A stretch of 64,000 bases of DNA. Source: Synechocystis sp. PCC 7509 (lineage in GTDB: Bacteria; Cyanobacteriota; Cyanobacteriia; Cyanobacteriales; Chroococcidiopsidaceae). The stretch covers positions 1,693,193-1,757,192 of the forward strand of contig NZ_ALVU02000001.1 in NCBI RefSeq assembly GCF_000332075.2, read 5' to 3'. Below, in pieces: positions 1 through 64,000 of this stretch (the first letter of the stretch is position 1; each line of letters begins with the position of its first letter). A program made the translations under genes and the position numbers. Below the pieces are notes generated by a model. The model was given only the letters and a program-made list of their open reading frames with translations. It was not told the origin of the DNA and did no database searches.

Positions 1-2
1 GT

Positions 3-1670
3 TCTCCGTTTTGTGGTGCGATCGCAGGTTTAACCCGTCGCCTTCTGCGCTTTGACAAATTTCCACCTGGTGAGCGAGAGCGCAACCACCTAACAGATAT
101 TCCAAAACGCTATGGGAATCCTCCCCAATGGCGGTTTTACAAAAACAAACCTGGACAGGATCTCTCTGCTGTTTCCCGTGATAAACTACGTTCTGCCATC
201 CGCAAATGCCATCAGACTCTTTGGGAAGGTGGTCGCCGTAGTCCAATTGCTGCTTTTGGCGAGTTTTGTAAGATTGTCTTTGTTAAACATCGAGATGAGA
301 AAAACGAAGATCGTCAAGATGGTGAACCTTATGCCTTTCAGCGTCGAGATGGTGAGAGCAGTGATGAGCTTGCTAAACGTATTTTTAAGCTTTATGCAAC
401 CGAACAGGAACAAGAACCAGGCGTTTTTACCGACCCAATTAATGTAGAGCCACCAGTCCTTGCACAGGTTGTCGAGCATTTAGAAGGAATTTCGCTCGAT
501 CGGACAGAACTTGATACAAAAGGTGTCGCTTTTGAGGAGTTCATGGGCGGTTTCTTCAAAGGTGATTTTGGTCAATACTTTACGCCTCGTGAACTTATCG
601 CTTTTTCTATCGAAGTGCTGAACCCAGAGCGTAAGCAGCTAGTGCTTGATCCTGCTTGTGGATCGGGGGGCTTTTTGCTTTATGCGCTTGACCACATTCG
701 CCGGGAAGCAAATCGCCGTTATCCTAATTATAAAACTGATTCGCCTCAAGGTATCAGTCATTACAAGCACTGGCATGACTTTGCAGAACATAATCTATTT
801 GGAATTGAAATCAATGAAGAACTAGCCCGTGTCGCCAAGATGAATATGATTATTCATGATGATGGTCATACCAATATTGTGGGACATGATGCGCTGGATT
901 TTTTGACTAAGTTAACTGCAATTAAGCCTGAGCTTGTTCCAGGTAAATTTGACTTAATCTTGACAAATCCGCCTTTCGGTTCGGTAGTCAAGGGAACTGA
1001 AAAAGGTGATGGGTATCTCGATCAGTTTGATTTACGTAGGTATTTGAACAAATCTACAACTGGTACAGAACCAGACGAATCCGAGCAAGGCGAGAGAGAT
1101 GCAAAGCGGGGAGCAAAAGCGGTAAAAGCCCGTACTAGCATCAAAACGGAAATTTTGTTTATAGAACGGGTTTGGTCTTATCTTAAGCCGGGTGAAGGGC
1201 GTGCAGCCATCGTATTACCTGACGGGATTCTTACTAATTCTTCACTGCAAGGGGTACGTAATTGGATGCTGTCACATTTCCAAATTCTGGCAGTAGTTAG
1301 CTTACCTCAGTTTGCTTTTGCTTATTACGATGCTGGGGTGAAAGCGAGTATTATTTTTCTCCGTCGATTGCAGGATGGGGAAACAGTACCCAATGATGCG
1401 CCGATTTTTATGGCGCTGGCTGAAAATATTGGCTATGACGCAACAGGACGGAAAACTTTTAATGTAACGGTCGAGAGTGAAATTCTAGAGAAAGAGAAAG
1501 TAGAGCGACAAAGCTGCGATCTGTTCGATTACCGCGTTTATTTTGAGTGGAGTACGGTTAATCCTAAAGAACCAGGATGGAGTGAACGTCACCGCGAAAT
1601 TATTCCTGATACTGGATTAGTTGCTCAGTGGCGAGAGTTTCAAAGAGATCCAACACCTTTTTTCGTCTAA
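3..1670 (+). CDS. hsdM: Type I restriction-modification DNA methylase subunit (HsdM), 5' end outside window
   Basis: The frame is open from the first bases of the window, so the start lies upstream and about 555 codons are seen. The product is an N6-adenine DNA methylase. Motif I, DPACGSGGF, lies early in the central part, and the catalytic NPPF motif follows about 110 residues later. This is the layout of HsdM (N6_Mtase family), which methylates host DNA and joins HsdS to form the modification core of a type I enzyme. The 3' end overlaps hsdS by 43 bases, which suggests translational coupling. No hsdR is visible; it may lie upstream. HIP1 octamers occur near the start, so base composition does not mark recent arrival. 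The family call is firm; the specificity is unknown. Confidence 0.9.
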   Translation, partial: SPFCGAIAGLTRRLLRFDKFPPGERERNHLTDIPKRYGNPPQWRFYKNKPGQDLSAVSRDKLRSAIRKCHQTLWEGGRRSPIAAFGEFCKIVFVKHRDEKNEDRQDGEPYAFQRRDGESSDELAKRIFKLYATEQEQEPGVFTDPINVEPPVLAQVVEHLEGISLDRTELDTKGVAFEEFMGGFFKGDFGQYFTPRELIAFSIEVLNPERKQLVLDPACGSGGFLLYALDHIRREANRRYPNYKTDSPQGISHYKHWHDFAEHNLFGIEINEELARVAKMNMIIHDDGHTNIVGHDALDFLTKLTAIKPELVPGKFDLILTNPPFGSVVKGTEKGDGYLDQFDLRRYLNKSTTGTEPDESEQGERDAKRGAKAVKARTSIKTEILFIERVWSYLKPGEGRAAIVLPDGILTNSSLQGVRNWMLSHFQILAVVSLPQFAFAYYDAGVKASIIFLRRLQDGETVPNDAPIFMALAENIGYDATGRKTFNVTVESEILEKEKVERQSCDLFDYRVYFEWSTVNPKEPGWSERHREIIPDTGLVAQWREFQRDPTPFFV

Positions 1671-3052
1671 GCCCCGATAGTGCAATTAGTTCTTGTTTTG
1701 CACTAAATCGGGGCAATCTAAAAGACAGATTGGATGCAAAATATTTTGCCTTGCGAGAAAACTTGTCATCCGTTAATTATCCATTGCAAAAGCTAGGAAG
1801 CTTGGTTATGCAAGAACCTGCTTATGGAGCGGCTTCCCGTGCTGTCCCTCGAATTAATCAAAATCAGCCCCGTTATATAAGAATTACAGATTTTGATGAT
1901 GACGGTATTGAGACAGATCACGAGTTTTTGACGGCTGATCCAGTTGATTTAGATCATGAACTTATCAAAGATGATTTGCTTTTTGCACGTAGTGGTGCAA
2001 CCGTTGGAAAAACCTACCTTCATGAAGATACAAGCGAACCTGCCATTTTTGCTGGCTATTGCATCCGCTTTAGACTAAATAAATACAATGTTTTGCCAAG
2101 ATTTGTTTACTTCTTTACAAAAACAGATGTTTATGCACGTTGGGTTGCAGCAATTCAACGTCCGTCTGGACAGCCAAACATCAATAAGGAAGAGTTCAAG
2201 AACATACAAATACCAGTGCCGCCAATCGCAACACAAACTGAACTTGTTGCTGCTATGGATGAGGCGCGATCGCAGCGAAAACAAAAACTAGCACAAGCCG
2301 ATGCTCTCCTTTCTAGTCTTGATAATTATCTACTAAATACTCTTGGACTCGATCGTCCCGATAAAGACGATCGTAAGGTGTTTTCCATCCAATGCTCTGG
2401 TATTAACGGACGCTTTGATCCTCATTTTCATGCTCCTAGCTTTAAACAAGTCAGCCGCTTACTTTCCACAACTATTACTGCATCTCTTGGATCGCTAGTG
2501 AGTTTTTCTAAAGAAACTTGGAAGCTTGAAGATGATGAAAATTCTACGTTTCGTTATATCGAAATTAGCAATGTAAAGCCAGAAACAGGAGAAGCAAGGT
2601 GGTCAGAAGTTCCTGTAAAGGAAGCTCCTAGTCGCGCTCGAATGGTTGTTCGCACAGATGATATTATTGTTAGCCTTACTCGTCCTCATCACGGATCTAT
2701 TGCCTACCTTTCTACTGAATTTGACGGTTGTATTGCATCAACTGGTTTTGCTGTAATTCGTTATGTCAGTAAATTAGTTGATCGAGATTACCTCTGGTGC
2801 GTTCTGCGCTCTCAGATTTGTCTTCAGCAAATGCTTCAGCGTTCTAGTGGTGGTAACTACCCTGCAATCATTAAGTCAGAATTGGAAAATGTTATTGTCC
2901 CTGTACCAGGTATGGCTATACAGAAGACTGTCGTTGCTGAAGTGCAAAACCGTCGTAACGAAGCCCGACGTTTGCGATCGCAAGCAGATAGAGGTTGGCA
3001 AGAAGCTAAGAAATGGTTTGAAGAACAACTACTTGGAGCCAAACCTTTATGA
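1628..3052 (+). CDS. hsdS: Type I restriction-modification specificity subunit (HsdS)
   Basis: HsdS chooses the DNA target of the type I complex. The 474-residue protein has two target-recognition halves. TRD1 covers about residues 45-205 and ends in IPVPPIATQTEL, followed by a helical spacer (about 205-240). TRD2 covers about 275-425, ends in VIVPVPGMAIQ and is followed by a second helix. That is the standard two-TRD, two-helix plan and a normal length. The start is a GTG inside the end of hsdM; no other good start lies nearby, so overlap and coupling are likely. The stop overlaps the next gene by 4 bases (ATGA). Each half-site recognised cannot be read from the sequence. Confidence 0.9.
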   Translation: MARVSKRSNTFFRLSPDSAISSCFALNRGNLKDRLDAKYFALRENLSSVNYPLQKLGSLVMQEPAYGAASRAVPRINQNQPRYIRITDFDDDGIETDHEFLTADPVDLDHELIKDDLLFARSGATVGKTYLHEDTSEPAIFAGYCIRFRLNKYNVLPRFVYFFTKTDVYARWVAAIQRPSGQPNINKEEFKNIQIPVPPIATQTELVAAMDEARSQRKQKLAQADALLSSLDNYLLNTLGLDRPDKDDRKVFSIQCSGINGRFDPHFHAPSFKQVSRLLSTTITASLGSLVSFSKETWKLEDDENSTFRYIEISNVKPETGEARWSEVPVKEAPSRARMVVRTDDIIVSLTRPHHGSIAYLSTEFDGCIASTGFAVIRYVSKLVDRDYLWCVLRSQICLQQMLQRSSGGNYPAIIKSELENVIVPVPGMAIQKTVVAEVQNRRNEARRLRSQADRGWQEAKKWFEEQLLGAKPL

Positions 3053-3951
3053 TATTTGAGTTTCTAATTTTTTATCAGGAAAAGATTGGAACAGATATCT
3101 GTACGACTTTATTTGAATTACTATCTCAAATAATAGATGACCTAGAAATATATTTTGATGACTTTAATAGTGACGAAGTAAAGCAAATGCTTATCTTTCG
3201 TCACAAGAGGTTGGGCGATGAGACAGTAGATCAAGATGGAAATACCTTATGTAATACGATTTTTGGTTTTGCACTTGAACTACCCGAAGATACGGACGAA
3301 GCACAGGCTTTAGTTGAAAAGTTTTCTCAAGCTCTAGCTGAAACGGATCTCATTTCCCATGTTGTTAAATTTGAAGATCTATTGCTCTGTAAGAACCTTA
3401 TTCAATGGTCTAAAGGAATTTTTTTACTCGAAATGAAGTTACGGCGCGTTTTAACATTAATCTATCTTAATGCTTACCAAGGAGACTTTTACAACTTATT
3501 GCGTGAGGAAATCGTCAAATGTACGTCGCAGCCAACTGCTGAAGAAATGCAAAACACAAGAGAAAATCATTTTTTTCATCTTACTTTCAGTCAATATGTC
3601 CAACTAAACAATCGTCCTGATCCTCAACTACGCGATTTACTATCAAACATTCGTAATTCTGAAAGCTATGATTCTTTATATGCAGAATTAAATCGAAAGC
3701 CAGTTCAAAATCAGAATGATGCAGCTTTATTGCTAGATATTAAAGACAAGATGGGTGCAATCGAGAAGATGCGTAACTGTGTAGCTCATAATCGTCAACC
3801 ATCTCGAAGAACAATAGATAGTTATGACCTTGCTTATCAAGAAGTTAATGATTTGCTTAATAAATATCTCGATCGATGGAATTGGCAAGAGGCTAACGAA
3901 AGTGAAGAAGAAGCTTCCAGCCTCAAGCAATCAGAGGAAGGAGAGAATTAA
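3049..3951 (+). CDS. Unknown protein with a HEPN-like RNxxAH motif, third gene of the type I R-M operon
   Basis: This 300-residue acidic, largely helical protein starts at an ATG overlapping the hsdS stop by 4 bases, so it is translationally coupled to the restriction genes. No full-length family was recognised. Near the C-terminus, residues 242-247 read RNCVAH, in a helix preceded by KMGAIEKM and followed by DLAYQEVNDLL. This fits the Rx4-6H (often RNxxAH) signature of HEPN ribonucleases. HEPN nucleases are known beside type I systems, PrrC beside EcoprrI being the classic case, where they act as a second line when restriction is blocked. Here the link is inferred from the operon and one motif. 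It could instead be a non-catalytic HEPN partner. Confidence 0.6.
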   Translation: MIFEFLIFYQEKIGTDICTTLFELLSQIIDDLEIYFDDFNSDEVKQMLIFRHKRLGDETVDQDGNTLCNTIFGFALELPEDTDEAQALVEKFSQALAETDLISHVVKFEDLLLCKNLIQWSKGIFLLEMKLRRVLTLIYLNAYQGDFYNLLREEIVKCTSQPTAEEMQNTRENHFFHLTFSQYVQLNNRPDPQLRDLLSNIRNSESYDSLYAELNRKPVQNQNDAALLLDIKDKMGAIEKMRNCVAHNRQPSRRTIDSYDLAYQEVNDLLNKYLDRWNWQEANESEEEASSLKQSEEGEN

Positions 3952-3958
3952 CAAATCG

Positions 3959-4090
3959 ATGAAACCGACTGCCGAAAGGTTATTTAGTGAGTATTTCAGG
4001 TTATCTAAGGCGGCTCCTCTCAATGGCTATCTTACTTTGCTTACTTTGCTGAGGTGGAGCTTGAAAGCGATCGCACTTCGCATTGATTAG
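3959..4090 (+). CDS. Possible 43-residue ORF after the HEPN gene
   Basis: An ATG lies 8 bases after the stop of the HEPN-like gene, with GGAGAG about 13 bases upstream, and opens a 43-codon frame ending at 4090. The predicted peptide is basic with a short hydrophobic stretch (LTLLTLLRW) and resembles nothing recognised. The end overlaps a HIP1 site. It may be chance; the spacer to 4170 otherwise shows only HIP1 octamers. Confidence 0.2.
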   Translation: MKPTAERLFSEYFRLSKAAPLNGYLTLLTLLRWSLKAIALRID

Positions 4091-4170
4091 GCTTGGGATC
4101 AGAGGAAAGATATCTAAATGCGATCGCAATGGCGAAGGCTGTTCCTTTGAGTTTCAGGCTTTCATTGATG

Positions 4171-4716
4171 TTAATTCATTAATCTTTTTACCTGGATTTG
4201 TACATCAGGAAAGAATTGAGGAGAAACAACCCCAGTTGTAAAGGTTTCTTCTGTGACATAGCACTCGTTTTCTAAGTCTCGAAAAACTGAGACTTTCCGA
4301 CCAGTAAGATTTACTACCCAATATTCAGCGATACCTGCTTGGCTATAAACTGCTTTTTTCTCGTTTAGGTCTTTGCTAAGAGTAGTATTAGAGAACTCAA
4401 TTAACCAAAAAATATCGTCAGGATAGGGATGATGTTCTAGATAGATTGCACCTAATGGTTTAACAATTGCCAAGTCTGGGACGGGTTCGGAGTCATTGGG
4501 CAAGGTAATGGGGTGCGCCTCGCGGATTTTGACACTATTTCCGAGAATAGTTCGCAAATAATCTCCAACTTCACTATTGTAGTAAGCGTGGGTTTCTCGC
4601 TCTGGGGGCATAACTACAATAGCTCCGCGCAATAACTCGACGGGCTGATCGTCAAATAGTCCCGCATCGATCGCCTGATGGTAACGTTCAATTGTCCATT
4701 TGTAAGTAGTAGTCAT
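4171..4716 (-). CDS. Uma2 family (DUF820) PD-(D/E)XK-fold protein
   Basis: The 181-residue protein has the Uma2 plan: an N-terminal RYHQAIDAGLFDDQPVELLRG helix-strand, then PDLAIVKP, then FWLIEFSNTTLSKDLNEKKAVY, which carries the E-x-S and K of the nuclease-like core, and an AEYWVVNL strand. Uma2 proteins have a restriction-endonuclease fold and are greatly expanded in cyanobacteria; their function is mostly undefined. It stands alone between the type I operon and the sulfonate operon. This is one of three Uma2 genes in the window (also 22717 and 53127). Confidence 0.85.
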   Translation of the reverse strand: MTTTYKWTIERYHQAIDAGLFDDQPVELLRGAIVVMPPERETHAYYNSEVGDYLRTILGNSVKIREAHPITLPNDSEPVPDLAIVKPLGAIYLEHHPYPDDIFWLIEFSNTTLSKDLNEKKAVYSQAGIAEYWVVNLTGRKVSVFRDLENECYVTEETFTTGVVSPQFFPDVQIQVKRLMN

Positions 4717-4790
4717 AGTAATCTAGCCTGAGAACGCATAGATGTTTTTATTATGCCTTGCTTGGCGATCGCCGCTTTTAAAATCAATAG

Positions 4791-5969
4791 TTACGAATAA
4801 AAATTAGGCTTTGGTAGTTGTTCGTTGAGTAGCCAATTGCCAATGTCAAGCACCTTATAATCTATAGGATCGTGCAAGGTAAAGGTGCGGAGGTTGCGCC
4901 AGTAGCGGTCAAAACCGTATTTCCCCGTTGTAGCACGTGCGCCCATAACTTCAAATATTTGACTCGTAATATCTAAACCTACTTTAGTCGCTGCAACTTT
5001 TGCCGTTGCGATCGCAATTGCACATTCTCCTCTTTGTTCTGCTGTTAAATTCCATTCCTGTTCCCAAGCATTTTGTAGCAATTCTCCAGCAATATCTGTC
5101 AAACAAGTTGCGCCTTGCAACTCTACCCACATATTGCCGTAGTGCTGGAGAATATAAGGGTCAACGGTTGCGCTTTCTACTCCCGAAGTTAGCCAAGGCT
5201 TTGTAGAGGTACGGGTATATTGTTTAGCGGCGGCTAATGCACCTTGAGCAATTCCTAGATAGATATTGGCAAGATTTAACTGTGTCAGACAGGCGCGGAT
5301 TGTATTAAAAGGTGTTGGAGTGCGATCGCGCAGCGCTAAAATCTCATCTTCGTACACTACTACGTTATCAAATACAATGCTGCCGCTATCGGTCTGGCGC
5401 TGTCCCATGTTATCCCAATCATCTTGAATATTTATGCCTTGTCTTTGGGTGGGAATCGCTAATATAGTTATTTCATCATTATTAGTAGCAGTAATTGGTA
5501 AGATATCTGAGTCTTTAGAGCCAGAACAGAAACTTTTAACCCCATTGAGCCGAAAATTATTACCATCAGGAGTTAAAGTAGTTCGCCGATCTAAAGGGTT
5601 TAAAGCATTGCACCAAAACCAGTTATTTTCGATGGTTTTTGAGTAATATTGCTCTTTTTGGGCTTCTGAGCCGAAAATGTGCGGGATAATTACGCCTAAA
5701 TGGTGATACGAAAAGACATGAGCAATAGAACTATCAGCTTTAGCTAATTCGCGGCTAATTTTGAGCGTAGTAATCCAAGTTTCACCTAAACCACCATACT
5801 CTTTGGGGATGATAAGTTTGAGTAAACCGCTTTGACGGAGGCGATCGCGTTCTTGTTTTGGCGTACCTCCTTTAGCATCTCGTTCTACGGCGGTAATCGC
5901 AAATTCTTCCGCTAAAGCCGTCGCCAACGTAAGGTAATCAAGGGATGTTTTAGATTTTAATAGCTGCAT
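4791..5969 (-). CDS. Acyl-CoA dehydrogenase-fold flavin monooxygenase, SfnB/DszC-like (organosulfur use)
   Basis: About 392 residues with the acyl-CoA dehydrogenase layout: an N-terminal helical domain with LKLIIPKEYGGLGE, a middle beta domain (FWCNALNPLD, FCSGSKDSD, GSIVFDNVVV) and a C-terminal helical domain with GARATTGKYGFDRYWRN. In the SfnB/DszC branch, reduced flavin and oxygen oxidise organic sulfur compounds so that sulfite can be released. That role fits the neighbours: it is the last gene of an operon with SsuA, SsuC and SsuB-like transport genes. ATG at 5969 is preferred over a TTG at 5975; either overlaps the end of the ATPase gene. The substrate is unknown; sulfones, sulfonates and thiophene-like compounds are all possible. 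Confidence 0.8.
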   Translation of the reverse strand: MQLLKSKTSLDYLTLATALAEEFAITAVERDAKGGTPKQERDRLRQSGLLKLIIPKEYGGLGETWITTLKISRELAKADSSIAHVFSYHHLGVIIPHIFGSEAQKEQYYSKTIENNWFWCNALNPLDRRTTLTPDGNNFRLNGVKSFCSGSKDSDILPITATNNDEITILAIPTQRQGINIQDDWDNMGQRQTDSGSIVFDNVVVYEDEILALRDRTPTPFNTIRACLTQLNLANIYLGIAQGALAAAKQYTRTSTKPWLTSGVESATVDPYILQHYGNMWVELQGATCLTDIAGELLQNAWEQEWNLTAEQRGECAIAIATAKVAATKVGLDITSQIFEVMGARATTGKYGFDRYWRNLRTFTLHDPIDYKVLDIGNWLLNEQLPKPNFYS

Positions 5970-6714
5970 TTTCAACTAGCATAGTTTTTTCAAAAAGGTC
6001 TAGAGAATTAAGAATTTGTTCTTTCCAGCGCTGAAAAGTGACCGTTGTACGCTGGCGAGGACGGGGAAGATCGATTATGTATTCTTGCAAAACTTGTCCG
6101 GGATTGCCACCCATAACAATAATGCGATCGCTTAATACTAATGCTTCCTCAATATCGTGGGTAACTAACAGCATTGTCGGGCGATCGTAGTCCCAAATTT
6201 GTAGTAGATGCTTTTGTAATTTAAGGCGCGTAAAGGCATCTAGGGCGCTAAAAGGCTCGTCTAATAGCAAAACAGAAGGATTTGTAATTAAAGCGCGCGC
6301 GATCGCTACTCTTTGCGCCATTCCTCCCGATAACTGTCTTGGCAAAGCTTGAGCAAATTGAGCTAACCCAACTCGCTCTAAGATAGAAGTTGCTTTCTGG
6401 GCTTTTTCCCTTGGGGAAATACGTTCTAAACCAAATTCAATATTTTTTCGCACTGTCAACCATGGCATTAAACGCGGTTCTTGAAAAACAATGCCAACGG
6501 CGGGATGAGGAGAATTAATAGTTTTTTTGGCAATAATTACGCGCCCGGATGTTGGTTTATCTAACCCTGCAACCATTCGGAGTAAGGTACTTTTACCGCA
6601 ACCACTCGTTCCTACTAAGCTGACAATTTCCCCGGTGTTTACCTGTAAGCTGACATTATCTAGGGCGACAAACTTATTTAAAAATTGCTTGGTAACACTT
6701 TCAACTTGCAGCAT
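5950..6714 (-). CDS. ssuB: ABC transporter ATP-binding protein, SsuB/TauB type
   Basis: The 254-residue ATPase has Walker A GTSGCGKST, a Q-loop in VFQEPRLMPW, signature LSGGMAQR, Walker [13 protein letters not shown] and the H-loop THD. The RLMPW Q-loop is typical of nitrate/sulfonate/taurine importers. The ATG at 6714 is chosen because AAGGAAATT directly precedes it; an upstream in-frame start at 6741 would overlap the permease further. It energises import by the neighbouring permease (6722-7534) and lipoprotein (7536-8522). The sulfonate assignment rests on the SfnB-like enzyme beside it and on the cys genes upstream; nitrate-type importers share the fold. Confidence 0.88.
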   Translation of the reverse strand: MLQVESVTKQFLNKFVALDNVSLQVNTGEIVSLVGTSGCGKSTLLRMVAGLDKPTSGRVIIAKKTINSPHPAVGIVFQEPRLMPWLTVRKNIEFGLERISPREKAQKATSILERVGLAQFAQALPRQLSGGMAQRVAIARALITNPSVLLLDEPFSALDAFTRLKLQKHLLQIWDYDRPTMLLVTHDIEEALVLSDRIIVMGGNPGQVLQEYIIDLPRPRQRTTVTFQRWKEQILNSLDLFEKTMLVENAAIKI

Positions 6715-6721
6715 AATTTCC

Positions 6722-7534
6722 TTATAAAGAGCCATAGGCATCTTGCCAATGGAGAAGATGTTTACCTACAAATGCGATCGCGCTATCGGTCAACTTGCCT
6801 AAAATTGCAAATAGTAAGATACTCGCAATTACAATCTCTGGACGACCTGTAGTTTGCCCATCTACTAACAAAAAGCCTAATCCTTGACTTGCGCCCATAA
6901 TTTCCGCCGCCACTACAAACATCCATCCCAAACCCAAACCGCTCCGCAAGCCCACTATATAAGCTGGCATTGTTGCAGGTAAAAAGACGCGCCGAATTAG
7001 TTGTAATGGATTTAAACGATAAACTTTCCCCACCTCCACCAACTTACGATCTACTCCCTGTATGCCGCTCATGAGATTTAAGTAAACGGGAAAGAACACC
7101 CCCACCGCAATTAAGGCAACTTTGGAAGTTTCATAAATACCCATCCACAGGATAAATAATGGCACCCAAGCTAGAGATGGAATACTCCGCAGCGATTGCA
7201 ATAAAGGATCTAAAAGTTGGTTTATTAAAGGTGAATAGCCCGTTAGAGCGCCTAAAACTGTAGCAACTGCGCCGCCAATTACAAAACCTAAAGCAACGCG
7301 GTAAAGCGTAATAGTAATGTGATTGAATAGTTCGCCGCTAATAGTCAATTCCCAAATAGTGCCAATAACAGACGTAGGCGCAGGCAATAAATTAGGGGGA
7401 AAGAAACCAATTTGCGCCAGACTTTCCCAACCAATTAGCAGCACAACGGGAAGAATTAGACCTTTTGTCCAATTTAACTTTAGCGATCTCTTTTTGCGCT
7501 GCCCAGTGTAGTCTTTTATTGATGAAATACTCAT
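6722..7534 (-). CDS. ssuC: ABC transporter permease, SsuC/TauC type
   Basis: About 270 residues with six predicted membrane segments and the BPD_transp_1 EAA loop. RSIPSLAWVPLFILWMGI is the hallmark of sulfonate/nitrate/taurine permeases. The C-terminal part, GLGFLLVDGQ with a final hydrophobic helix, is also typical. The ATG at 7534 lies one base after the stop of the binding-protein gene and is preferred over a TTG at 7549. It forms the membrane channel of the importer encoded by this operon. Confidence 0.88.
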   Translation of the reverse strand: MSISSIKDYTGQRKKRSLKLNWTKGLILPVVLLIGWESLAQIGFFPPNLLPAPTSVIGTIWELTISGELFNHITITLYRVALGFVIGGAVATVLGALTGYSPLINQLLDPLLQSLRSIPSLAWVPLFILWMGIYETSKVALIAVGVFFPVYLNLMSGIQGVDRKLVEVGKVYRLNPLQLIRRVFLPATMPAYIVGLRSGLGLGWMFVVAAEIMGASQGLGFLLVDGQTTGRPEIVIASILLFAILGKLTDSAIAFVGKHLLHWQDAYGSL

Positions 7535-7535
7535 A

Positions 7536-8522
7536 CTACTTATTAGCAATTTTGGTAATAAACTGAGGATCGACTAATTCACCAACCACCTGCGCCACAT
7601 TAATCGATTCCTTGATTACGCCACTTTTTTTCAACACATCCCCCGCCGCGCTAATTGCCTGCTTTTGTACCTCTCCAATCGTGGCACTAGATAAATCCGT
7701 TCGTTCTAGTTGTTTGGCAGCTATGGCATCGGTTAATTTTGCTTCTTTAACCAATACTTGCTTTAATTCTTCTGGATTTTGCAAAGACCATTTGCGCCCT
7801 TTTTCATAAATACTCAAAACTCGTTCAACATAGCTGGGGTAATCTTTTGCAAAGGCGGAGCGAACATTTAAAACGCCGTAGCTATTAAAATTTGGTTCGC
7901 GGAAAAATAAACGAGAACCTTTTTCTACCTCGGTTCTAGCCATGTGCGGATCTAATCCCGCCCAAGCATCTACATCGCCTTTTTCTAAAGCTGCTCTACC
8001 ATCAGGATGTTGCAACTGAATCAACTCTACATCTTTTTGACTAAGACGGGCTTGATCTAACGCTCTCAATAAAAAGATATGGGGGTCAGTTCCTCTTGTG
8101 ACTGCAACTCGCTTACCCTTCAAGTCTTCCACTTTTTGAATGTTCGACTTAGCACCTGTTACTAATGCAGTCCATTCTGGCTTGGAATAGACATAAACGG
8201 ATTTAATCGGATTCCCATTTGCTTTCCCAATCAAAGCCGCCGCGCCTGCTGTAGAACCGAAATCAATACTCCGACTATTGAGCAATTCTAGGGCTTTATT
8301 ACTCCCCAAACTCTGCACCCATTCAACTTTGATGTTGTCTTTGGCAAGGTCTTGTTCTAGCCAGCCTTTTTCTTTTAAAACTAAGCTTACGGGGTTGTAG
8401 TAAGCATAATCTAGACGGATTGTATTTAGAGTTGAAGTATTAGGATTGCAACTAGAAATTGCGATCGCACTTACAAATCCAAAAATCGCCATCCATAAAT
8501 TAAATCTTTTTTTCTGTCTCAT
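7536..8522 (-). CDS. ssuA: Sulfonate/aliphatic sulfur ABC substrate-binding lipoprotein, SsuA-like
   Basis: The start at 8522 gives about 328 residues beginning with basic residues, a hydrophobic stretch and the lipobox AISSC. This marks a lipoprotein anchored outside the plasma membrane. The body has the NMT1/SsuA fold: RLDYAYYNPVSLVLKEKGWLE, FGSTAGAAALIGKANGNP, LKGKRVAVTRGTDPHIFLLRAL and DVDAWAGLDPHMA. These are typical of sulfonate-binding proteins. The frame is open up to 8612, but that would overlap the regulator gene and bury the signal peptide. The ligand is inferred from the operon, not proven by sequence. Confidence 0.88.
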   Translation of the reverse strand: MRQKKRFNLWMAIFGFVSAIAISSCNPNTSTLNTIRLDYAYYNPVSLVLKEKGWLEQDLAKDNIKVEWVQSLGSNKALELLNSRSIDFGSTAGAAALIGKANGNPIKSVYVYSKPEWTALVTGAKSNIQKVEDLKGKRVAVTRGTDPHIFLLRALDQARLSQKDVELIQLQHPDGRAALEKGDVDAWAGLDPHMARTEVEKGSRLFFREPNFNSYGVLNVRSAFAKDYPSYVERVLSIYEKGRKWSLQNPEELKQVLVKEAKLTDAIAAKQLERTDLSSATIGEVQKQAISAAGDVLKKSGVIKESINVAQVVGELVDPQFITKIANK

Positions 8523-8526
8523 TGTT

Positions 8527-9120
8527 CTAAATCTCATAATGCCAAAATGGTGCTTGGTCTTGCATAACCACAAATTGCCGCTCTTGACGTTGAATAATTC
8601 CTTGTCTTTCAAAAACTTTCATTAGCCGCGTAACTGTAACGCGAGTTAAGCCCACTAAATCGGCAATATCTTGATGAGTCAAACGCAAATCAATTCGTTG
8701 CTGTCCTTGCAAGTCTTGATAGCCAAATCTTTTAACTAACCAACCAAATAATTGCAGCAAAGTAGTTTCAGCTTGTCTATAGTGCAGTATTTGAATAAAT
8801 TCCTCTGAGCGCTGCATATGTAAAAGCATTGCATCTGTGACTTCGTGCCAGTTTTGTTTGTAAATTAGCGTTGCTTCTACAGGTGTAAGAGATTCAATTT
8901 GATAAGGATTAGCTTGCGATAAAGGTTTACCCACAATATCCTCGTTTCCCCACAATCCCAACGTAACGGCGGTTCCGTCTTCTAGTACCGTTAAAGTCCG
9001 AACTACTCCACTGTGTAGCAACCAGACAGAATCTTGTCTTAATGGCAACAAAGAGCGACGGGGAAAATTAGTAAGTTTTGGTTCAGTAAGGCGATCGCAC
9101 TGCGGCATTAAAATAGTCAT
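8527..9120 (-). CDS. Crp/Fnr family transcription regulator, CysR-like
   Basis: The 197-residue protein has a cyclic-nucleotide-binding-like beta barrel (about 20-110) and a C-terminal winged helix with LTHQDIADLVGLTRVTVTRLMKVFERQGII, the Crp-type recognition helix. It is the first gene of the sulfonate operon, 4 bases before ssuA. A Crp-family regulator, CysR, controls sulfate uptake in Synechococcus and lies among its cys genes, so this is likely a sulfur-status regulator. NtcA also belongs to this family, but the sulfur-only neighbourhood argues against it. No effector can be read from the sequence. Confidence 0.82.
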   Translation of the reverse strand: MTILMPQCDRLTEPKLTNFPRRSLLPLRQDSVWLLHSGVVRTLTVLEDGTAVTLGLWGNEDIVGKPLSQANPYQIESLTPVEATLIYKQNWHEVTDAMLLHMQRSEEFIQILHYRQAETTLLQLFGWLVKRFGYQDLQGQQRIDLRLTHQDIADLVGLTRVTVTRLMKVFERQGIIQRQERQFVVMQDQAPFWHYEI

Positions 9121-9150
9121 AATTTTTTAAATAAATGGGTTTATACCGCT

Positions 9151-9864
9151 CTAAATTCCCGCGCCATCTAGAAAATTCTCAATTAACAGGTTGTCTTTTT
9201 GCTTCAACCTATGAGTATTTACCGCCGGAACTACACCTCTAGAAGCTTTAAGACGATTAACCTCAGCTTCTAGAGCTTGAATTTTGTCAAATAAGGCGCG
9301 AATTACCTCCGCTTCTGGATCTGGCAAACTGTCATCATTAACAAGCTTTCCTTCGCGGCGAACAATGCGTCCCGGAACACCTACAACAGTGCAATCGCTA
9401 GGAATATTTCTCAAAACTACCGAACCTGCGCCAAGACGAACGCGATCGCCAATTGAGATATTGCCTAAGACTTTAGCTCCTGCACCTAATACTACGTTTT
9501 GTCCTACGGTGGGGTGGCGCTTTCCCTGTTCTTTTCCCGTACCGCCTAATGTCACACCCTGATAGATGGTGCTGTAATCTCCCACAACGGCAGTTTCGCC
9601 AATTACAACCCCCATCCCATGATCTATAAACACCCCTTTACCAATTTTTGCCCCTGGATGAATCTCAATCCCCGTTACAAAACGGACTAAATAGGAGATA
9701 CCGCGAGGAATAAACGGTATTTGGTGGCAATAGAGCCAATGGGCTACTTGATGCCCAAAAAGTGCTTGGATTCCTGGATAGCAAACTAAAACTTCTAACC
9801 AGTGACGGGCGGCTGGATCTCGCTCAAAAATAATTTTAAAATCGGCACTTAAATTGTTTAGCAA
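9151..9864 (-). CDS. cysE: Serine O-acetyltransferase
   Basis: The 237-residue enzyme starts FKIIFERDPAARHWLEVL, followed by the helical N-domain and a left-handed beta helix of hexapeptide repeats. The latter contains IDHGMGVVIGETAVVGD and TLGGTGKEQGKRHPTVG, the serine acetyltransferase active-site region. It makes O-acetylserine from serine and acetyl-CoA, the carbon acceptor for sulfide in cysteine synthesis. The start is a TTG; no ATG lies upstream in frame. A coiled tail (IQALEAEVNRLKA) follows the catalytic domain. It is divergent from cysA across a spacer with the 39-bp element. Confidence 0.93.
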   Translation of the reverse strand: MLNNLSADFKIIFERDPAARHWLEVLVCYPGIQALFGHQVAHWLYCHQIPFIPRGISYLVRFVTGIEIHPGAKIGKGVFIDHGMGVVIGETAVVGDYSTIYQGVTLGGTGKEQGKRHPTVGQNVVLGAGAKVLGNISIGDRVRLGAGSVVLRNIPSDCTVVGVPGRIVRREGKLVNDDSLPDPEAEVIRALFDKIQALEAEVNRLKASRGVVPAVNTHRLKQKDNLLIENFLDGAGI

Positions 9865-9911
9865 TGTGAGCTTAGACCAATAAATTTGTGCGGTTGACAG
9901 GGAAAATAAAC

Positions 9912-10005
9912 AATCCCCACTAATCCGGTAGGAATACCGTAATTAATTATAATTAATGAGTATGTCACAGCCTGACTTTAAACACAAGTATTTAAAGTAC
10001 ATAAA
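9912..10005. promoter_or_regulatory. Conserved upstream element, copy 1 (cysE/cysA divergent spacer)
   Basis: Positions 9912-9950 are identical to 13981-14019 (39 of 39 bases), and similarity continues to about 10005 with small changes. The core contains CGGTAGGAATACCG, a perfect 5-base inverted repeat around GGAA, followed by TAATTAATTA. It lies between the divergent cysE and cysA genes and is a good candidate operator for a sulfur regulator, for example a Crp/CysR or Rrf2 type. The regulator is inferred only. Confidence 0.6.
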
Positions 10006-10196
10006 GTCGAGCGACAAACAGTAGTATTGAAAATGTGAGTACCAACAGCCTAGGAAAATTTCTCTATTTTTGTAGCCAAGGTACAAGTATTATTTGACTG
10101 ATGATAGTAAAATACGGTAAATCTATCGACAAACCGGAGTATGCACAAATCTCCTATAGAGTTGTCGATCGCAATCCACAATTACAGAGCAAATTT

Positions 10197-11252
10197 ATGA
10201 CTGGTATTTTGATTAAGAATATTTCCCGCTCGTTTGGCTCGTTTCAAGCCGTAGATGGTATCAACTTAGAAATCGCTTCTGGCTCTTTGGTAGCATTGCT
10301 TGGACCTTCGGGATCGGGAAAATCTACCTTACTACGGCTAATTGCGGGGTTAGAAACTCCAGATAGCGGCAAGATTGAGATTGATGGTAGAGATGTAACT
10401 TATAAAAGTGTGCGATCGCGCGGTATTGGCTTTGTGTTTCAGCACTACGCCTTGTTTAAGCACATGACTATTCGCCAAAATATTGCTTTTGGATTGGAGT
10501 TGCAAAAAGCTCCTAAAGCTAAAGTTAGAGCTAAAGTTGAAGAACTGTTAAACTTAGTACAACTCCAAGGATTGGGCGATCGCTATCCCTCGCAGTTGTC
10601 TGGTGGACAAAGGCAAAGGGTAGCTTTGGCTCGTACCTTAGCTGTAGAACCCCAAGTATTGCTATTAGACGAACCTTTTGGGGCGTTAGATGCCAAAGTG
10701 CGCAAAGAATTAAGAGCATCACTACGACAATTGCACGAAAAAGTTAACGCGCTATCTAATTCGGGAGGAGACCTCCCGAATCCGCGCGTCAATGTCACTA
10801 CTATTTTTGTTACCCACGATCAAGAAGAAGCGATGGAACTTGCCGATCGCATTGTGGTAATTAATAAAGGCAAAGTAGAACAAGTAGGTACACCCGCAGA
10901 AATCTATGACAACCCAGCCACCGCCTTTGTAATGAGTTTTGTGGGACCGGTAAATGTTCTTGCTAGTAACTCAGGAATTTTTCAGCGCCAAAGTTTTACT
11001 TCCTCATCTCAAGTCTTTCTGCGTCCCCACGATGTTTTGATCCAAACGGAGCCAGAAGAAACATCAAGTCCAGCTAAAATTAATCGTATTGTCCATTTAG
11101 GTTGGGAAGTTGAAGTTGAACTAAGCCTGAAAGATGGTCAAGAAATCATCTCCTACATCACCAGAGAAGACCTCGATCGCTTGCAACTGACTTCGGCGCA
11201 AAAAGTTTATATCAAACCTCGAAAAGCAAAGGCTTTTGCAAGTGTTGCTTGA
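10197..11252 (+). CDS. cysA: Sulfate/thiosulfate ABC transporter ATP-binding protein
   Basis: 351 residues with Walker [11 protein letters not shown]-loop [10 protein letters not shown], signature LSGGQRQR, Walker [15 protein letters not shown] and H-loop VTHDQEEAM. They are followed by the regulatory beta domain ([17 protein letters not shown]) typical of CysA. It powers sulfate import. The ATG at 10197 matches the usual CysA N-terminus ([16 protein letters not shown]); the frame is open to an ATG at 10101, but the extra 32 residues are not typical. An insert with a short GGGAGGACCTCCC-like palindrome lies near 10763, before the H-loop. The permeases cysT/cysW and a sulfate-binding protein are not in the window. 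Confidence 0.92.
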
Positions 11253-11273
11253 AATAGTATTAACCGCAATGTG

Positions 11274-11366
11274 ATGTTTTTAGAAGGTTCTGTATTAGTG
11301 ATTGCTGGAGCTTTTGGCGCTCAAGTAGGTACTCGTTTGCGGCGAAAACTATCCCCGCCTGCTTAG
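11274..11366 (+). pseudogene. Possible remnant of a TauE/SafE (TSUP) membrane transporter
   Basis: Directly after cysA a 30-codon frame reads VLVIAGAFGAQVGTRLRRKL and stops at 11366. The pattern G-x-x-G-A-Q-x-G-T/A-R-L followed by basic residues is typical of the end of a transmembrane half in TSUP sulfite/anion exporters. No other part of such a protein is present. It may be the tail of a deleted gene, which would fit the sulfur context, or chance. Confidence 0.35.
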
Positions 11367-11765
11367 TTATTCAGGCACAAGTAGACTTGTAGAATTTAAA
11401 GGAACGGTGAAGACAAAGTAAATTACTCCTGTCCCTAATAAGATAACTGCAATACTAAATAACACTACCCAGCGATCGCCTGGTTTATAAATGTCTTCAT
11501 CAATGGCATAGCGGATTGCGAAGTAGTGCCAAGTTGATAGAACAACTGTAACTAAGCCGACACTCGAAAAAGTTAAACCCAATTTCCAGCCATTACCCGG
11601 ATAGGGTAACGATGGTACTTGAAAGTGACGCAAACGCACAATTACAACTCCAAAACCCATCAGGGCGATCGCTGTTCGCATCCACGCCAAATAGGTGCGC
11701 TCGTTTGCCAGATGATCCCGTACTCTTGATAAATGATCCCGTGCTTTTGTCTGTGTATTGCTCAA
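11367..11765 (-). CDS. DUF202 (YidH-like) membrane protein
   Basis: The 132-residue protein has the DUF202 signature DHLANERTYLAWMRTAIALMGFG and three hydrophobic segments (about 30-48, 65-83, 101-120). The N-terminus is cytoplasmic. The role of DUF202 proteins is not established; they are small inner-membrane proteins. The stop codon directly follows the remnant after cysA, so the two are convergent. No operon partner is seen. Confidence 0.85.
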   Translation of the reverse strand: MSNTQTKARDHLSRVRDHLANERTYLAWMRTAIALMGFGVVIVRLRHFQVPSLPYPGNGWKLGLTFSSVGLVTVVLSTWHYFAIRYAIDEDIYKPGDRWVVLFSIAVILLGTGVIYFVFTVPLNSTSLLVPE

Positions 11766-11862
11766 TTTTCACCGTCTACTTTTTAGGGCAGTTGCCAAGG
11801 CTTTATTTAAAATACTATATTCCGATAGATAAACTGTAGTTTCAATATCCTAGGAGAATAGA

Positions 11863-12660
11863 TTGAAAAAACTTAGCCTAGTTTCTTATCTAGCCCCCAA
11901 TATGTTTTGGTTTTACGAAGGCGTTGGGGCATACTTAAGCCGGGTGTTAGAGGTAGAAGTAAATATTATCCAAAGCCCAGACGAGGCGCTAAAAGACCGA
12001 TTATTACGAGAAGATCGTTTAGATATTGCCTTTATCTGCGGTTTGCCTTTTATTCGCCACTATCAAGTTGCACCCAACCAACTAGAGGCAATAGTTGCGC
12101 CAGTTATGCAAGCCAAACGCTATCAAAATCGTCCGGTTTACTTCTCAGATATTATTGTTGCAGCGGGTAGCAGCTTGCGAAACTTAGAAGATTTAACGCT
12201 TAAAACTTGGTGTTATAACGATTTAGGCTCAAATAGCGGCTACTACTTACTGCTACATCGGTTAATTGAAGCGGGAAAAACAAATAGTTTTTTGGGTAAA
12301 GCGATACAATCGGGTTCTCATCAAAACTCTATTCGATTGGTAGCTGAGGGTACAGTAGATTACGCGGCAATTGATAGCACTGTTTTAGAGCAAGAATTGC
12401 GTAACTTTCCTACCATACCTTTGCGGATCGTTGAATCTATTGGATCGAACCCAATACCTCCCATAGTTGCATCACAGCATTTAGGAGCGACATTAATTGA
12501 GTCTGTACAACAAGCATTATTAAATCCCGACTTGCAGTTGCAAAGTCTGATGGACAAAGCGCAGATTCAAAACTATGTTGCTGTTGAGTCTGAAGATTAT
12601 AGAGCGATCGCAAATATCTACGATACAGTAACTAAATCTGGTTTAACTAGCTTGAAGTAA
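11863..12660 (+). CDS. PhnD/SsuA-like substrate-binding protein without signal peptide
   Basis: 265 residues from a TTG at 11863, with CTAGGAGAATAGA as ribosome-binding region. The fold is that of phosphonate/phosphate-type periplasmic binding proteins (PF12974-like): SLVSYLAPNMFWFYEG, LLREDRLDIAFICGLPFIRHY, LEDLTLKTWCYNDLGSNSGYY and EGTVDYAAIDSTVLEQEL. No signal peptide or lipobox is present, and the first strand begins at residue 3, so the product looks cytoplasmic unless the start is wrong. A soluble ligand sensor or an enzyme of this fold is possible. No transporter genes adjoin it. It overlaps the next gene tail to tail by 18 bases. Confidence 0.75.
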   Translation: MKKLSLVSYLAPNMFWFYEGVGAYLSRVLEVEVNIIQSPDEALKDRLLREDRLDIAFICGLPFIRHYQVAPNQLEAIVAPVMQAKRYQNRPVYFSDIIVAAGSSLRNLEDLTLKTWCYNDLGSNSGYYLLLHRLIEAGKTNSFLGKAIQSGSHQNSIRLVAEGTVDYAAIDSTVLEQELRNFPTIPLRIVESIGSNPIPPIVASQHLGATLIESVQQALLNPDLQLQSLMDKAQIQNYVAVESEDYRAIANIYDTVTKSGLTSLK

Positions 12661-13953
12661 ACCGATATTAGTCAACGGCATAGAGGCAACAAAGCGCCTT
12701 TTGGCAACGCGCTTTTCTAATAATTGTAGTGCTTGATGATTTTGTTCGTTCCGCAGCCACGCATCAAGATAAACTTGCTCGAATAAATCCCGTTGAGCGT
12801 GACTACCACCAATTTCATGCAACCGTGACAGAATTGGACTAAGCAAGGTGATCGCTTTTCCCCAATCTCCTGTGGCGTGAGCTTTCATTCCTAAAGAAGC
12901 GGGTAATGCTACCTCTATCCAGGTTTTTCGATGCGGTAATTTTCTAATATAAGCCTGCATACTAAAGAGCATTTCGTTTACTAACTCAACTTTTCCGGCT
13001 CTTGCCAAGGCGTACACATAATGTAAGTCTTGAAATGGTAAAGTGTGTTCGTGGATTCTTGCTGTTAGGTACGGTGTAAGTTGTTCCCAGCGATCGCCTA
13101 CATCTACTCCTCTCAACTCCAAACGTAATAATAGCGAAATTGCCCCTACTTGATCTTTAGAAGATTCGTGCCAAGCTTTGCCCCAAATATGGCGATCGTA
13201 TAACTCTAAAACTCTTTTAGTATCGCCTTTTTCTAAGTAATACAAAGCAATATGCCACCAATTATGGGTATATAACATTGAGTTGCAATTTTCCCAAGTA
13301 TCGGTAAAGCTAGACATCCAAGCAATACCTTCATCGATTCGCCCAAGGCTTTCCATTACATGAGCTACAGCGTGTTGCGCCCAAGGATCGTAACGGTTTA
13401 TTTCTAAAGCTTGTCGCCCTATTGCTTCCGCTTCCTCTAATTTGTGGCATTGCTCCAAACCAAAAGCAACCATCCCTTGCAGATAATGATTATTTGGGGA
13501 TGCGGGTAAAACTTTTTGAGCAATATTCAATAGCCCTTCTTTATTTCCCTGGTAAAAATAGTGATATTGACCTCTTTGTACAGATATTAGATCGCGCGGA
13601 AACTTCTGGGCTATTTCTTCGTGATAGGAGATCGCACTTTTTATTGTACCTGTTGCCCAAGCATCTATAGCGCAGATATATAATTGCTCTCGCTCGGTGG
13701 CTGTTGCTGCATATTTTTTAGCTGCTTGAAGGTAGGGAGCAGCTTGTAAACGAGCTTCAGCGCTTTCTAAAGACAGATAATGGGCTGCGGCATGAGCATA
13801 GGCATAAGCACACTTTGGATCTAGTGCGATCGCCCTCAAAATCGTTTCTGCGTTGTTACCGTAGCTCAATGATTGCCTAGTAAAATCATCAATAAAGGCG
13901 ATCGCCCTAGGCGAATTAGTTGTAACTTCACATCCTTGAGAGTCTTTTAGCAT
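12643..13953 (-). CDS. Tetratricopeptide repeat protein, TTC38-like
   Basis: A 436-residue all-helical protein. YDPWAQHAVAHVMESLGRIDEGIAWM followed by NWWHIALYYLEKGDTKRVLELYD is the characteristic core of the TTC38 family, present in bacteria and animals with unknown biochemical role. Histidines and tryptophans in these repeats are strongly kept. There is no signal peptide, so it is cytoplasmic. The ATG at 13953 lies 27 bases from copy 2 of the conserved upstream element (13981), so it may share regulation with cysE/cysA. It overlaps the PhnD-like gene by 18 bases tail to tail. Confidence 0.8.
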   Translation of the reverse strand: MLKDSQGCEVTTNSPRAIAFIDDFTRQSLSYGNNAETILRAIALDPKCAYAYAHAAAHYLSLESAEARLQAAPYLQAAKKYAATATEREQLYICAIDAWATGTIKSAISYHEEIAQKFPRDLISVQRGQYHYFYQGNKEGLLNIAQKVLPASPNNHYLQGMVAFGLEQCHKLEEAEAIGRQALEINRYDPWAQHAVAHVMESLGRIDEGIAWMSSFTDTWENCNSMLYTHNWWHIALYYLEKGDTKRVLELYDRHIWGKAWHESSKDQVGAISLLLRLELRGVDVGDRWEQLTPYLTARIHEHTLPFQDLHYVYALARAGKVELVNEMLFSMQAYIRKLPHRKTWIEVALPASLGMKAHATGDWGKAITLLSPILSRLHEIGGSHAQRDLFEQVYLDAWLRNEQNHQALQLLEKRVAKRRFVASMPLTNIGLLQAS

Positions 13954-13980
13954 TTGGTCTTTTTACTCAAGCAAAACTTT

Positions 13981-14070
13981 AATCCCCACTAATCCGGTAG
14001 GAATACCGTAATTAATTATTTATGAGTATGCCACAGCCAAATTACAAGCACAAGAGTTGAAGTACACAAA
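13981..14070. promoter_or_regulatory. Conserved upstream element, copy 2 (divergent spacer 13954-14138)
   Basis: The first 39 bases are identical to 9912-9950, and the following ~50 bases align with few differences (ATGAGTATGCCACAGCC here, ATGAGTATGTCACAGCC there). It separates the TPR gene (minus) from the secreted protein and amino-acid ABC genes (plus). Two copies 4 kb apart in divergent spacers argue for a shared operator rather than a random interspersed repeat. Confidence 0.6.
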
Positions 14071-14138
14071 TTAGGTGTATGGAAGCAGCTAGGAAGAATT
14101 TATAGGGCAATTTTTCCCAAAATGTTAACCTTTGAAGT

Positions 14139-14642
14139 ATGAAATATATACCTTCAATAATTATCGGCTTTTCTATTTTGTTGTTGACCCCCACCGCCTA
14201 CGCCAGCAGTTGCCTTAAAAGCGATCGCTCTTTTGTACAGTTAGCTAAACAATCGCAATTAGCCGTTAGGGGAAAAGTTATTAAGTACCAATGGTCTAAA
14301 GACGACCAAGAACAAAAGGGAAGACCAAGAGCGATGATTGTGGAAGTTAAAGAGGTGTTTAAAGGAGTAACAAAATTAACGAAGGTTACAGTATGGGGAG
14401 ATAATGGGATGCAGACTCGACCCTACGTTACTCAGTTTCCGATTGGGACAGAGTGGGTACTAGCGCTGTCAAAAGATTATTGGACTCAAAAAGGAGAGTT
14501 AGCAATCTCAGTATGTGGAGAATATTGGTTACAAGTAAAAGGTAATAATGTGGTAGGAAAAGTGACCGATGGGAGAATTAAAGCCAAACCGCAAGTTATT
14601 AGCCTTCCCAATCTCCGTAAGCTTCTAAAGGCTGCACCCTAA
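14139..14642 (+). CDS. Secreted small protein of unknown function, possible NTR/TIMP-like fold
   Basis: 167 residues. Residues 1-22 form a Sec signal peptide (hydrophobic IIIGFSILLL, cleavage after AYA). The mature part starts SSCLKSD, then VQLAKQSQLAVRGKVIKYQW, a strand with MIVEVKEVFKG, and WVLALSK, and has a second cysteine in SVCGEYWL. The pattern of an N-terminal cysteine after cleavage, alternating strands and a late cysteine recalls netrin/TIMP-like beta barrels, but the similarity is weak. It lies 22 bases before the amino-acid ABC genes and follows the conserved element. The function is not known. Confidence 0.7.
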   Translation: MKYIPSIIIGFSILLLTPTAYASSCLKSDRSFVQLAKQSQLAVRGKVIKYQWSKDDQEQKGRPRAMIVEVKEVFKGVTKLTKVTVWGDNGMQTRPYVTQFPIGTEWVLALSKDYWTQKGELAISVCGEYWLQVKGNNVVGKVTDGRIKAKPQVISLPNLRKLLKAAP

Positions 14643-14664
14643 CAGAAGACACTTACTAAAAAAT

Positions 14665-15579
14665 ATGAATGATTTTATTGCCACCTACGGAAACTTGATT
14701 GTCTCGATGGTGTTAGGGGCGTTACTGGGGTTATCTTTATATTTACCTTTGATGGCTGGGCAATTATCTTTAGCAAGTCCCGGCTTTTATGCCTGTGGTG
14801 GTTATATTGCAGCAATTTTGTCTACGGGAATATTTAAGGTGGATGCGCCTTTGTTTCCACTTCCCTTGTTGCTATTAGAAATGTTAATTGCTGGGATAGT
14901 ATGCGGAATTTTAGGCGTACTTGTAGGTATACCAGCATTAAGGCTAAGGGGAATTTATTTAGCGATCGCAACTATAGCTTTTGTAGAAGTTTTACGGGTA
15001 ATCTCGCTCAATTTAGACATTACGGGCGGCGCGGTGGGGATTTTTGGCATTCCTCAACCTTTCGACAGTGCGATCGCCTATTTGTGGGTAGCAATTCCTT
15101 TACTATTGCTGAGTATGCTTTTACTGTACCGTTTAGAAAAAATCAAAGTCGGACGAGCTTTTGCAGCGATTCGAGATGATGAATTAGCCGCCGATGCCAT
15201 GGGTATTAATCCCACTTACTACAAAGTATTGGCTTTTACCTTGGGGGCAATATTAGCCGGGATGGTGGGAGCGATTAGCGCCCACTTTTTGAACACCTGG
15301 AACGCTCGGCAAGGTACGTTTGATGCCAGTATTATTTATTTAACCTTTGTATTAATTGGTGGCTCTAGAAGCTTTGTGGGTACGGTTTTAGGGGGTATGG
15401 TATTTACAGCATTACCAGAGGTATTACGAGCAATTGCGGATACTGAGGGTTTACCTAATGCGATCGCTCAATTTCTGCGCGATGGGCGGTTAATTATCTT
15501 TGGATTACTAATTGTTTTGGGGACGATATTTTTTCCCCAAGGGCTAGTAACTCCAGAATTATTCAAAAGGCGGCGGTAA
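14665..15579 (+). CDS. livM: Branched-chain/neutral amino-acid ABC transporter permease (LivM type)
   Basis: 304 residues with about eight to nine membrane helices and the LivM signatures GIPALRLRGIYLAIATIAFVEV, GRAFAAIRDDELAADAMGI and FVLIGGSRSFVGTVLGG. It is one of the two permeases of an amino-acid importer (the Nat/N-I type in cyanobacteria). The stop overlaps the ATG of the next gene by one base (TAATG). No LivH partner or binding protein is in the window; in cyanobacteria these are often encoded elsewhere. Confidence 0.9.
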   Translation: MNDFIATYGNLIVSMVLGALLGLSLYLPLMAGQLSLASPGFYACGGYIAAILSTGIFKVDAPLFPLPLLLLEMLIAGIVCGILGVLVGIPALRLRGIYLAIATIAFVEVLRVISLNLDITGGAVGIFGIPQPFDSAIAYLWVAIPLLLLSMLLLYRLEKIKVGRAFAAIRDDELAADAMGINPTYYKVLAFTLGAILAGMVGAISAHFLNTWNARQGTFDASIIYLTFVLIGGSRSFVGTVLGGMVFTALPEVLRAIADTEGLPNAIAQFLRDGRLIIFGLLIVLGTIFFPQGLVTPELFKRRR

Positions 15580-16355
15580 TGACGGATTTTGAGCCTATCT
15601 TGGCAGTATCAGGTTTAACTCGTAGTTTTGGCGGCTTGGTTGCGGTTAACGACGTTTCGTTTACAGTTAATCACAATGAAATTTTTGGGCTAATTGGCCC
15701 CAATGGTGCGGGAAAAACTACCTTATTTAATTTGATTAGCGGTTTAATCCCACCTTCGAGCGGACAATTATTGTATCAAGGGGAATCGATTACTAAACTT
15801 CGTCCTCATAAAATCGCCAAACTAGGAATTGCGAGAACTTTTCAAAATATCCGCTTATTTGGTACGCTTTCGGCGTTAGAAAATATTGTTGTTGCTAGAC
15901 ACATTCATACTAAAAGCAACGTTTTTAATGGGGTTTTGAACTTACCATCGGCAGCTAGGGAAGAGAACTTAGCCCTAGCAAAAGGTAAAGAATTGCTAAA
16001 CTTAGTTGGACTTGGCGATCGCGCCACAGAAATTGCCTGTAACTTTTCCTATGGCGATCAACGTCGATTAGAAATTGCCCGCGCTTTAGCTCTTAACCCT
16101 AAAATACTACTTCTAGACGAACCTGCCGCCGGGATGAATACGAACGAAAAACAAAGTTTAAGTTTATTTATTCGCCAAATTAGCCAGCAATTTAATTTAA
16201 CGGTAGTTTTAATCGAACATCATGTTCCCTTAGTTATGGGATTGTGCGATCGCATTGCCGTTTTAAATTTTGGTAAATTAATTGCTTTAGACAACCCGTG
16301 CGTAGTAAGAACCGATCCCGTTGTTATTGAAGCTTACCTAGGGGCGGAAGGATGA
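15579..16355 (+). CDS. livG: Branched-chain/neutral amino-acid ABC transporter ATP-binding protein (LivG type)
   Basis: The 258-residue ATPase has Walker [11 protein letters not shown]-loop [19 protein letters not shown] (LivG-specific), a [12 protein letters not shown] signature region, Walker [13 protein letters not shown] and H-loop EHH. The C-terminal VIEAYLG is typical. The signature reads FSYGDQRR instead of LSYGxQRR, a normal LivG variation. It starts within the stop of livM and overlaps livF by 4 bases, so the three are one operon. Confidence 0.92.
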
Positions 16356-17065
16356 ATTTACAACAAATCCTAGAAATTAAAAGTTTGTGCGTCAATTATG
16401 GCGGTATTCAAGCATTGCAAAATATTGATTTAGTAATCAATCAAGGGGAAGTAGTAACTTTAATTGGTGCAAATGGTGCAGGCAAAAGTACAACTTTAAA
16501 AGCTATTTCTCGATTGATTAATTGTCGAAGCGGGCATATTTATTACCACGGACGAGATATTAACCGCTATCCGGCTTACAAAATAGTACAATTAGGAATT
16601 GCTCATTCTCCCGAAGGACGAAAAATATTAAGCAGACAAACGGTACTCGATAACTTGGAATTAGGCGCTTATATTCGTTCCGATCGAGGAATTAAAGCAG
16701 ATATTGAGCGGCAATTTAATATTTTCCCCCGGTTAGCAGAACGCCGCTATCAGTTAGCAGGAACTTTGAGCGGTGGAGAACAACAGATGTTGGCAATGTC
16801 TCGCGCGTTGATGAGTAAACCGCAGCTATTACTATTAGACGAGCCAAGTTTGGGGCTTGCACCTGCTATAGTTCGAGATATTTTTGCAATTATCCAAAAT
16901 CTCCGGGAAACGGGGATAACTATACTTTTAGTCGAACAGAATGCTAACTTAGCTCTGCAAATTGCCGATCGCGGTTACGTATTAGAAGCAGGTTGTATTA
17001 CCTTAAGCGGAAAAGCCGCAGATTTACTTAATGATGAGCGCGTCAAAAAAGCTTATCTCGGCTAG
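16352..17065 (+). CDS. livF: Branched-chain/neutral amino-acid ABC transporter ATP-binding protein (LivF type)
   Basis: The 237-residue ATPase has Walker A GANGAGKST, a LivF-type IAHSPEGRKILSRQTVLDNLELGAY loop, signature LSGGEQQM, Walker B LLLLDEPSLGLAP and an H-loop glutamine/asparagine (VEQNANLAL). The end, KKAYLG, is typical. It pairs with LivG to drive import of amino acids. It is the last gene of the operon; the next gene is convergent after 22 bases. Confidence 0.92.
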   Translation: MNLQQILEIKSLCVNYGGIQALQNIDLVINQGEVVTLIGANGAGKSTTLKAISRLINCRSGHIYYHGRDINRYPAYKIVQLGIAHSPEGRKILSRQTVLDNLELGAYIRSDRGIKADIERQFNIFPRLAERRYQLAGTLSGGEQQMLAMSRALMSKPQLLLLDEPSLGLAPAIVRDIFAIIQNLRETGITILLVEQNANLALQIADRGYVLEAGCITLSGKAADLLNDERVKKAYLG

Positions 17066-17087
17066 TGTTAATCTTCCCTAGCAATAC

Positions 17088-17741
17088 CTAGCCGCAAGTG
17101 TTGAGTAGTTGTGCTAAGTGGGGTGGTATCGGGTGTTGATGCACAAGCTGACCGCTAGAGAGGTATTCAAGCTCCTCTAAGGTGGATGTGCGCCCTAGAA
17201 TTTCATTGCGATGAGGATGACGACCAAATTTTTTGATTATTTGTTGATGTCTGCGTGCTTGGGCGGCGGAAAACTCTAGTAACGGGCGCTCCTCTAGTGA
17301 CGAATCTTGAGCAAGTTGAGCAGCAAGATTGACTACCAAATCTAGGTTTTCCATTTCCTCGCTATGCCCCAAAGGTAGGATAAAAAAGGTTTTCTCCCAA
17401 GGAGTTTTGAGCGCCTCATAGTGACCAAGAGCGATGCCTTCGAGAGTTAGGGCGCAAGCCTTGGAGTCTTGGGCAAAGGCTTGATTTGTTCCCCGATAGA
17501 GTGATCGCCCAAACTGATCGAGAATAATAATTAGCGCTAGTCGTGACTGTGGCTGCAATGACCAATCATCAAGTTCACCCTGAACAGCCCGTTTTGATAA
17601 AGGTGCAAAATGCTCGACGATCTCTGCATCCGCACCAGAGCGAAACCACCATTGCCACTGACGTATCATCGCCGTGCGATCGCTCTTTGGTAAAATCGGA
17701 AACCAAAATCGCAGAATATCAAGATATAGTTGTGTTTTCAT
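17088..17741 (-). CDS. DUF924 family protein
   Basis: 217 residues with the DUF924 landmarks: ILRFWFP at the N-terminus, QPQSRLALIIILDQFGRSLYRGTNQAFAQDSKA in the middle and FFILPLGHSEEMENLDLVV. The family is all-helical, resembles TPR-like proteins, and has no agreed function. There is no signal peptide. It faces livF and is followed by a VOC-like gene on the same strand with 36 bases between. Confidence 0.85.
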   Translation of the reverse strand: MKTQLYLDILRFWFPILPKSDRTAMIRQWQWWFRSGADAEIVEHFAPLSKRAVQGELDDWSLQPQSRLALIIILDQFGRSLYRGTNQAFAQDSKACALTLEGIALGHYEALKTPWEKTFFILPLGHSEEMENLDLVVNLAAQLAQDSSLEERPLLEFSAAQARRHQQIIKKFGRHPHRNEILGRTSTLEELEYLSSGQLVHQHPIPPHLAQLLNTCG

Positions 17742-17777
17742 AAATTTAGTTTTTGCTCTTTAGTTCTAGAAGTTTTT

Positions 17778-18260
17778 CTACAGATTTCTTATCAACAAGA
17801 ACTCTTGAAGACTTTGCGGCTGCATAAAATCGGTATATTGAGCCGCAAAATCTGGTGGTAGGAACTCAAGTAATTGTTGATTTTCAACCCAAACTTCAAT
17901 AATTTTGAAAAAGCCTAAGCGATCGCACGTCACTACTTGCCAGCCTGCGCGAGTGGCAATTTCGTGAATTGTGGCTTCAGAAGTTGCAACCGAAATCGCC
18001 GCATGGAAAGCATTATAGTCAGCGTCGGAGTCATCAGAGTTTCGCACCAGTTGAGTACCAGAAACGAAGTCGTCGGAAGTTGGCGTTAGTTTAGTACCTT
18101 GAGGCATTACCTCAATCATTGTTCCGTGAGGGTCGAGAGCGAGAACAACATAGCTGCCTTCATGGTAGGGAAAGGGCGCTACTTGTCCTTGACAAATCTG
18201 AGCTAAAACTTGGGCGACTTGTTGCGGTTGGTTAGCTGCAATTGAAATGTGGTGAATCAT
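17778..18260 (-). CDS. VOC/glyoxalase-like protein
   Basis: The 160-residue protein begins MIHHISIAANQPQQVAQVLAQI, a VOC-type first strand and helix, followed by YVVLALDPHGTMIEVMPQGT, which holds a glutamate at the usual metal position. A second weak half (NAFHAAISVATSEATIHEIATRAG) follows, with a WVENQQLLEFLPP strand. The vicinal oxygen chelate family includes glyoxalases, dioxygenases and resistance proteins; the substrate cannot be told. It may be cotranscribed with the DUF924 gene. Confidence 0.65.
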   Translation of the reverse strand: MIHHISIAANQPQQVAQVLAQICQGQVAPFPYHEGSYVVLALDPHGTMIEVMPQGTKLTPTSDDFVSGTQLVRNSDDSDADYNAFHAAISVATSEATIHEIATRAGWQVVTCDRLGFFKIIEVWVENQQLLEFLPPDFAAQYTDFMQPQSLQEFLLIRNL

Positions 18261-18301
18261 AATAAAAATCCGTAATTGTAGTTAAGTTTGAGAAACAAAG
18301 A

Positions 18302-18814
18302 TTAAAACCTATGAAAATCCATCAAGTTGTACAAATCTTCATGCCTTCTGGTGTGGGGAAACCAGGAAGGATTTTGCCAACCTGTTGATGGTCTAGAGTC
18401 TGGCGTAACCATTGATAAGTTTTCCGCATAGCCTTTTAGTGTCAAAACCTTGCAGTTAAATTGAATTCCTGCCTGGTTTGCAATTACTTTCCGGCTTTTA
18501 GTTGTGGCGATCGCCACCGTTTCAAAATCTTGTCTTTTCTGACCTACCAAGTTGATTGATGGCAGCACTAAAGCCAAATCTAAATCTGCTTCTGCATTAG
18601 TTTTTAAGGTTACGGAAATTAGTAAACCAAGATTGCTTTGTTGTTGCTTGACTTCATTACCTCGAAAAGTAAACTTCCCTTCAGCGCCTTGATAATCTAA
18701 CTGCGGAACTTTTCGATTTTGCCGAAGTATTTGCGGCAAAAACACTATATGGACAGTCCCAGATTCAGCATCAGTCAATGTAAATCGGTCTGCTTGTTGA
18801 TTTTGATTTTGCAT
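18302..18814 (-). CDS. Conserved-looking protein of unknown function
   Basis: 170 residues, not recognised. The N-terminus is glutamine/asparagine rich (QNQNQQADRF). The rest is strand-rich: GTVHIVFLPQIL, GKFTFRGNEV, LGLLISVTLKTNAEADLDLALVLP and FETVAIATTKSRKV, and it ends NPSWFPHTRRHEDLYNLMDF. No signal peptide or membrane segment is seen. It lies in a minus-strand series of small genes between 17.1 and 19.5 kb with spacers of about 40-70 bases. Confidence 0.55.
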   Translation of the reverse strand: MQNQNQQADRFTLTDAESGTVHIVFLPQILRQNRKVPQLDYQGAEGKFTFRGNEVKQQQSNLGLLISVTLKTNAEADLDLALVLPSINLVGQKRQDFETVAIATTKSRKVIANQAGIQFNCKVLTLKGYAENLSMVTPDSRPSTGWQNPSWFPHTRRHEDLYNLMDFHRF

Positions 18815-18883
18815 TTTTCTTTACGGTTTTTTTAGCAAAGCCGGGGTTTTTAATAAGTATTTGTTTCCGGCTTTAAGGATTGT

Positions 18884-19330
18884 TTAAAAACGAACTTGTG
18901 CAGGTCTGCTAGTGACGCGCAGCACAGATTCTTGGTCAAATCGATCTTTGTATTCCTCAATGATCTCCTCGATTTCCTGTCTGTCTTCTTGGCTATTTGC
19001 GTGAATTAAAATCAGCAGCTTTGTCTTTTCTTTGATAATTCCACTGCTACTAAGAAACTGTCCTTTAGCATCTATCACTGTTAGTCCATCGGGAAAGCGA
19101 GGCGTGACTTCATTTTGCAAAAACAACTGAAAATCTTGCTCTGAAACTTCTCCTGCTGGTTTATTTCTGCCAAAGTACAACTCATCTTGAACAAGTATAT
19201 TTGTGCGGATTTCACTAATTCCTGGCGCTTGGGGAATTTGAGCATTAACTTCTTTTAACCAGACAACAGAACCTGTAAATAGGAGGCTAGTTACAAATAG
19301 AGCGCTGAAACTTTTTCGTAAGGTTCTCAT
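18884..19330 (-). CDS. Secreted DUF3574-like protein
   Basis: About 148 residues from the ATG at 19330. Residues 1-30 form a signal peptide (SFSALFVTSLLFTGSVVWL, with cleavage near VNA). The mature part has QDELYFGRNKPAGEVSEQDFQLFLQNEVTPRFPDGLTV followed by a KTKLLILIH strand and a long acidic helix, the layout of DUF3574. The longer frame to 19390 would put 20 polar residues before the signal and overlap the upstream small gene. The function is unknown. Confidence 0.75.
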   Translation of the reverse strand: MRTLRKSFSALFVTSLLFTGSVVWLKEVNAQIPQAPGISEIRTNILVQDELYFGRNKPAGEVSEQDFQLFLQNEVTPRFPDGLTVIDAKGQFLSSSGIIKEKTKLLILIHANSQEDRQEIEEIIEEYKDRFDQESVLRVTSRPAQVRF

Positions 19331-19356
19331 AGTTTTTGCAGATTTTTTTGCGTTAG

Positions 19357-19521
19357 TTATTGGCTGCTGTTTTGTTCTACCCACTGGCAATAAAGCTTTG
19401 AATTTTCATCTAATTGCCATACTGCAACTAGCTGATGTTGACTTGGTGAATTTTTATTTGGGATAATTAGTTGAGTTTGTGGCGCTTTAATAACTGGAGA
19501 AGTCGCAATATTTTTTTGCAT
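19357..19521 (-). CDS. Small protein of unknown function (54 residues)
   Basis: The ATG at 19521 gives a short soluble protein ending in SPSQHQLVAVWQLDENSKLYCQWVEQ. The pattern LVAVW-x6-LxCxW looks like the small cyanobacterial proteins with a conserved VAxW/CxW core, which is why it is kept despite its size. It lies 26 bases upstream of the DUF3574-like gene on the same strand and is probably cotranscribed. The function is not known. Confidence 0.5.
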   Translation of the reverse strand: MQKNIATSPVIKAPQTQLIIPNKNSPSQHQLVAVWQLDENSKLYCQWVEQNSSQ

Positions 19522-19674
19522 AATTAACCTACCTATTGGCAATAGATTGTTAGTAGTTGTTTGGCTATAACCCCCAACAATTTCTAAAGTAATTGCAAAC
19601 TTTGTAATTGTCGTTACAGAAAATCTCTGGACTTATCAACTACAGCGCTACTATGGGTTTTATAAACATTAACC

Positions 19675-19790
19675 GTAGGGGCGCAAAGTAGCCGTAGTAG
19701 GGGCGCAAAGTAGCCGTAGTAGGGGCGCAAAGTAGCCGTAGTAGGGGCGCAAAGTAGCCGTAGTAGGGGCGCAAAGCTTTGCGCCCCTAC
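19675..19790. repeat. 22-bp tandem repeat (about 4.6 copies) ending in a 28-bp perfect palindrome
   Basis: Four exact units start at 19675, 19697, 19719 and 19741, each beginning GTAGGGGCGCAAAG and ending TAGCCGTA. A fifth begins at 19763 and is cut after 14 bases, where its reverse complement CTTTGCGCCCCTAC follows (19777-19790). Half of a common cyanobacterial interspersed palindrome has thus been tandemly expanded. It fills the 362-base spacer between the small gene at 19521 and the STAND gene at 19884; the rest of the spacer shows only HIP1 sites. Confidence 0.95.
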
Positions 19791-19883
19791 TGTTTAAAAA
19801 TTGCTAAAGGAAATCCGTACTATTCCCTAACCTCTGGAAATCTCAGGTAAAATGCGATCGCTATCGATCGCACTTGGCAGAAA

Positions 19884-21197
19884 ATGAACTTTGAGCAAGC
19901 GCTGGAAACCGTCAATGAATCGGTGTTTGCCCGTTTTGGCAGACATCTAACGGACGTGGAGACAGCGATTTTAATTGGAGCTTTGCAAAGTCAAACCTAC
20001 GAGCAGATTGCTGTTAATTCTGGCTATTCCATCAGCTATATTACCCGCGATGTAGGTCCGAAAGTTTGGAAACTCCTCAGCCAAGCGTTAGGAGAAACGG
20101 TAAGCAAAACCAACTTTCAAACCGCCCTAGAACGACACGGGCGATCGCATAATAGAGCAAATAATAGTTTAGATGAAGACTTTTTAGAAGTTCCAAGCGG
20201 CATAGTACCGATTAATTCCCCTTTTTATATCAAACGTCCCCCCATTGAAGAACGCGCTTATACACAAGTTAGTAAACCAGGGAGTTTAATTCGCATTAAA
20301 GCACCTAGACAAATGGGCAAAACTTCTCTCATGCACAGAATTTTAGCTCATGGCAAAGATGCAGGTTTACGCACGGTGCTATTGAGTTTGCAACAAGCAG
20401 ATAGCGGCATTTTCACCTCCTTAGATAAGTTTCTGCGGTGGTTATGCGCTAACGTCAGTCGTCAGCTTAATTTAGATCCAAAACTAGATAACTATTGGGA
20501 TGCAGATATCGGCAGTAAAGTTAGCTGTACTTTATATTTTCAAGAGTATTTACTCACAGAAATTGATTCCCCGGTGGTTTTAGCCTTAGATGAAGTCAAT
20601 CGAATTTTTGAATATCCCGAAATTTCTAGCGATTTTCTTCCCTTACTGCGCTCTTGGTATGAAGATGCGGCGGAAATAGAACAATGGCAAAAGCTCCGAC
20701 TGGTAATAGTTCATGCTACCGAAGCTTATATTCCTTTAGCAATTAATCAATCTCCTTTTAATGTTGGTTTACCGATTAAATTACCCGAATTTAGTTTAGA
20801 GCAAGTGTTGGATTTAGCCGTGCGTCATCGCCTAGATTCGTTGACAGAGGCGCAATTAGCTACCCTTTTAGCAACTATTGGCGGACATCCTTATTTGGTG
20901 CGGGTGGCGCTTTATCATTTAGCCCGTAACGAAGTATCTTTAAGTCAACTATTACAAACTGCTCCCACCGCAGCCGGGATTTATAGCGACCATTTACGCC
21001 ATCATTTAGCCAATCTCCAAGAGCATCCAGAACTAGCCGCAGCTTACAAACAGGTAGTAATGGCTATTAACCCATTGCCCTTAGATGCGATCGCAGCTTA
21101 TAAATTAGAAAGCATGGGTTTAGTTAAATTACAGTCAAACCAGGCAACGCCAAGCTGTGATTTGTATCGGTTGTACTTCCGCGAACAATTGACCTAA
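19884..21197 (+). CDS. AAA_35/STAND-like ATPase with N-terminal vMAP-type helix-turn-helix
   Basis: 437 residues. Residues 1-85 ([32 protein letters not shown], then [20 protein letters not shown]) match the helix-turn-helix found at the N-terminus of many cyanobacterial vWA-MoxR-associated and STAND proteins. An AAA-like domain follows: Walker A-like [11 protein letters not shown] (about 135), a Walker B-like [12 protein letters not shown], a sensor motif and a winged-helix end ([15 protein letters not shown]). Such proteins are thought to act as signalling or conflict switches. No effector domain is fused. A second AAA_35 gene starts 4 bases later. Confidence 0.8.
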
Positions 21198-21201
21198 AGC
21201 G

Positions 21202-22659
21202 ATGAATAAGTACGAGTATCAAGTTGGCGGTAGTTTAAAAATGGATGCTCTAACTTATGTAGAGCGCCAAGCAGACTACGAGCTTTATAGTGCTTTGCTA
21301 AAGGGCGAATTTTGCTATGTATTTAGTTCTCGGCAAATGGGCAAATCTAGCTTGCGTCTGCGGACTCGGCATCGGTTAGAACAAGCTAGCGGTATGTGTG
21401 CGTCTATTGATATGACTCGTATCGGTAGCCAAAATATTACTCCGACTCAGTGGTATAAAGGCATTGTCGTAGACTTGTTACGGGGTTTTAATTTATTTAA
21501 CAAAGTTGATTTAAAAGCTTGGTGGCAAGAAAAGGAAGATTTATCGCCGCTTCAACGATTGAGTTTGTTTATTGAAGATATTTTATTGGTTCAACTTTTT
21601 CAAGAGAACATTTTTATTTTTGTTGACGAAATTGATAGTATTTTGGGGCTTAATTTTCCCACTGAAGATTTTTTTGCGTTGATTCGCTCTTGCTACAACC
21701 AAAGGGCGGAAAATCCGGCTTACAACCGCCTTACTTGGGCGCTATTTGGGGTTGCAACTCCCACAGATTTAATTGGCGACTGCCAGCGTACTCCGTTTAA
21801 TATTGGTAAATCTATCAATCTATCGGGTTTCAAACTGGCAGAAATTGCCCCTTTAGCCGCCGGATTAGAGGGAAAAGTTGATAATCCCTTGGCGGTACTA
21901 AAAGAGATTTTGGCTTGGACAAATGGGCAACCTTTTTTGACTCAAAAGCTTTGTCAAATAGTGATTCAACAACGATCTAGTGGGAACAAATCGAGCAACG
22001 GCGAAGAAGTGGAGGAGCGTTACAAGTTAGATACTCATTTACCAATTGTTAATTATCATCTAATTGGGTTCTATTATCAGTTTTCGCCCTTCCTGCTCGA
22101 AAAACTTGTGACTTCGCATATCATTGAAAACTGGGAAGTACAAGACGAACCAGAGCATTTACAAACAGTACGCGATCGCTTATTACGAAACGAACAAAGG
22201 GCGGGATCGCTACTAAAACTTTATCAGCAAATATTAGTTGGTGAAGTCGCATCCGATGGCTCTAGAGAGCAAATAGAATTATTACTTTCTGGTTTAGCGA
22301 TCGAGCAAAACGGACAATTGCAAGTAAAAAATCGCATTTATCAAGAGGTTTTTTCTTTAGCTTGGGTAGAAAAACAATTAACGGCATTGCGCCCTTATTC
22401 CCAAGCATTACAGGCATGGTTGGCAAACCATGATTCGGCAAAACTCTTGCGCGGCGAGGCTTTGAATCAAGCTCAAAAGTGGGCAGAAGACAAAAGTTTG
22501 AGCGACTATGACTATCAATTTTTATTAAAAAGCCAACAATGCGATCGCGCAGCAGTAGAGATAAAGCTAAAAGCCGTTATTTGGCGGCAAAAGTTACTTA
22601 TAGGCGCTATCAGTTTGATATTGCTTGTTTTAGGCTCAATAATTTTCTTTACTGATTAG
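21202..22659 (+). CDS. AAA_35/STAND-like ATPase with C-terminal membrane anchor
   Basis: 485 residues. [49 protein letters not shown] is the standard AAA_35 start with its Walker A-like [17 protein letters not shown] is the Walker B, and [14 protein letters not shown] the winged-helix region. A linker ([20 protein letters not shown]) leads to one membrane helix at about 462-482, after which the protein ends. In relatives this helix is usually followed by WD40 repeats or a sensor domain, which are absent here. It is probably cotranscribed with the preceding ATPase. Confidence 0.8.
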
Positions 22660-22670
22660 AATTTTCAGGT

Positions 22671-22695
22671 AGAGACGTTGCAACACAACGTCTCT
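22671..22695. terminator. Palindromic repeat between convergent genes, possible bidirectional terminator
   Basis: AGAGACGTTG (22671-22680) and CAACGTCTCT (22686-22695) form a perfect 10-base stem with a 5-base loop in the 57-base spacer between two converging genes. The sequence belongs to the GTAGAGACGTTGCA interspersed family of cyanobacteria. A terminator role is inferred from position; no strong T-run follows. Confidence 0.55.
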
Positions 22696-22716
22696 TGCAT
22701 TGGTTTTGAAATCGCT

Positions 22717-23472
22717 TTAGGGTTCGTTGGGCAAACTCGCCGGATCGATACCTTGAGATTGCAAATAGGCAATTAGCCGTTCTTTTTGCTGACGTTCTTG
22801 GGCGGCAGTTTGACGCTCTTGCTCAATTTGTTCTACTGCCCACAGTAACAAGTTACCTGTTTCGTCCCACCACCGCAACCAGTAACCTGTTCGGGTTTCT
22901 TTCGTCCCTTGCCAAGTTCCTAAAAATAATCCCATCTCCGCAATCCAATGACGACCATTTTCATCCGGTTGCCTTAACTGGTAGCGTCCATTTTCTAGTT
23001 GATAAAATTCTAGTAAACCTCCATCCGGCTCAAAAATTATGTAAAAGGGAACTTGGAGAATTTGCTCGTAGAAAAACCATTTTCCCGGTGGATAAGTTGG
23101 CTTTACAGAATATTCTCTATCCTCATCGTCCGATAAAAATTCCATTACCACCGCCGGAACATCACCTTCTAGGTTAGGTGTGTAACTGCGGCGGTTAGCT
23201 AAGACCTCATTTACACGCGCAATATAAACCCAGTCGGGGGCTTTAGCTACAAATTTTCCATTGAGGGTAGCACAAAGACCAAAATTTGAGGCTATCAACA
23301 TTTGGGGTTGAATGAAACCACTAATTTCTAAACTTTCGCTCAAAGCACCAGCCAAAATTGGCTGACCTGTATTATCCACTGGGTCATCCTCTAGGTGAAA
23401 ATCATCGGGTAATGGTTCCCAAGAAATTACAAGTTCAGTGGAGGCTTTGGTTTCACTAACCTGGGTTGCCAT
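22717..23472 (-). CDS. Uma2 family protein with C-terminal glutamate/glutamine-rich coiled coil
   Basis: The 251-residue protein has an Uma2-like core (LIASNFGLCATLNGKFVAKAPDWVYIARV, VPAVVMEFLSDDED, WFFYEQILQVPFYIIFEPDGGLLEFYQL) and a basic/glutamine coiled tail (EQIEQERQTAAQERQQKERL). It ends in QSQGIDPASLP, a cap also found at the end of the Uma2 protein at 53127 (SRGIDPDNL). The nuclease-type residues D and E-x-x are visible, but activity is unproven. It stands alone and converges on the second ATPase gene. Confidence 0.85.
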   Translation of the reverse strand: MATQVSETKASTELVISWEPLPDDFHLEDDPVDNTGQPILAGALSESLEISGFIQPQMLIASNFGLCATLNGKFVAKAPDWVYIARVNEVLANRRSYTPNLEGDVPAVVMEFLSDDEDREYSVKPTYPPGKWFFYEQILQVPFYIIFEPDGGLLEFYQLENGRYQLRQPDENGRHWIAEMGLFLGTWQGTKETRTGYWLRWWDETGNLLLWAVEQIEQERQTAAQERQQKERLIAYLQSQGIDPASLPNEP

Positions 23473-23603
23473 AAATACTGCCTTTTAGGGATCTGGTTTT
23501 ATTTTATCGTGCTGAGTTTAAATAAACTTTGGGCCTTATTATCCGTAAACCTGTAGCCCTAATCGGTAGATAAATAGTGTAGAAGTGTGGAGGCAGAAAA
23601 ACT

Positions 23604-25025
23604 ATGTTCAAAATCCCAAAAAGTCGCCCCCAATGGTCTAAAGTTCAGCACCGCTTGCGATATCTACTTTTAGCATTAATGTTTAGCCTCCTAATTATCG
23701 CTTGCGATCGCATTTCTACGAGTGATCGAGATTTAGTAAACGCGGCTTTTACCGACAATAAAGTTCTCAAAATCTGGTGGGACAAGGGTTTTACTCTTGA
23801 AGAAGATGAAGCGCTCCAGCAAATTGTCAGTAATTGGGAAAAACAAAGCGGTAATAAAGTCAAGCTTTCTTTTTATAGTACCGACGAGCTATCACAAAAG
23901 GCAGAAAGAGAGCTTCGCACGGGGGATTTGCCGGATTTGATCGCCATGTTCAAAAGCGAAAAATCTCTCACCGCTCGTTTAGCTTGGGAAGGTAAACTTG
24001 CTGATGTTTCTGATGTAATTGCGCCAGTCAAAAACCTATATTCAGAAAATGCCCTAAAAACTGTTAACTTCTACAATCAAACCGCTCAAAAGCGCAGTTA
24101 CTACGCCTTACCAATTCATCAAGCCACAATTCACGTTTACTATTGGCGAGATTTGTTAGAAAAAGTTGGACACAGTAACAAAGATATTCCCACCGATTGG
24201 GATGGTTTCTGGAAGTATTGGACGCAAAGACAGGACGATTTACGGGCAAAAAATGTTGATATTTATGGCTTAGGTTTACCGCTATCGGTAGCTGCTGGAG
24301 ATACTTATCAAACTTTTGAGCAGCTATTAGAAGCTTACGATGTCCAAATGTTAGACGCTAACGGACAACTCACCGTTGATAATCCCCAAGTGCGTCAAGG
24401 AATAGTAAAAATTTTAAATTGGTATAACCAAGCTTACAAACAAGGTTATTTACCACCCGATGCGTTGCATTGGTTGAATCCAGACAACAATCGCAACTTG
24501 CTTAACCGCAAAGTGTTGATGACCACCAATGATACACTTTCCATTGCTACAGCATTGCGTCAAGACCCCGAAACCTATAGCAAAAAGCTAGGAGTGTTGG
24601 AATTACCCAATAAACCTAGCGGTCAAAAAATGCGTTACTTAATTACAGTGCAGCAAGTGATTTTGTTTGCCAATTCTCAACATCAAAAAATTGCTAAAGA
24701 CTTTTTAGCTTACTTAATTCAACCGGAAGTTATTGGTAATTATCTTAAAGTTGCTGGCGGTCGTCATTCTCCCGTACTTAAACCAAATTGGCAAGATCCT
24801 TTTTGGACAAATCCCCAAGATCCTCACGTTTCTACAGCGACGAAGACATTTACTCAGGGGGAAACGCGCTTATTTTATACTTTTTATAATCCTGCTTATA
24901 GCCTAGTTTTGCAGGAAAATGTCTGGGGTCAAGCCCTCAAAAAGGTTCTGGTGGATGGAGTTTCGGCAGAAATAGCCGCCGATGAAGCGATTTCTCGGAT
25001 TAAAGAAATTTTTGCCCAATGGTAA
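23604..25025 (+). CDS. Extracellular solute-binding lipoprotein (family 1), sensor-associated
   Basis: 473 residues with a long N-region, a hydrophobic stretch LLLALMFSLLIIAC and a lipobox cysteine at about residue 34. The mature part has the family 1 (sugar/oligosaccharide) binding fold: VLKIWWDKGFTLEEDEALQQIVSNWEKQSGNKV, LRTGDLPDLIAMF and IAKDFLAYLIQPEVIGNYLKVAGGRHSPVL. No permease or ATPase follows. Instead the stop lies 3 bases from a hybrid histidine kinase with a periplasmic domain. It is therefore more likely a ligand receptor for the kinase than an importer subunit. The ligand is unknown. Confidence 0.85.
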   Translation: MFKIPKSRPQWSKVQHRLRYLLLALMFSLLIIACDRISTSDRDLVNAAFTDNKVLKIWWDKGFTLEEDEALQQIVSNWEKQSGNKVKLSFYSTDELSQKAERELRTGDLPDLIAMFKSEKSLTARLAWEGKLADVSDVIAPVKNLYSENALKTVNFYNQTAQKRSYYALPIHQATIHVYYWRDLLEKVGHSNKDIPTDWDGFWKYWTQRQDDLRAKNVDIYGLGLPLSVAAGDTYQTFEQLLEAYDVQMLDANGQLTVDNPQVRQGIVKILNWYNQAYKQGYLPPDALHWLNPDNNRNLLNRKVLMTTNDTLSIATALRQDPETYSKKLGVLELPNKPSGQKMRYLITVQQVILFANSQHQKIAKDFLAYLIQPEVIGNYLKVAGGRHSPVLKPNWQDPFWTNPQDPHVSTATKTFTQGETRLFYTFYNPAYSLVLQENVWGQALKKVLVDGVSAEIAADEAISRIKEIFAQW

Positions 25026-25028
25026 ATT

Positions 25029-27407
25029 ATGCGCTCTAGCAATCAACACCTTACTACTAAAGTTGCTAGTTTATTCCTACTTTGGTCTTTAGTAGCAATT
25101 GGGGTTGTCGGTGGTGTGGCTTTTTTTAGAGCTAGAGAAGCATTGAAGCAAGCGGCTTTTAATCAACTCAGCGTTGCGGCTACTTTAAAAGAAGAAGAAA
25201 TTACTCGCTGGTTTCAAGATCGAGAGCAAGACTTTTTGGCGATCGCTTTCTTCCCCGAAATTCGCCAAATCAAAGCTCAAAACTACGATTTGGCAACCAG
25301 TAGACGCATTTCAACCTATTTGGTAGAAATTGCCCAAACTAAGCCAGATTTTCAAGAAATTTTTATTCTTGATCGCACTAATAAAGTAATTTTATCCACC
25401 AATAAGCTCCATGTTGGTCAGTATGAGATTTTAGCCGACATTACCTATATTGAGAAAATTGAACCAGGAAACACTGCACCGATTTTTTACGTCTCCCCCG
25501 TTACAGGCAAGCCCACCGTAACCTTTGCTACGCCCCTTAGAGATGCTAAAGGAGTTCGTCAAGGCGTAATTTTGGCTCATTTGAACTTAGATCGCATCGA
25601 TCGCATTGTGCGGGAGCGTACAGGCTTAGGTAAAAGCGGCGAAACTTATTTAGTTGGCTCTTTAGTAGTCAAAACTTTTATTTCTAAAGCCGATAAAACT
25701 GACCAAGAATCATTAATTAGCAGTCAAGGTATTGATACGGCTACCAGTGGAATTAGTGGATTTGGACTGTATGAAAACTATGCCAAAGTACCAGTAATCG
25801 GCGTGTATCGTTGGTTAAATGAACAAGACTTGGCTTTATTAGTGGAAATGGAGCAAGCAGAATCTTTTACCCCAGCGCGTCAATTGGCTGGAACGATTGT
25901 CTTAGTAGGACTTGTATCGGTCGGGTTGCTATCAACTGGAGTGTATTGGCTAACAAAACAGTTGCAAATTTCCCGCGAACAATTAGAAAATTACAGCCAT
26001 AAATTAGAACAAAAAGCCCAAGAAGCTTTAGCTGCTAACCGTGCCAAAAGCGCCTTTTTGGCAAATATGAGCCACGAATTGCGGACACCACTGAGCGCGA
26101 TTCTTGGCTTTACTCAATTGATGACACGCGATCGCACTCTTGATTCTGCTCAATTAGAAAACTTAGCAATTATTAGTCGTAGTGGCGAACACTTACTAAC
26201 CTTAATCAATGATGTTTTATCGATGTCTAAAATCGAGGCAGGGAGCATCATATTAGACGAAAATAGCTTTAATCTTAACAGTCTGTTGGATTCTCTAGCC
26301 GAGATGTTTGCAATCAAAGCTGAAGCGAAGGGATTGGAATTAATTTTTGAGCGCAGCCAAGACTTACCTAACTACCTCCACGCCGATGAAAGTAAGTTGA
26401 GTCAAGTATTAATCAACCTTTTGGGTAACGCGATTAAGTTTACTGAAACCGGGAGAGTAATTTTACGCGCGTCAGTAATTAACAACGAACATTTAACCCT
26501 GCATTTTGAAGTGGAAGACACAGGTACAGGTATTGAGTCTCACGAATTGGAGAAATTATTTAAACCTTTTGTACAAACCCAAGCTGGGCAAAAATCCCAC
26601 CAAGGAACGGGTTTAGGTTTATCTATTAGTCAACAATTTGCCTGTTTGATGAGCGGAGAAATTGCTCTCAAAAGCACTCCCAGTCAAGGTACAGTATTTT
26701 ACTTCGATGTCCCCGTGAAAAAAGAGCAGAAACTTGAGGAAACTGAAACTAAACCGCAAACTAGAGTTATTTCTTTAGCGCCAAATCAACCAACCTACCG
26801 CATTTTAGTAGTAGAAGATCGAGACGAGAATCGTCAATTATTGGTTAAACTGCTAACTTCTATCGGCTTTGAAGTCCGCGCAGCCCAAAACGGACAAGTA
26901 GGCATAAATATCTGGCAAATCTGGAAACCTCACCTAATTTGGATGGATATGAGAATGCCTGTAATGGATGGCTACCAAGCTACTAGACACATTAAAAGTC
27001 AGTTAAATGGACAATCTACAATAATTATCGCCCTTACTGCCAGTGCTTTTGATGAAGAACGAGCTTTAGTATTATCTGCTGGGTGCGATGACTTTGTTTG
27101 CAAACCTTTTTTAGAAGCAGTTATCCTCGAAAAAATGGCTAAGTATTTGGGAGTACGTTACCTCTACGAAGATAGCCAACTACAGCCCCAAGAGACGGCT
27201 TGTTACGTCCTAAAAGCGGCAAGTTTAAGTGTTATGCCTCCAGAGTGGATAGAGCAGCTACGCCAGGCAGCATTGCGGACTGATGAACAACAAATTTTTA
27301 GTTTATTACAGCAAATTTCGGCGACAAATGCACCTTTAGCAAAGGCGCTAACGGAAGCGGTGAATAATTTTCGGATCGATAAAATTATTGATTTATTTCA
27401 ACCATGA
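25029..27407 (+). CDS. Membrane hybrid histidine kinase with periplasmic Cache-like domain and receiver
   Basis: 792 residues. TM1 is at about 13-31, a dCache-like sensor at about 35-275 (ITRWFQDREQDFLAIA, PVTGKPTVTFATPL, GKSGETYLVG) and TM2 at about 283-303. A coiled coil and the HisKA domain follow, with phosphoacceptor His 349 in SHELRTP. The HATPase domain has N-box LLGNAIKFT, DTGTGIE and GTGLGLS. A C-terminal receiver has Asp 640 in MDMRMPVMDG and lysine in VCKPF. A 90-residue helical tail follows. It sits between a binding lipoprotein and a response regulator, with 3- and 4-base junctions, which suggests a ligand-sensing phosphorelay. Confidence 0.92.
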   Translation: MRSSNQHLTTKVASLFLLWSLVAIGVVGGVAFFRAREALKQAAFNQLSVAATLKEEEITRWFQDREQDFLAIAFFPEIRQIKAQNYDLATSRRISTYLVEIAQTKPDFQEIFILDRTNKVILSTNKLHVGQYEILADITYIEKIEPGNTAPIFYVSPVTGKPTVTFATPLRDAKGVRQGVILAHLNLDRIDRIVRERTGLGKSGETYLVGSLVVKTFISKADKTDQESLISSQGIDTATSGISGFGLYENYAKVPVIGVYRWLNEQDLALLVEMEQAESFTPARQLAGTIVLVGLVSVGLLSTGVYWLTKQLQISREQLENYSHKLEQKAQEALAANRAKSAFLANMSHELRTPLSAILGFTQLMTRDRTLDSAQLENLAIISRSGEHLLTLINDVLSMSKIEAGSIILDENSFNLNSLLDSLAEMFAIKAEAKGLELIFERSQDLPNYLHADESKLSQVLINLLGNAIKFTETGRVILRASVINNEHLTLHFEVEDTGTGIESHELEKLFKPFVQTQAGQKSHQGTGLGLSISQQFACLMSGEIALKSTPSQGTVFYFDVPVKKEQKLEETETKPQTRVISLAPNQPTYRILVVEDRDENRQLLVKLLTSIGFEVRAAQNGQVGINIWQIWKPHLIWMDMRMPVMDGYQATRHIKSQLNGQSTIIIALTASAFDEERALVLSAGCDDFVCKPFLEAVILEKMAKYLGVRYLYEDSQLQPQETACYVLKAASLSVMPPEWIEQLRQAALRTDEQQIFSLLQQISATNAPLAKALTEAVNNFRIDKIIDLFQP

Positions 27408-28222
27408 ATAACCAACCAGAAAAAGCAAATATTCTCGTGGTGGACGATAAACCTGACAATCTACGGCTATTATCTGCCTTACTCGGTCAATTGGGATACG
27501 AAGTTCGCAAAGTAATTAACGGACAAACGGCTTTAAAAACCGTACAAGCTGCGCCACCAGATTTAATTTTACTAGATGTGATGATGCCCGATATGAACGG
27601 CTACGAAGTTTGTCAACACTTAAAAGCTTCGCCGCTTACCTGCGATATTCCAGTAATTTTTATTAGTGCTTTAGATGAGGTACTTGATAAAGTTAAAGCC
27701 TTTGCTGTGGGGGGAGTTGATTATATTACCAAACCTTTTAGCGAAGAAGAAGTTTTTGCGCGGGTAGAAAATAACTTGACAATTCGCCGATTGCAAAAAC
27801 AATTAAAGCTTCGCAATACTCAACTACAAAAAGAAATATGCGATCGCCAAAAAGCCGAAACCCAACTAACCCAAAGCGAAGCAAAATTTCGCAATCTCTT
27901 TGAAAACGCCCCCATCGGTATCTTTAGCGCTCGTCTTGATGATGGATTAATTGTAGAAGCTAACCAGCATTTTATTGAGATGCTGGGTTACAGTCAAACC
28001 ACTGACGTAATTAGGCAGAAAACTATTACAGATTTTTATGTTGCTGTCGCTTCATCGTCAATACTTATAGAACTTCAAACTAAAAGCAGAATAGATAATT
28101 TTTCGGCAAAGTTTCGCAAACGCGATCGCACGGCTATCGATGTACTGCTTTGGGTACGTAGAAACCTAGGGGAAGACTGCTTACAAGGGGCGATCGCAAA
28201 TATTAGCAATTGTGGCGCTTAA
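27404..28222 (+). CDS. Response regulator: receiver, coiled coil and C-terminal PAS domain
   Basis: 272 residues. The receiver covers about 9-125, with phosphoacceptor Asp 58 in LLLDVMMPDMNG and lysine in YITKPF. The coiled coil (RRLQKQLKLRNTQLQKEI) covers about 128-160. The PAS domain starts FRNLFENAPIGIFSARLDDG and runs to IANIS at the very end. A start overlapping the kinase stop by 4 bases indicates coupling. Proteins with this order usually continue into a kinase, GGDEF or adenylate cyclase domain; none follows and none is visible in the next frames. The output may be protein-protein contact, or the gene may be shortened. Confidence 0.88.
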   Translation: MNNQPEKANILVVDDKPDNLRLLSALLGQLGYEVRKVINGQTALKTVQAAPPDLILLDVMMPDMNGYEVCQHLKASPLTCDIPVIFISALDEVLDKVKAFAVGGVDYITKPFSEEEVFARVENNLTIRRLQKQLKLRNTQLQKEICDRQKAETQLTQSEAKFRNLFENAPIGIFSARLDDGLIVEANQHFIEMLGYSQTTDVIRQKTITDFYVAVASSSILIELQTKSRIDNFSAKFRKRDRTAIDVLLWVRRNLGEDCLQGAIANISNCGA

Positions 28223-28287
28223 ATAAATCAGTGAGCTTGGAGTTAGCTAAACGAGATAGGGTGATATAGATGCGATTACGAATATAA

Positions 28288-29340
28288 ATGACAGCTTCTC
28301 CTAAAGTCGATCGGTGGTTAAAACTGGGCTTGCCTTTGCCTATAGTTGTATTTAACGGTTGGCTGGCACTACAAGTTATTCAATATTTTCAACCCTTAGT
28401 GACTATTTTTGTCTTGGCGGCGGTGCTGGCGTTTGTACTAAATTATCCTGTGGAGTTTCTTCAACAACGGGAGATTAAACGCACCTATGCGGTTGTATTA
28501 GTTTTTTTGGTTAGTTTAGCTATTTTAATTACTCTTAGTATCACTTTAGTACCGCTTTTAGTGGAGCAATTCAACGAAAGCTTGTTACTATTGCCGAATT
28601 GGATTGAGTCGGGGACTCAAGAACTAAAAAGTCTCAACAACTGGGCAGCAGCGCGAAATTTACCAATCAATTTTAATCAATTGGCAACTCAATTAACCGA
28701 TCGCTTGCCCGATGAACTGCAATCAGTGGCAGAACACTTTATAAGTTTGGCAATAGGGGCAGTTGACAGCGTCTCTGAAGTGGTGCTGACTATAGTTTTA
28801 AGTTTTTACTTGTTATTAGACGGAGAAAGGATTTGGAACTACTTATTTAAGGGGTTGCCACCACACATTGCGATCGCCATTAAAAAATCTCTCCAACAAA
28901 ACTTTCAAAACTACTTTGTCGCCCAAATAGCTTTAGCGTGTTTAGTTGGGGTGGCAATGACTGCAACGTTTTTACTATTAAAAGTTCCCTTTGGGTTAGT
29001 TTTTGGATTAGCGATCGCCCTATTAACTTTAATCCCCTTTGGCGATGTGCTGGGATTTAGCTTAGTAAGTTTATTAGTTGCTTCTCATGACTTTTGGCTA
29101 GGGGTAAAAACTATATTGGTAGCGGTAGCTGTCGATCAAACTATCGATCAAGCGATCGCGCCTCGGCTACTGGGGAGTTTTACAGGTTTAAGTCCAGTAG
29201 GAATTGTCGCAGCTTTGGCGGTAGGAACAAAAGTTGCAGGATTACTAGGATTATTAATTGCTGTACCTATTGCTAGTTGTTTAAAAGACGTTTTAGATAA
29301 CTGGCAATCTTTGGCGGATAATAGTCCTCAAATTGAATAA
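28288..29340 (+). CDS. AI-2E family transporter
   Basis: 350 residues with about eight membrane helices and the family marks: PIVVFNGWLALQVI, LAFVLNYPVEFL, a long loop with LPDELQSVAEHF, VLTIVLSFYLLLDGERIWN and LLTLIPFGDVLGFSLV. DQAIAPRLLGSFTGLSPVGIVAALAVGTKVAGLLG is the hallmark near the C-terminus. Members export varied small solutes or act as cation antiporters; an autoinducer-2 role is not implied. It lies 65 bases after the signalling operon and converges on the CHAT gene. Confidence 0.9.
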   Translation: MTASPKVDRWLKLGLPLPIVVFNGWLALQVIQYFQPLVTIFVLAAVLAFVLNYPVEFLQQREIKRTYAVVLVFLVSLAILITLSITLVPLLVEQFNESLLLLPNWIESGTQELKSLNNWAAARNLPINFNQLATQLTDRLPDELQSVAEHFISLAIGAVDSVSEVVLTIVLSFYLLLDGERIWNYLFKGLPPHIAIAIKKSLQQNFQNYFVAQIALACLVGVAMTATFLLLKVPFGLVFGLAIALLTLIPFGDVLGFSLVSLLVASHDFWLGVKTILVAVAVDQTIDQAIAPRLLGSFTGLSPVGIVAALAVGTKVAGLLGLLIAVPIASCLKDVLDNWQSLADNSPQIE

Positions 29341-29345
29341 AGTAA

Positions 29346-31727
29346 TTAGGGAACGCCAATAGAGACAAAACCCGCCCAATCGCGGGGTGAGGGAGTTTGT
29401 TTCATGGTCAGTAACATGGCTTGACGCAGTGCTTGGGGATTGTCGTTTTGTTTGTTTAAATTGTTGTAAAACTCTGTCATTAATGCCGCCGTTGGCAAGT
29501 CGGGAACAGACCATAAAGATACAATTACTGTAGAAGCGCCACTAGAAAGCAGACTTCTTGATAAGCCAATTACCCCATCCCCTGTAATTTTTCCGCGTCC
29601 AGTATTACAAGCGCTAAGTACAACTAAACTTCCTGGTAGTTTCAACTCTAAAATTTCCGCCGCCGTTAGCAAGCCATCGCCTGGCGCTGCAACCAAAGCA
29701 AGAGAACTTTCTAACCCTTGGCGATCGTCAAAAAAACCATGAGTAGCCAAGTGAATAACCTGGGCTTTGCTCATTCGAGAACTAACAGCACTTTCGGTAG
29801 CTTGACGACCAATGAGGGGGGAAGTATTGAATAGTTTGGCGATCGCCATTGCTTCAGTTTCCGCACCAGGTAAGGCGGGTAACTTTAAAGATATAGGCTG
29901 AGGATTGCCTACAATTAACACCTCTAATTTGTTTGTTTGGGGCTTTGGTTGAATTAATGACAAAGCTTGAATAGAGGGCGCAATAGAAATAGTATGTTGC
30001 TCGATTAAAAACTTTCCCGAACTATCTTGTAATGCAGCAAAAGGGACGAGAAATAAAGAGCCTTGGGGAATGAAAATTACTTGTGCTTGCGCCTCGGTAG
30101 GTAAAAGATCGGCAACGGGTTGAATCAGAACGTTGTAGGCGTTGCGGCTAGAAGCAACAACAGTTTTATTGGCAGTTTTTTTAGACAGTATTTGTTGGCG
30201 CAGTGTCTCAACTAGATTTGTAAGTAATTGCGGATTTTTCGCTACAATTCCCGCCTTTTTAAGATTTACTTGTCGAAAAGTCAGCTTTCCATCTGGCGCA
30301 ACAACCCAGATGTATAAGTCAGATTCGTTGTTGACAATGGAGTAAGAAACGATTGTTGCTTGGTGCTGTTTGGCTGTAGCTTGAATTTGTTTTAATGTTA
30401 ATGGCGTAACGCTTTCGTTAGCAGGAGACAAACGTTTAGCAAGTAATTCTACAAAAGCTCTTGCTCGTCCTCTTTCCGACGCGATTAAGGCTTCAGTATA
30501 TTTATTTTGACTAACTAAAGCGGTTTGCAAAGTTTGGTAAGCATCAGAGTGGGTTTCAAAGATAGCTACTTTCTGTTCGTCTCGCAGTCCCGGACGCAGA
30601 GATTCAAAGACGCTGATAGCTAATTTTAGAAATTCAATAGCTTTTAGTGGTTCGCCAGATTTTAGCAGATTTGCACCCAAACCACTAAGGGCTTGAGCTT
30701 CGCCTGTGCGATCGCCATTTTTTTTCGCCCAACTTAAAGCCTGCTCGTAAAAGTCCCTTGCTTCGGGATATTTACCTAATTTTGTATGCAGCCAACCTAA
30801 GTTATTTAAGGTTTGAATCCGTCCGATATTGTCGCTACCCAAAGCTTGTTGTAAGTAACTTAAAGCCTCTTTATTTTTTCCTGTTTCCGCATAAATTAGT
30901 CCCAAACTATTGCGAGTGTTTACCTTAGTAAACTCATCTCCAAGGGAATTAGAAAGGTTAAGCGCTTGTTGATAAAACTCCAAAGCTTGAGACGGTTTGC
31001 CTAGTTTATTGTAGGTTCGCCCTAGATTATTTTGGGTACGCGCCACCCCATAGCGATCGCCTACAGAATACCGCAGAGTTAAGGCTTGTTGGTAGTAGTC
31101 TAAAGCCGAATCGTACTCCCCTAAGTCATAATACACATTACCTATAGCATTTAGGATTTGTCCCCGGTCAGTGCGATCGCCAGCAACCCGTACAGATTGC
31201 TGTAATATTTGCAGAGATTGGGCATACAAACCCAAATAACGATAAGTTTCTCCTAAGCCGATTTGGTTGCGATTTTCCTCATTAATGTCTTGAAGTTGCG
31301 TACCTTGGGCTAATTGAAAGCTTGTTAATGCCTGACGATATTCGCCCAGTTCTAGATAAACTAAACCTTGAGCGCTTGATAACTTCCCTTTTTGACTAGC
31401 ATTACCGGGGATTGATTGCGATCGCTGCAAAAATTCTGTAGCCTGAACGTAGCGCCCCTGACGATAATAAACTCCCCCTAAACTTGTTAAAGCGTCTTTT
31501 TGCCTTTCAAAGTCTTTATCTTCTAAAGCAAGTCTTAAAGCCTGTTCTAGCTTAGTTTGAGCCGCTAATAATTGATTGCTCTCCACAAAAAAAGCAGCTT
31601 GTTTTAGTAGCTGCTCAGTTTGAGAACTTGTCAAGTTTTGAGATTGAACGGGAAGCTCAATAAAACTAGAGAGAGTAACAACCGATGAAAGGCAGAGAAT
31701 TGTCAGAAAAACGCGCAGCCGTTGCAT
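29346..31727 (-). CDS. Secreted TPR-CHAT domain protein
   Basis: The ATG at 31727 gives 793 residues beginning with a signal peptide (VFLTILCLSSVVTLSSFI). About ten TPR units fill roughly residues 40-400 (for example GNVYYDLGEYDSALDYYQQAL). The C-terminal CHAT protease domain has the histidine in VIHLATHGFF and the cysteine in VVLSACNTG, followed by GVIGLSRSLLSSGASTVIVSLWSV. CHAT is a caspase-like cysteine peptidase. The signal peptide places it outside the plasma membrane, unlike gasdermin-activating CHAT proteases. The frame upstream to 31847 runs through an interspersed repeat and is rejected. The substrate is unknown. Confidence 0.9.
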   Translation of the reverse strand: MQRLRVFLTILCLSSVVTLSSFIELPVQSQNLTSSQTEQLLKQAAFFVESNQLLAAQTKLEQALRLALEDKDFERQKDALTSLGGVYYRQGRYVQATEFLQRSQSIPGNASQKGKLSSAQGLVYLELGEYRQALTSFQLAQGTQLQDINEENRNQIGLGETYRYLGLYAQSLQILQQSVRVAGDRTDRGQILNAIGNVYYDLGEYDSALDYYQQALTLRYSVGDRYGVARTQNNLGRTYNKLGKPSQALEFYQQALNLSNSLGDEFTKVNTRNSLGLIYAETGKNKEALSYLQQALGSDNIGRIQTLNNLGWLHTKLGKYPEARDFYEQALSWAKKNGDRTGEAQALSGLGANLLKSGEPLKAIEFLKLAISVFESLRPGLRDEQKVAIFETHSDAYQTLQTALVSQNKYTEALIASERGRARAFVELLAKRLSPANESVTPLTLKQIQATAKQHQATIVSYSIVNNESDLYIWVVAPDGKLTFRQVNLKKAGIVAKNPQLLTNLVETLRQQILSKKTANKTVVASSRNAYNVLIQPVADLLPTEAQAQVIFIPQGSLFLVPFAALQDSSGKFLIEQHTISIAPSIQALSLIQPKPQTNKLEVLIVGNPQPISLKLPALPGAETEAMAIAKLFNTSPLIGRQATESAVSSRMSKAQVIHLATHGFFDDRQGLESSLALVAAPGDGLLTAAEILELKLPGSLVVLSACNTGRGKITGDGVIGLSRSLLSSGASTVIVSLWSVPDLPTAALMTEFYNNLNKQNDNPQALRQAMLLTMKQTPSPRDWAGFVSIGVP

Positions 31728-31750
31728 AAAATACACCTTTTTTGAACATC

Positions 31751-31775
31751 GTAGGGGCGCAATGCACTGCGCCCC
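31751..31775. repeat. Interspersed palindrome GTAGGGGCGCAATGCA family
   Basis: GGGGCGCA (31754-31761) and TGCGCCCC (31768-31775) form an 8-base stem around ATGCAC. It is one diverged copy of the family that is tandemly expanded at 19675 and decayed at 55828. It lies between the start of the CHAT gene and the end of tldE. Confidence 0.8.
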
Positions 31776-31797
31776 GGCAAATGTATTACCCCCTAAA

Positions 31798-33138
31798 CTA
31801 TTCTCCAGTAATCGACAGGTTATCAACCCAAACTCTAGGACAAACACCCCCAGGAGTTAATTCTGCTTCCTTTTCAATATAAATAATCGATTGGAACAGT
31901 TCTAAAATGTCTCCTGCCACCGTTGCTGATTCAATACTCGTTAGCTTGCCATTATTTACCATCCAACCATCAAAAGGCAAAGAAAAAGAGCCTTGTAGGG
32001 CTTTTACTCCCGCATGGAGGGCTTGCAAGTTGTCGATAAATATGAGGTTATCGGCGTTATCTAAACTATATTCTTGCTCTTGCATTGCAGAGGAAAAAAC
32101 ATGGTAAAAGTGAGGACTAACCGATACTTTTGCCCCAAGATTAGCGTGTCCTGTGGGTTGAGCATTCAAGCGTTTAGCAGTACCCGCGCTGTGAATGAAG
32201 TTGCTTAATACGCCACCCGTAATTATTGGTAATCGACGGGTAGGCGTACCTTCTCCATCAAAGGTTTCTGTCGCTACATTGTCAGGATGCAAAGCGTCGT
32301 CAGCAAAAGAAAGTAAAGGCGAGGCGATTTGCTTTCCCAATGATTCGGGAGTTGAAAGACTTTGCTTGTCGAGAATATTTTGAGCGTTGAAAAGGTTGGA
32401 GAACGCGCTTATTAAGCTCAAAAAAGCATCCGGTGAGAAAACTACTCGATATTTGCCCGTTTTAACTTTTTCGTAGTCTAAATGGCTAATTGTCTTTTCT
32501 GTAGCTTCTTTTAAGCAAGCGGGAATGTCTAGTTTAGGGAGGCTGCGACTAATGCGAAAAGCGCCAGCACTGCGGGTTTTTTTGCCTTCTTGCTCGGTTT
32601 TGGTGTAGAGATAAATGGAGGTGTAAGAACGGGCTTCATTACGTCTAGCTCCTGCACTATTGAGATAAAATCGATTAACGTCTCTTTGGGCAAGAGCATT
32701 ATAAGGTACGCTGGCGATCGCACTGTGAGCAGATAATAATTCTTTCTCAGCTTTTATCAGAGTTTCAATCAGTTCTGATACTGGTACTTGGGGAGCAGTT
32801 TCTTGAGTTTCCGCCGCCAAGGGGGATGTTGCTTCGGGGCTAAAATCAGGGATATTGTCTTTAACTCCAAAAAAACTAGCTTCGTAGGCGGTTTTTAAAG
32901 CTAATTCCAATCCTTTAGGGTCTACATCGGTAGTGCTAGTCACTCCCATTGTATTATCAGCATTCCAGACTCTAACCATTATATTAGAACGGTTTGAGGC
33001 TTTTACTTGTTTGGGTTCTCCGGTGTCTACTTGGACGCTGGTTTCATCCACTGATGAGCCATAAATATCAAACTTTTCAATGCCTAGCTTTTCGGCACTG
33101 GTTTGAGCGTAATTTGCAAGTTCGGCGATTTTTGTCAC
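31798..33138 (-). CDS. pmbA: TldD/PmbA family protein, TldE (PmbA) subunit
   Basis: The GTG at 33138, with AAGG 9 bases upstream, gives 446 residues. Marks of the TldE branch are KFDIYGSSVDETSVQVDTGEPKQV, GVKDNIPDF, FSPDAFLSLISAFSNLFNAQNIL, FDGEGTPTRRLPIITGGVL and QALHAGVKALQGSFSLPFDGW. TldE lacks the metal motif and pairs with TldD to trim unfolded peptides or ripen peptide natural products. A longer frame to 33276 runs through a G-rich repeat and is rejected. It lies next to tldD on the same strand. Confidence 0.9.
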   Translation of the reverse strand: MTKIAELANYAQTSAEKLGIEKFDIYGSSVDETSVQVDTGEPKQVKASNRSNIMVRVWNADNTMGVTSTTDVDPKGLELALKTAYEASFFGVKDNIPDFSPEATSPLAAETQETAPQVPVSELIETLIKAEKELLSAHSAIASVPYNALAQRDVNRFYLNSAGARRNEARSYTSIYLYTKTEQEGKKTRSAGAFRISRSLPKLDIPACLKEATEKTISHLDYEKVKTGKYRVVFSPDAFLSLISAFSNLFNAQNILDKQSLSTPESLGKQIASPLLSFADDALHPDNVATETFDGEGTPTRRLPIITGGVLSNFIHSAGTAKRLNAQPTGHANLGAKVSVSPHFYHVFSSAMQEQEYSLDNADNLIFIDNLQALHAGVKALQGSFSLPFDGWMVNNGKLTSIESATVAGDILELFQSIIYIEKEAELTPGGVCPRVWVDNLSITGE

Positions 33139-33204
33139 GTTGATAGACCTTTTAGAATTTTCTTGGTTTTTGTTGTCGGCTTGCTTTAGGAAAAACCAGG
33201 ACTT

Positions 33205-33264
33205 GGGGGGTCTGCCCCCCAAACCCCCCATTAGGAAGTTGCCTCCCCCAAACCCCCTGCAAAA
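33205..33264. repeat. G/C-run palindromic repeat between tldD and tldE
   Basis: GGGGGG (33205-33210), TCTG and CCCCCC (33215-33220) form a strong hairpin, followed by runs AAACCCCCCA and CCCCCAAACCCCC up to 33257. This type of G-run repeat is common between cyanobacterial genes. It separates the two peptidase genes and may attenuate read-through. Confidence 0.75.
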
Positions 33265-33331
33265 GGGTCTTGTCAATAAGTAGGTGAGTTTTTGGCAAGT
33301 TCTATTGTGTAAGTAGTGAGACGAGTTTGGC

Positions 33332-34813
33332 TTATCTGCCGCCTACGGTAATTGAATCTACTTTGATGTGTGGTTGACCAACGGTTACATAAATGCTGCC
33401 GCTTACTGAACCGCAAAAACCCGCCGCTAGTCCTAAGTCCTGGGAACACATAGAAATTTTGTTCATGATTTCTTGCGCGTCGCCAATTAAGGTTGCACCT
33501 TTGAGGGGTTTTGTTAATTTGCCGTTTTCAATTAAATAGGCTTCATCGACAGCAAAGTTAAATTGTCCGGTCGCGCCGACACTACCACCGCCCATTTTTT
33601 TGCAATAAATGCCTTTGTCGATAGAAGCAAATAAATCCTCTGTAGCGTAGTCTCCGGGGGCGATGTAGGTGTTACGCATCCTTGACGCGGCTGCAAAAGT
33701 GTAGTTTTGACGGCGACCGCTACCAGTGCGGGGTTGTCCTGTACGCATTGAACCCGTGCGATCGCTGATAAAGTTCTTCAATATGCCTTTTTCAATTAAT
33801 AGAGTACGTTGGGCTGGCATTCCCTCATCGTCCATATCAATTGTGCCAAAAGCCTCTGTAGATAATCCTTCATCCCAAGCTGTCAGGCTTTCATGAGCAA
33901 TTTTTTGTCCTTTTTTGTCAGCAAAAGGTGTTGTTTTGCGTTCAATTTGGGTGGTTTCTAATAGGTGTCCGCAGGCTTCATGAAATATCACGCCGCCAAA
34001 CTGATTTGCCATCACAATCGGATAATTGCCCGATTCTACGTAATCGGCGTACAACATTTTTCCGGCAGATTCTGCTACTTCTTGGGCGGTAGTTCTATAA
34101 TCCCAGGTTCTCAGGAAACTAGGGGAACTTGTATCGCCCACTCGCTGATTAATCGCCGCGCGATTAGCTCCTTCAGCGCATAGCAAGCTATAACCTACTG
34201 ACTGACTGAGGCGAATATCTCTAGCAAAAGTACCGTCACTGGCGGCGATTAAAACTTCTTGCCAATCTCGAAAATAAACCGCTCGTCTCGATTGGACGTG
34301 ACTAGCTTTAAGTTTTAGTTGGGCGTTTGCATCTAACAATACTTCGCCCATTTCCTGCATAGTGCTACACCCCGAAAGCCAAGTATCTTTACCTTTTTTA
34401 GTGGCGTAATCTCTTAGCAACTCCAGGTTAATTTCAGGTACATAAGCGTTCGGATTGGGTAATTGCAAGCCAAGAATAGATAAACCTTTTTCTAAAGCCG
34501 CTTTAAGTCCGTTGAATGATAAATCGTTGGTGCTAACGTAACAATCCGCCGCGCCGCGAAATACTCTAACTCCCGCGCCTGTAGATATTCGGGGGGAAAT
34601 GCTGGTAATTGTGTCTTCTTCAGCTTGACAATTAATGTAATTTACTCGCTCTAAGAAAAACTCGATAAAATCAGCCCCCGCCGCCCTGCCTAAACCGAGT
34701 AGTGTTGATAGGGGAGCTTCCCAAGTTTCATCAAAGCGATCGCTTGTAGAGTTGTATTGTAAATTAAGCAGTTCTTTGGATAGTAAGGTACTGGGGTATG
34801 TCGATAGCATCAT
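33332..34813 (-). CDS. tldD: TldD metallopeptidase subunit
   Basis: 493 residues. The zinc motif HExxxH is seen in [14 protein letters not shown], and the family marks [48 protein letters not shown] and [26 protein letters not shown] are present. TldD is the catalytic half of the TldD/TldE heterodimer. Two ATGs stand side by side at the start; either is possible. The gene precedes tldE on the same strand, with a 190-base spacer that contains the G-run repeat. Confidence 0.93.
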
Positions 34814-34904
34814 CGAATCTGCGCGTCCTTGCTGAAAGTTGATTGAGCCTAGCTAAACTCAGTCTAACAAACCGTTATAAGTCACGTTGGCTAAATGCTT
34901 TAAA

Positions 34905-35585
34905 TCAGCTTAGACTTTTAGCAGCTTCTCTAATCACGTCTAAAACTTCTTGAGCATGAGAAACCATTGCTAGGTGGCTTGATTCTACAGCACTTGTTTT
35001 TGCACCCATGCGTTTAGATAACTCGCGCTGTAAATCTGGCGGTACAGATTGGTCGTTATTGGCAATAATATACCAACTTGGTTTAGTTTTCCACGCTGGC
35101 AAATCTACTTTTGCTTGCAGCAGCGATGTAGAAGGTGGAGTTTGCGTTGCGTGTATTAAGGCAGATTGCGCGGCGGAAAGGTCGCCCGCTAAAATCTTTT
35201 GTACGCCTTCAATAGAAATCCAAACAAAGCCTTCTTGTTCTTGAAAATGCGGCGATGGAGTTCCGTATTTACTCATCAAATCTATCATCGATTCGCCAGT
35301 ATCAGGAGCAAGGGCGGCAATATAGACTAAGCCAGCTACTCGCTCATCGTTACCAGCTTCGGTAATAACTGTACCACCCCACGAATGACCAACTAAAATA
35401 CATTTACCTTCAAGGCGATTTAAAGCGCGTTTTGTTGCCGCCACATCGTCCGCTAAAGAAGTAAGTAGATTTTGAACGGCAATAACTTCGTAGCCTTCTG
35501 TCAATAGTGTAGAAATAACTTTACTGTAACTAGAAGCATCTGTCCAAAAACCGTGAACTAACACAATATTTTTAATTTTACTCAC
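34905..35585 (-). CDS. Alpha/beta hydrolase
   Basis: 226 residues from the GTG at 35585, which is preceded by AAGGGAA. The start KNIVLVHGFWTDASSY holds the oxyanion HG motif. The nucleophile elbow is GHSWGG, a middle acid lies in SWYIIANNDQSVPP, and the final histidine lies in ESSHLAMVSHAQEV. This is the pattern of small salicylate-esterase-like hydrolases (AB hydrolase 6). The frame reaches 35648 but that would overlap the upstream DUF6887 gene. The substrate is unknown. Confidence 0.88.
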   Translation of the reverse strand: MSKIKNIVLVHGFWTDASSYSKVISTLLTEGYEVIAVQNLLTSLADDVAATKRALNRLEGKCILVGHSWGGTVITEAGNDERVAGLVYIAALAPDTGESMIDLMSKYGTPSPHFQEQEGFVWISIEGVQKILAGDLSAAQSALIHATQTPPSTSLLQAKVDLPAWKTKPSWYIIANNDQSVPPDLQRELSKRMGAKTSAVESSHLAMVSHAQEVLDVIREAAKSLS

Positions 35586-35634
35586 GATCGCTGTTCCCTT
35601 TTGCCAATATCGTGTTATTAGATTTGTCTTGAGT

Positions 35635-36081
35635 CTAACTTGCCGCACTAACCAATTTATCTATTTCGCTTTTACACTTTCTCACAGCATCAGCTAAATC
35701 TTCTCCATAGGATTCAACTTTTCCTGCATCCCACTGAAGCGGATAGAGATTTTCATTTTCTAGGCTTAGAGGTTTAGCTATATAATGCCAACGATCGCTT
35801 AAAACTTCAATTTTTTGTACGGCGATCGCATAACCTTTGTATAAGTCGTATTTTAAGTTGGTATTTCCTACTTTTGTTGGCGGTTTGCCTTCTTGAATTT
35901 GTTTTTGAATTGCTATGTCTATTTTTGTCTCCCAATCTGGTTGATTAGGAGAAATTACTTGTCGATTAGGACGAGTGTAGCGTCTATCCATATAAGCATG
36001 GAAAGCATTATTATCAGTGCGATGCTCCATTATATAACGTTTTAATTCGCGATCGCTCATACTTGCATAATCGGTACTCAT
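35635..36081 (-). CDS. DUF6887-like protein
   Basis: 148 residues. The start, YASMSDRELKRYIMEHRTDNNAFHAYMDRRY, is the DUF6887 pattern (M-S-x-x-E-L-x-x-Y-x-x-x-H-R and AFHAYMD). The C-terminal half (YDLYKGYAIAVQKIEVLSDRWHYIAKPL, AGKVESYGEDLADAVRKCKSEID) looks like an added strand-helix domain. Its ATG overlaps the stop of the DUF6888 gene by 4 bases. Such pairs recur in cyanobacteria with unknown function and resemble toxin-antitoxin pairs in layout only. Confidence 0.7.
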   Translation of the reverse strand: MSTDYASMSDRELKRYIMEHRTDNNAFHAYMDRRYTRPNRQVISPNQPDWETKIDIAIQKQIQEGKPPTKVGNTNLKYDLYKGYAIAVQKIEVLSDRWHYIAKPLSLENENLYPLQWDAGKVESYGEDLADAVRKCKSEIDKLVSAAS

Positions 36082-36263
36082 GTTACAAAATCTCCTTGGG
36101 GATCGATTTCTACTTCAATAGATTCTTCCACGCCAGCTAAAATATATAAGTTTCCCGTGCGATCGTCTATTCTAACTAAATGGATTGGCTGCAAAAATAT
36201 ATTAGTTATCCGATAACACTGGTCATATAAGCGTTGTAATTGAACTGAAGTTGGCTTTATCAC
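36078..36263 (-). CDS. DUF6888-like small protein
   Basis: 61 residues. PTSVQLQRLYDQCYRITNIFLQPIHLVRIDDRTGNLYILAG is the DUF6888 core (L-C-x-x-L-T-N-x-Y-x-P-I-x-x-V-R-I-D in relatives). It ends EVEIDPQGDFV. It is translated just before the DUF6887 gene with a 4-base overlap, so the two products are probably made together. The function is unknown. Confidence 0.7.
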   Translation of the reverse strand: MIKPTSVQLQRLYDQCYRITNIFLQPIHLVRIDDRTGNLYILAGVEESIEVEIDPQGDFVT

Positions 36264-36344
36264 ATTCTTGATTCAACTATCATTAGCCTAGAAACTCCTT
36301 TCAAATTATTTGTTGAAAATTTGGCTTTGTCATTTTGATTTATT

Positions 36345-37556
36345 TTAATCTAATACTTCTAACACAGCTTTGGGCAACAACTTATCTTTAAACCAAATGA
36401 TTTTTGCCGGAACATCGGTTAAATTTACTCCAGCTTTTTCTAAGTTTAAACGTTCAGAAATTGCCAAAATTAAATCGTTTCGTTCGGCGCGTCGCACTTG
36501 AGAAAACTTTTTTTGTAAATATTCTGGTCGCCAATAACCAACTATTTCTAATAATAAGCTGCGCCCGTCGGGATGCACTAAGCGAAAATCGGGAATCATG
36601 ACGCTACCCGGAATCGGAATTAAATCTACTTCCCTCTCTAATACCCACTCCGATTTTAAAGTTTCCCAGCGACTAGCAAAGGCTTCTTCTAACATACTGT
36701 CGTAAGGTTTACCTGGCGGATAGTGAGACACCAAACCACAATTGGAATCAAGGCTAAATCGTCCAGTTTTCCAAGTATTAGTGTAAAAATCGCGGGTTTG
36801 TAGTTTGGCGCTAAGACTCCATTTTGTGACGTGCAATAGTGCGGGAATCATTTTAGCGATCGCAAGCCCATATCTTGTACTAGGCTTAAATAAGCTAGTC
36901 GCCCCATCAATGGTAATTGTAAACCCATGTTCGGCATCGCCTTCGATATAAGCCATCAACTGAAACAGTTTCAAATAGCGAAACAGTAGCTTATACTCTC
37001 CCGGAACATTGCGATGAGCATTTAATACTAATTGACTAGCTCGATAAAAAACTCCTTGTACTTGGGAGAGATTGTATTTATGCAGCAATTGCTCTGGTGT
37101 TGGTTCTTCAAACTCCATCAAAACCTTATTTTCTGCCAAGTCTGCGTATAGTCCCTCGCGAATGTGCGCGGGTAAGATTTCTCGTTCTAACTCCTGACTA
37201 AGTTGCAATGCTAAAGTATCCAAAGTTTGACAGCTTTGAGCGGAACTTGGAACATTTAAAGCCGATAAACTAAATACTTTCTCTCTTAATAATGGTGGCT
37301 CTAAAGGACTAACAACTTCAAACTCACAGGCACTTTTGAGTAAATGAGCTAAACCGCGTTTAAAACGATAATCTGGGCTATCTCCTTCCAATTCTTGCAA
37401 CTGAGTGTCTAATTCTCCTTGCGTACTTCCCCGCGCTGATACAAAGCAAGCAATTAATTCTCTGGCAACCGCTAAAGTTTCCTCGTCAATCCTCAGTCTT
37501 TTTGGGGTTATCGTTTCCCCACTTAACCGATGAGTCAGCAACTCGCTTGGTAACAT
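36345..37556 (-). CDS. DUF790 family nuclease, Bax1-like partner of XPB helicase
   Basis: 403 residues. The start LPSELLTHRLSGETITPKRL is the usual DUF790 opening. The C-terminal nuclease-like part has FASRWETLKSEWVLEREVDLIPIPGSVMIPDFRLVHPDGRSLLLEIVGYWRPEYL, with the D and E-x-V-G of a PD-(D/E)XK core. In archaea the equivalent Bax1 binds XPB and cuts DNA. The first 71 bases overlap the end of the helicase gene in another frame, so the two are tightly coupled. Confidence 0.88.
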   Translation of the reverse strand: MLPSELLTHRLSGETITPKRLRIDEETLAVARELIACFVSARGSTQGELDTQLQELEGDSPDYRFKRGLAHLLKSACEFEVVSPLEPPLLREKVFSLSALNVPSSAQSCQTLDTLALQLSQELEREILPAHIREGLYADLAENKVLMEFEEPTPEQLLHKYNLSQVQGVFYRASQLVLNAHRNVPGEYKLLFRYLKLFQLMAYIEGDAEHGFTITIDGATSLFKPSTRYGLAIAKMIPALLHVTKWSLSAKLQTRDFYTNTWKTGRFSLDSNCGLVSHYPPGKPYDSMLEEAFASRWETLKSEWVLEREVDLIPIPGSVMIPDFRLVHPDGRSLLLEIVGYWRPEYLQKKFSQVRRAERNDLILAISERLNLEKAGVNLTDVPAKIIWFKDKLLPKAVLEVLD

Positions 37557-38970
37557 TATTGTTTACTCCATACAATGGGACAATTTCTAACTGTCTAGGT
37601 TTTGTCTCTATACCTCGCCGCCGCGCTGATGTACCTTCTTCGCTGGTGTCTTCGGCTATTACTTCATACATTATCGCTAACTTATGCTCGTCTCCCTTAC
37701 GCAGCACCCGCCCCAGCCTTTGCACGTACTCCCGCGCCGAACCCGTACCAGACAAAATAATCGCTATACTAGCGGCGGGAACATCTACCCCTTCATTTAA
37801 AACGTGAGAAGCTACCAATGTTTTGTATTCTCCCGCGCGAAACTTTGTCAATGTCTCGTGACGCTCTTTTACTGGGGTTTGGTGGGTAATGGCGGGAATC
37901 AAAAACTCTTGAGAAATCCGGTAAACTGTAGCGTTGTCGGCGGTAAAAATTAGCGTCCTTTCGGGGTAATGCTGGGCGAGAATGTTACTCAAAATCCGCA
38001 TTTTACCGTCTGTCCCTAAAGCAATTTCTTTTGCTTCTCGGTGGGCTAACATTGCTCTGCGTCCGGCGGTAGAACGGGCGCTGGCTTGAACGAACATTTG
38101 CCAGCCTTTGAGACTGCCTAAAGAGATTTTTACATCTTTTAAAAAACTATTGCGTTGTTCAATTAATTGCTTGTATCTATCTCTTTCTAAAGCTGAGAGT
38201 TTGACCTTTATTTGGACTACTTCGTGCTTGGCTAAGGCGCTTCCCGCTAGTTCTTCCGCCGTTTTGCGATAGACTTCTTTACCGATTAAGCTATTTAAGT
38301 CTGCGTGTTTGCCGTCGGTGCGTTCGGGGGTTGCTGATAATCCTAACCTGTAAGGCGCGATCGCATATTCGGCAATAACTCGATTAAAATCTGTCGGTAA
38401 GTGGTGACACTCATCAAAAATTATCAACGCATAGCGGTTGCCGAGGGCTTCAGCATGGATGGCGGCGCTGTCGTAGGTGGAGACTAATATAGACGTGCGA
38501 TCGCGCGATCCTCCCCCTAGTAGCCCAATCTCTGCGTCGGGAAAGGTTAACAGCAATTGAGCATACCACTGGTGCATTAAATCAATAGTTGGGACTACAA
38601 TTAACGTGCTGCGCGGTGTAGCTTGCATGGCAAGCATTGCTAAATAAGTTTTTCCGGCGGCGGTGGGAAGCACCACTACACCATTGCGCCCCGATTGTTT
38701 CCAAGCAAGTAATGCTTCCCTTTGATGGGGATAGGGTTCTTTCTCCATACTAGAGATAAGCTCTAGAGTTTCAAAAGCTCTAGCATTATCGACAAAATCA
38801 ATCTTTTCTGCTTGCAAGGCTTCAATAAATGGTCTGTAATCAATAGCAGGGATGCGAAACTTCTCCACGCGATCGTCCCAAGTAGCGTAGTCTACCCAGG
38901 TTTTCCCTTTGGGTGGTGGATGCACAACTAATGTGCCGCGATCAAACGATATTGTAGAAATCCGCGCCAT
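37486..38970 (-). CDS. XPB-like superfamily 2 DNA helicase
   Basis: 494 residues. An N-terminal damage-recognition-like part (STISFDRGTLVVHPPPKG) precedes motif I VLPTAAGKTYLA, motif II FDECHHLP, motif III LSATPERTDG, a central RED/thumb-like insert, motif V HVLNEGVDVPAASIAIIL and motif VI QRLGRVLRKG. It is the bacterial counterpart of XPB, unwinding or translocating on DNA for repair or defence. Its partner DUF790 gene overlaps by 71 bases. No other repair genes adjoin it. Confidence 0.9.
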   Translation of the reverse strand: MARISTISFDRGTLVVHPPPKGKTWVDYATWDDRVEKFRIPAIDYRPFIEALQAEKIDFVDNARAFETLELISSMEKEPYPHQREALLAWKQSGRNGVVVLPTAAGKTYLAMLAMQATPRSTLIVVPTIDLMHQWYAQLLLTFPDAEIGLLGGGSRDRTSILVSTYDSAAIHAEALGNRYALIIFDECHHLPTDFNRVIAEYAIAPYRLGLSATPERTDGKHADLNSLIGKEVYRKTAEELAGSALAKHEVVQIKVKLSALERDRYKQLIEQRNSFLKDVKISLGSLKGWQMFVQASARSTAGRRAMLAHREAKEIALGTDGKMRILSNILAQHYPERTLIFTADNATVYRISQEFLIPAITHQTPVKERHETLTKFRAGEYKTLVASHVLNEGVDVPAASIAIILSGTGSAREYVQRLGRVLRKGDEHKLAIMYEVIAEDTSEEGTSARRRGIETKPRQLEIVPLYGVNNNVTKRVADSSVKWGNDNPKKTED

Positions 38971-39307
38971 TTAACAAGGTAATACTTTAGAACAGAAAAA
39001 TTCTGGCTTCACTTTAAAACTTTTTAACGTTTAGTTTAACAAAATGTCGAGCAGTTATATTTACTCGCCATAGAGATACAGAAAAATCCGGTTAATTGAG
39101 GACTAATTTCTCACTGTCGGCGGGCAGTTTTAATCAGGCGAAGGAAGTATCTAACATTTTCCAGTCATTGTACGCCTTCAAATTTTACTAACTACACCTT
39201 TCAAAATATCTCTTAAATGCGATCGCCTAGAAATTAGCGGTATTGACACCAAATCTATCATTTTTGACAAAGGTACTATACCGTTAAAAAATATTTAAGC
39301 GACTGTT
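38971..39307. other. Intergenic spacer with no recognised feature
   Basis: This 337-base spacer separates the divergent helicase and Rpn-family genes, so both promoters must lie here. One HIP1 octamer is seen near 39220. No RNA gene, long repeat or convincing small gene was found. Confidence 0.5.
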
Positions 39308-40141
39308 ATGAGTGCTAAACAATTCGATAATCTCTGCAAATACCTCTCCGAAAAATATCCTAACAGCTTTGCTTCTTGGCTATTAGGCAAGCCTGTTACA
39401 GTGGGAGAAGTGATTAAAAGCGAACTAAGCATTGAACCAATCCGCGCAGATTCTGTAACTTTTCTGCGTACCCAAGAAAGAATTTTACATCTAGAGTTTC
39501 AAGTAGAAGTCGATACCAACCCCCCGCTACCGCTACGAATGTTGGATTATTGGGTAAGATTGCATCGTCGTTACCGACAACCAGTGACGCAAATCGTAAT
39601 TTTGCTCAAAAAGCCTGCAAAAGCAACAGTTATTGCAACAGAGTTTCATTTAGAAAACACTAGACACAGCTATCAGGTTGTGAAAATGTGGGAGCAAGAT
39701 CCAGCGATTTTCCTTGCAGATATAGCACTTCTGCCTTTAGCTACCTTAGCAGCTACCCAAGAGCCAGAGAAGTTATTAACCCAGATTTCGCAGCAAATTA
39801 GTAACATAGAATCATCAGAGCAACGACAAGATGTAGCTATCTGCACTCAGTTACTAGCAGGCTTGAAGTTTAAGAAAACATTAATTAGTCAATTCTTCAG
39901 AGAGGAAATTATGCAGGAATCAGTAATTTATCAAGATATTCTTCAAAAAGGATTACAGCAAGGGGAAATTGCGGTTGTTGTACGTCAACTTACGCGCCAA
40001 ATTGGTACTATTCCCGATTCAGTTCGATCGCAAATTCTAGTTTTACCAGTTCCTCAGTTAGAAAATTTAGCAGAAGCTTTGTTAGATTTTACTAATCTCT
40101 CAGACTTAGAAACCTGGTTAGAAGCAAATCCTAACAGTTAA
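39308..40141 (+). CDS. Rpn family PD-(D/E)XK nuclease / DUF4351 protein
   Basis: 277 residues. The N-terminal part has the transposase_31/Rpn nuclease core (ADSVTFLRTQERILHLEFQVEVDTNPPLPLRMLDYWVRLHRRY, with H-L-E-x-Q as the catalytic E-x-Q). The C-terminal 60 residues (VVVRQLTRQIGTIPDSVRSQILVLPVPQLENLAEALLDFTNLSDLETWL) are a DUF4351 domain. Relatives promote recombination or act as nucleases, and many copies occur in cyanobacteria. It is not flanked by inverted repeats, so it is not taken as a mobile element. Confidence 0.85.
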   Translation: MSAKQFDNLCKYLSEKYPNSFASWLLGKPVTVGEVIKSELSIEPIRADSVTFLRTQERILHLEFQVEVDTNPPLPLRMLDYWVRLHRRYRQPVTQIVILLKKPAKATVIATEFHLENTRHSYQVVKMWEQDPAIFLADIALLPLATLAATQEPEKLLTQISQQISNIESSEQRQDVAICTQLLAGLKFKKTLISQFFREEIMQESVIYQDILQKGLQQGEIAVVVRQLTRQIGTIPDSVRSQILVLPVPQLENLAEALLDFTNLSDLETWLEANPNS

Positions 40142-40223
40142 ATGCGATCGCGCATGGTGTTTTCTATCTCTTTTTTGGGAATCCTAATGTATAGCAATTA
40201 TTTGAATATATATTTAGGACAAC

Positions 40224-40706
40224 ATGACTCAAGGTGGAAGAGCAAATTCTTCGGGAAATGTGTTGGAGACAACTATTGAAGGAACATTGATAGGACATGG
40301 ATATAGCGCAATAGGTTGTAATGTACCGAAAAAGCAGCGTTTGGGATTTCTTTTAAGCCCTAGTAATAACTTCCAAAAAAGATACGCTAGACAGGTATAT
40401 ATAGGGCAGGGTATTTATGACACAGATATTTATGTAGATTTTTACGTTATTGGTTCTTCAATCAGTTCTGGTTTAATCATTGAGTGTAAATGGCAGCAAT
40501 CTGGTGGTTCAGTAGACGAAAAGCTACCCTACCTTAACTTAAATATTCAGTATTGCTATCCAGTACCAGCTATCGTTTTAATTGATGGGGGTGGAATGAA
40601 ACCAAAAGCCGTAACTTGGTTATCTACGCAAACTGTTTTAAATCAAAATTTATTAGCAGTCCATAATCTAACTTCTTTCATTAAATGGTCTAATAATAAC
40701 TTTTAA
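40224..40706 (+). CDS. PD-(D/E)XK nuclease, probable type II restriction endonuclease
   Basis: 160 residues. VYIGQGIYDTDIYVDFYVIGSSISSGLIIECKWQQSGGSVDEKLPYL holds the nuclease core: a D (in TDIYVDF) and E-C-K, followed by a Q and a helix. Its stop overlaps by 4 bases the stop of a convergent adenine methylase, the typical layout of a type II pair. Endonucleases of this size often act as dimers. The target is not readable; GATC is a candidate from the methylase type. Confidence 0.75.
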   Translation: MTQGGRANSSGNVLETTIEGTLIGHGYSAIGCNVPKKQRLGFLLSPSNNFQKRYARQVYIGQGIYDTDIYVDFYVIGSSISSGLIIECKWQQSGGSVDEKLPYLNLNIQYCYPVPAIVLIDGGGMKPKAVTWLSTQTVLNQNLLAVHNLTSFIKWSNNNF

Positions 40707-41530
40707 TAGGAAGTAATCAATAGTTCTGTAATTTTACCTCTTTTTTCTGCCTTAGAATTAATAGCTCTTGCTGCCGAAATTTCATAAATATTGAAGTCAG
40801 CATAAAGCTCTCGAACCAAAGCACAATCAGAGTTAGACAACATAACTTTTACTCCTCGACTAGCAAGTTTAGCAAAAGTATCTCTGAGCTTAATTTGTTC
40901 AGTTTCCTTGAAAATATAGCGGCTGTAAGTTGTAAAATTGCTAGTAGAACTTAGAGGATAATAAGGCGGATCAAAATAGACAAAATCCTGCTCGTTTTTA
41001 GCTTTAATATCACTATACGGTTTTAACGAAACTTCGGCAGATTGAAGCGCTAAAGAGACAGAACGAAGTAAATCGGAATTGCAAATTGTGGGATTTTTAT
41101 ACTTACCCATTGGTACGTTAAATCGCCCTTGAGAATTTTCTCTATATAGCCCGTTAAAGCAAGTTTTGTTTAAATAGATAAATCGTGCGGCTCTTTCAAT
41201 ATCTGAACCTTGGAAATGCGATCGCATTCTATAATAATAATCTTTATCATGTTGCTCTTGATGCGTATTTAATAGCTCAATTAACGGCTCAACGTTATTT
41301 TTAATACAACAATAAGTATTAATTAATTCAGGATTAATATCGGAAATAACTTTATTAGCATCGGGTTTGACATTGCAGAAGTAAAAAAATACTGCTCCAC
41401 CACCCAAAAAAGGCTCGTAGTAATTAGTAAAACTCTGGGGAAAATGAGGAATATATTGTTCAATTAATTTACTTTTACCTCCCGCCCATTTTAAAAAAGG
41501 ACGATAATAGGGAGAACTTAATTGTAACAT
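40703..41530 (-). CDS. dam: Dam-type DNA adenine N6-methyltransferase
   Basis: 275 residues of the alpha class. SAM motif FLKWAGGKSKL is at residues 12-22, YYEPFLGGGAVFF at about 38-50, and the catalytic DPPY lies in FVYFDPPYYPLS. NKTCFNGLYRENSQGRFNVPMG is the Dam/DpnM-like region after motif X. The closest pattern is that of GATC methylases. It is convergent with the nuclease gene, so it probably protects host DNA from it. GATC methylation would also modify every HIP1 site (GCGATCGC). Confidence 0.9.
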   Translation of the reverse strand: MLQLSSPYYRPFLKWAGGKSKLIEQYIPHFPQSFTNYYEPFLGGGAVFFYFCNVKPDANKVISDINPELINTYCCIKNNVEPLIELLNTHQEQHDKDYYYRMRSHFQGSDIERAARFIYLNKTCFNGLYRENSQGRFNVPMGKYKNPTICNSDLLRSVSLALQSAEVSLKPYSDIKAKNEQDFVYFDPPYYPLSSTSNFTTYSRYIFKETEQIKLRDTFAKLASRGVKVMLSNSDCALVRELYADFNIYEISAARAINSKAEKRGKITELLITSY

Positions 41531-41620
41531 TTAAGCTGAATAAAAAGATGTTTTAAAAGTTTATCTGTTGGTATCAAATAATTCATACTTCCTTTAAAAA
41601 CAGGTAATAATCCATATTTT

Positions 41621-41651
41621 CCCCCCTTTTTAAGGGGGGTTAGGGGGGATC
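41621..41651. repeat. C/G-run palindromic repeat CCCCCCTTTTTAAGGGGGG
   Basis: CCCCCCTT, a short T-rich centre and AAGGGGGG form a strong hairpin (41621-41639), followed by TTAGGGGGGATC. This element is widespread between cyanobacterial genes. It lies in the 255-base spacer between the divergent methylase and ycf33 genes; the rest of the spacer is A/T-rich without other marks. Confidence 0.8.
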
Positions 41652-41785
41652 TAACGGCGGGAAATGTACAGACCATACCTTAATCAACGACTAAAACTCT
41701 TTGTTCTTTATACTAGGTGCGGTTTGCTCGCAAAGTAAACAACTCTACTAATATAGTAAAATATTGAAAAAACCTATAAAAATAT

Positions 41786-41992
41786 ATGTTTGATGGATTT
41801 TGGGACAATGTGTCGCGTTACCCCCGCTACTTAGTAACAATTATATTGGGCATAGCGATAAATGCTTTTGCACCTCTAGCGCCTTTATTTAAAAACCCCT
41901 TCAGTGCGATCGCTCTTATTAGCTTACTGTTTGGCGTACTTGTTTTTACTGTCTTTACCCTCCGCGCCATGCTGGGTTTAAGTACGGTATAG
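41786..41992 (+). CDS. ycf33: Ycf33/DUF751 small membrane protein
   Basis: 68 residues. FWDNVSRYPRYLVTIILGIAINAFAPLAPLFKNPFSAIALISLLFG, with two hydrophobic segments, is the Ycf33 pattern shared by cyanobacteria and plastid genomes. The function is not established; it is a thylakoid or plasma membrane protein of the photosynthetic lineage. It precedes rbfA by 39 bases on the same strand, a common order in cyanobacteria. Confidence 0.92.
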   Translation: MFDGFWDNVSRYPRYLVTIILGIAINAFAPLAPLFKNPFSAIALISLLFGVLVFTVFTLRAMLGLSTV

Positions 41993-42031
41993 ACTAGATT
42001 TGATAACCACACATCGAGAGTTAAAACAACT

Positions 42032-42451
42032 ATGGCTACAAACCGTCGCGTTTCTCGCGTTGCCGAATTAATTAAACGCGAGGTTAGCCAAATGCTTATC
42101 CACGATATCAAAGATGACCGTGTAGGCGCAGGACTCGTTAGTGTAACCGATGTCGTAGTATCGGGGGATCTGCAACACGCCAAAATTTTTGTTAGCGTCT
42201 ATGGCAGTGAGGAAGCAAAAATCGAAACAATGGCAGGATTAAAATCTGCTACGGGTTATGTGCGAACCGAATTAGGGCAAAGAGTACGCTTGCGTAGGAC
42301 TCCAGAAGTCATATTTCAAGAAGATCCTTCTATAGAAAGGGGAACTAAAGTGTTGTCGTTACTTAACCAACTAAACCACGATCGCCCCGCCGATGAAAAT
42401 TTAGATGTAGATGATTATGAAGACGAATACTTAGACGACGAAGAAAAATAA
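42032..42451 (+). CDS. rbfA: Ribosome-binding factor A
   Basis: 139 residues with the KH-like RbfA fold: [52 protein letters not shown] and [24 protein letters not shown]. It helps 16S rRNA 5' end processing and 30S maturation. An acidic tail (about the last 20 residues) is usual in cyanobacteria. It lies between ycf33 and the glycosidase gene, 48 bases before the latter. Confidence 0.95.
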
Positions 42452-42499
42452 GTTTTGCAGTAAAATACCTGAGTTTGAATATTTAGGTACGTTCCGATT

Positions 42500-44071
42500 A
42501 TGACTGCATCCTTGCCGGATATAGACACGCTCACTCTAGCGCAGCAAGTCGCCCAAATGGTTGTAGTCCGTACCTGCGGCTATTTGTTCGATCATCAAAT
42601 ACCTTATCCAGACTGGGAAGCAAACACCGCCACCATGCAACACTTAGTAAAATTAGGAGTTGGTGGCGTAATCTTTCTTGGGGGAAGTGCGGCGGAATTA
42701 GCTTTAAGAACCCAACAAATGCAAAATTGGGCAAAAATTCCTTTATTAATTGCGGCGGATATAGAAGAAGGTGTTGGGCAAAGATTCCCCGGTGCTACTT
42801 GGTTTGCTCCACCAATGGCGATTAGTCAAATTGCCCGTACTAATCCCCAACTTGCAGCGCAATACGCCGAAAAAATGGGCGCTATTACCGCCGCCGAAGC
42901 CTTGGCAATTGGCATCAATTGGATACTTGCGCCAGTAGTTGATGTCAATAACAATCCCGATAACCCAGTTATTAATGTCCGCGCTTTTGGGGAAACTCCT
43001 TCTGTTGTTAGCCCTTTAGCCAATGCTTTTATTAAAGGCGCGAAGGCTTACCCGGTACTTACCACCGCGAAACATTTTCCCGGACATGGCGATACTACTA
43101 CAGATTCTCATGTCGATTTGCCCGTTATTTCTCATGCACCCGATCGCCTAGCAGAAATTGAATTAGCGCCCTTTGTAAGCGCGATCGCATCGGGTGTAGC
43201 TGCCGTTATGAGCGCCCACCTACTTATAGAGTGTTGGGACGCAGAACACCCAGCAACCTTGTCTAAACGCATCTTAACCGGGCAACTGCGCGACAAAATG
43301 GGGTTTACAGGCTTAATTGTCACCGATGCTTTAATGATGGAGGCAATTTCTAAACGTTACGGAATTAACGAATCTCCCGTTTTAGCGGTAGAAGCTGGCG
43401 CAGATATTTTACTTATGCCCTCCGACCCTGAAGGCGCTATCAATGCGGTGTGTGAGGCAGTCAATAGCGGTCGTATTTCCGCCCAAAGGATAAAAGAGTC
43501 GGTAGCGCGAATTTGGCACGCCAAGGGTCAAGTAGAAGGGATAAAAATAGATGCAAGTAAAATTGCTTTTGAACTAGCTAAACCGGAAGCTTTAGAAACT
43601 GTTAATCAAATCTTGCAACAATCCCAAATAGTTAGCGGTAAAGTCCCTTTATCCCCAACTCCCAACGGACGTAACTTGATTGTGGTAGACAATTTACTTG
43701 GTAGCGGTAAATTTTTAACTGAACAAAGCCCCGCCATTGTTTTACCTAAATCTCTCGGCTATACTACGATGTTGTGCGATCGCCATACGCCTTTTGACCC
43801 AACTTCAGAAACCGACAATTTACCCACTGTTCTACAACTATTTATTCGGGGCAATCCTTTTCGCGGTAGCTCCGATTTAACACAAATTGGCATGGAGTGG
43901 TTTAAGAAACTGTTAAGTTCTGGCAATTTGCAAGCTTTAGTAATCTACGGTAGTCCTTATATTCTCGAAAAGCTTACGCCAGCTACTAATTCTGGGATAC
44001 CTTGCCTCTTTTCCTACGGACAAATGCCTCAAGCACAAACTATCGCTCTGCAAGCCCTATTCAAGGTATAG
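42500..44071 (+). CDS. nagZ: Glycoside hydrolase family 3, beta-N-acetylhexosaminidase-like
   Basis: 523 residues. The GH3 TIM barrel covers about 10-340, with the family mark TTAKHFPGHGDTTTDSHVDLPVI (His/Asp catalytic pair loop as in NagZ) and the nucleophile aspartate in GLIVTDALMMEAI. A C-terminal ~170-residue domain with NLIVVDNLLGSGKF and IRGNPFRGSS follows, as in two-domain cyanobacterial members. NagZ removes GlcNAc from cell-wall fragments. murQ at 61360 serves the same recycling route, but they are not linked. The start 48 bases after rbfA is clear. Confidence 0.88.
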   Translation: MTASLPDIDTLTLAQQVAQMVVVRTCGYLFDHQIPYPDWEANTATMQHLVKLGVGGVIFLGGSAAELALRTQQMQNWAKIPLLIAADIEEGVGQRFPGATWFAPPMAISQIARTNPQLAAQYAEKMGAITAAEALAIGINWILAPVVDVNNNPDNPVINVRAFGETPSVVSPLANAFIKGAKAYPVLTTAKHFPGHGDTTTDSHVDLPVISHAPDRLAEIELAPFVSAIASGVAAVMSAHLLIECWDAEHPATLSKRILTGQLRDKMGFTGLIVTDALMMEAISKRYGINESPVLAVEAGADILLMPSDPEGAINAVCEAVNSGRISAQRIKESVARIWHAKGQVEGIKIDASKIAFELAKPEALETVNQILQQSQIVSGKVPLSPTPNGRNLIVVDNLLGSGKFLTEQSPAIVLPKSLGYTTMLCDRHTPFDPTSETDNLPTVLQLFIRGNPFRGSSDLTQIGMEWFKKLLSSGNLQALVIYGSPYILEKLTPATNSGIPCLFSYGQMPQAQTIALQALFKV

Positions 44072-44413
44072 CTTGTACTCTATCTAAAGACGTATTTTGT
44101 TTATTAGTTAGTGGGTTAATAATTAAGTAGCAAACCTGATCAAACCTCTTAATCCCTTTGAAAATCTGCAATACAGCCCAAAAAGAGATTTAATTACAGC
44201 TATGTCTACAAGTAATTTTTAGTTGAGTTTGTCAACATTTGCTGATTTTCGTAATGTATCTTAATATAAACACCAGGACTATAGCGCCACAATGAAAACA
44301 ATTCAGTATAACGAACTACAAAAATGCGGCTAATGAGGCTGATTTTAAGATTATTTGTTAGCCTGGGGAGCATTCAGCGTGACAAAACAAAATGAGTAAT
44401 TTAGGTTAAAACC
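44072..44413. other. Intergenic spacer without recognised gene
   Basis: The 342-base A/T-rich spacer between the glycosidase and DUF4327 genes lacks HIP1 octamers and any obvious hairpin or small gene. A promoter for the DUF4327 gene is expected, but no strong -35/-10 pair was identified by eye. Confidence 0.4.
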
Positions 44414-44647
44414 ATGAGTGTGAATACTTTGCCATCAATTCGATATTCTTTAAACGTGATTAAAGACGAAGCGCGTCAATTGGTAGAAAAAGGCGTAATC
44501 AGTCGGCAGCAACCCATATACACGTTATGCGAGTACATTCCACCGAGAGAATGGGTTTGTGTAGAATGCGAGTTAGAACAATGCGACTTTTTATTGCGCG
44601 ATCGCATTGGTGACTTGATCGGTCGGGAAGAATGGGACAACGACTAA
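44414..44647 (+). CDS. DUF4327 family protein
   Basis: 77 residues. SLNVIKDEARQLVEKGVISRQQPIYTLCEYIPPREWVCVECELEQCDFLLRDRIGDLIG is the full DUF4327 pattern, including the REW-VCVECELE cysteines. The family is restricted to cyanobacteria and has no known function. It is soluble and acidic. It stands alone; a 7-base inverted repeat (GTTAACT at 44676, AGTTAAC at 44690) follows it. Confidence 0.9.
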   Translation: MSVNTLPSIRYSLNVIKDEARQLVEKGVISRQQPIYTLCEYIPPREWVCVECELEQCDFLLRDRIGDLIGREEWDND

Positions 44648-44820
44648 TTTTTAATTTTTAAACAGAACAAGCATTGTTAACTGACCATAAGTTAACGAAG
44701 AAAGAGAGAGGAGATCCCCAAGCATTGCAAAGATTAATCCAAAAATCGGTTAACCGTAACAGTTAGAGTTTGGTAGACGTTTAAAAACAAACCGCTCCAA
44801 GCTCTTAACTGACAAAATTT

Positions 44821-45168
44821 TTATCCTACCTGTTCCAAATACTGGTTAAGGTCTTCAATTACGCGAGTAAGTTCAGCTTCAGTCGTTAAACGAATATGCT
44901 CATCGCGCAGAGTAATTAGGACTTTAGCCGCAAAAGGGGTAGCCCAAATATTAGGATTGCAGAAAATTTCTAGAAATACATTTCCTGTATAGCGGTACTC
45001 TAGCGGCGGTTGAGGAATGGATTTAGTACCGGGAGTTTTTACCCCCGCCGCTTTGATATTAGTCATTAATTGCGCGATCGCACTTTGCATTTCTCTAGCT
45101 GATTCGGCAGAGAAACTAAAAGATACCGAACCTTCAATTAAATTGAGGGTCAAATTATTTGCAGACAT
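44821..45168 (-). CDS. Conserved cyanobacterial protein of unknown function
   Basis: 115 residues, not assigned to a named family. Features are a first strand NLTLNLIEGSVSFSFSAESAREMQSAIAQLM, a proline-rich loop (PQPPLEYRYTG), then FLEIFCNPNIWATPFAAKVLITLRDEHIRLTTEAELTRVIEDL. It looks like a small alpha/beta protein, cytoplasmic. It is 60 bases after the aminotransferase gene on the same strand, so it may share its transcript. Confidence 0.6.
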   Translation of the reverse strand: MSANNLTLNLIEGSVSFSFSAESAREMQSAIAQLMTNIKAAGVKTPGTKSIPQPPLEYRYTGNVFLEIFCNPNIWATPFAAKVLITLRDEHIRLTTEAELTRVIEDLNQYLEQVG

Positions 45169-45228
45169 AAAGGCAGGTAACTAAGTTAGGTTTTCAACTC
45201 ATGTTACCTGGCAAACGTCACAATTATC

Positions 45229-46380
45229 TTAAGGCAAAACCTGTTTTAAAGCGGCGACTAATGTATCGACATTTTCTTTGCGGCTGTTGTAACCCATCAA
45301 TCCAACTCGCCAAACTTTTTGCGCCAATTCTCCCAAACCGCCGCCAATCTCAATATTGTAATCATTAAGTAACTGGCGAGAGATTTCTTTTCCGTCTACA
45401 CCTTCAGGAATGCAGACAGTAGTTAGTGTTGATAGCCGAAACTCTGGCTCTACGTGCAATTTTAAGCCAATATTTTCCAATTCTTGCCATAAATACTCTA
45501 CTGTTTGCTGGTGACGCTGCCAGGAATTTTCTATTCCTTCATCAGCAAGCAATCGCAAAGCTTCCCGCAAGCCGTAATACAGGTTAATGGGGGCGGTATG
45601 GTGATAGACGCGCTCCTTTCCCCAATACTTGCTTAATAACTGCATATCCAAATACCAGTTGCTAACTTTTGTTTGGCGCTGTTGCAACTTTTCCCAAGCG
45701 CGGGGACTCATAGTCAAAGGTGAAGCACCAGGGGAACAACCCAAACCTTTTTGACTGCAACTATAAGCTAAATCTACGCCCCACTCGTCCAAAAACAAAG
45801 GTACGCCCCCCAAACTTGTCACCGAATCGACCAGCAACAAACAGTCAAATTCTCGGCACAATTCCCCCACCCCTAAAAGCGGCTGACGCGCTCCTGTAGA
45901 GGTTTCGGCATGAACTAAAGCCAAAATTGCCGGACGGTGGGCTTCTAGGGCGCTGCGGAGTTCTTGGAGATTGAAAACTTGCCCCCAAGGTTTAGTTATC
46001 GTGCGGACTTCTGCGCTATATCGCCCCGCCATATCTACCAAGCGATTGCCAAAGTACCCGGCTACACCAATTAAGATTGTATCGCCCGGTGTAATAGAGT
46101 TTGCGATCGCACCTTCCATAGCCGCGCTTCCCGTACCGCTAATCGCAATAGTTAGAGGGTTTTCAGTTTGCCACACGTAGCGTAGCAACGATTGAATTTC
46201 ATCCATTAGCGCCAAAAATGCCGGATCTAAATGTCCCACTGGGGGCGTATTCATAGCCTGGAGAACATCAGGATGAGCATTAGACGGGCCTGGTCCTAGT
46301 AGCAGACGTGGAGGCATCTCTAGAGGCGCAAGTTGCCGCCGTTGGCTGTCATTGATGGCTGGGGTGTGGGTAAGTTGCAT
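45229..46380 (-). CDS. Alanine/serine-glyoxylate aminotransferase family protein
   Basis: 383 residues of the class V PLP fold. The start is RLLLGPGPSNAHPDVLQAM, the cofactor region ISGTGSAAMEGAI, LLVDSVTSLGGVP holds the PLP aspartate, and the Schiff-base lysine is Lys 211 in SCSQKGLGCSPG. WYLDM and YHHTAPINLYYGLREAL are typical of AGT-like enzymes. It most likely transfers an amino group to glyoxylate in photorespiration. Related hydrogenase-linked small subunits share the fold but not the full active-site set. Confidence 0.9.
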   Translation of the reverse strand: MQLTHTPAINDSQRRQLAPLEMPPRLLLGPGPSNAHPDVLQAMNTPPVGHLDPAFLALMDEIQSLLRYVWQTENPLTIAISGTGSAAMEGAIANSITPGDTILIGVAGYFGNRLVDMAGRYSAEVRTITKPWGQVFNLQELRSALEAHRPAILALVHAETSTGARQPLLGVGELCREFDCLLLVDSVTSLGGVPLFLDEWGVDLAYSCSQKGLGCSPGASPLTMSPRAWEKLQQRQTKVSNWYLDMQLLSKYWGKERVYHHTAPINLYYGLREALRLLADEGIENSWQRHQQTVEYLWQELENIGLKLHVEPEFRLSTLTTVCIPEGVDGKEISRQLLNDYNIEIGGGLGELAQKVWRVGLMGYNSRKENVDTLVAALKQVLP

Positions 46381-46521
46381 AGCGATTGATGGGAAGGATA
46401 ACTTAAATTTTATCGGTTGGTGTAAGCAAAATTATTTAGCCTTTGGCTTCTTTACAATAAAAAAATTTGAAAAATAAGTCTTTTTAGTGTAGTAACAAGT
46501 GCGATCGCACCTGCTATTTTT

Positions 46522-47745
46522 TTAATTTGTAACACTTTTAAATATTATAGTTGCCCCCAAAAGCCTGCAATTAGAATCCGAAATTGGCACTATATCTATA
46601 TCTAACTTATATACACGCGTAGCGGTTGACCATTGGGCATTTTTGATGCTAACTGAAGACCGATTTTGTAAAGTCTGCTCAACTTGGGTGTTTAATTCCC
46701 CAAACTGAGTAACTAGCGGCAATGTTGGCAACGGATTACCTAAATCGTTAGCAGACATATTTAATAAATTTCTCGCACTTTTATTTACCCCAATAAGTTT
46801 GTTATTTGGGGCTACAATCAGTTGAGCAATTGGATTTGTTTCAAAAGCCGATTGCCAAAGGTCTTTAGACTCTATTAGAATGTCAGTGTTTTTTTGAGAA
46901 GGTTTATTACTTAACATCAGTACATCATTAGATTCTAACTTGGCTCCTTTGCTAAAAATCCGGTGCTTAATACTAACAGGAGTAAAAAGAAACGAGCGAC
47001 TAACTAAAGTTTCTGCCTTGCCTAAAAAGATAAAGCCAAGATTTTTCAAAGCAAAATGAAAGCGAATTAGAATTTTTACTTGTGCTTCCGGGTTAAAATA
47101 CATCAGTGTATTGCGACATACCAATAAGTCGAGCTTAGAAATAGGCGCATCCTCAAGCAAGTTGTGACGAGCAAAGATTACTCGGCGGCGTAAGGTTGGA
47201 TTGAAAACATACCCTTGGGAAGTGGATTCAAAATACTTATCTAAAAATGCTGGCGGCACACCTGCTACCTCTGAAATGGTGTAACAATGCTGTCTTGCTT
47301 GCCGTAAAGCCGCTTCATCTACATCAGTAGCATAAATTTGGACTTGCTGTAAATATTGCTCTATCCCCAAAGCTTCTGCAAACAAAAGGGCTAAAGTATA
47401 CGCTTCTTCTCCTGATGCACAACTAGCGCTCCAAATGCGGATTGGTTCATGAGGTTTTTTTCGGCTAATAATTTTTGGGATAACTTGATTTGCTAGATAC
47501 TCCCAAGCGTCGAAATCGCGAAAAAACCCTGTAAAATTGATAAAAATGGTATCAAGTAGGATGCTAAGTTCCTCAGAGTGATGTTTGAAATAGTCTATAT
47601 AGCTATGGTAAGTATTCACTCCAATCTGACGCATCCTTACTCCTAACCGACGCTGTAAGGTTGAGTGTTTGTAAACAGTCAAGTCACAGCCTTGGTTTTG
47701 CTTAAGGTATTCTAAAAAAATCTCTAATTCTTCGCGATCGCCCAT
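46522..47745 (-). CDS. CheR-type methyltransferase with C-terminal PAS domain
   Basis: About 407 residues from the ATG at 47745 (a TTG at 47781 is less likely). The CheR N-domain covers about 1-75 (FLEYLKQNQGCDLTVYKHSTLQRRLGVRM). The SAM-binding domain follows with RIWSASCASGEEAYTLALL, NLLEDAP and DLLVCRNTLMYFN. A PAS domain covers the last ~120 residues (FETNPIAQLIVAPNNKLIGVNKSARNLLNM). CheR methylates chemoreceptor glutamates; CheR-PAS forms without CheB or receptors nearby may serve other signalling. No partner genes lie next to it. Confidence 0.85.
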   Translation of the reverse strand: MGDREELEIFLEYLKQNQGCDLTVYKHSTLQRRLGVRMRQIGVNTYHSYIDYFKHHSEELSILLDTIFINFTGFFRDFDAWEYLANQVIPKIISRKKPHEPIRIWSASCASGEEAYTLALLFAEALGIEQYLQQVQIYATDVDEAALRQARQHCYTISEVAGVPPAFLDKYFESTSQGYVFNPTLRRRVIFARHNLLEDAPISKLDLLVCRNTLMYFNPEAQVKILIRFHFALKNLGFIFLGKAETLVSRSFLFTPVSIKHRIFSKGAKLESNDVLMLSNKPSQKNTDILIESKDLWQSAFETNPIAQLIVAPNNKLIGVNKSARNLLNMSANDLGNPLPTLPLVTQFGELNTQVEQTLQNRSSVSIKNAQWSTATRVYKLDIDIVPISDSNCRLLGATIIFKSVTN

Positions 47746-48335
47746 CTTATAATAGTTTGTTGTATGCACCCCTGGTGGCAATATCGCTAAAAGTTTTAGC
47801 TTATTTCTTGGCTTTTTTAGCTTAATTACTTATTTTAAGTTAACGTAAATAGTTGTTTTTCGATCGCTAAAACCATAAGGATTTTAACTGTTAAGATAAA
47901 TAAAAATCTATAGTTACTAGCAACTTGCAAATATTGCTCTTTAGATGGTAATATGTTTATTTAATAACTCTCAAACTTATTTTATATTTTTTTATCCATC
48001 TGGCAGTCAATTTTTTTAACAGGTAACATCTTTTACTCAGTTTTTTATTAAACTTGCAAATTGCCTTGCTTTCAAAAACTCAAAAGCTAAATCTTTCATC
48101 AAATTAATTTTCTTCGCTCCTCAATTAGCCATCAAATTTTGAATTTAATACAAAGAAAGTTTGGCAGTTTTTGCTGTACATGATTTTGCCACTTAATTAC
48201 CGATTGATAAGACAATTTTTTTGCTATATATTGGCACAATATATAGCAATCTTATTTGATGGCAATTAAAGTGTGGGCAGAAACCAATGTTTTTTGACAT
48301 ATTTTTGTTTATATCCTTACTTATTTACTACTACC
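47746..48335. other. A/T-rich spacer with a perfect 13-bp inverted repeat
   Basis: This 590-base region between the divergent cheR and small membrane protein genes has no convincing gene. It is very A/T-rich with one GCGATCG-like site at 47862. Its clearest structure is the palindrome at 48221-48249, listed separately. Confidence 0.5.
48221..48249. promoter_or_regulatory. Perfect 13-bp inverted repeat upstream of small membrane protein gene
   Basis: TTGCTATATATTG (48221-48233), loop GCA, and CAATATATAGCAA (48237-48249) pair fully. It lies about 87 bases upstream of the likely GTG start at 48336. No T-run follows on either strand, so a terminator is unlikely; an operator or leader-RNA hairpin is more plausible. 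Confidence 0.6.
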
Positions 48336-48509
48336 GTGAAAATTCTGCAAATAATCTTTATTATTCTTGGCGTTACTGTAGTTATTTGGGTGCTAAGAGG
48401 CTTTGGTGTACTGAGCTTTATTCCTGGGGGGATTTTGTGGTTACTATTATTAAGTGCGGCTGCTACAGGAATTTATGGCATTGTTAAAGACAGATGGCGT
48501 AGGTCTTGA
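48336..48509 (+). CDS. Small membrane protein, two hydrophobic segments
   Basis: The GTG at 48336 gives 57 residues: VKILQIIFIILGVTVVIWVL, then GFGVLSFIPGGILWLLLLSAAATGIYGI and a basic end KDRWRRS. Small proteins of this kind (I-P-G-G-x-x-W between two helices) are common in cyanobacteria and of unknown role. An in-frame start at 48273 would add a polar, cysteine-containing stretch not usual for the family. It is 105 bases upstream of the YflT-ChaB gene and may be cotranscribed. Confidence 0.6.
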   Translation: MKILQIIFIILGVTVVIWVLRGFGVLSFIPGGILWLLLLSAAATGIYGIVKDRWRRS

Positions 48510-48614
48510 GGTTAGAAAACTTAATAATCAACCCTATGGGTGAAGGCGGATAACTTGTGGCTTGATATTCTCCAAGAAGAAAGAATAACTAAAAAAATGT
48601 TCAAGGAGAACTAA

Positions 48615-49409
48615 ATGACTGCTACCGATACTACCGCCACACAACCCAATGTTTCTACAGCAGAGCGTACTGTATCCGCAATATTTAAAGAACACGAACA
48701 AATCGATGACGTAGTTCGCCGCTTACTAGATAGAGGAATTTCCCGCGATGATATTTCTGTAGTGGGCAAAAACTTTCACTCTGAAACCAAAATTGCTGGT
48801 TTTCTGACCAAAAAAGATGTAATTTTGGGCGGACTAAAGCAAGGCGCGATTTTTGGCTCTTTGTTTGGTTCTGCTTTAGCCTTGCTAACAGGTGTAGGAG
48901 TGCTATTTGTGCCTTTTGTGGGGACATTAGTAGCCGCCGGCCCTTTAGGAGCAGCTTTACTAGGAGCGGCTAGTGGTGCTTTAGCTGGAAGTGCTGGCGC
49001 AGGCTTAGTATCTGCTTTAGTAACTTTAGGAATGCCTGAAGAAAAAGCCGCTATCTATCAAACTCGGATTGAGGCGGGAGATTTTCTTGTAGCGGTAGAA
49101 GTTCCCGCTAATAAGTCTGGTGAAATTCAACTATTACTAGAAAGCGCTGGCGGTGAAGAAGCTCATACTAATGAAACAGCCTTACCTCGCGGACGTGCTG
49201 GGCAAATTGAAGACCCTAGCCATTTGTCCCCAGAAATTCGTTCTCATCTTTCCGAAGACGCGCAACGGGCATTTGTGGCTAATTACAACACGGAACTAGC
49301 TTCTTCTGGCGATGAAGCTAAAGCCGAACACCACGCTTGGGATGTAGTGCGCGAACAATTTGCTCAAGACGAACACGGCGTTTGGTCAAAGTCTACTATG
49401 AGTGTCTAA
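48615..49409 (+). CDS. Stress protein with YflT-like domain and C-terminal ChaB domain
   Basis: 264 residues. The N-terminal part ([39 protein letters not shown]) is like the YflT/general stress domain. A long glycine/alanine-rich hydrophobic region covers about 75-140, probably a hairpin in the membrane. [28 protein letters not shown] follows. The last ~60 residues ([38 protein letters not shown]) are a ChaB domain. Such proteins are usually induced by salt, desiccation or general stress; that is inferred from the family. Confidence 0.82.
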
Positions 49410-49511
49410 AAATGTTTGAGCCGTTAGAACTTGATTTTGGCGGCTCAAAAAATAACTTAAGTAATGCGATCGCGCTTTACTATCTTATCTATGCTAGGAT
49501 TATAAATCCTT

Positions 49512-49585
49512 GGACGTATAGCTCAGTTGGTTAGAGCGCTACGTTGACATCGTAGAGGTCCCCCGTTCGAGTCGGGGTACGTCCA
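49512..49585 (+). tRNA. trnV-GAC: tRNA-Val (GAC)
   Basis: A complete 74-base cloverleaf. Acceptor GGACGTA pairs with TACGTCC, and the discriminator is A. The D arm is GCTCAGTTGGTTAGAGC. The anticodon stem CTACG/CGTAG encloses loop TTGACAT with anticodon GAC (Val). The T arm is CCCCG TTCGAGT CGGGG. CCA is not encoded. It lies 279 bases upstream of the retron-type reverse transcriptase, a possible island boundary, though no second copy of its 3' end was found. Confidence 0.97.
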
Positions 49586-49864
49586 TTTATAGAAGCGTTC
49601 AGGGACTAATTAGTGGTCATCAGGACAAATTAATGCTTTTGAGTGCTAGAGATAGATTAATTTCTGACCAAAAAGATGATTTCTTTTTGGTGTGATCGCC
49701 TATCGTTAATTCGCGCCATAGCAACCTAAACCACTGCGGACTTTATTGCGTAACTTTAATAAACGCTGACATTTGATAACTTCCTAGCTAAGGTATGATG
49801 GCGATCGCACTTTATTAGTACAATTGTATTATTAAAGGCGATCGTTACCTTTACCCGTATCTAT
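49586..49864 (+). ncRNA. Candidate retron RNA region (msr-msd) upstream of the reverse transcriptase
   Basis: Retrons encode their structured RNA just upstream of the reverse transcriptase. This spacer has a perfect 9-base hairpin ACCAAAAAG/CTTTTTGGT (49667-49691), an imperfect 14-base hairpin 49810-49837, the palindrome ACTAATTAGT (49605-49614), and a weak 6-base outer pairing AGCGTT (49594) / AACGCT (49762) enclosing about 170 bases, a typical retron RNA size. Boundaries cannot be set by eye, and the pairing could be chance. Confidence 0.35.
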
Positions 49865-51265
49865 ATGTCTGAGCAACCCCGTACCCGTCAGGAACTATAC
49901 GATCGCCTTCGCCAATCATCCAAGCAAGAATTTATCCTGGAAGAAATGATCCGGTTGGGATTTTGGGCAACCGCAGAACAAATAGCCATTGACCCAACCG
50001 ATGAAATGAGACGGTTAGGGGAAATTACACGAGAATTACAACAGTTACGCCAAGAAAATGCCCGTCTTGGCAATGAAAAGAAGTTGCGCCAGGAGTTACT
50101 AAAACAACGCCTAGCCGAATCGAAGCGCAAGCAGCAAGAAACTAAAGAAAGGCGAGAAAGAGAGCGGATTGAAAAAGCTCAGAAATGGCAGGAACAAAAG
50201 CAGACGGGAATTAGTTATTTAGGTGCAGAGGTATCGGGGGGACTAAATAATACTGAAAGCAACGCCGAAAGATTGAGCAATTACGGTTTACCTAGGCTAG
50301 AAAATGCGGGACAGATAGCCGCCGCAATGGGCATTAGTGTAGGACAGTTGCGTTTTTTAGCTTTTTCGCGCAAAACTTCGACAATTTGTCACTATATCCG
50401 CTTTACAATTCCTAAAAAAACTGGTGGAAGTCGCTCGATCTCTGCACCAATGCCAAAGTTGAAGGAATCACAGAAATGGATACTTGTCAATATATTAAAT
50501 AAATTAGAGTTGCATGAGGCGGCGCACGGGTTTAGACGCGATCGCTCAATTGTGAGTAACGCACTACCTCATGTTAAACAAGATGTAATTATTAACTTCG
50601 ATCTTAAAGACTTTTTTCCATCAATTTCTTACCGTCGAGTTAAAGGATTATTTCAATCATTGGGTTATTCGGAAGCGGCGGCGACTATTTTTGGCTTGCT
50701 GTGTACCGAACTTGAAGTAGAGGCAGTAGAACTAGATGGGAAGACTTATTATGTAGCAAATAGCGATCGCCATTTACCGCAAGGATCGCCCGCAAGTCCT
50801 GCTATTACTAACTTACTTTGCCGTCGTCTTGATCGCAGACTTACATTAATGGCGGAAAACTTGGGTTTTACATACACTCGTTACGCTGATGATTTAACTT
50901 TTTCGGCAACAGGTAGCAATCTGCGTCATATCTGCAATGTATTAAAACGGACAGAAGATATTGTAAATCATGAAGACTTGACGATTAACCAACAAAAAAC
51001 TCGCATTATTCGTAAAAGCCGCCAACAAGAAGTTACAGGGGTTGTAGTCAACAGTCACCCGAATATTGCTAGAGAAACATTAAAACGTTTCCGCGCTACT
51101 TTGTATCAAATTGAAAAAGATGGTTTAGAAGGCAAACATTGGGGGAATACTACTGATGTGATGGCAGCAATTCAAGGTTATGCCAACTTTGTAAAAATGG
51201 TGAATCCCGCCAAAGGTGCAGAGTTTATCGCTCAAGTTGAACGAATCAAACATAAATACCCATAA
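49865..51265 (+). CDS. Retron-type reverse transcriptase with N-terminal coiled coil
   Basis: 466 residues. Residues about 45-112 form a highly charged coiled coil absent from compact retron enzymes. The RT domain starts near 150. Diagnostic retron motifs are present: NALPH at 232-236 (NAxxH, region X) and VTG at 390-392 (region Y). The polymerase residues are in DLKDFFPS (246-253), PQGSPASP (305-312) and YADD (340-343). No maturase or endonuclease domain exists, so it is not a group II intron or DGR enzyme. The vWA gene begins 4 bases after its stop. HIP1 sites inside the gene suggest long residence. Retrons make RNA-linked cDNA and mostly serve phage defence. Confidence 0.93.
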   Translation: MSEQPRTRQELYDRLRQSSKQEFILEEMIRLGFWATAEQIAIDPTDEMRRLGEITRELQQLRQENARLGNEKKLRQELLKQRLAESKRKQQETKERRERERIEKAQKWQEQKQTGISYLGAEVSGGLNNTESNAERLSNYGLPRLENAGQIAAAMGISVGQLRFLAFSRKTSTICHYIRFTIPKKTGGSRSISAPMPKLKESQKWILVNILNKLELHEAAHGFRRDRSIVSNALPHVKQDVIINFDLKDFFPSISYRRVKGLFQSLGYSEAAATIFGLLCTELEVEAVELDGKTYYVANSDRHLPQGSPASPAITNLLCRRLDRRLTLMAENLGFTYTRYADDLTFSATGSNLRHICNVLKRTEDIVNHEDLTINQQKTRIIRKSRQQEVTGVVVNSHPNIARETLKRFRATLYQIEKDGLEGKHWGNTTDVMAAIQGYANFVKMVNPAKGAEFIAQVERIKHKYP

Positions 51266-51269
51266 ATAT

Positions 51270-53090
51270 ATGCAAGTAACTTACTCCCTCGTTAATTCGC
51301 TAATTCCCGCAAACAGTAAGTCTTTAGTAGAAGTTTTACTTAGTTTTAAAGGTGAAACAACCGTTGCGGCTACCCGTCGTCCGCTTAATCTTAGCTTAGT
51401 TATTGATCGCTCTGGGTCAATGGCGGGAGAACCTCTGCGTCAGGCAATTTCGGCGGCGCAAAAGTTAGTCGAACAACTAACCGACCAAGACTATTTATCT
51501 GTGGTTATTTATGATGATACAGTCGCAACCATTGTACAACCGCAACAAGTACGCGATCGCCATGCTATTCAAACAGCGATCGGTAAAATTAAAGCGGGGG
51601 GATGCACAAACTTAAGCGGTGGTTGGCTTTTGGGGTGCGATCTCGTAAAATCTCGTCAATCGGTGGAAGGTCTTAACCGCGTTTTATTATTAACCGATGG
51701 ACAAGCAAATGTGGGGATTGTCGATCCGCAAATTCTGATTAATACTGCAAGAGAACAAGCAGAACAAGGCATAATTACAACTACTTTAGGATTTGGTAAT
51801 TATTTTAAGGAAGATTTGCTGATTGGCATGGCAAATGCTGGAAATGGCAACTTTTACTTTATCCAATCCCCAGATGATGCGGCAGATGTATTTAGAATTG
51901 AACTAGAAAGCTTGCTGGCAATTGCGGCGCAAAACTTGACTGTCACTATACAACCAGATAATGGCGTAGAAATTGCTCAAATTCTCAACAACTATCGCGC
52001 TTCCGGTGCTAGTAATAGCTTAGAACTATTTTTAGGTGATGTTTACGAAACCGAACCAAAATTATTAGCCGTTGAATTGAATGTGACGGCAACAGAACTA
52101 GGCTTAACAAATATCGCTAATATTGCCTACAAATATCAAGTAGTCAAAGATGGCAGCATTCAACAAGTTAGCCAGCAGTTGCCAATTAGTCTTACCGTTG
52201 CATCCCAAGACGAAGTTAACAATAGTCCGCCAGACTCAGGCATAATAGAACAAATTGGTAAGCTAAAAATAGCTAAAGCCAAAGACGAAGCGATCGCCTT
52301 AGCAGATAAAGGAGACTTTCAAAACGCATCCCAAAAGCTGCGCCAGACTATTAGCGATCTCAAACTCAAAGCTTTACAAGAAACCTTTGAACTAGCTGAA
52401 GAAATCGACCAATTAGATCATTACGCGCAAAGACTAGAAAGCAGAAGATTTGATAATGCTAGTCGTAAAGAGATGCGAGATCAAGCATACCAAGCAACAT
52501 CGCGCGATCGCACGGATCTTAAATTGCGCGGTATTAGTTCCGATGCTCATACCCTAGCCGCCGTTTCAAGCACAGATTCGGGAGTTGTATTAGAGTGTCA
52601 GCGCGAAGGCGGTAAATTGCGAGTGCGGGTAGTTTCGGATGGCTATAACCCCGACTTTAACGTTCAATTTCCCCGCAATATCCGCCAAGAGGGAGTTACT
52701 TATATAGTTGACGAAATCAAACTATCTACCGATGGGAGCTTTTATCGAACTTTTGGAGATATTCGCCGCTTAGTTGCATCAGGACAAGAACAAGCCGCCT
52801 CAACTCCAACTACTTCTACTCCCAAGCACCAAAAATTGACCGCACCAGCATCGGCGGCAAACTTAGAAACCGTTGATAGCGTAGGCGATGGTGTTTTAGT
52901 CCAATGTGTCAAAGAAGGCAGCAAGTTAAGAGCGAGAGTTGTTTCTGATGGCTATAATCCCGACTACAATATGCGTTTTCCCCGCGACATCCGCGAAGAA
53001 GGAATACTTTATGTAGTTGATGAAGTGGAAGAAGCAAAAAGCGGCGGTTCGTATATTGCCTACGGTAAAATTCGCAAACTATTACAGTAG
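51270..53090 (+). CDS. Von Willebrand factor A domain protein with two copies of a C-terminal domain, retron partner
   Basis: 606 residues from the ATG at 51270, four bases after the reverse transcriptase stop. The vWA domain covers about 38-210 with a complete MIDAS: D46-x-S48-x-S50 in VIDRSGSM, Thr 113 in GCTNLSGG and Asp 143 in LLTDGQAN. A beta region and a helical region (about 330-425) follow. Two similar ~65-residue units, 438-502 and 541-606, share V-x-V-R-V-V-S-D-G-Y-N-P-D and FPRxIRxEG. The same unit ends the WGR protein at 53817. There is no signal peptide, so it is cytoplasmic. A role as a ligand-binding scaffold or effector of the retron is inferred. Confidence 0.88.
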   Translation: MQVTYSLVNSLIPANSKSLVEVLLSFKGETTVAATRRPLNLSLVIDRSGSMAGEPLRQAISAAQKLVEQLTDQDYLSVVIYDDTVATIVQPQQVRDRHAIQTAIGKIKAGGCTNLSGGWLLGCDLVKSRQSVEGLNRVLLLTDGQANVGIVDPQILINTAREQAEQGIITTTLGFGNYFKEDLLIGMANAGNGNFYFIQSPDDAADVFRIELESLLAIAAQNLTVTIQPDNGVEIAQILNNYRASGASNSLELFLGDVYETEPKLLAVELNVTATELGLTNIANIAYKYQVVKDGSIQQVSQQLPISLTVASQDEVNNSPPDSGIIEQIGKLKIAKAKDEAIALADKGDFQNASQKLRQTISDLKLKALQETFELAEEIDQLDHYAQRLESRRFDNASRKEMRDQAYQATSRDRTDLKLRGISSDAHTLAAVSSTDSGVVLECQREGGKLRVRVVSDGYNPDFNVQFPRNIRQEGVTYIVDEIKLSTDGSFYRTFGDIRRLVASGQEQAASTPTTSTPKHQKLTAPASAANLETVDSVGDGVLVQCVKEGSKLRARVVSDGYNPDYNMRFPRDIREEGILYVVDEVEEAKSGGSYIAYGKIRKLLQ

Positions 53091-53126
53091 AAGTGTGCTG
53101 TTTGTTTAAATCCTCCCAGCAAAAAT

Positions 53127-53825
53127 ATGACAACTTTTTCCCAATCTAACCCCGACCTCGACCTACTTTATCCCAGCAGTGACGGTAAGCCAATGGCAGA
53201 AAATACAGAACAATACCGTTGGATTGTCATCATTAAGGAAAATCTAGAAATTCTCTTTGCTGATGTACCCGATGTATTTATTGCTGGGGATTTGTTATGG
53301 TATCCAGTCCCGTCTAAAATTATTTCTCCTGTAGCGCCGGATGTAATGGTAGCAATTGGTAGACCTAAAGGCAGACGGAGTTCTTACCGTCAATGGCAAG
53401 AAGAAAACATTGCGCCTCAAGTCGTCTTTGAAATTCTTTCTCCTGGCAATACTCCAAGTGAAATGGAACGCAAGTTAGAGTTTTACGATACTTATGGGGT
53501 AGAAGAATATTATCTATACGACCCAGAGAACTTTCAATTAGATGGATGGTGGCGACAAGAAGAACATTTAACTAGATTGTGGCAACTAAACGGTTGGGTA
53601 AGTCCTAGATTGGGAATTAGGTTTGAAACAAGTCAAGGAGAATTAGTAATTTACTATCCCGATGGACGGCAATTTCTTACCTCCATAGAAATGCAGCAAC
53701 GCTTAGTGCAAGCTGAACAAAGGTTAGAACAAGAACGTCAACGCGCCGAAGTTGAACGTCAACGAGCAGATAAAATGTCAGAATACTTGCGATCGCGCGG
53801 TATTGATCCCGATAATCTAGATTAA
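53127..53825 (+). CDS. Uma2 family protein with C-terminal coiled coil, in retron locus
   Basis: 232 residues. The nuclease-fold core shows APDVMVAIG, PQVVFEILSPGNTPSEMERKLEFY (E-x-L-S and K) and GVEEYYLYDPE. A coiled coil, EMQQRLVQAEQRLEQERQRAEVERQRAD, precedes the cap SRGIDPDNLD. It starts 36 bases after the vWA gene on the same strand and ends 9 bases inside the end of the convergent WGR gene. It might supply nuclease activity for the retron system, but Uma2 genes are so common in cyanobacteria that chance placement is possible. Confidence 0.88.
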   Translation: MTTFSQSNPDLDLLYPSSDGKPMAENTEQYRWIVIIKENLEILFADVPDVFIAGDLLWYPVPSKIISPVAPDVMVAIGRPKGRRSSYRQWQEENIAPQVVFEILSPGNTPSEMERKLEFYDTYGVEEYYLYDPENFQLDGWWRQEEHLTRLWQLNGWVSPRLGIRFETSQGELVIYYPDGRQFLTSIEMQQRLVQAEQRLEQERQRAEVERQRADKMSEYLRSRGIDPDNLD

Positions 53826-55241
53826 CAACTTTTTAATATCGCCATAAGCTCTATAGAAGCTACCGCGACCAGATTCAATTACCTTATCTACTACATATTG
53901 CGCTCCTTGTTCTCTAATATCTTTAGGAAATTGGACGTTGAAGTTGGGATTATAGCCAGGAGAAACAACGCGAATTCTTAAGTTACTTCCTTGTTGGAAA
54001 CATTCAACTATTACTTTTTCGGTAGTCTCGGAAGTAGTTTCTAAAGTATTTGCAGCAACGGCGGCGGGAACTTGAGTCGGTGCTTTGATATTGACAACTT
54101 GGGGAACTGTCCCTGTCATAGCCGCATTAATTGCCGATTCCCCAGCATCAATACAGGCAAAAGATCCATCAGTCGTCACAATATAAAGGCGATCGCCAAA
54201 TAATTGCATAGAAAAAGCCGAACCGCAACCAGTAGCTAATTTCCACAGGCGATCGCCTGTTTCATTAAAGCAATAAATAGACGAAAAGTTATCCCCAGCA
54301 AATACATACTTCCCATCTTCGGCGGTAGCACAAGAATAAATCGGTGCATCGCACTGGTAAATAGTTTTAACTTCACCTTTTTTGCTAAAACAATAAACTT
54401 GATTAGTGCTAGTACCAGCATAAACTGTTGCTTCTTCTTGCCAGCCAAACAGCACGCTACCATGGGTTGATTGATGCCAAATTACCTTACCGTCTTCCCA
54501 GTCATACATCGTTACGCCGTTGCTATGACCGTGATAAACTCCTATTTCATCGCAGCGTACCATCCAGCCATAACTACCACTACTGCGGCGATTCCACTGG
54601 GATTCATCTTCATGGTTAATTGTTGTGATTCCGCCTTCTGCATCGGAAACACCCAAAATCCCATCTTTAATATCTAACCAAAAGATATCTACATTCTCGG
54701 CAATTTCGTAAGCAACGCGGGGGATTTTACCTGTTAAGTCATAAACTTTGCCATTATCACATCCCGCGTACAGCCAACCATCATCTGCCACAATACACTT
54801 TACGCCATCGGGTAAACGAAACTGATTAAGCACTTTTCCATCATGGCTAAGAGCAAATATTTGTCCGGCTTCATTACCTACTAAGCAACGATCTTTTTCT
54901 ACAAAAATGCCAAAAGCTGGAGATCCTGAAGCAAATTGCCAAATTGTCGGCGCTTGTTGGGAGGAAGACTTGTTGCTAACTATTTGACGGCGAGTTACAG
55001 CACGTTTAGCACGTACACCCATAACCGCTAATTCGTAACCTTTGCGGAGTTTTTCGTTAATTTTTTTAGTGGCTTCCGCTTGAGCTTTTTCTGGTGTTGG
55101 GTAGCTTTTGACCTGAACTTGTCCGCGATCGCCTATCCTACCATAGCGAACCGATAGTTCTGTGCCATTAACGATCGCCTCATAAAATTTATGACTACCT
55201 TCTGCTTGCGATAGTTCTAAATATGTCTTCTCCTCTGCCAT
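53817..55241 (-). CDS. WGR domain-beta propeller protein sharing a C-terminal domain with the vWA protein
   Basis: 474 residues. The WGR domain covers about 5-75 (YLELSQAEGSHKFYEAIVNGTELSVRYGRIGDRGQVQVKSYP), a fold that binds DNA ends in PARPs. A propeller of PQQ/WD-like blades covers about 88-380 (GIFVEKDRCLVGNEAGQIFALSHDGKVL and repeats such as YVFAGDNFSSIYCFNETGDRLW). The last 66 residues (409-474: RVVSPGYNPNFNVQFPKDIREQG) match the two units at the end of the vWA protein. It is convergent with the Uma2 gene (9-base overlap). It may recognise the retron cDNA or broken DNA ends; this is inference. Confidence 0.85.
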   Translation of the reverse strand: MAEEKTYLELSQAEGSHKFYEAIVNGTELSVRYGRIGDRGQVQVKSYPTPEKAQAEATKKINEKLRKGYELAVMGVRAKRAVTRRQIVSNKSSSQQAPTIWQFASGSPAFGIFVEKDRCLVGNEAGQIFALSHDGKVLNQFRLPDGVKCIVADDGWLYAGCDNGKVYDLTGKIPRVAYEIAENVDIFWLDIKDGILGVSDAEGGITTINHEDESQWNRRSSGSYGWMVRCDEIGVYHGHSNGVTMYDWEDGKVIWHQSTHGSVLFGWQEEATVYAGTSTNQVYCFSKKGEVKTIYQCDAPIYSCATAEDGKYVFAGDNFSSIYCFNETGDRLWKLATGCGSAFSMQLFGDRLYIVTTDGSFACIDAGESAINAAMTGTVPQVVNIKAPTQVPAAVAANTLETTSETTEKVIVECFQQGSNLRIRVVSPGYNPNFNVQFPKDIREQGAQYVVDKVIESGRGSFYRAYGDIKKLLI

Positions 55242-55311
55242 TATTGAACCTTAGTTACTGTTGGTTCTTTTATAACAGTGAACTTAGGAAATGCGATCGC
55301 GCTACCTAAAA

Positions 55312-55725
55312 TTACTCAATCACGTTGCCTCTATTTGCCTTAATTTGCGATCGCTTAGTTTTGCTATCTAGGCGTTTTGCTTGGGAACTTCGAGACGGTT
55401 TGCTAGGTTTGCGGAGTTTGGGTACTATTATGGCGCTTTTAACTAAGTCCTTTAGCCTTTTTAGTGCTTCCTCGCGGTTCTGTTCTTGGCTGCGGTGTTC
55501 TTGAGCTTTAATTACAAGTACACCTTCCTTTGTAATCCGGCGATCGCTTAATTGCAATAGTTTATCTTTGTAATAGTTAGGCAAGGAAGACGTAACAATG
55601 TCAAAACGCAGATGAATCGCTGTTGCTACTTTGTTGACATTTTGACCACCAGCACCTTGAGAACGAATCGCGCTAAATTCAATTTCGCTATCGGGAATAG
55701 TTACCGTTTTAGAAATTTGCACCAT
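55312..55725 (-). CDS. arfB: Alternative ribosome-rescue factor ArfB (YaeJ/ICT1-like)
   Basis: 137 residues with the release-factor GGQ motif at 26-28 in RSQGAGGQNVNKV and a long lysine/arginine-rich tail (RSSQAKRLDSKTKRSQIK), which enters the mRNA channel of stalled ribosomes. The start IPDSEIEFSAIRS is typical. It hydrolyses peptidyl-tRNA on non-stop ribosomes. The tail length fits ArfB rather than truncated RF2-like proteins. Confidence 0.92.
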   Translation of the reverse strand: MVQISKTVTIPDSEIEFSAIRSQGAGGQNVNKVATAIHLRFDIVTSSLPNYYKDKLLQLSDRRITKEGVLVIKAQEHRSQEQNREEALKRLKDLVKSAIIVPKLRKPSKPSRSSQAKRLDSKTKRSQIKANRGNVIE

Positions 55726-55827
55726 ATTTTTATTTTAGCTAAATCTGGAGGTGCGATCGCGCTTGCAACCCTCAGATTAACAAAAACCAACTACAGCAAT
55801 CCTATGCAGATTTGCAAATATTGATAG

Positions 55828-55851
55828 TAGGGACGCAACGCATTACACCTT
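55828..55851. repeat. Decayed copy of the GTAGGGGCGCAA palindrome
   Basis: GTAGGGACGCAACGCATTACACC matches the family seen at 19675 and 31751 with several changes, and the stem is now imperfect. It lies in the spacer between arfB and the divergent methyltransferase gene. Confidence 0.55.
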
Positions 55852-55956
55852 TACTAATTTTTATATGAACTTTTAATAAATAAGAAATCTATAAGTTTGG
55901 GATCGATTACTGTTGATAACTATAACAAGCTTTTTAATATTAACTGGAGTAGGAAC

Positions 55957-57090
55957 ATGACTTACGATAGTACGGTGCAAGATATCCAAAGGCATATTCC
56001 GCTAGTCGGTGATGTTAGCATTAAAAGCCCATTAGCCTATCAATTAACACGCGGAACAGTTGAAATCGCTAACACTCTACAAATGGCAGTAGCAGAAGCT
56101 TATATCAATGGATTAGAAGCACCTGATTATGTTATACAGAGCCTTTTCAATACCTGTATGCCAGTTCTGTTTCAGTATTTCCCCTCACTTCTCGCACCTT
56201 ATGAATGGGTATTAAAGGAGACAGAACATCTTGCAGAAGGTTCAAAGGATCTAATGAAGATTCAGTACGACTTACCGCAAGCAATGTTAAATAAGATGTT
56301 GGGGGATTATGAAGTTATTTATCCTAAATACAGTATGGGATTGTGGGAAAAAGGAGCATTAAACCTTGAGCAATCCCAAAAAATGATGATTGATGATGTC
56401 ATTGAAAAACTGGATATTCAAGATGGAGACAATATTTTAGATTTTGGCTGCGGGTGGGGATGTGTGCCTAATTACATTCTTTCTAAGTTTCCTAATGTTA
56501 AGTTTACAGGATTGAATTTAAGTCACGAACAATGTGAATATATCCGTAACAAAATGCAAGATCCTACAAGTTATCTTAGTTCAGGGAGATTTACTTTGCA
56601 GGAAGGAGATTTGAACGATGCAATGTTTGCAGAAAAGTTTGATAAAATTCTTTCAATCGGTGTATTTTGTCATGTAGGCAATTTAACAAATGCTTTTAAA
56701 AAATTAGCTTCATTTTTAAAAGACAATGGCAAAGTTTTCATTCATATCATCACTGTCCGCACACCCAACCATATATCTAGCGTTTATACCCATCAATACA
56801 TTTTTCCTCACGGTCGATTTTGGAATTACGACGCAGTACCCAGCCATAATCAGCACCTCAAAACTATTGACAAATGGTATCTTAATGGCTCTAATTACTC
56901 TAAAACCTTTGCTACTTGGTTAAGTAACTTTGACAATAATCAAGAAAGTGTCAAACAATTAAATTATGGAATGGATTACGCTAAATTTCGCCGAATTTGG
57001 CGCTTTTATTTGATGTGGTTTGTTTGCAATTTTGCTAGTTGCGATGGTGAATATAATGGGAATGGACAATTTTTAATGGTTCATACTTAA
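55957..57090 (+). CDS. SAM-dependent methyltransferase, CFA-synthase/coclaurine N-methyltransferase-like
   Basis: 377 residues from the ATG at 55957, with GGAGTAGGA in front; a TTG at 55897 is less likely. After a helical N-domain, YPKYSMGLWEKGALNLEQSQKMMIDDVIEKLDIQDG leads into SAM motif I ILDFGCGWGCVPNYIL, then FTGLNLSHEQCEYI and FDKILSIGVFCHVGN. The plan resembles cyclopropane-fatty-acid synthases and the plant coclaurine N-methyltransferase branch. The substrate may be a lipid or small amine. It is followed after 45 bases by mnmH on the same strand. Confidence 0.8.
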   Translation: MTYDSTVQDIQRHIPLVGDVSIKSPLAYQLTRGTVEIANTLQMAVAEAYINGLEAPDYVIQSLFNTCMPVLFQYFPSLLAPYEWVLKETEHLAEGSKDLMKIQYDLPQAMLNKMLGDYEVIYPKYSMGLWEKGALNLEQSQKMMIDDVIEKLDIQDGDNILDFGCGWGCVPNYILSKFPNVKFTGLNLSHEQCEYIRNKMQDPTSYLSSGRFTLQEGDLNDAMFAEKFDKILSIGVFCHVGNLTNAFKKLASFLKDNGKVFIHIITVRTPNHISSVYTHQYIFPHGRFWNYDAVPSHNQHLKTIDKWYLNGSNYSKTFATWLSNFDNNQESVKQLNYGMDYAKFRRIWRFYLMWFVCNFASCDGEYNGNGQFLMVHT

Positions 57091-57135
57091 TAATTGATTT
57101 TAAGTACAATCAAGAAACATAGATTTTGATTGTAA

Positions 57136-58194
57136 ATGCCACCTTCTCCTACTTTTACTCACCAGCCTTGGAAAGATACTTACAGCGAAATTATCGATGT
57201 TCGCTCTCCCGCCGAATTTGCCGAAGACTGCATTCCTGGCGCGATAAATCTGCCTGTACTAAGTAACTTAGAACGTGCGGAAGTGGGAACGATTTATAAA
57301 CAATCTCCCTTTGCGGCACGGAAAAAAGGGGCAGCTCTGGTCACCAATAACCTATCTCAACACTTAATTGACCATTTTGAGTCAAAAGATAAAAACTATC
57401 ACCCCTTGGTTTACTGTTGGCGCGGTGGACAGCGATCTAATAGCATGGCGCTAGTGCTATCACAAGTTGGTTGGCAAGTTACAGTGCTTGAAGGCGGTTA
57501 TAAAACCTACCGCGCTCATGTGCGCGAACAGTTGGAACAATTACCCTCACAGTTTACTTACAAAATACTCTGCGGACTTACGGGTACAGGTAAAACCCAT
57601 ATTTTGCAGCAACTAAGTCAACGCTCAAACCAACAAGTTCTTGATTTAGAAGCTTTAGCCAATCATCGCGGTTCGCTTTTGGGGGAAGAATGGACAAATA
57701 AACCCCTTTCTCAACCTACACAAAAACAATTTGAATCGCTATTACTGCAACAATTTAAAAATTTTAATTCAAGTCTACCTGTATGGGTAGAATCGGAAAG
57801 TAATAAGATTGGACAAGTTCATTTACCGCCGTCTTTGTGGCGCAAAATGAAACAAGCAAGTTGCATCGAGATGCAATTACCATTAAACGCTAGAGTCCAG
57901 TTTTTATTAGCATCTTATCCACATTTAGTTGATAATCCTGAGATTTTAAAAAATAAGTTGCAGTTACTTAAACCTCGTTATGGGAAAGAAAAAATAAATC
58001 AATGGGAACAATTAATTGATAGTAGCTTATGGAGCAATTTTGTTGAAGATTTGTTGCAATTTCATTACGATCCTAGTTATCGGCAATCAATAAAGCGAGA
58101 TTTTGCTAAAGTGGGAAGAATTTTGAGTATAGAAGAATTTAGCGATCGCACTATCGAAAAATTACTAGATTTATTAACCCAACAAATTACTTAG
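57136..58194 (+). CDS. mnmH: tRNA 2-selenouridine synthase MnmH
   Basis: 352 residues. The rhodanese domain covers about 1-135, with IIDVRSPAEFAEDCIPGAINLP and the catalytic Cys 94 in VYCWRGGQRSNS. A P-loop follows at 147-154 (GLTGTGKT) in the C-terminal half, which also has LDLEALANHRGSLLGE and VWVESESNKIG. MnmH converts 2-thiouridine to 2-selenouridine (or geranylated forms) at the tRNA wobble base. selD is not in the window. The stop overlaps the convergent SPFH gene by 8 bases. Confidence 0.95.
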   Translation: MPPSPTFTHQPWKDTYSEIIDVRSPAEFAEDCIPGAINLPVLSNLERAEVGTIYKQSPFAARKKGAALVTNNLSQHLIDHFESKDKNYHPLVYCWRGGQRSNSMALVLSQVGWQVTVLEGGYKTYRAHVREQLEQLPSQFTYKILCGLTGTGKTHILQQLSQRSNQQVLDLEALANHRGSLLGEEWTNKPLSQPTQKQFESLLLQQFKNFNSSLPVWVESESNKIGQVHLPPSLWRKMKQASCIEMQLPLNARVQFLLASYPHLVDNPEILKNKLQLLKPRYGKEKINQWEQLIDSSLWSNFVEDLLQFHYDPSYRQSIKRDFAKVGRILSIEEFSDRTIEKLLDLLTQQIT

Positions 58195-59008
58195 ATGGCG
58201 ACGCAGACAAAGTAGCAGGATCGAGATTAATTAAGGGTAATGCACCATTACCAGCAATCACTGTAGGAAAGCGACCATCCCATTTTTCAATAGCTTGTTT
58301 TTGCAACAATTCCTTAGTTAAAGTTAGCCGTTGTAGTCTTTGCGCTTCTGCTTGTCCTTTGGCGCGGTTTACTTCCGCAACTGCTTCTTTAGAAGCTTTG
58401 AGAGCAATAAATTCTGCTTGTTTAGCTTCTTGTTCGGCTATTTGTTTAGATTCAATAGCTTTGCTAAATTCTGGCGAAAAAGTAAAATCTACTAAAGAAA
58501 CATCATCGATTAGTATGTTGTAATTAGCTAAACGATTTTTAAGATTATCATCTATTTCTCGTTTTAAATCGTTGCGCTTAGTAATAATTTCTTCGGCGGT
58601 TTTATTAGCGGTGGCGGCTTTTAATACCTCTGAAACTGCGGGGGTGATAATTCTACTAATTATGTCTTCTTGATCGCCAATACGTTGAAAAACCTTATTA
58701 ACTTGTGCTGCGTCAATATGCCAATTTACCGCAAGTTGTGTAGAAACTTTCTGTAAATCTTTAGAAGCTGCATCCGCCGTGAAGCTATTTTGTTGAACGC
58801 GGACGCTAAGACGTTTTACTTGGGTGACAATGGGGATAATTGGATGAATTCCTTCATCTAAAACCTTATCTTGAACTTTCCCAAAGTTTAAAATTACGCC
58901 TCTTTCGCCAGCATTTACAATAGTAAAGGGCTTAAAAATAATGGCGACAATTAATAAAACAAAGCTTCCGGTAAGTAAAGAACCAAATTTCAGCTTGTCA
59001 ATCGTCAT
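58187..59008 (-). CDS. Prohibitin/SPFH family membrane protein
   Basis: 273 residues from the ATG at 59008. A single N-terminal anchor (GSLLTGSFVLLIVAIIFKPF) is followed by the SPFH domain (VNAGERGVILNFGKVQDKVLDEGIHPIIPIV, LAVNWHIDAAQVNKVFQRIG, YNILIDDVSLVDFTFSPEFSKAIESKQIAEQEA) and a coiled coil (VNRAKGQAEAQRLQ). This is the prohibitin branch, close to Synechocystis Phb proteins. It forms large rings in thylakoid or plasma membrane linked to protein quality control. A TTG at 59056 would add a poorly fitting stretch. Confidence 0.9.
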   Translation of the reverse strand: MTIDKLKFGSLLTGSFVLLIVAIIFKPFTIVNAGERGVILNFGKVQDKVLDEGIHPIIPIVTQVKRLSVRVQQNSFTADAASKDLQKVSTQLAVNWHIDAAQVNKVFQRIGDQEDIISRIITPAVSEVLKAATANKTAEEIITKRNDLKREIDDNLKNRLANYNILIDDVSLVDFTFSPEFSKAIESKQIAEQEAKQAEFIALKASKEAVAEVNRAKGQAEAQRLQRLTLTKELLQKQAIEKWDGRFPTVIAGNGALPLINLDPATLSASPSK

Positions 59009-59250
59009 AATTTTGATGTTTAGTAATAGAATATGCTTATTAACTAAACACTGCAATAGGCATTGTTTACGGAAACCGTAAGGTTTTGTACGTTTTTGCC
59101 AAAATTTTAGGCGATGCGGAAGCTAGAAAAACGGCTGAATATATGCAATAGGACTGGAAAACCTGACAGTTTTGACCCAAAGAAAATAAATTAGCAAAAT
59201 CCTTGACAGTTTCCCACCTATGACTGCTACAATGGCTAAGGTGAAATCAA

Positions 59251-59322
59251 TGGGGTGTCGCCAAGTGGTAAGGCACCGGGTTTTGGTCCCGGCATTCCTA
59301 GGTTCGAATCCTAGCACCCCAG
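59251..59322 (+). tRNA. trnQ-TTG: tRNA-Gln (TTG)
   Basis: A complete 72-base cloverleaf. Acceptor TGGGGTG pairs with CACCCCA, and the discriminator is G. The D arm is TCGCCAAGTGGTAAGGCA. The anticodon stem CCGGG/CCCGG encloses loop TTTTGGT with anticodon TTG (Gln). The T arm is CTAGG TTCGAAT CCTAG. CCA is not encoded. Wobble U34 of this tRNA is a target of the 2-thio/2-seleno modification made by MnmH, encoded 1 kb away. Confidence 0.97.
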
Positions 59323-59377
59323 TTAAATCGATAAGCATTGTATGTAAGGATAGACAAAAAACTATCAAGCCAAAACA

Positions 59378-60154
59378 ATGAAGGCAGATATTTCTAGCAT
59401 CTTAGCCCTTGACTTTGACGGTGTACTTTGCGATGGGCTAAGAGAATATTTTGAAACTGCTTGGCGTACTTATTGCCAAATATGGTGTCCTAATAATCCT
59501 ACGCCAAGCGAAGAAGTAGCTGCTAGTTTCTATCGGTTGCGTCCTGTAATTGAAACAGGTTGGGAAATGCCAATATTGGTTAAGGCTTTAATAGATGGAG
59601 TTTCCGAACTGGAAATATTGTCTAATTGGGGAGAAATTGCTCAAGCTATCTTGTTGGAAGATAAATTAGTTTCAGCAAATATTGCCTTTAAGCTAGACCA
59701 AATACGAGATGAATGGATTAGTACCGATTTATCAAGCTGGCTGAGTCTGCATCAATTTTACCCCGGCGTAGTTGAGAAAATGCAAAGTCTTCAAGGTAGT
59801 AAATTGCCGCCAATGATTATTACTACCAAAGAAGGGCGCTTTGTTAGCCAACTCTTGCAGCAGCAGGGTGTAGAAATGCCTGCTAAGTTGATTATTGGCA
59901 AAGAATCCCAGCGTCCAAAACATCAAATTTTGAAAGAATTAATAGCAGCAACCCAAGCTAAAATATGGTTTGTAGAAGATCGGCTCAAAACCTTGCAATT
60001 AGTCCAACAACAGCCCAATCTTGCGTCCGTCAAGCTTTATTTAGCTGACTGGGGATACAATACAGCATCCGAACGAGAACACGCTCGTCACACCCCCGGT
60101 ATTGAACTAATATCGCTAACGGCATTTACTCAAAACAACTTTCCTACCTGCTAA
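59378..60154 (+). CDS. HAD superfamily hydrolase
   Basis: 258 residues. Motif I LDFDGVLCDGL carries both catalytic aspartates, motif II IITTKEGRF the threonine, IGKESQRPKHQIL the lysine and WFVEDRL the final acidic pair. A large helical cap covers about 25-130. The substrate is likely a small phosphate ester and cannot be told. It is followed after 28 bases by the NurA gene, an order common in cyanobacteria. Confidence 0.88.
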   Translation: MKADISSILALDFDGVLCDGLREYFETAWRTYCQIWCPNNPTPSEEVAASFYRLRPVIETGWEMPILVKALIDGVSELEILSNWGEIAQAILLEDKLVSANIAFKLDQIRDEWISTDLSSWLSLHQFYPGVVEKMQSLQGSKLPPMIITTKEGRFVSQLLQQQGVEMPAKLIIGKESQRPKHQILKELIAATQAKIWFVEDRLKTLQLVQQQPNLASVKLYLADWGYNTASEREHARHTPGIELISLTAFTQNNFPTC

Positions 60155-60182
60155 CGTTAAGTAGATAGGCTAGGAGCTACTA

Positions 60183-61358
60183 ATGCTTGATCTGACAAAA
60201 CTAGCAAATTCTATGCAAGGCATTAGCCAGCACCTGACAACAGAAGCTGCGGCTAGTCGTCAAAGGATGAATTTGGCACAGCAATTACTTTTAGCGGCTT
60301 ACGCCGAGCAAGCGGCTTTGGTAGAGAAACAAAAACAGTGGCGCGATCGCATATTATTTAATGCAGCTACTCCCGTAGAACCTCTAAACACCTGCATCGA
60401 TTTACCCGTAGCGCCGCAAGTACATACAGTAATTGCTACCGATGGTTCGCAAATTGCCCCCAGTCATCACGAAATTGCCTATTGTTATTTGCTAAATATT
60501 GGTAGGGTAATGCTGCACTATGGACAAAATCGCCATCCATTATTAGATAGTTTGCCTGAAGTATTTTACCGCGCCGAAGACTTGTATGTGTCTAGGCAAT
60601 GGGGAATTAGGACAGAGGAATGGATGGGTTATAAGCGTACAGCTTCAGAAACCGTAATTTTGGCAGAATTAGCCGGAAGTGCGCCGATGTCTGTACCAAC
60701 TTTGGCAATGGTGGATGGATCGCTGATTTACTGGTTTTTAGAACAGTTACCCCACGAAGCGCGCGATCGCATTTTGCCACCAATTATTGAAGCTTGGGAC
60801 AAGTTACAAGAATTTGGCATTCCGATTATGGGTTATCTTAGCGCCTCCAGAAGCGGCGAAGCTCTCAATTTTTTGCGCTTGCAAGCCTGCATTCATGAAC
60901 ACCCCGATTGTATTACCTATTGTCCGAATCAATTAGAAAAACTGCCATGTCAGGTACTAGAGCCGCTCAAAGACGCGGCTTTGTGGACAATTGCTTTAAA
61001 ACCTGGGCAACGTAGCGCTTTTTGGCGAAGTTCGGCGCGAATTACCCAGTCTTACAATACTCACGTTATCTATTTTTGCTACGTCCATGTAGGTACAGAA
61101 ATCGCCCGTATTGAATTACCTGCTTGGGTAGCAGAAGACTCGGTACTATTAAACCAATCTTTGGGTTTGATGTTGGCACAGGTACAAAAAGGCTACGGCT
61201 ACCCCGTAGCACTAGCTGAGGCGCACAATCAGGCAGTGGTACGAGGGGGCGATCGCGCAAGTTTTTTTGCACTTCTAGAGCAGCAAATGATTAAAGCTGG
61301 GTTGCAAAATGTGGGCATTTCTTACAAAGAAGCCCGAAAACGCGGCAGTATTGCCTAA
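60183..61358 (+). CDS. NurA domain nuclease
   Basis: 391 residues. The NurA domain has VIATDGSQIAPSHHE (first metal aspartate) and LAMVDGSLIYWFLEQL (second DGS), GYLSASRSGEALNFLRL in the middle and YPVALAEAHNQAVVRGGDRASFF near the end. NurA is a 5'-3' DNA nuclease that works with HerA in archaea; many cyanobacteria have it without an adjacent HerA, as here. The N-terminal ~55 residues are helical. Confidence 0.9.
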   Translation: MLDLTKLANSMQGISQHLTTEAAASRQRMNLAQQLLLAAYAEQAALVEKQKQWRDRILFNAATPVEPLNTCIDLPVAPQVHTVIATDGSQIAPSHHEIAYCYLLNIGRVMLHYGQNRHPLLDSLPEVFYRAEDLYVSRQWGIRTEEWMGYKRTASETVILAELAGSAPMSVPTLAMVDGSLIYWFLEQLPHEARDRILPPIIEAWDKLQEFGIPIMGYLSASRSGEALNFLRLQACIHEHPDCITYCPNQLEKLPCQVLEPLKDAALWTIALKPGQRSAFWRSSARITQSYNTHVIYFCYVHVGTEIARIELPAWVAEDSVLLNQSLGLMLAQVQKGYGYPVALAEAHNQAVVRGGDRASFFALLEQQMIKAGLQNVGISYKEARKRGSIA

Positions 61359-61359
61359 A

Positions 61360-62274
61360 TCACGAGCCATTATGACTATCAACGGCGGCTCTTAAATTAC
61401 CCTGATGCTGAGATAATAAGCGATCGCTTTCCGCCTTATCTAAGCCCGTCCAGTGCATAGCTAGAGCAAGTTTGACCGATTTACCACTTTGTTCTAACAA
61501 TAACCCCGCCGCCTCTCGATTTAAGTCTGTTAAATCTTGTAACATACGGATGGCGCGATCGCGTAACTTTTTGTTAGTTACCGCTACATCAATCATGCGG
61601 TTGCCATAAACTTTGCCAAGCTGTACCATTACCCCAGTAGATAAGATATTTAAAGCAAGTTTAGTAGCTGTACCAGCTTTAAGCCGTGTAGAACCTGCGA
61701 GGATTTCCGCGCCAGTCAAGAGCCGAATGTCAATATCTGCATCCGTACTTACCTGTTCAACAGGGACACAAGCTATAAAAATAGTTGTTGCGCCTCTTTC
61801 CCTCGCGGCTTGTAAAGCGCCATGAACAAAGGGTGTAGTGCCTCCGGCGGTAATGCCGGCTACAACATCAAGCTTGGTAATTTGACTACCCGCGATCGCA
61901 CTTGCGCCATCTTCGGCGCGATCTTCCAAATCCTCCGAACTCCTTAGCAAAGCCCCCGCACCCCCGGCGATAATTCCTTGCACCAATTCCGGCGGACTGC
62001 AAAAAGTTGGCGGACACTCGGCGGCATCTAATACCCCCAATCTGCCACTTGTACCCGCACCGATATAAAATAACCTCCCCCCGTGCCTTAAAGCCTCTGC
62101 CGTGCGTTCAATAGCGGTGGCTAAGGGGACTTTTGCCTTGGCGACGGCGGCGATCGCATTTTCATCTTCACGGTTAAATAACTCTACCAATTCCAGACAA
62201 CTGAGTTTGTCTAAATTTTGACTATTGGTATTAACTTGTTCTGTTAGTAAGTGTCCCCGATCCAAATTAGTCAT
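61360..62274 (-). CDS. murQ: N-acetylmuramic acid 6-phosphate etherase
   Basis: 304 residues with the SIS-type sugar-phosphate site: FYIGAGTSGRLGVLDAAECPPTF, IIAGGAGALLRSSEDLEDRAEDG, VVAGITAGGTTPFVHGAL and RLKAGTATKLALNILSTG. MurQ cleaves the lactyl ether of MurNAc-6-phosphate during cell-wall recycling. A C-terminal helical part, LALAMHWTGLDKAESDRLL, is usual. It is 2 bases after the DUF3110 gene on the same strand, so the two are probably cotranscribed. Confidence 0.94.
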   Translation of the reverse strand: MTNLDRGHLLTEQVNTNSQNLDKLSCLELVELFNREDENAIAAVAKAKVPLATAIERTAEALRHGGRLFYIGAGTSGRLGVLDAAECPPTFCSPPELVQGIIAGGAGALLRSSEDLEDRAEDGASAIAGSQITKLDVVAGITAGGTTPFVHGALQAARERGATTIFIACVPVEQVSTDADIDIRLLTGAEILAGSTRLKAGTATKLALNILSTGVMVQLGKVYGNRMIDVAVTNKKLRDRAIRMLQDLTDLNREAAGLLLEQSGKSVKLALAMHWTGLDKAESDRLLSQHQGNLRAAVDSHNGS

Positions 62275-62276
62275 TT

Positions 62277-62654
62277 TTATAGCAATCCCTCAAACTGGCG
62301 ACGAATTCGCTCTAATTCCGTATCTGGTATTTCACTATCGCTCTCTGGTGGGGGATTTTTGCCTTCTTCTTTCCAGTCAGTATCTTCAACATTACTTTCT
62401 GGTGGTACGGCTAAAGCGCCATCGGGGACAAGTTCCCAATCATAACCCGCACCAGAGCAAAATTCCTCCACTTCCTCACTATCCATCCTTTCTACGGTAG
62501 CTGGGGGGAAGTCTTGAGCTTCTAGCATTAGGGCAAAACGAGTAGCATCATCTTCTGACTCAAACATCAAAAGTTTATTGCGATCGCCTACTTGAATTGT
62601 GTGGATACCCTCGTTTTCGGTACGAGCATTAAATAATAAAACGAATACACGCAT
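62277..62654 (-). CDS. DUF3110 family protein
   Basis: 125 residues from the ATG at 62654. MRVFVLLFNARTENEGIHTIQVGDRNKLLMFESEDDATRFALMLEAQDFP is the DUF3110 domain, limited to cyanobacteria and plastid-bearing lineages. The C-terminal ~40 residues are acidic and proline-rich and of low complexity. The function is unknown. A start 4 codons upstream is possible but less typical. It is immediately upstream of murQ. Confidence 0.88.
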   Translation of the reverse strand: MRVFVLLFNARTENEGIHTIQVGDRNKLLMFESEDDATRFALMLEAQDFPPATVERMDSEEVEEFCSGAGYDWELVPDGALAVPPESNVEDTDWKEEGKNPPPESDSEIPDTELERIRRQFEGLL

Positions 62655-62881
62655 AGGTGCGACCATTTTTAGTTTCGATCCTCAATTACTGATTTTAAGG
62701 TTTCACCATTGTCTAACAGAAACAACTAACCCTAACTTAAAATAAATCAATTTAGCGTTCTAAGTTTCCTACGATCGCGCGATCGCACTTAATTAATCTT
62801 TCTTTGTACCCCTTGCCGTCTTAACATAGCAGTTGTAACATCTATGGACAGTTCATCGTTCTTGCTAGCGTGGGAGGTGTA

Positions 62882-64000
62882 ATGACAAAATTGTCGAAAC
62901 CTGATAGCCAAACTACATCTAAATCCCGTCAGCGTTTCTGGTTTATTTTACTGGGACGCACAGGTATATATTTAGGCATTCCGCTCTTAATTGGAACTGT
63001 GGGGGGTGCTTGGTGGTTGTGGGTTTTTGTACAAGAGCGATTAGCGCCCATAGTGCAAACAAATTTAATTCAAACTTTAAATCGAGATGTTCAGCTAGGA
63101 CAAGTTGAAAGAGTGTCCCTGACTAGCTTGCGCTTTGGCAAGTCTGCCATCCCTGCAACAAAAAGCGATCGCGATCGCGCTGCGGTGGATGCGGTGGAAG
63201 TTAAGTTTGATTTATGGCAACTAGCTTTTACTCGCACTTTGAAACTCGATATTACTTTAATTAATCCTGATGTCTATATCGATCAAGATTCAACCGGACA
63301 TTGGATTGCTACTACTGTCGCATCTCAAGAGAGTGAAGGAGCTTTTAAAACTCAATTAGATAATATCCGGGTGCAAAACGCTAATGTTGTATTAGCACCA
63401 AACATCCAAACTAAGGGCAAAAATCAAGTACAAATCAATATAAGTAATGGCTCTGCTCAACTATTAGAAAATAATCAGTTAGTCAAATACAATTTAAACG
63501 GTCAATTTGCAACCAAGGGTAGCATCTCAATTCAAGGAGAAACTCGCCCCAAAACTGAAGCTACAAACATCCAATTGCGCGCCCAAGATGTTTTAGCATC
63601 GGAAGTAACTCGATTAATCAAGTTACCTCTAGAACTTCAAGCTGGTAGAGTTAGCGGCAACTTAAAAGTTCAAAGCCAGCCACAGCAACCAACGTTATTA
63701 TTTGGCACAGTTAATTTAAACTCTGTTACTGCCCAAGTTAGGCAACTACCCCAAGCTTTTAACAAAGCTAACGGCACTTTGCGCTTTAAAGATACGCTGA
63801 TTGGGCTAGATAAAATTACCACTAGCTACGGTTTAATTGCCGCCACAGCAAACGGAAGTTTAGATACTCAAAGAGGTTATAACATCAGTGCTGTAGCGCC
63901 ATCGGTAACGATCGCACTTGCCCAAAAAACTTTAAAGCTGGAATTGCCCGTACCTGTAAGCGGTACAGTCCGCGCCAACGTGCAATTGGTGGGCGCTTTG
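62882..64000 (+). CDS. tamB: TamB-like translocation/assembly protein, 3' end outside window
   Basis: The frame opens at ATG 62882, with GGGAGGTG in front, and stays open for 373 codons to the window edge. A short basic start precedes one membrane helix (about 30-52: GIPLLIGTVGGAWWLWVFV), as in TamB. Repetitive beta strands of AsmA/TamB type follow, for example LINPDVYIDQDSTGHW, IRVQNANVVLAP and the recurring pattern ING-x-x-x-LL. TamB forms a long groove across the periplasm that moves lipids or helps outer-membrane assembly. In cyanobacteria these genes are very long, so most lies beyond 64000. Confidence 0.85.
   Translation, partial: MTKLSKPDSQTTSKSRQRFWFILLGRTGIYLGIPLLIGTVGGAWWLWVFVQERLAPIVQTNLIQTLNRDVQLGQVERVSLTSLRFGKSAIPATKSDRDRAAVDAVEVKFDLWQLAFTRTLKLDITLINPDVYIDQDSTGHWIATTVASQESEGAFKTQLDNIRVQNANVVLAPNIQTKGKNQVQINISNGSAQLLENNQLVKYNLNGQFATKGSISIQGETRPKTEATNIQLRAQDVLASEVTRLIKLPLELQAGRVSGNLKVQSQPQQPTLLFGTVNLNSVTAQVRQLPQAFNKANGTLRFKDTLIGLDKITTSYGLIAATANGSLDTQRGYNISAVAPSVTIALAQKTLKLELPVPVSGTVRANVQLVGAL

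Follow-up and report, generated by a model that had tools for sequence, protein, structure and literature searches.

A predicted HEPN ribonuclease gene overlaps a BcgI/BsaXI-like restriction–modification system in Synechocystis sp. PCC 7509

In Synechocystis sp. PCC 7509, the gene of a compact protein that we call X directly follows a restriction–modification (R-M) pair, composed of a fused nuclease–methyltransferase (RM) and a specificity subunit (S). We analysed it within a window of 64,000 nucleotides, the whole stretch from position 1,693,193 to 1,757,192 of contig NZ_ALVU02000001.1. The C-terminal domain of X is very probably a HEPN domain, and profile and fold evidence makes both the HEPN fold and ribonuclease (RNase) activity likely. 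In our best model, to which we give an even chance of being right, X is an RNase that RM-S keeps latent and whose release provides a second line of defence.

The features of the locus are collected in Table 1. Position and four-base overlap of the X gene agree with those given in a preliminary description of this DNA: S ends at 3052, within the ATGA that also holds the start codon of X. This arrangement makes translational coupling of X to S likely.

Table 1 Features of the RM-S-X locus, in window coordinates.
Feature	Position	Strand	Basis
RM, fused PD-(D/E)XK nuclease and N6-adenine methyltransferase, 681 aa	1..1670 (part within the window)	+	HSDR_N_2, N6_Mtase
S, specificity subunit with two target-recognition domains, 474 aa	1628..3052	+	Methylase_S, two stretches, E 7.2e-19
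ATGA shared by S stop and X start	3049..3052	+	4-base overlap
X, predicted HEPN ribonuclease, 300 aa	3049..3951	+	ORF call, ATG start
X N-terminal domain, residues 1-108, predicted ferredoxin/ACT-like alpha-beta fold	3049..3372	+	structure prediction
X C-terminal helical domain, residues 109-277, HEPN-like	3373..3879	+	conservation, profiles, predicted structure
RNCVAH, predicted HEPN active site, R242-x4-H247	3772..3789	+	motif and alignment

To judge by its domains, the restriction system is BcgI/BsaXI-like, of type IIB/IIG, and not a classic type I system, since nuclease and methyltransferase are fused in one chain (HSDR_N_2, E 2.2e-9; N6_Mtase, E 3.1e-34), the best solved relative of RM is RM.BsaXI (E 1.1e-31), ahead of type I M subunits, and no hsdR lies near RM-S, the nearest match in the genome being about 1.04 Mb away. 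The RM gene starts 376 bases upstream of the window (G000:C1:1692817-1694859; L005:16818-18863); the supposed hsdM, described as having its start within the window, corresponds to the 3′ portion of this gene. The portion in the window carries the methyltransferase motifs DPACGSGGF and NPPF, and the sequence of the nuclease motif precedes the window. All of D, E-x-K, DPAxGSGGF and NPPF are retained in the RM proteins compared (8/8). An assignment to MADS was rejected: against the NCBIfam cut-offs of 720 and 400 bits, MAD2 scores 240 (RM from window position 543 on) and MAD5 79. Nothing relevant to MADS came up in the literature search. Outside the window, between RM and its upstream gene, lie open reading frames that we take to be transposase-like (L005:15862-16603); in genome G516, of the same genus, that upstream gene adjoins RM directly.

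A fused nuclease/N6-methyltransferase with a separate S of two target-recognition domains (TRDs) is the arrangement found here, and the same N-terminal PD-(D/E)XK fusion and two-TRD S are described for BcgI and BsaXI, both (RM)2S enzymes, in the portions of PMC11997821 and PMC3874165 cited here. There they consist of two subunits, whereas the X locus has a third, coupled gene, for the HEPN protein.

No match in Pfam, NCBIfam or PADLOC assigns the X protein to a family, Pfam finds no ATPase domain in it, and a search of PDB sequences returned chance matches only. The N-terminal domain has a predicted beta-alpha-beta-beta-alpha-beta topology. In the C-terminal part, helices are predicted at residues 111-142, 222-246, with the motif at its end, and 253-276 (pLDDT 68-70). 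RNCVAH, at residues 242-247 as described before, is the only RxxxxH of the protein. In 20,000 shuffles of X, RxxxxH appears in 22.8% and RNxxxH in 2.0%; a single RxxxxH is therefore weak evidence, and RNCVAH rises above chance because R242, N243 and H247 are conserved among homologues.

X is rare. Relatives were found in 4 of 386 genomes of a phylum sample, in 3 of 388 of a class sample (one of them a fragment) and in 7 of 388 of an order sample, of which five are real; these samples overlap, so their counts are not additive. The two weak rows removed from the order sample (G589 and G486, E about 0.005, with internal stops) overlap unrelated genes. A sample of the order of genome G136, likewise overlapping with others, has relatives in 3 of 146 genomes. 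Scanning the contigs of named genomes with X alone, without a profile, yielded no relatives; the same scan with an alignment of X yielded seven loci, one of which was removed (L015, from Bacillus, E 1e-4), its match overlying an unrelated gene, presumably of riboflavin type. Among the plasmids, phages and viral contigs searched, relatives of X were absent.

With duplicates merged (L009-L011 are L006, L007 and L024; L014 is G136/L008) and each genome counted once, ten distinct intact members remain. They come from the window, Dolichospermum (L006), Microcystis (L007), G409 (L023), the filamentous cyanobacterium ESFC-1 (L024), a Methanophagales archaeon (L012), G674 (L075), two Gastranaerophilales (L013, L014) and G683 (L076). 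Their alignment has 17 invariant columns out of 300. R, N and H of the motif are among them, kept in 10/10 at identities down to 17%; a motif that varies among homologues, which the preliminary description named as a refutation, was thus not what we observed. Other invariant residues are I102, K107 and D110, just past the N-terminal domain, E128, M129 and R132 in the first long helix, and a group around residues 151-183; before residue 100 there are only F5 and G73. The gene is under purifying selection, with dN/dS of about 0.16, 0.22 and 0.11 in three close pairs. The archaeal X (L012:9827-11164) has some 150 additional C-terminal residues, among them C-x2-C pairs suggestive of a zinc ribbon, and an acidic tail made of repeats.

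We consider a HEPN domain likely because the motif is conserved, Abi_2 matches occur, if weakly, a profile match falls on the motif and the predicted structure has Csm6' as neighbour. These lines of evidence agree, and none is decisive singly; together with the motif conservation they support the reading of X as an Rx4H protein of HEPN type that the preliminary description proposed. Abi_2 (PF07751) matches weakly in 4 of 8 homologues scanned (best E 3e-4) and also in L075 (E 1.6e-3), below the curated cut-off of 25.6 bits wherever a score is given (21.6 for L012, 19.2 for L075), and the Pfam scan gave no Abi_2 match for the window protein itself. Matches to two further HEPN families are faint (MAE_28990, E 0.023; pEK499_p136, E 0.25). 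A Pfam search for Abi_2 in 40 relatives had no matches, its controls being likewise silent. The C-terminal profile of X was compared with seven Abi_2 proteins found in 146 genomes of the cyanobacterial phylum. It matches them over 33 columns centred on the motif, RNCVAHN against RNICAHH, with a score of 31.7, where none of 60 column-shuffled decoys exceeds 16.8 and the reversed alignment scores 12.1; hhalign gives the same match a probability of only 27%.

Structure models of X are modest (pLDDT 70, and 68 for the C-terminal part alone). This part was predicted on its own because the structural matches of the whole-protein model covered the N-terminal domain only. In the resulting model the motif terminates a long helix. 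Its top neighbour among the re-aligned PDB chains is the HEPN part of Csm6' (8pe3_A, Z 8.1, rmsd 2.5, 101 residues aligned), a Z in the range that, by the tool's own warning, is common for helical bundles. Near the top we also find 2q00_B (Z 7.0, rmsd 3.0, 98 aligned), which the part of PMC3710099 cited here classes under HEPN-T, and an unrelated helical protein with the same Z and poor rmsd. Foldseek with the C-terminal part found nothing significant among PDB and viral models (best E 0.63). Projected from the alignment ends, with no residue alignment, R242 and H247 fall within one residue of R331 and H336 of Csm6', whose mutation abolished RNA cleavage according to the cited section of PMC10702470. 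A HEPN bundle, whose prediction was proposed earlier as a check, is predicted with only modest confidence (pLDDT 68), though the top structural neighbour is a HEPN RNase.

Seven of the ten intact members have the order RM-S-X, in cyanobacteria, a Gastranaerophilales-order genome and an archaeon. In all seven loci S and X lie close, with overlaps of 4, 4, 4, 11 and 17 bases and gaps of 2 and 2. Of the conservation beside type I R-M genes that was expected for X, the adjacency to R-M genes stands (7/10) and the type does not, since RM is fused, RM.BsaXI-like and without hsdR nearby. The operon of G674 contains a DUF3800 gene inserted between RM and S (L075:5865-6557). That of G409 has an N-terminally short S frame of 358 aa (L023:9273-10349) next to intact RM and X.

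The remaining three X genes come after the gene of a GHKL-type ATPase whose C-terminus weakly resembles nucleases. These two-gene units belong to three Gastranaerophilales-order genomes (L013:7864-10519, L014:7867-10519 and L076:6280-9043), and the ATPase/nuclease-like protein, of 629-630 aa, is labelled 'REase_II' by PADLOC. The pair it forms with X looks like a defence module in its own right.

The close relatives of RM include a case of loss of X. Proteins at least 83% identical to RM occur in 6 of 388 genomes of the order, five of which have an intact X. In the sixth, G516 (RM 96% identical), RM and S are open and X is reduced to a 53-codon remnant, which resembles X residues 1-53 (L055:7121-7246, E 0.002) and stands just after RM-S, followed by an unrelated gene. 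The dN/dS between the RM genes of G516 and the window is about 0.14. As G516 kept RM-S intact with only a remnant of X, X is dispensable to RM-S. Also downstream of RM-S in G516 is a stretch of 51 bases, 92% identical to the methyltransferase region of RM (L055:6363-6413), perhaps the leftover of a second RM copy. A more distant RM, in G394 (59%), has no X behind its S.

Among the intact X genes found, none lacks a partner (0/10). The single X without nearby R-M genes, in G851, is 5′-truncated, a C-terminal fragment of 130 aa beside what we take to be a transposase remnant. A protein with the motif RNVIVH, presumably HepT/DUF86-like, adjoins this fragment (L098:209-700).

The recognition domains of S vary independently of X. 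Compared with the window, TRD1 and TRD2 are 75% and 25% identical in L006, 34% and 74% in L007, and 32% and 23% in L024: either domain has been exchanged on its own while X was retained. Altogether, and with small numbers, X is optional for RM-S, independent of the recognised DNA sequence and apparently not kept alone. Such a distribution would be expected if X were an effector that its partner keeps from doing harm.

Known systems resemble X in part. PrrC of EcoprrI, a type IC system, is also a HEPN RNase sharing its operon with a restriction enzyme that methylates and is sequence-specific, and it is proposed to be a latent second line. As far as the cited parts of PMC3710099 and PMC3874165 describe it, PrrC carries an ABC-type NTPase at its N-terminus and has a three-subunit type I partner with an hsdMSR operon; the X locus has neither, with a ferredoxin/ACT-like N-terminus in X and a nuclease already fused into its partner RM. 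That the layout of X differs from PrrC, as it has no ABC ATPase, had been pointed out before and is borne out here. The Abi_2 (AbiF-AbiD) proteins share with X the motif RN-x-x-AH, the local profile match and the weak Abi_2 matches, and they are reported as embedded in R-M operons in the passages cited from PMC3710099; X scores below the Abi_2 cut-off and has another N-terminal domain. No abiF RNA (RF03085) reaches the gathering score in window positions 1-6000 or in six loci with X homologues. Csm6/Csx1 of type III CRISPR systems have the Rx4H motif and provide the best structural neighbour of the predicted X domain; X itself has no CARF domain, and its neighbourhood showed no sign of CRISPR. 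The GHKL-linked members recall paraMORC-HEPN (Ymh), where a GHKL ATPase is tied to HEPN in restriction neighbourhoods (PMC3710099, in the part cited); in L013, L014 and L076 the GHKL protein has a nuclease-like C-terminal part of its own and the HEPN domain is in a separate gene of the X family. The PADLOC label PDC-M34B also matches in L012 (E 6.8e-4), and our literature search found no paper on it.

We propose that RM and S would form a restriction enzyme methylating self DNA and cutting unmethylated DNA, and that X, made by translation coupled to that of S, would be silenced by the RM-S complex. Once RM-S is engaged, overwhelmed or inhibited by a phage, a HEPN dimer of X would be freed or switched on; active X would then cut RNA, either tRNA or mRNA, and growth would stop. 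The model builds on observed gene order and overlap, the conserved Rx4H motif, the intact catalytic motifs of RM and the case in which X was lost and RM-S kept. For silencing by RM-S, for the trigger and for the RNA target it follows PrrC/PrrI, which X may resemble in these respects; the latent RNase also accords with what PMC3710099 proposes in general. The three-gene set, which recurs in other cyanobacteria and an archaeon, has the look of a reserve defence linked to the restriction enzyme. As three X homologues adjoin a quite different nuclease, silencing specifically by RM-S cannot be a general rule.

Those three members are better explained if foreign DNA, once RM-S or the GHKL nuclease encounters or cuts it, leads directly to activation of X, and RNA and DNA are attacked together; the ferredoxin/ACT-like N-terminus would then sense the state of the partner, DNA ends or a small ligand. 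We regard this as possible, though somewhat doubtful. One X family behind two unrelated DNA-cutting machines suits a shared signal that DNA is being cut, and the additional N-terminal domain, with a predicted fold of a common regulatory type, also speaks for direct activation; no ligand site is evident in X, however, and N-terminal conservation is low. Overall, direct activation fits almost as well as a latent RNase held by RM-S. We also put forward, tentatively, that X is a plug-in RNase effector, in which a HEPN domain and a ferredoxin/ACT-like coupling domain would be wired to BcgI-like RM-S and to the GHKL-ATPase nuclease alike and triggered by a state common to both.

It is unlikely that X is the toxin of an addiction unit, with RM-S or another element as antitoxin, that mainly stabilises the R-M island and does not respond to phages. 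The asymmetric loss would agree, a partner without X existing in G516 and no intact X without partner having been seen, although sequence alone does not part addiction from a latent RNase guarded by RM-S, and neither abiF RNA nor any other Rfam antitoxin RNA was found in window positions 1-6000 or the six loci. The close spacing to S in 7/7 could also mean that X serves the restriction enzyme as a structural or regulatory subunit, acting in assembly or control of cutting, with a non-catalytic HEPN domain that binds RNA or dimerises. This seems improbable: the active-site R, N and H are invariant in 10/10, RM-S of G516 stayed intact after losing X, and members of the X family also occur without RM-S. 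Hardly credible, finally, is a coincidental motif in a helical protein of other function; the chance rate of RxxxxH, the missing match to a curated family and the modest models would allow it, against which stand the motif kept in every intact member, the Abi_2 matches, the profile match on the motif and Csm6' as top neighbour.

Linkage of HEPN proteins to R-M systems has been known since 2013. In the sections of PMC3710099 cited here it includes Abi2-type HEPN proteins in R-M operons and HEPN proteins with GHKL ATPases, and HEPN RNases beside restriction systems are predicted to be reserve weapons. Among the matches listed in our literature search, no paper linking HEPN with type IIB/IIG R-M systems stood out. 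Within our family and literature searches, the X family itself appears to be new, as do its layout, its two-subunit nuclease–methylase partner, its spread across cyanobacteria and into an archaeon, and its additional occurrence next to a GHKL nuclease.

The worked example, PrrC, has its own NTPase sensor, whereas X is compact, without ATPase, and coupled to the simplest, two-protein, methylating restriction enzymes, over a very wide host range. If X is indeed a plug-in effector, DNA cutting would be converted into RNA-based growth arrest. The GHKL-nuclease-linked relatives and the natural deletion of X within the same genus, in G516, are ready-made controls, and how a restriction enzyme holds and releases an RNase becomes a question testable with three genes.
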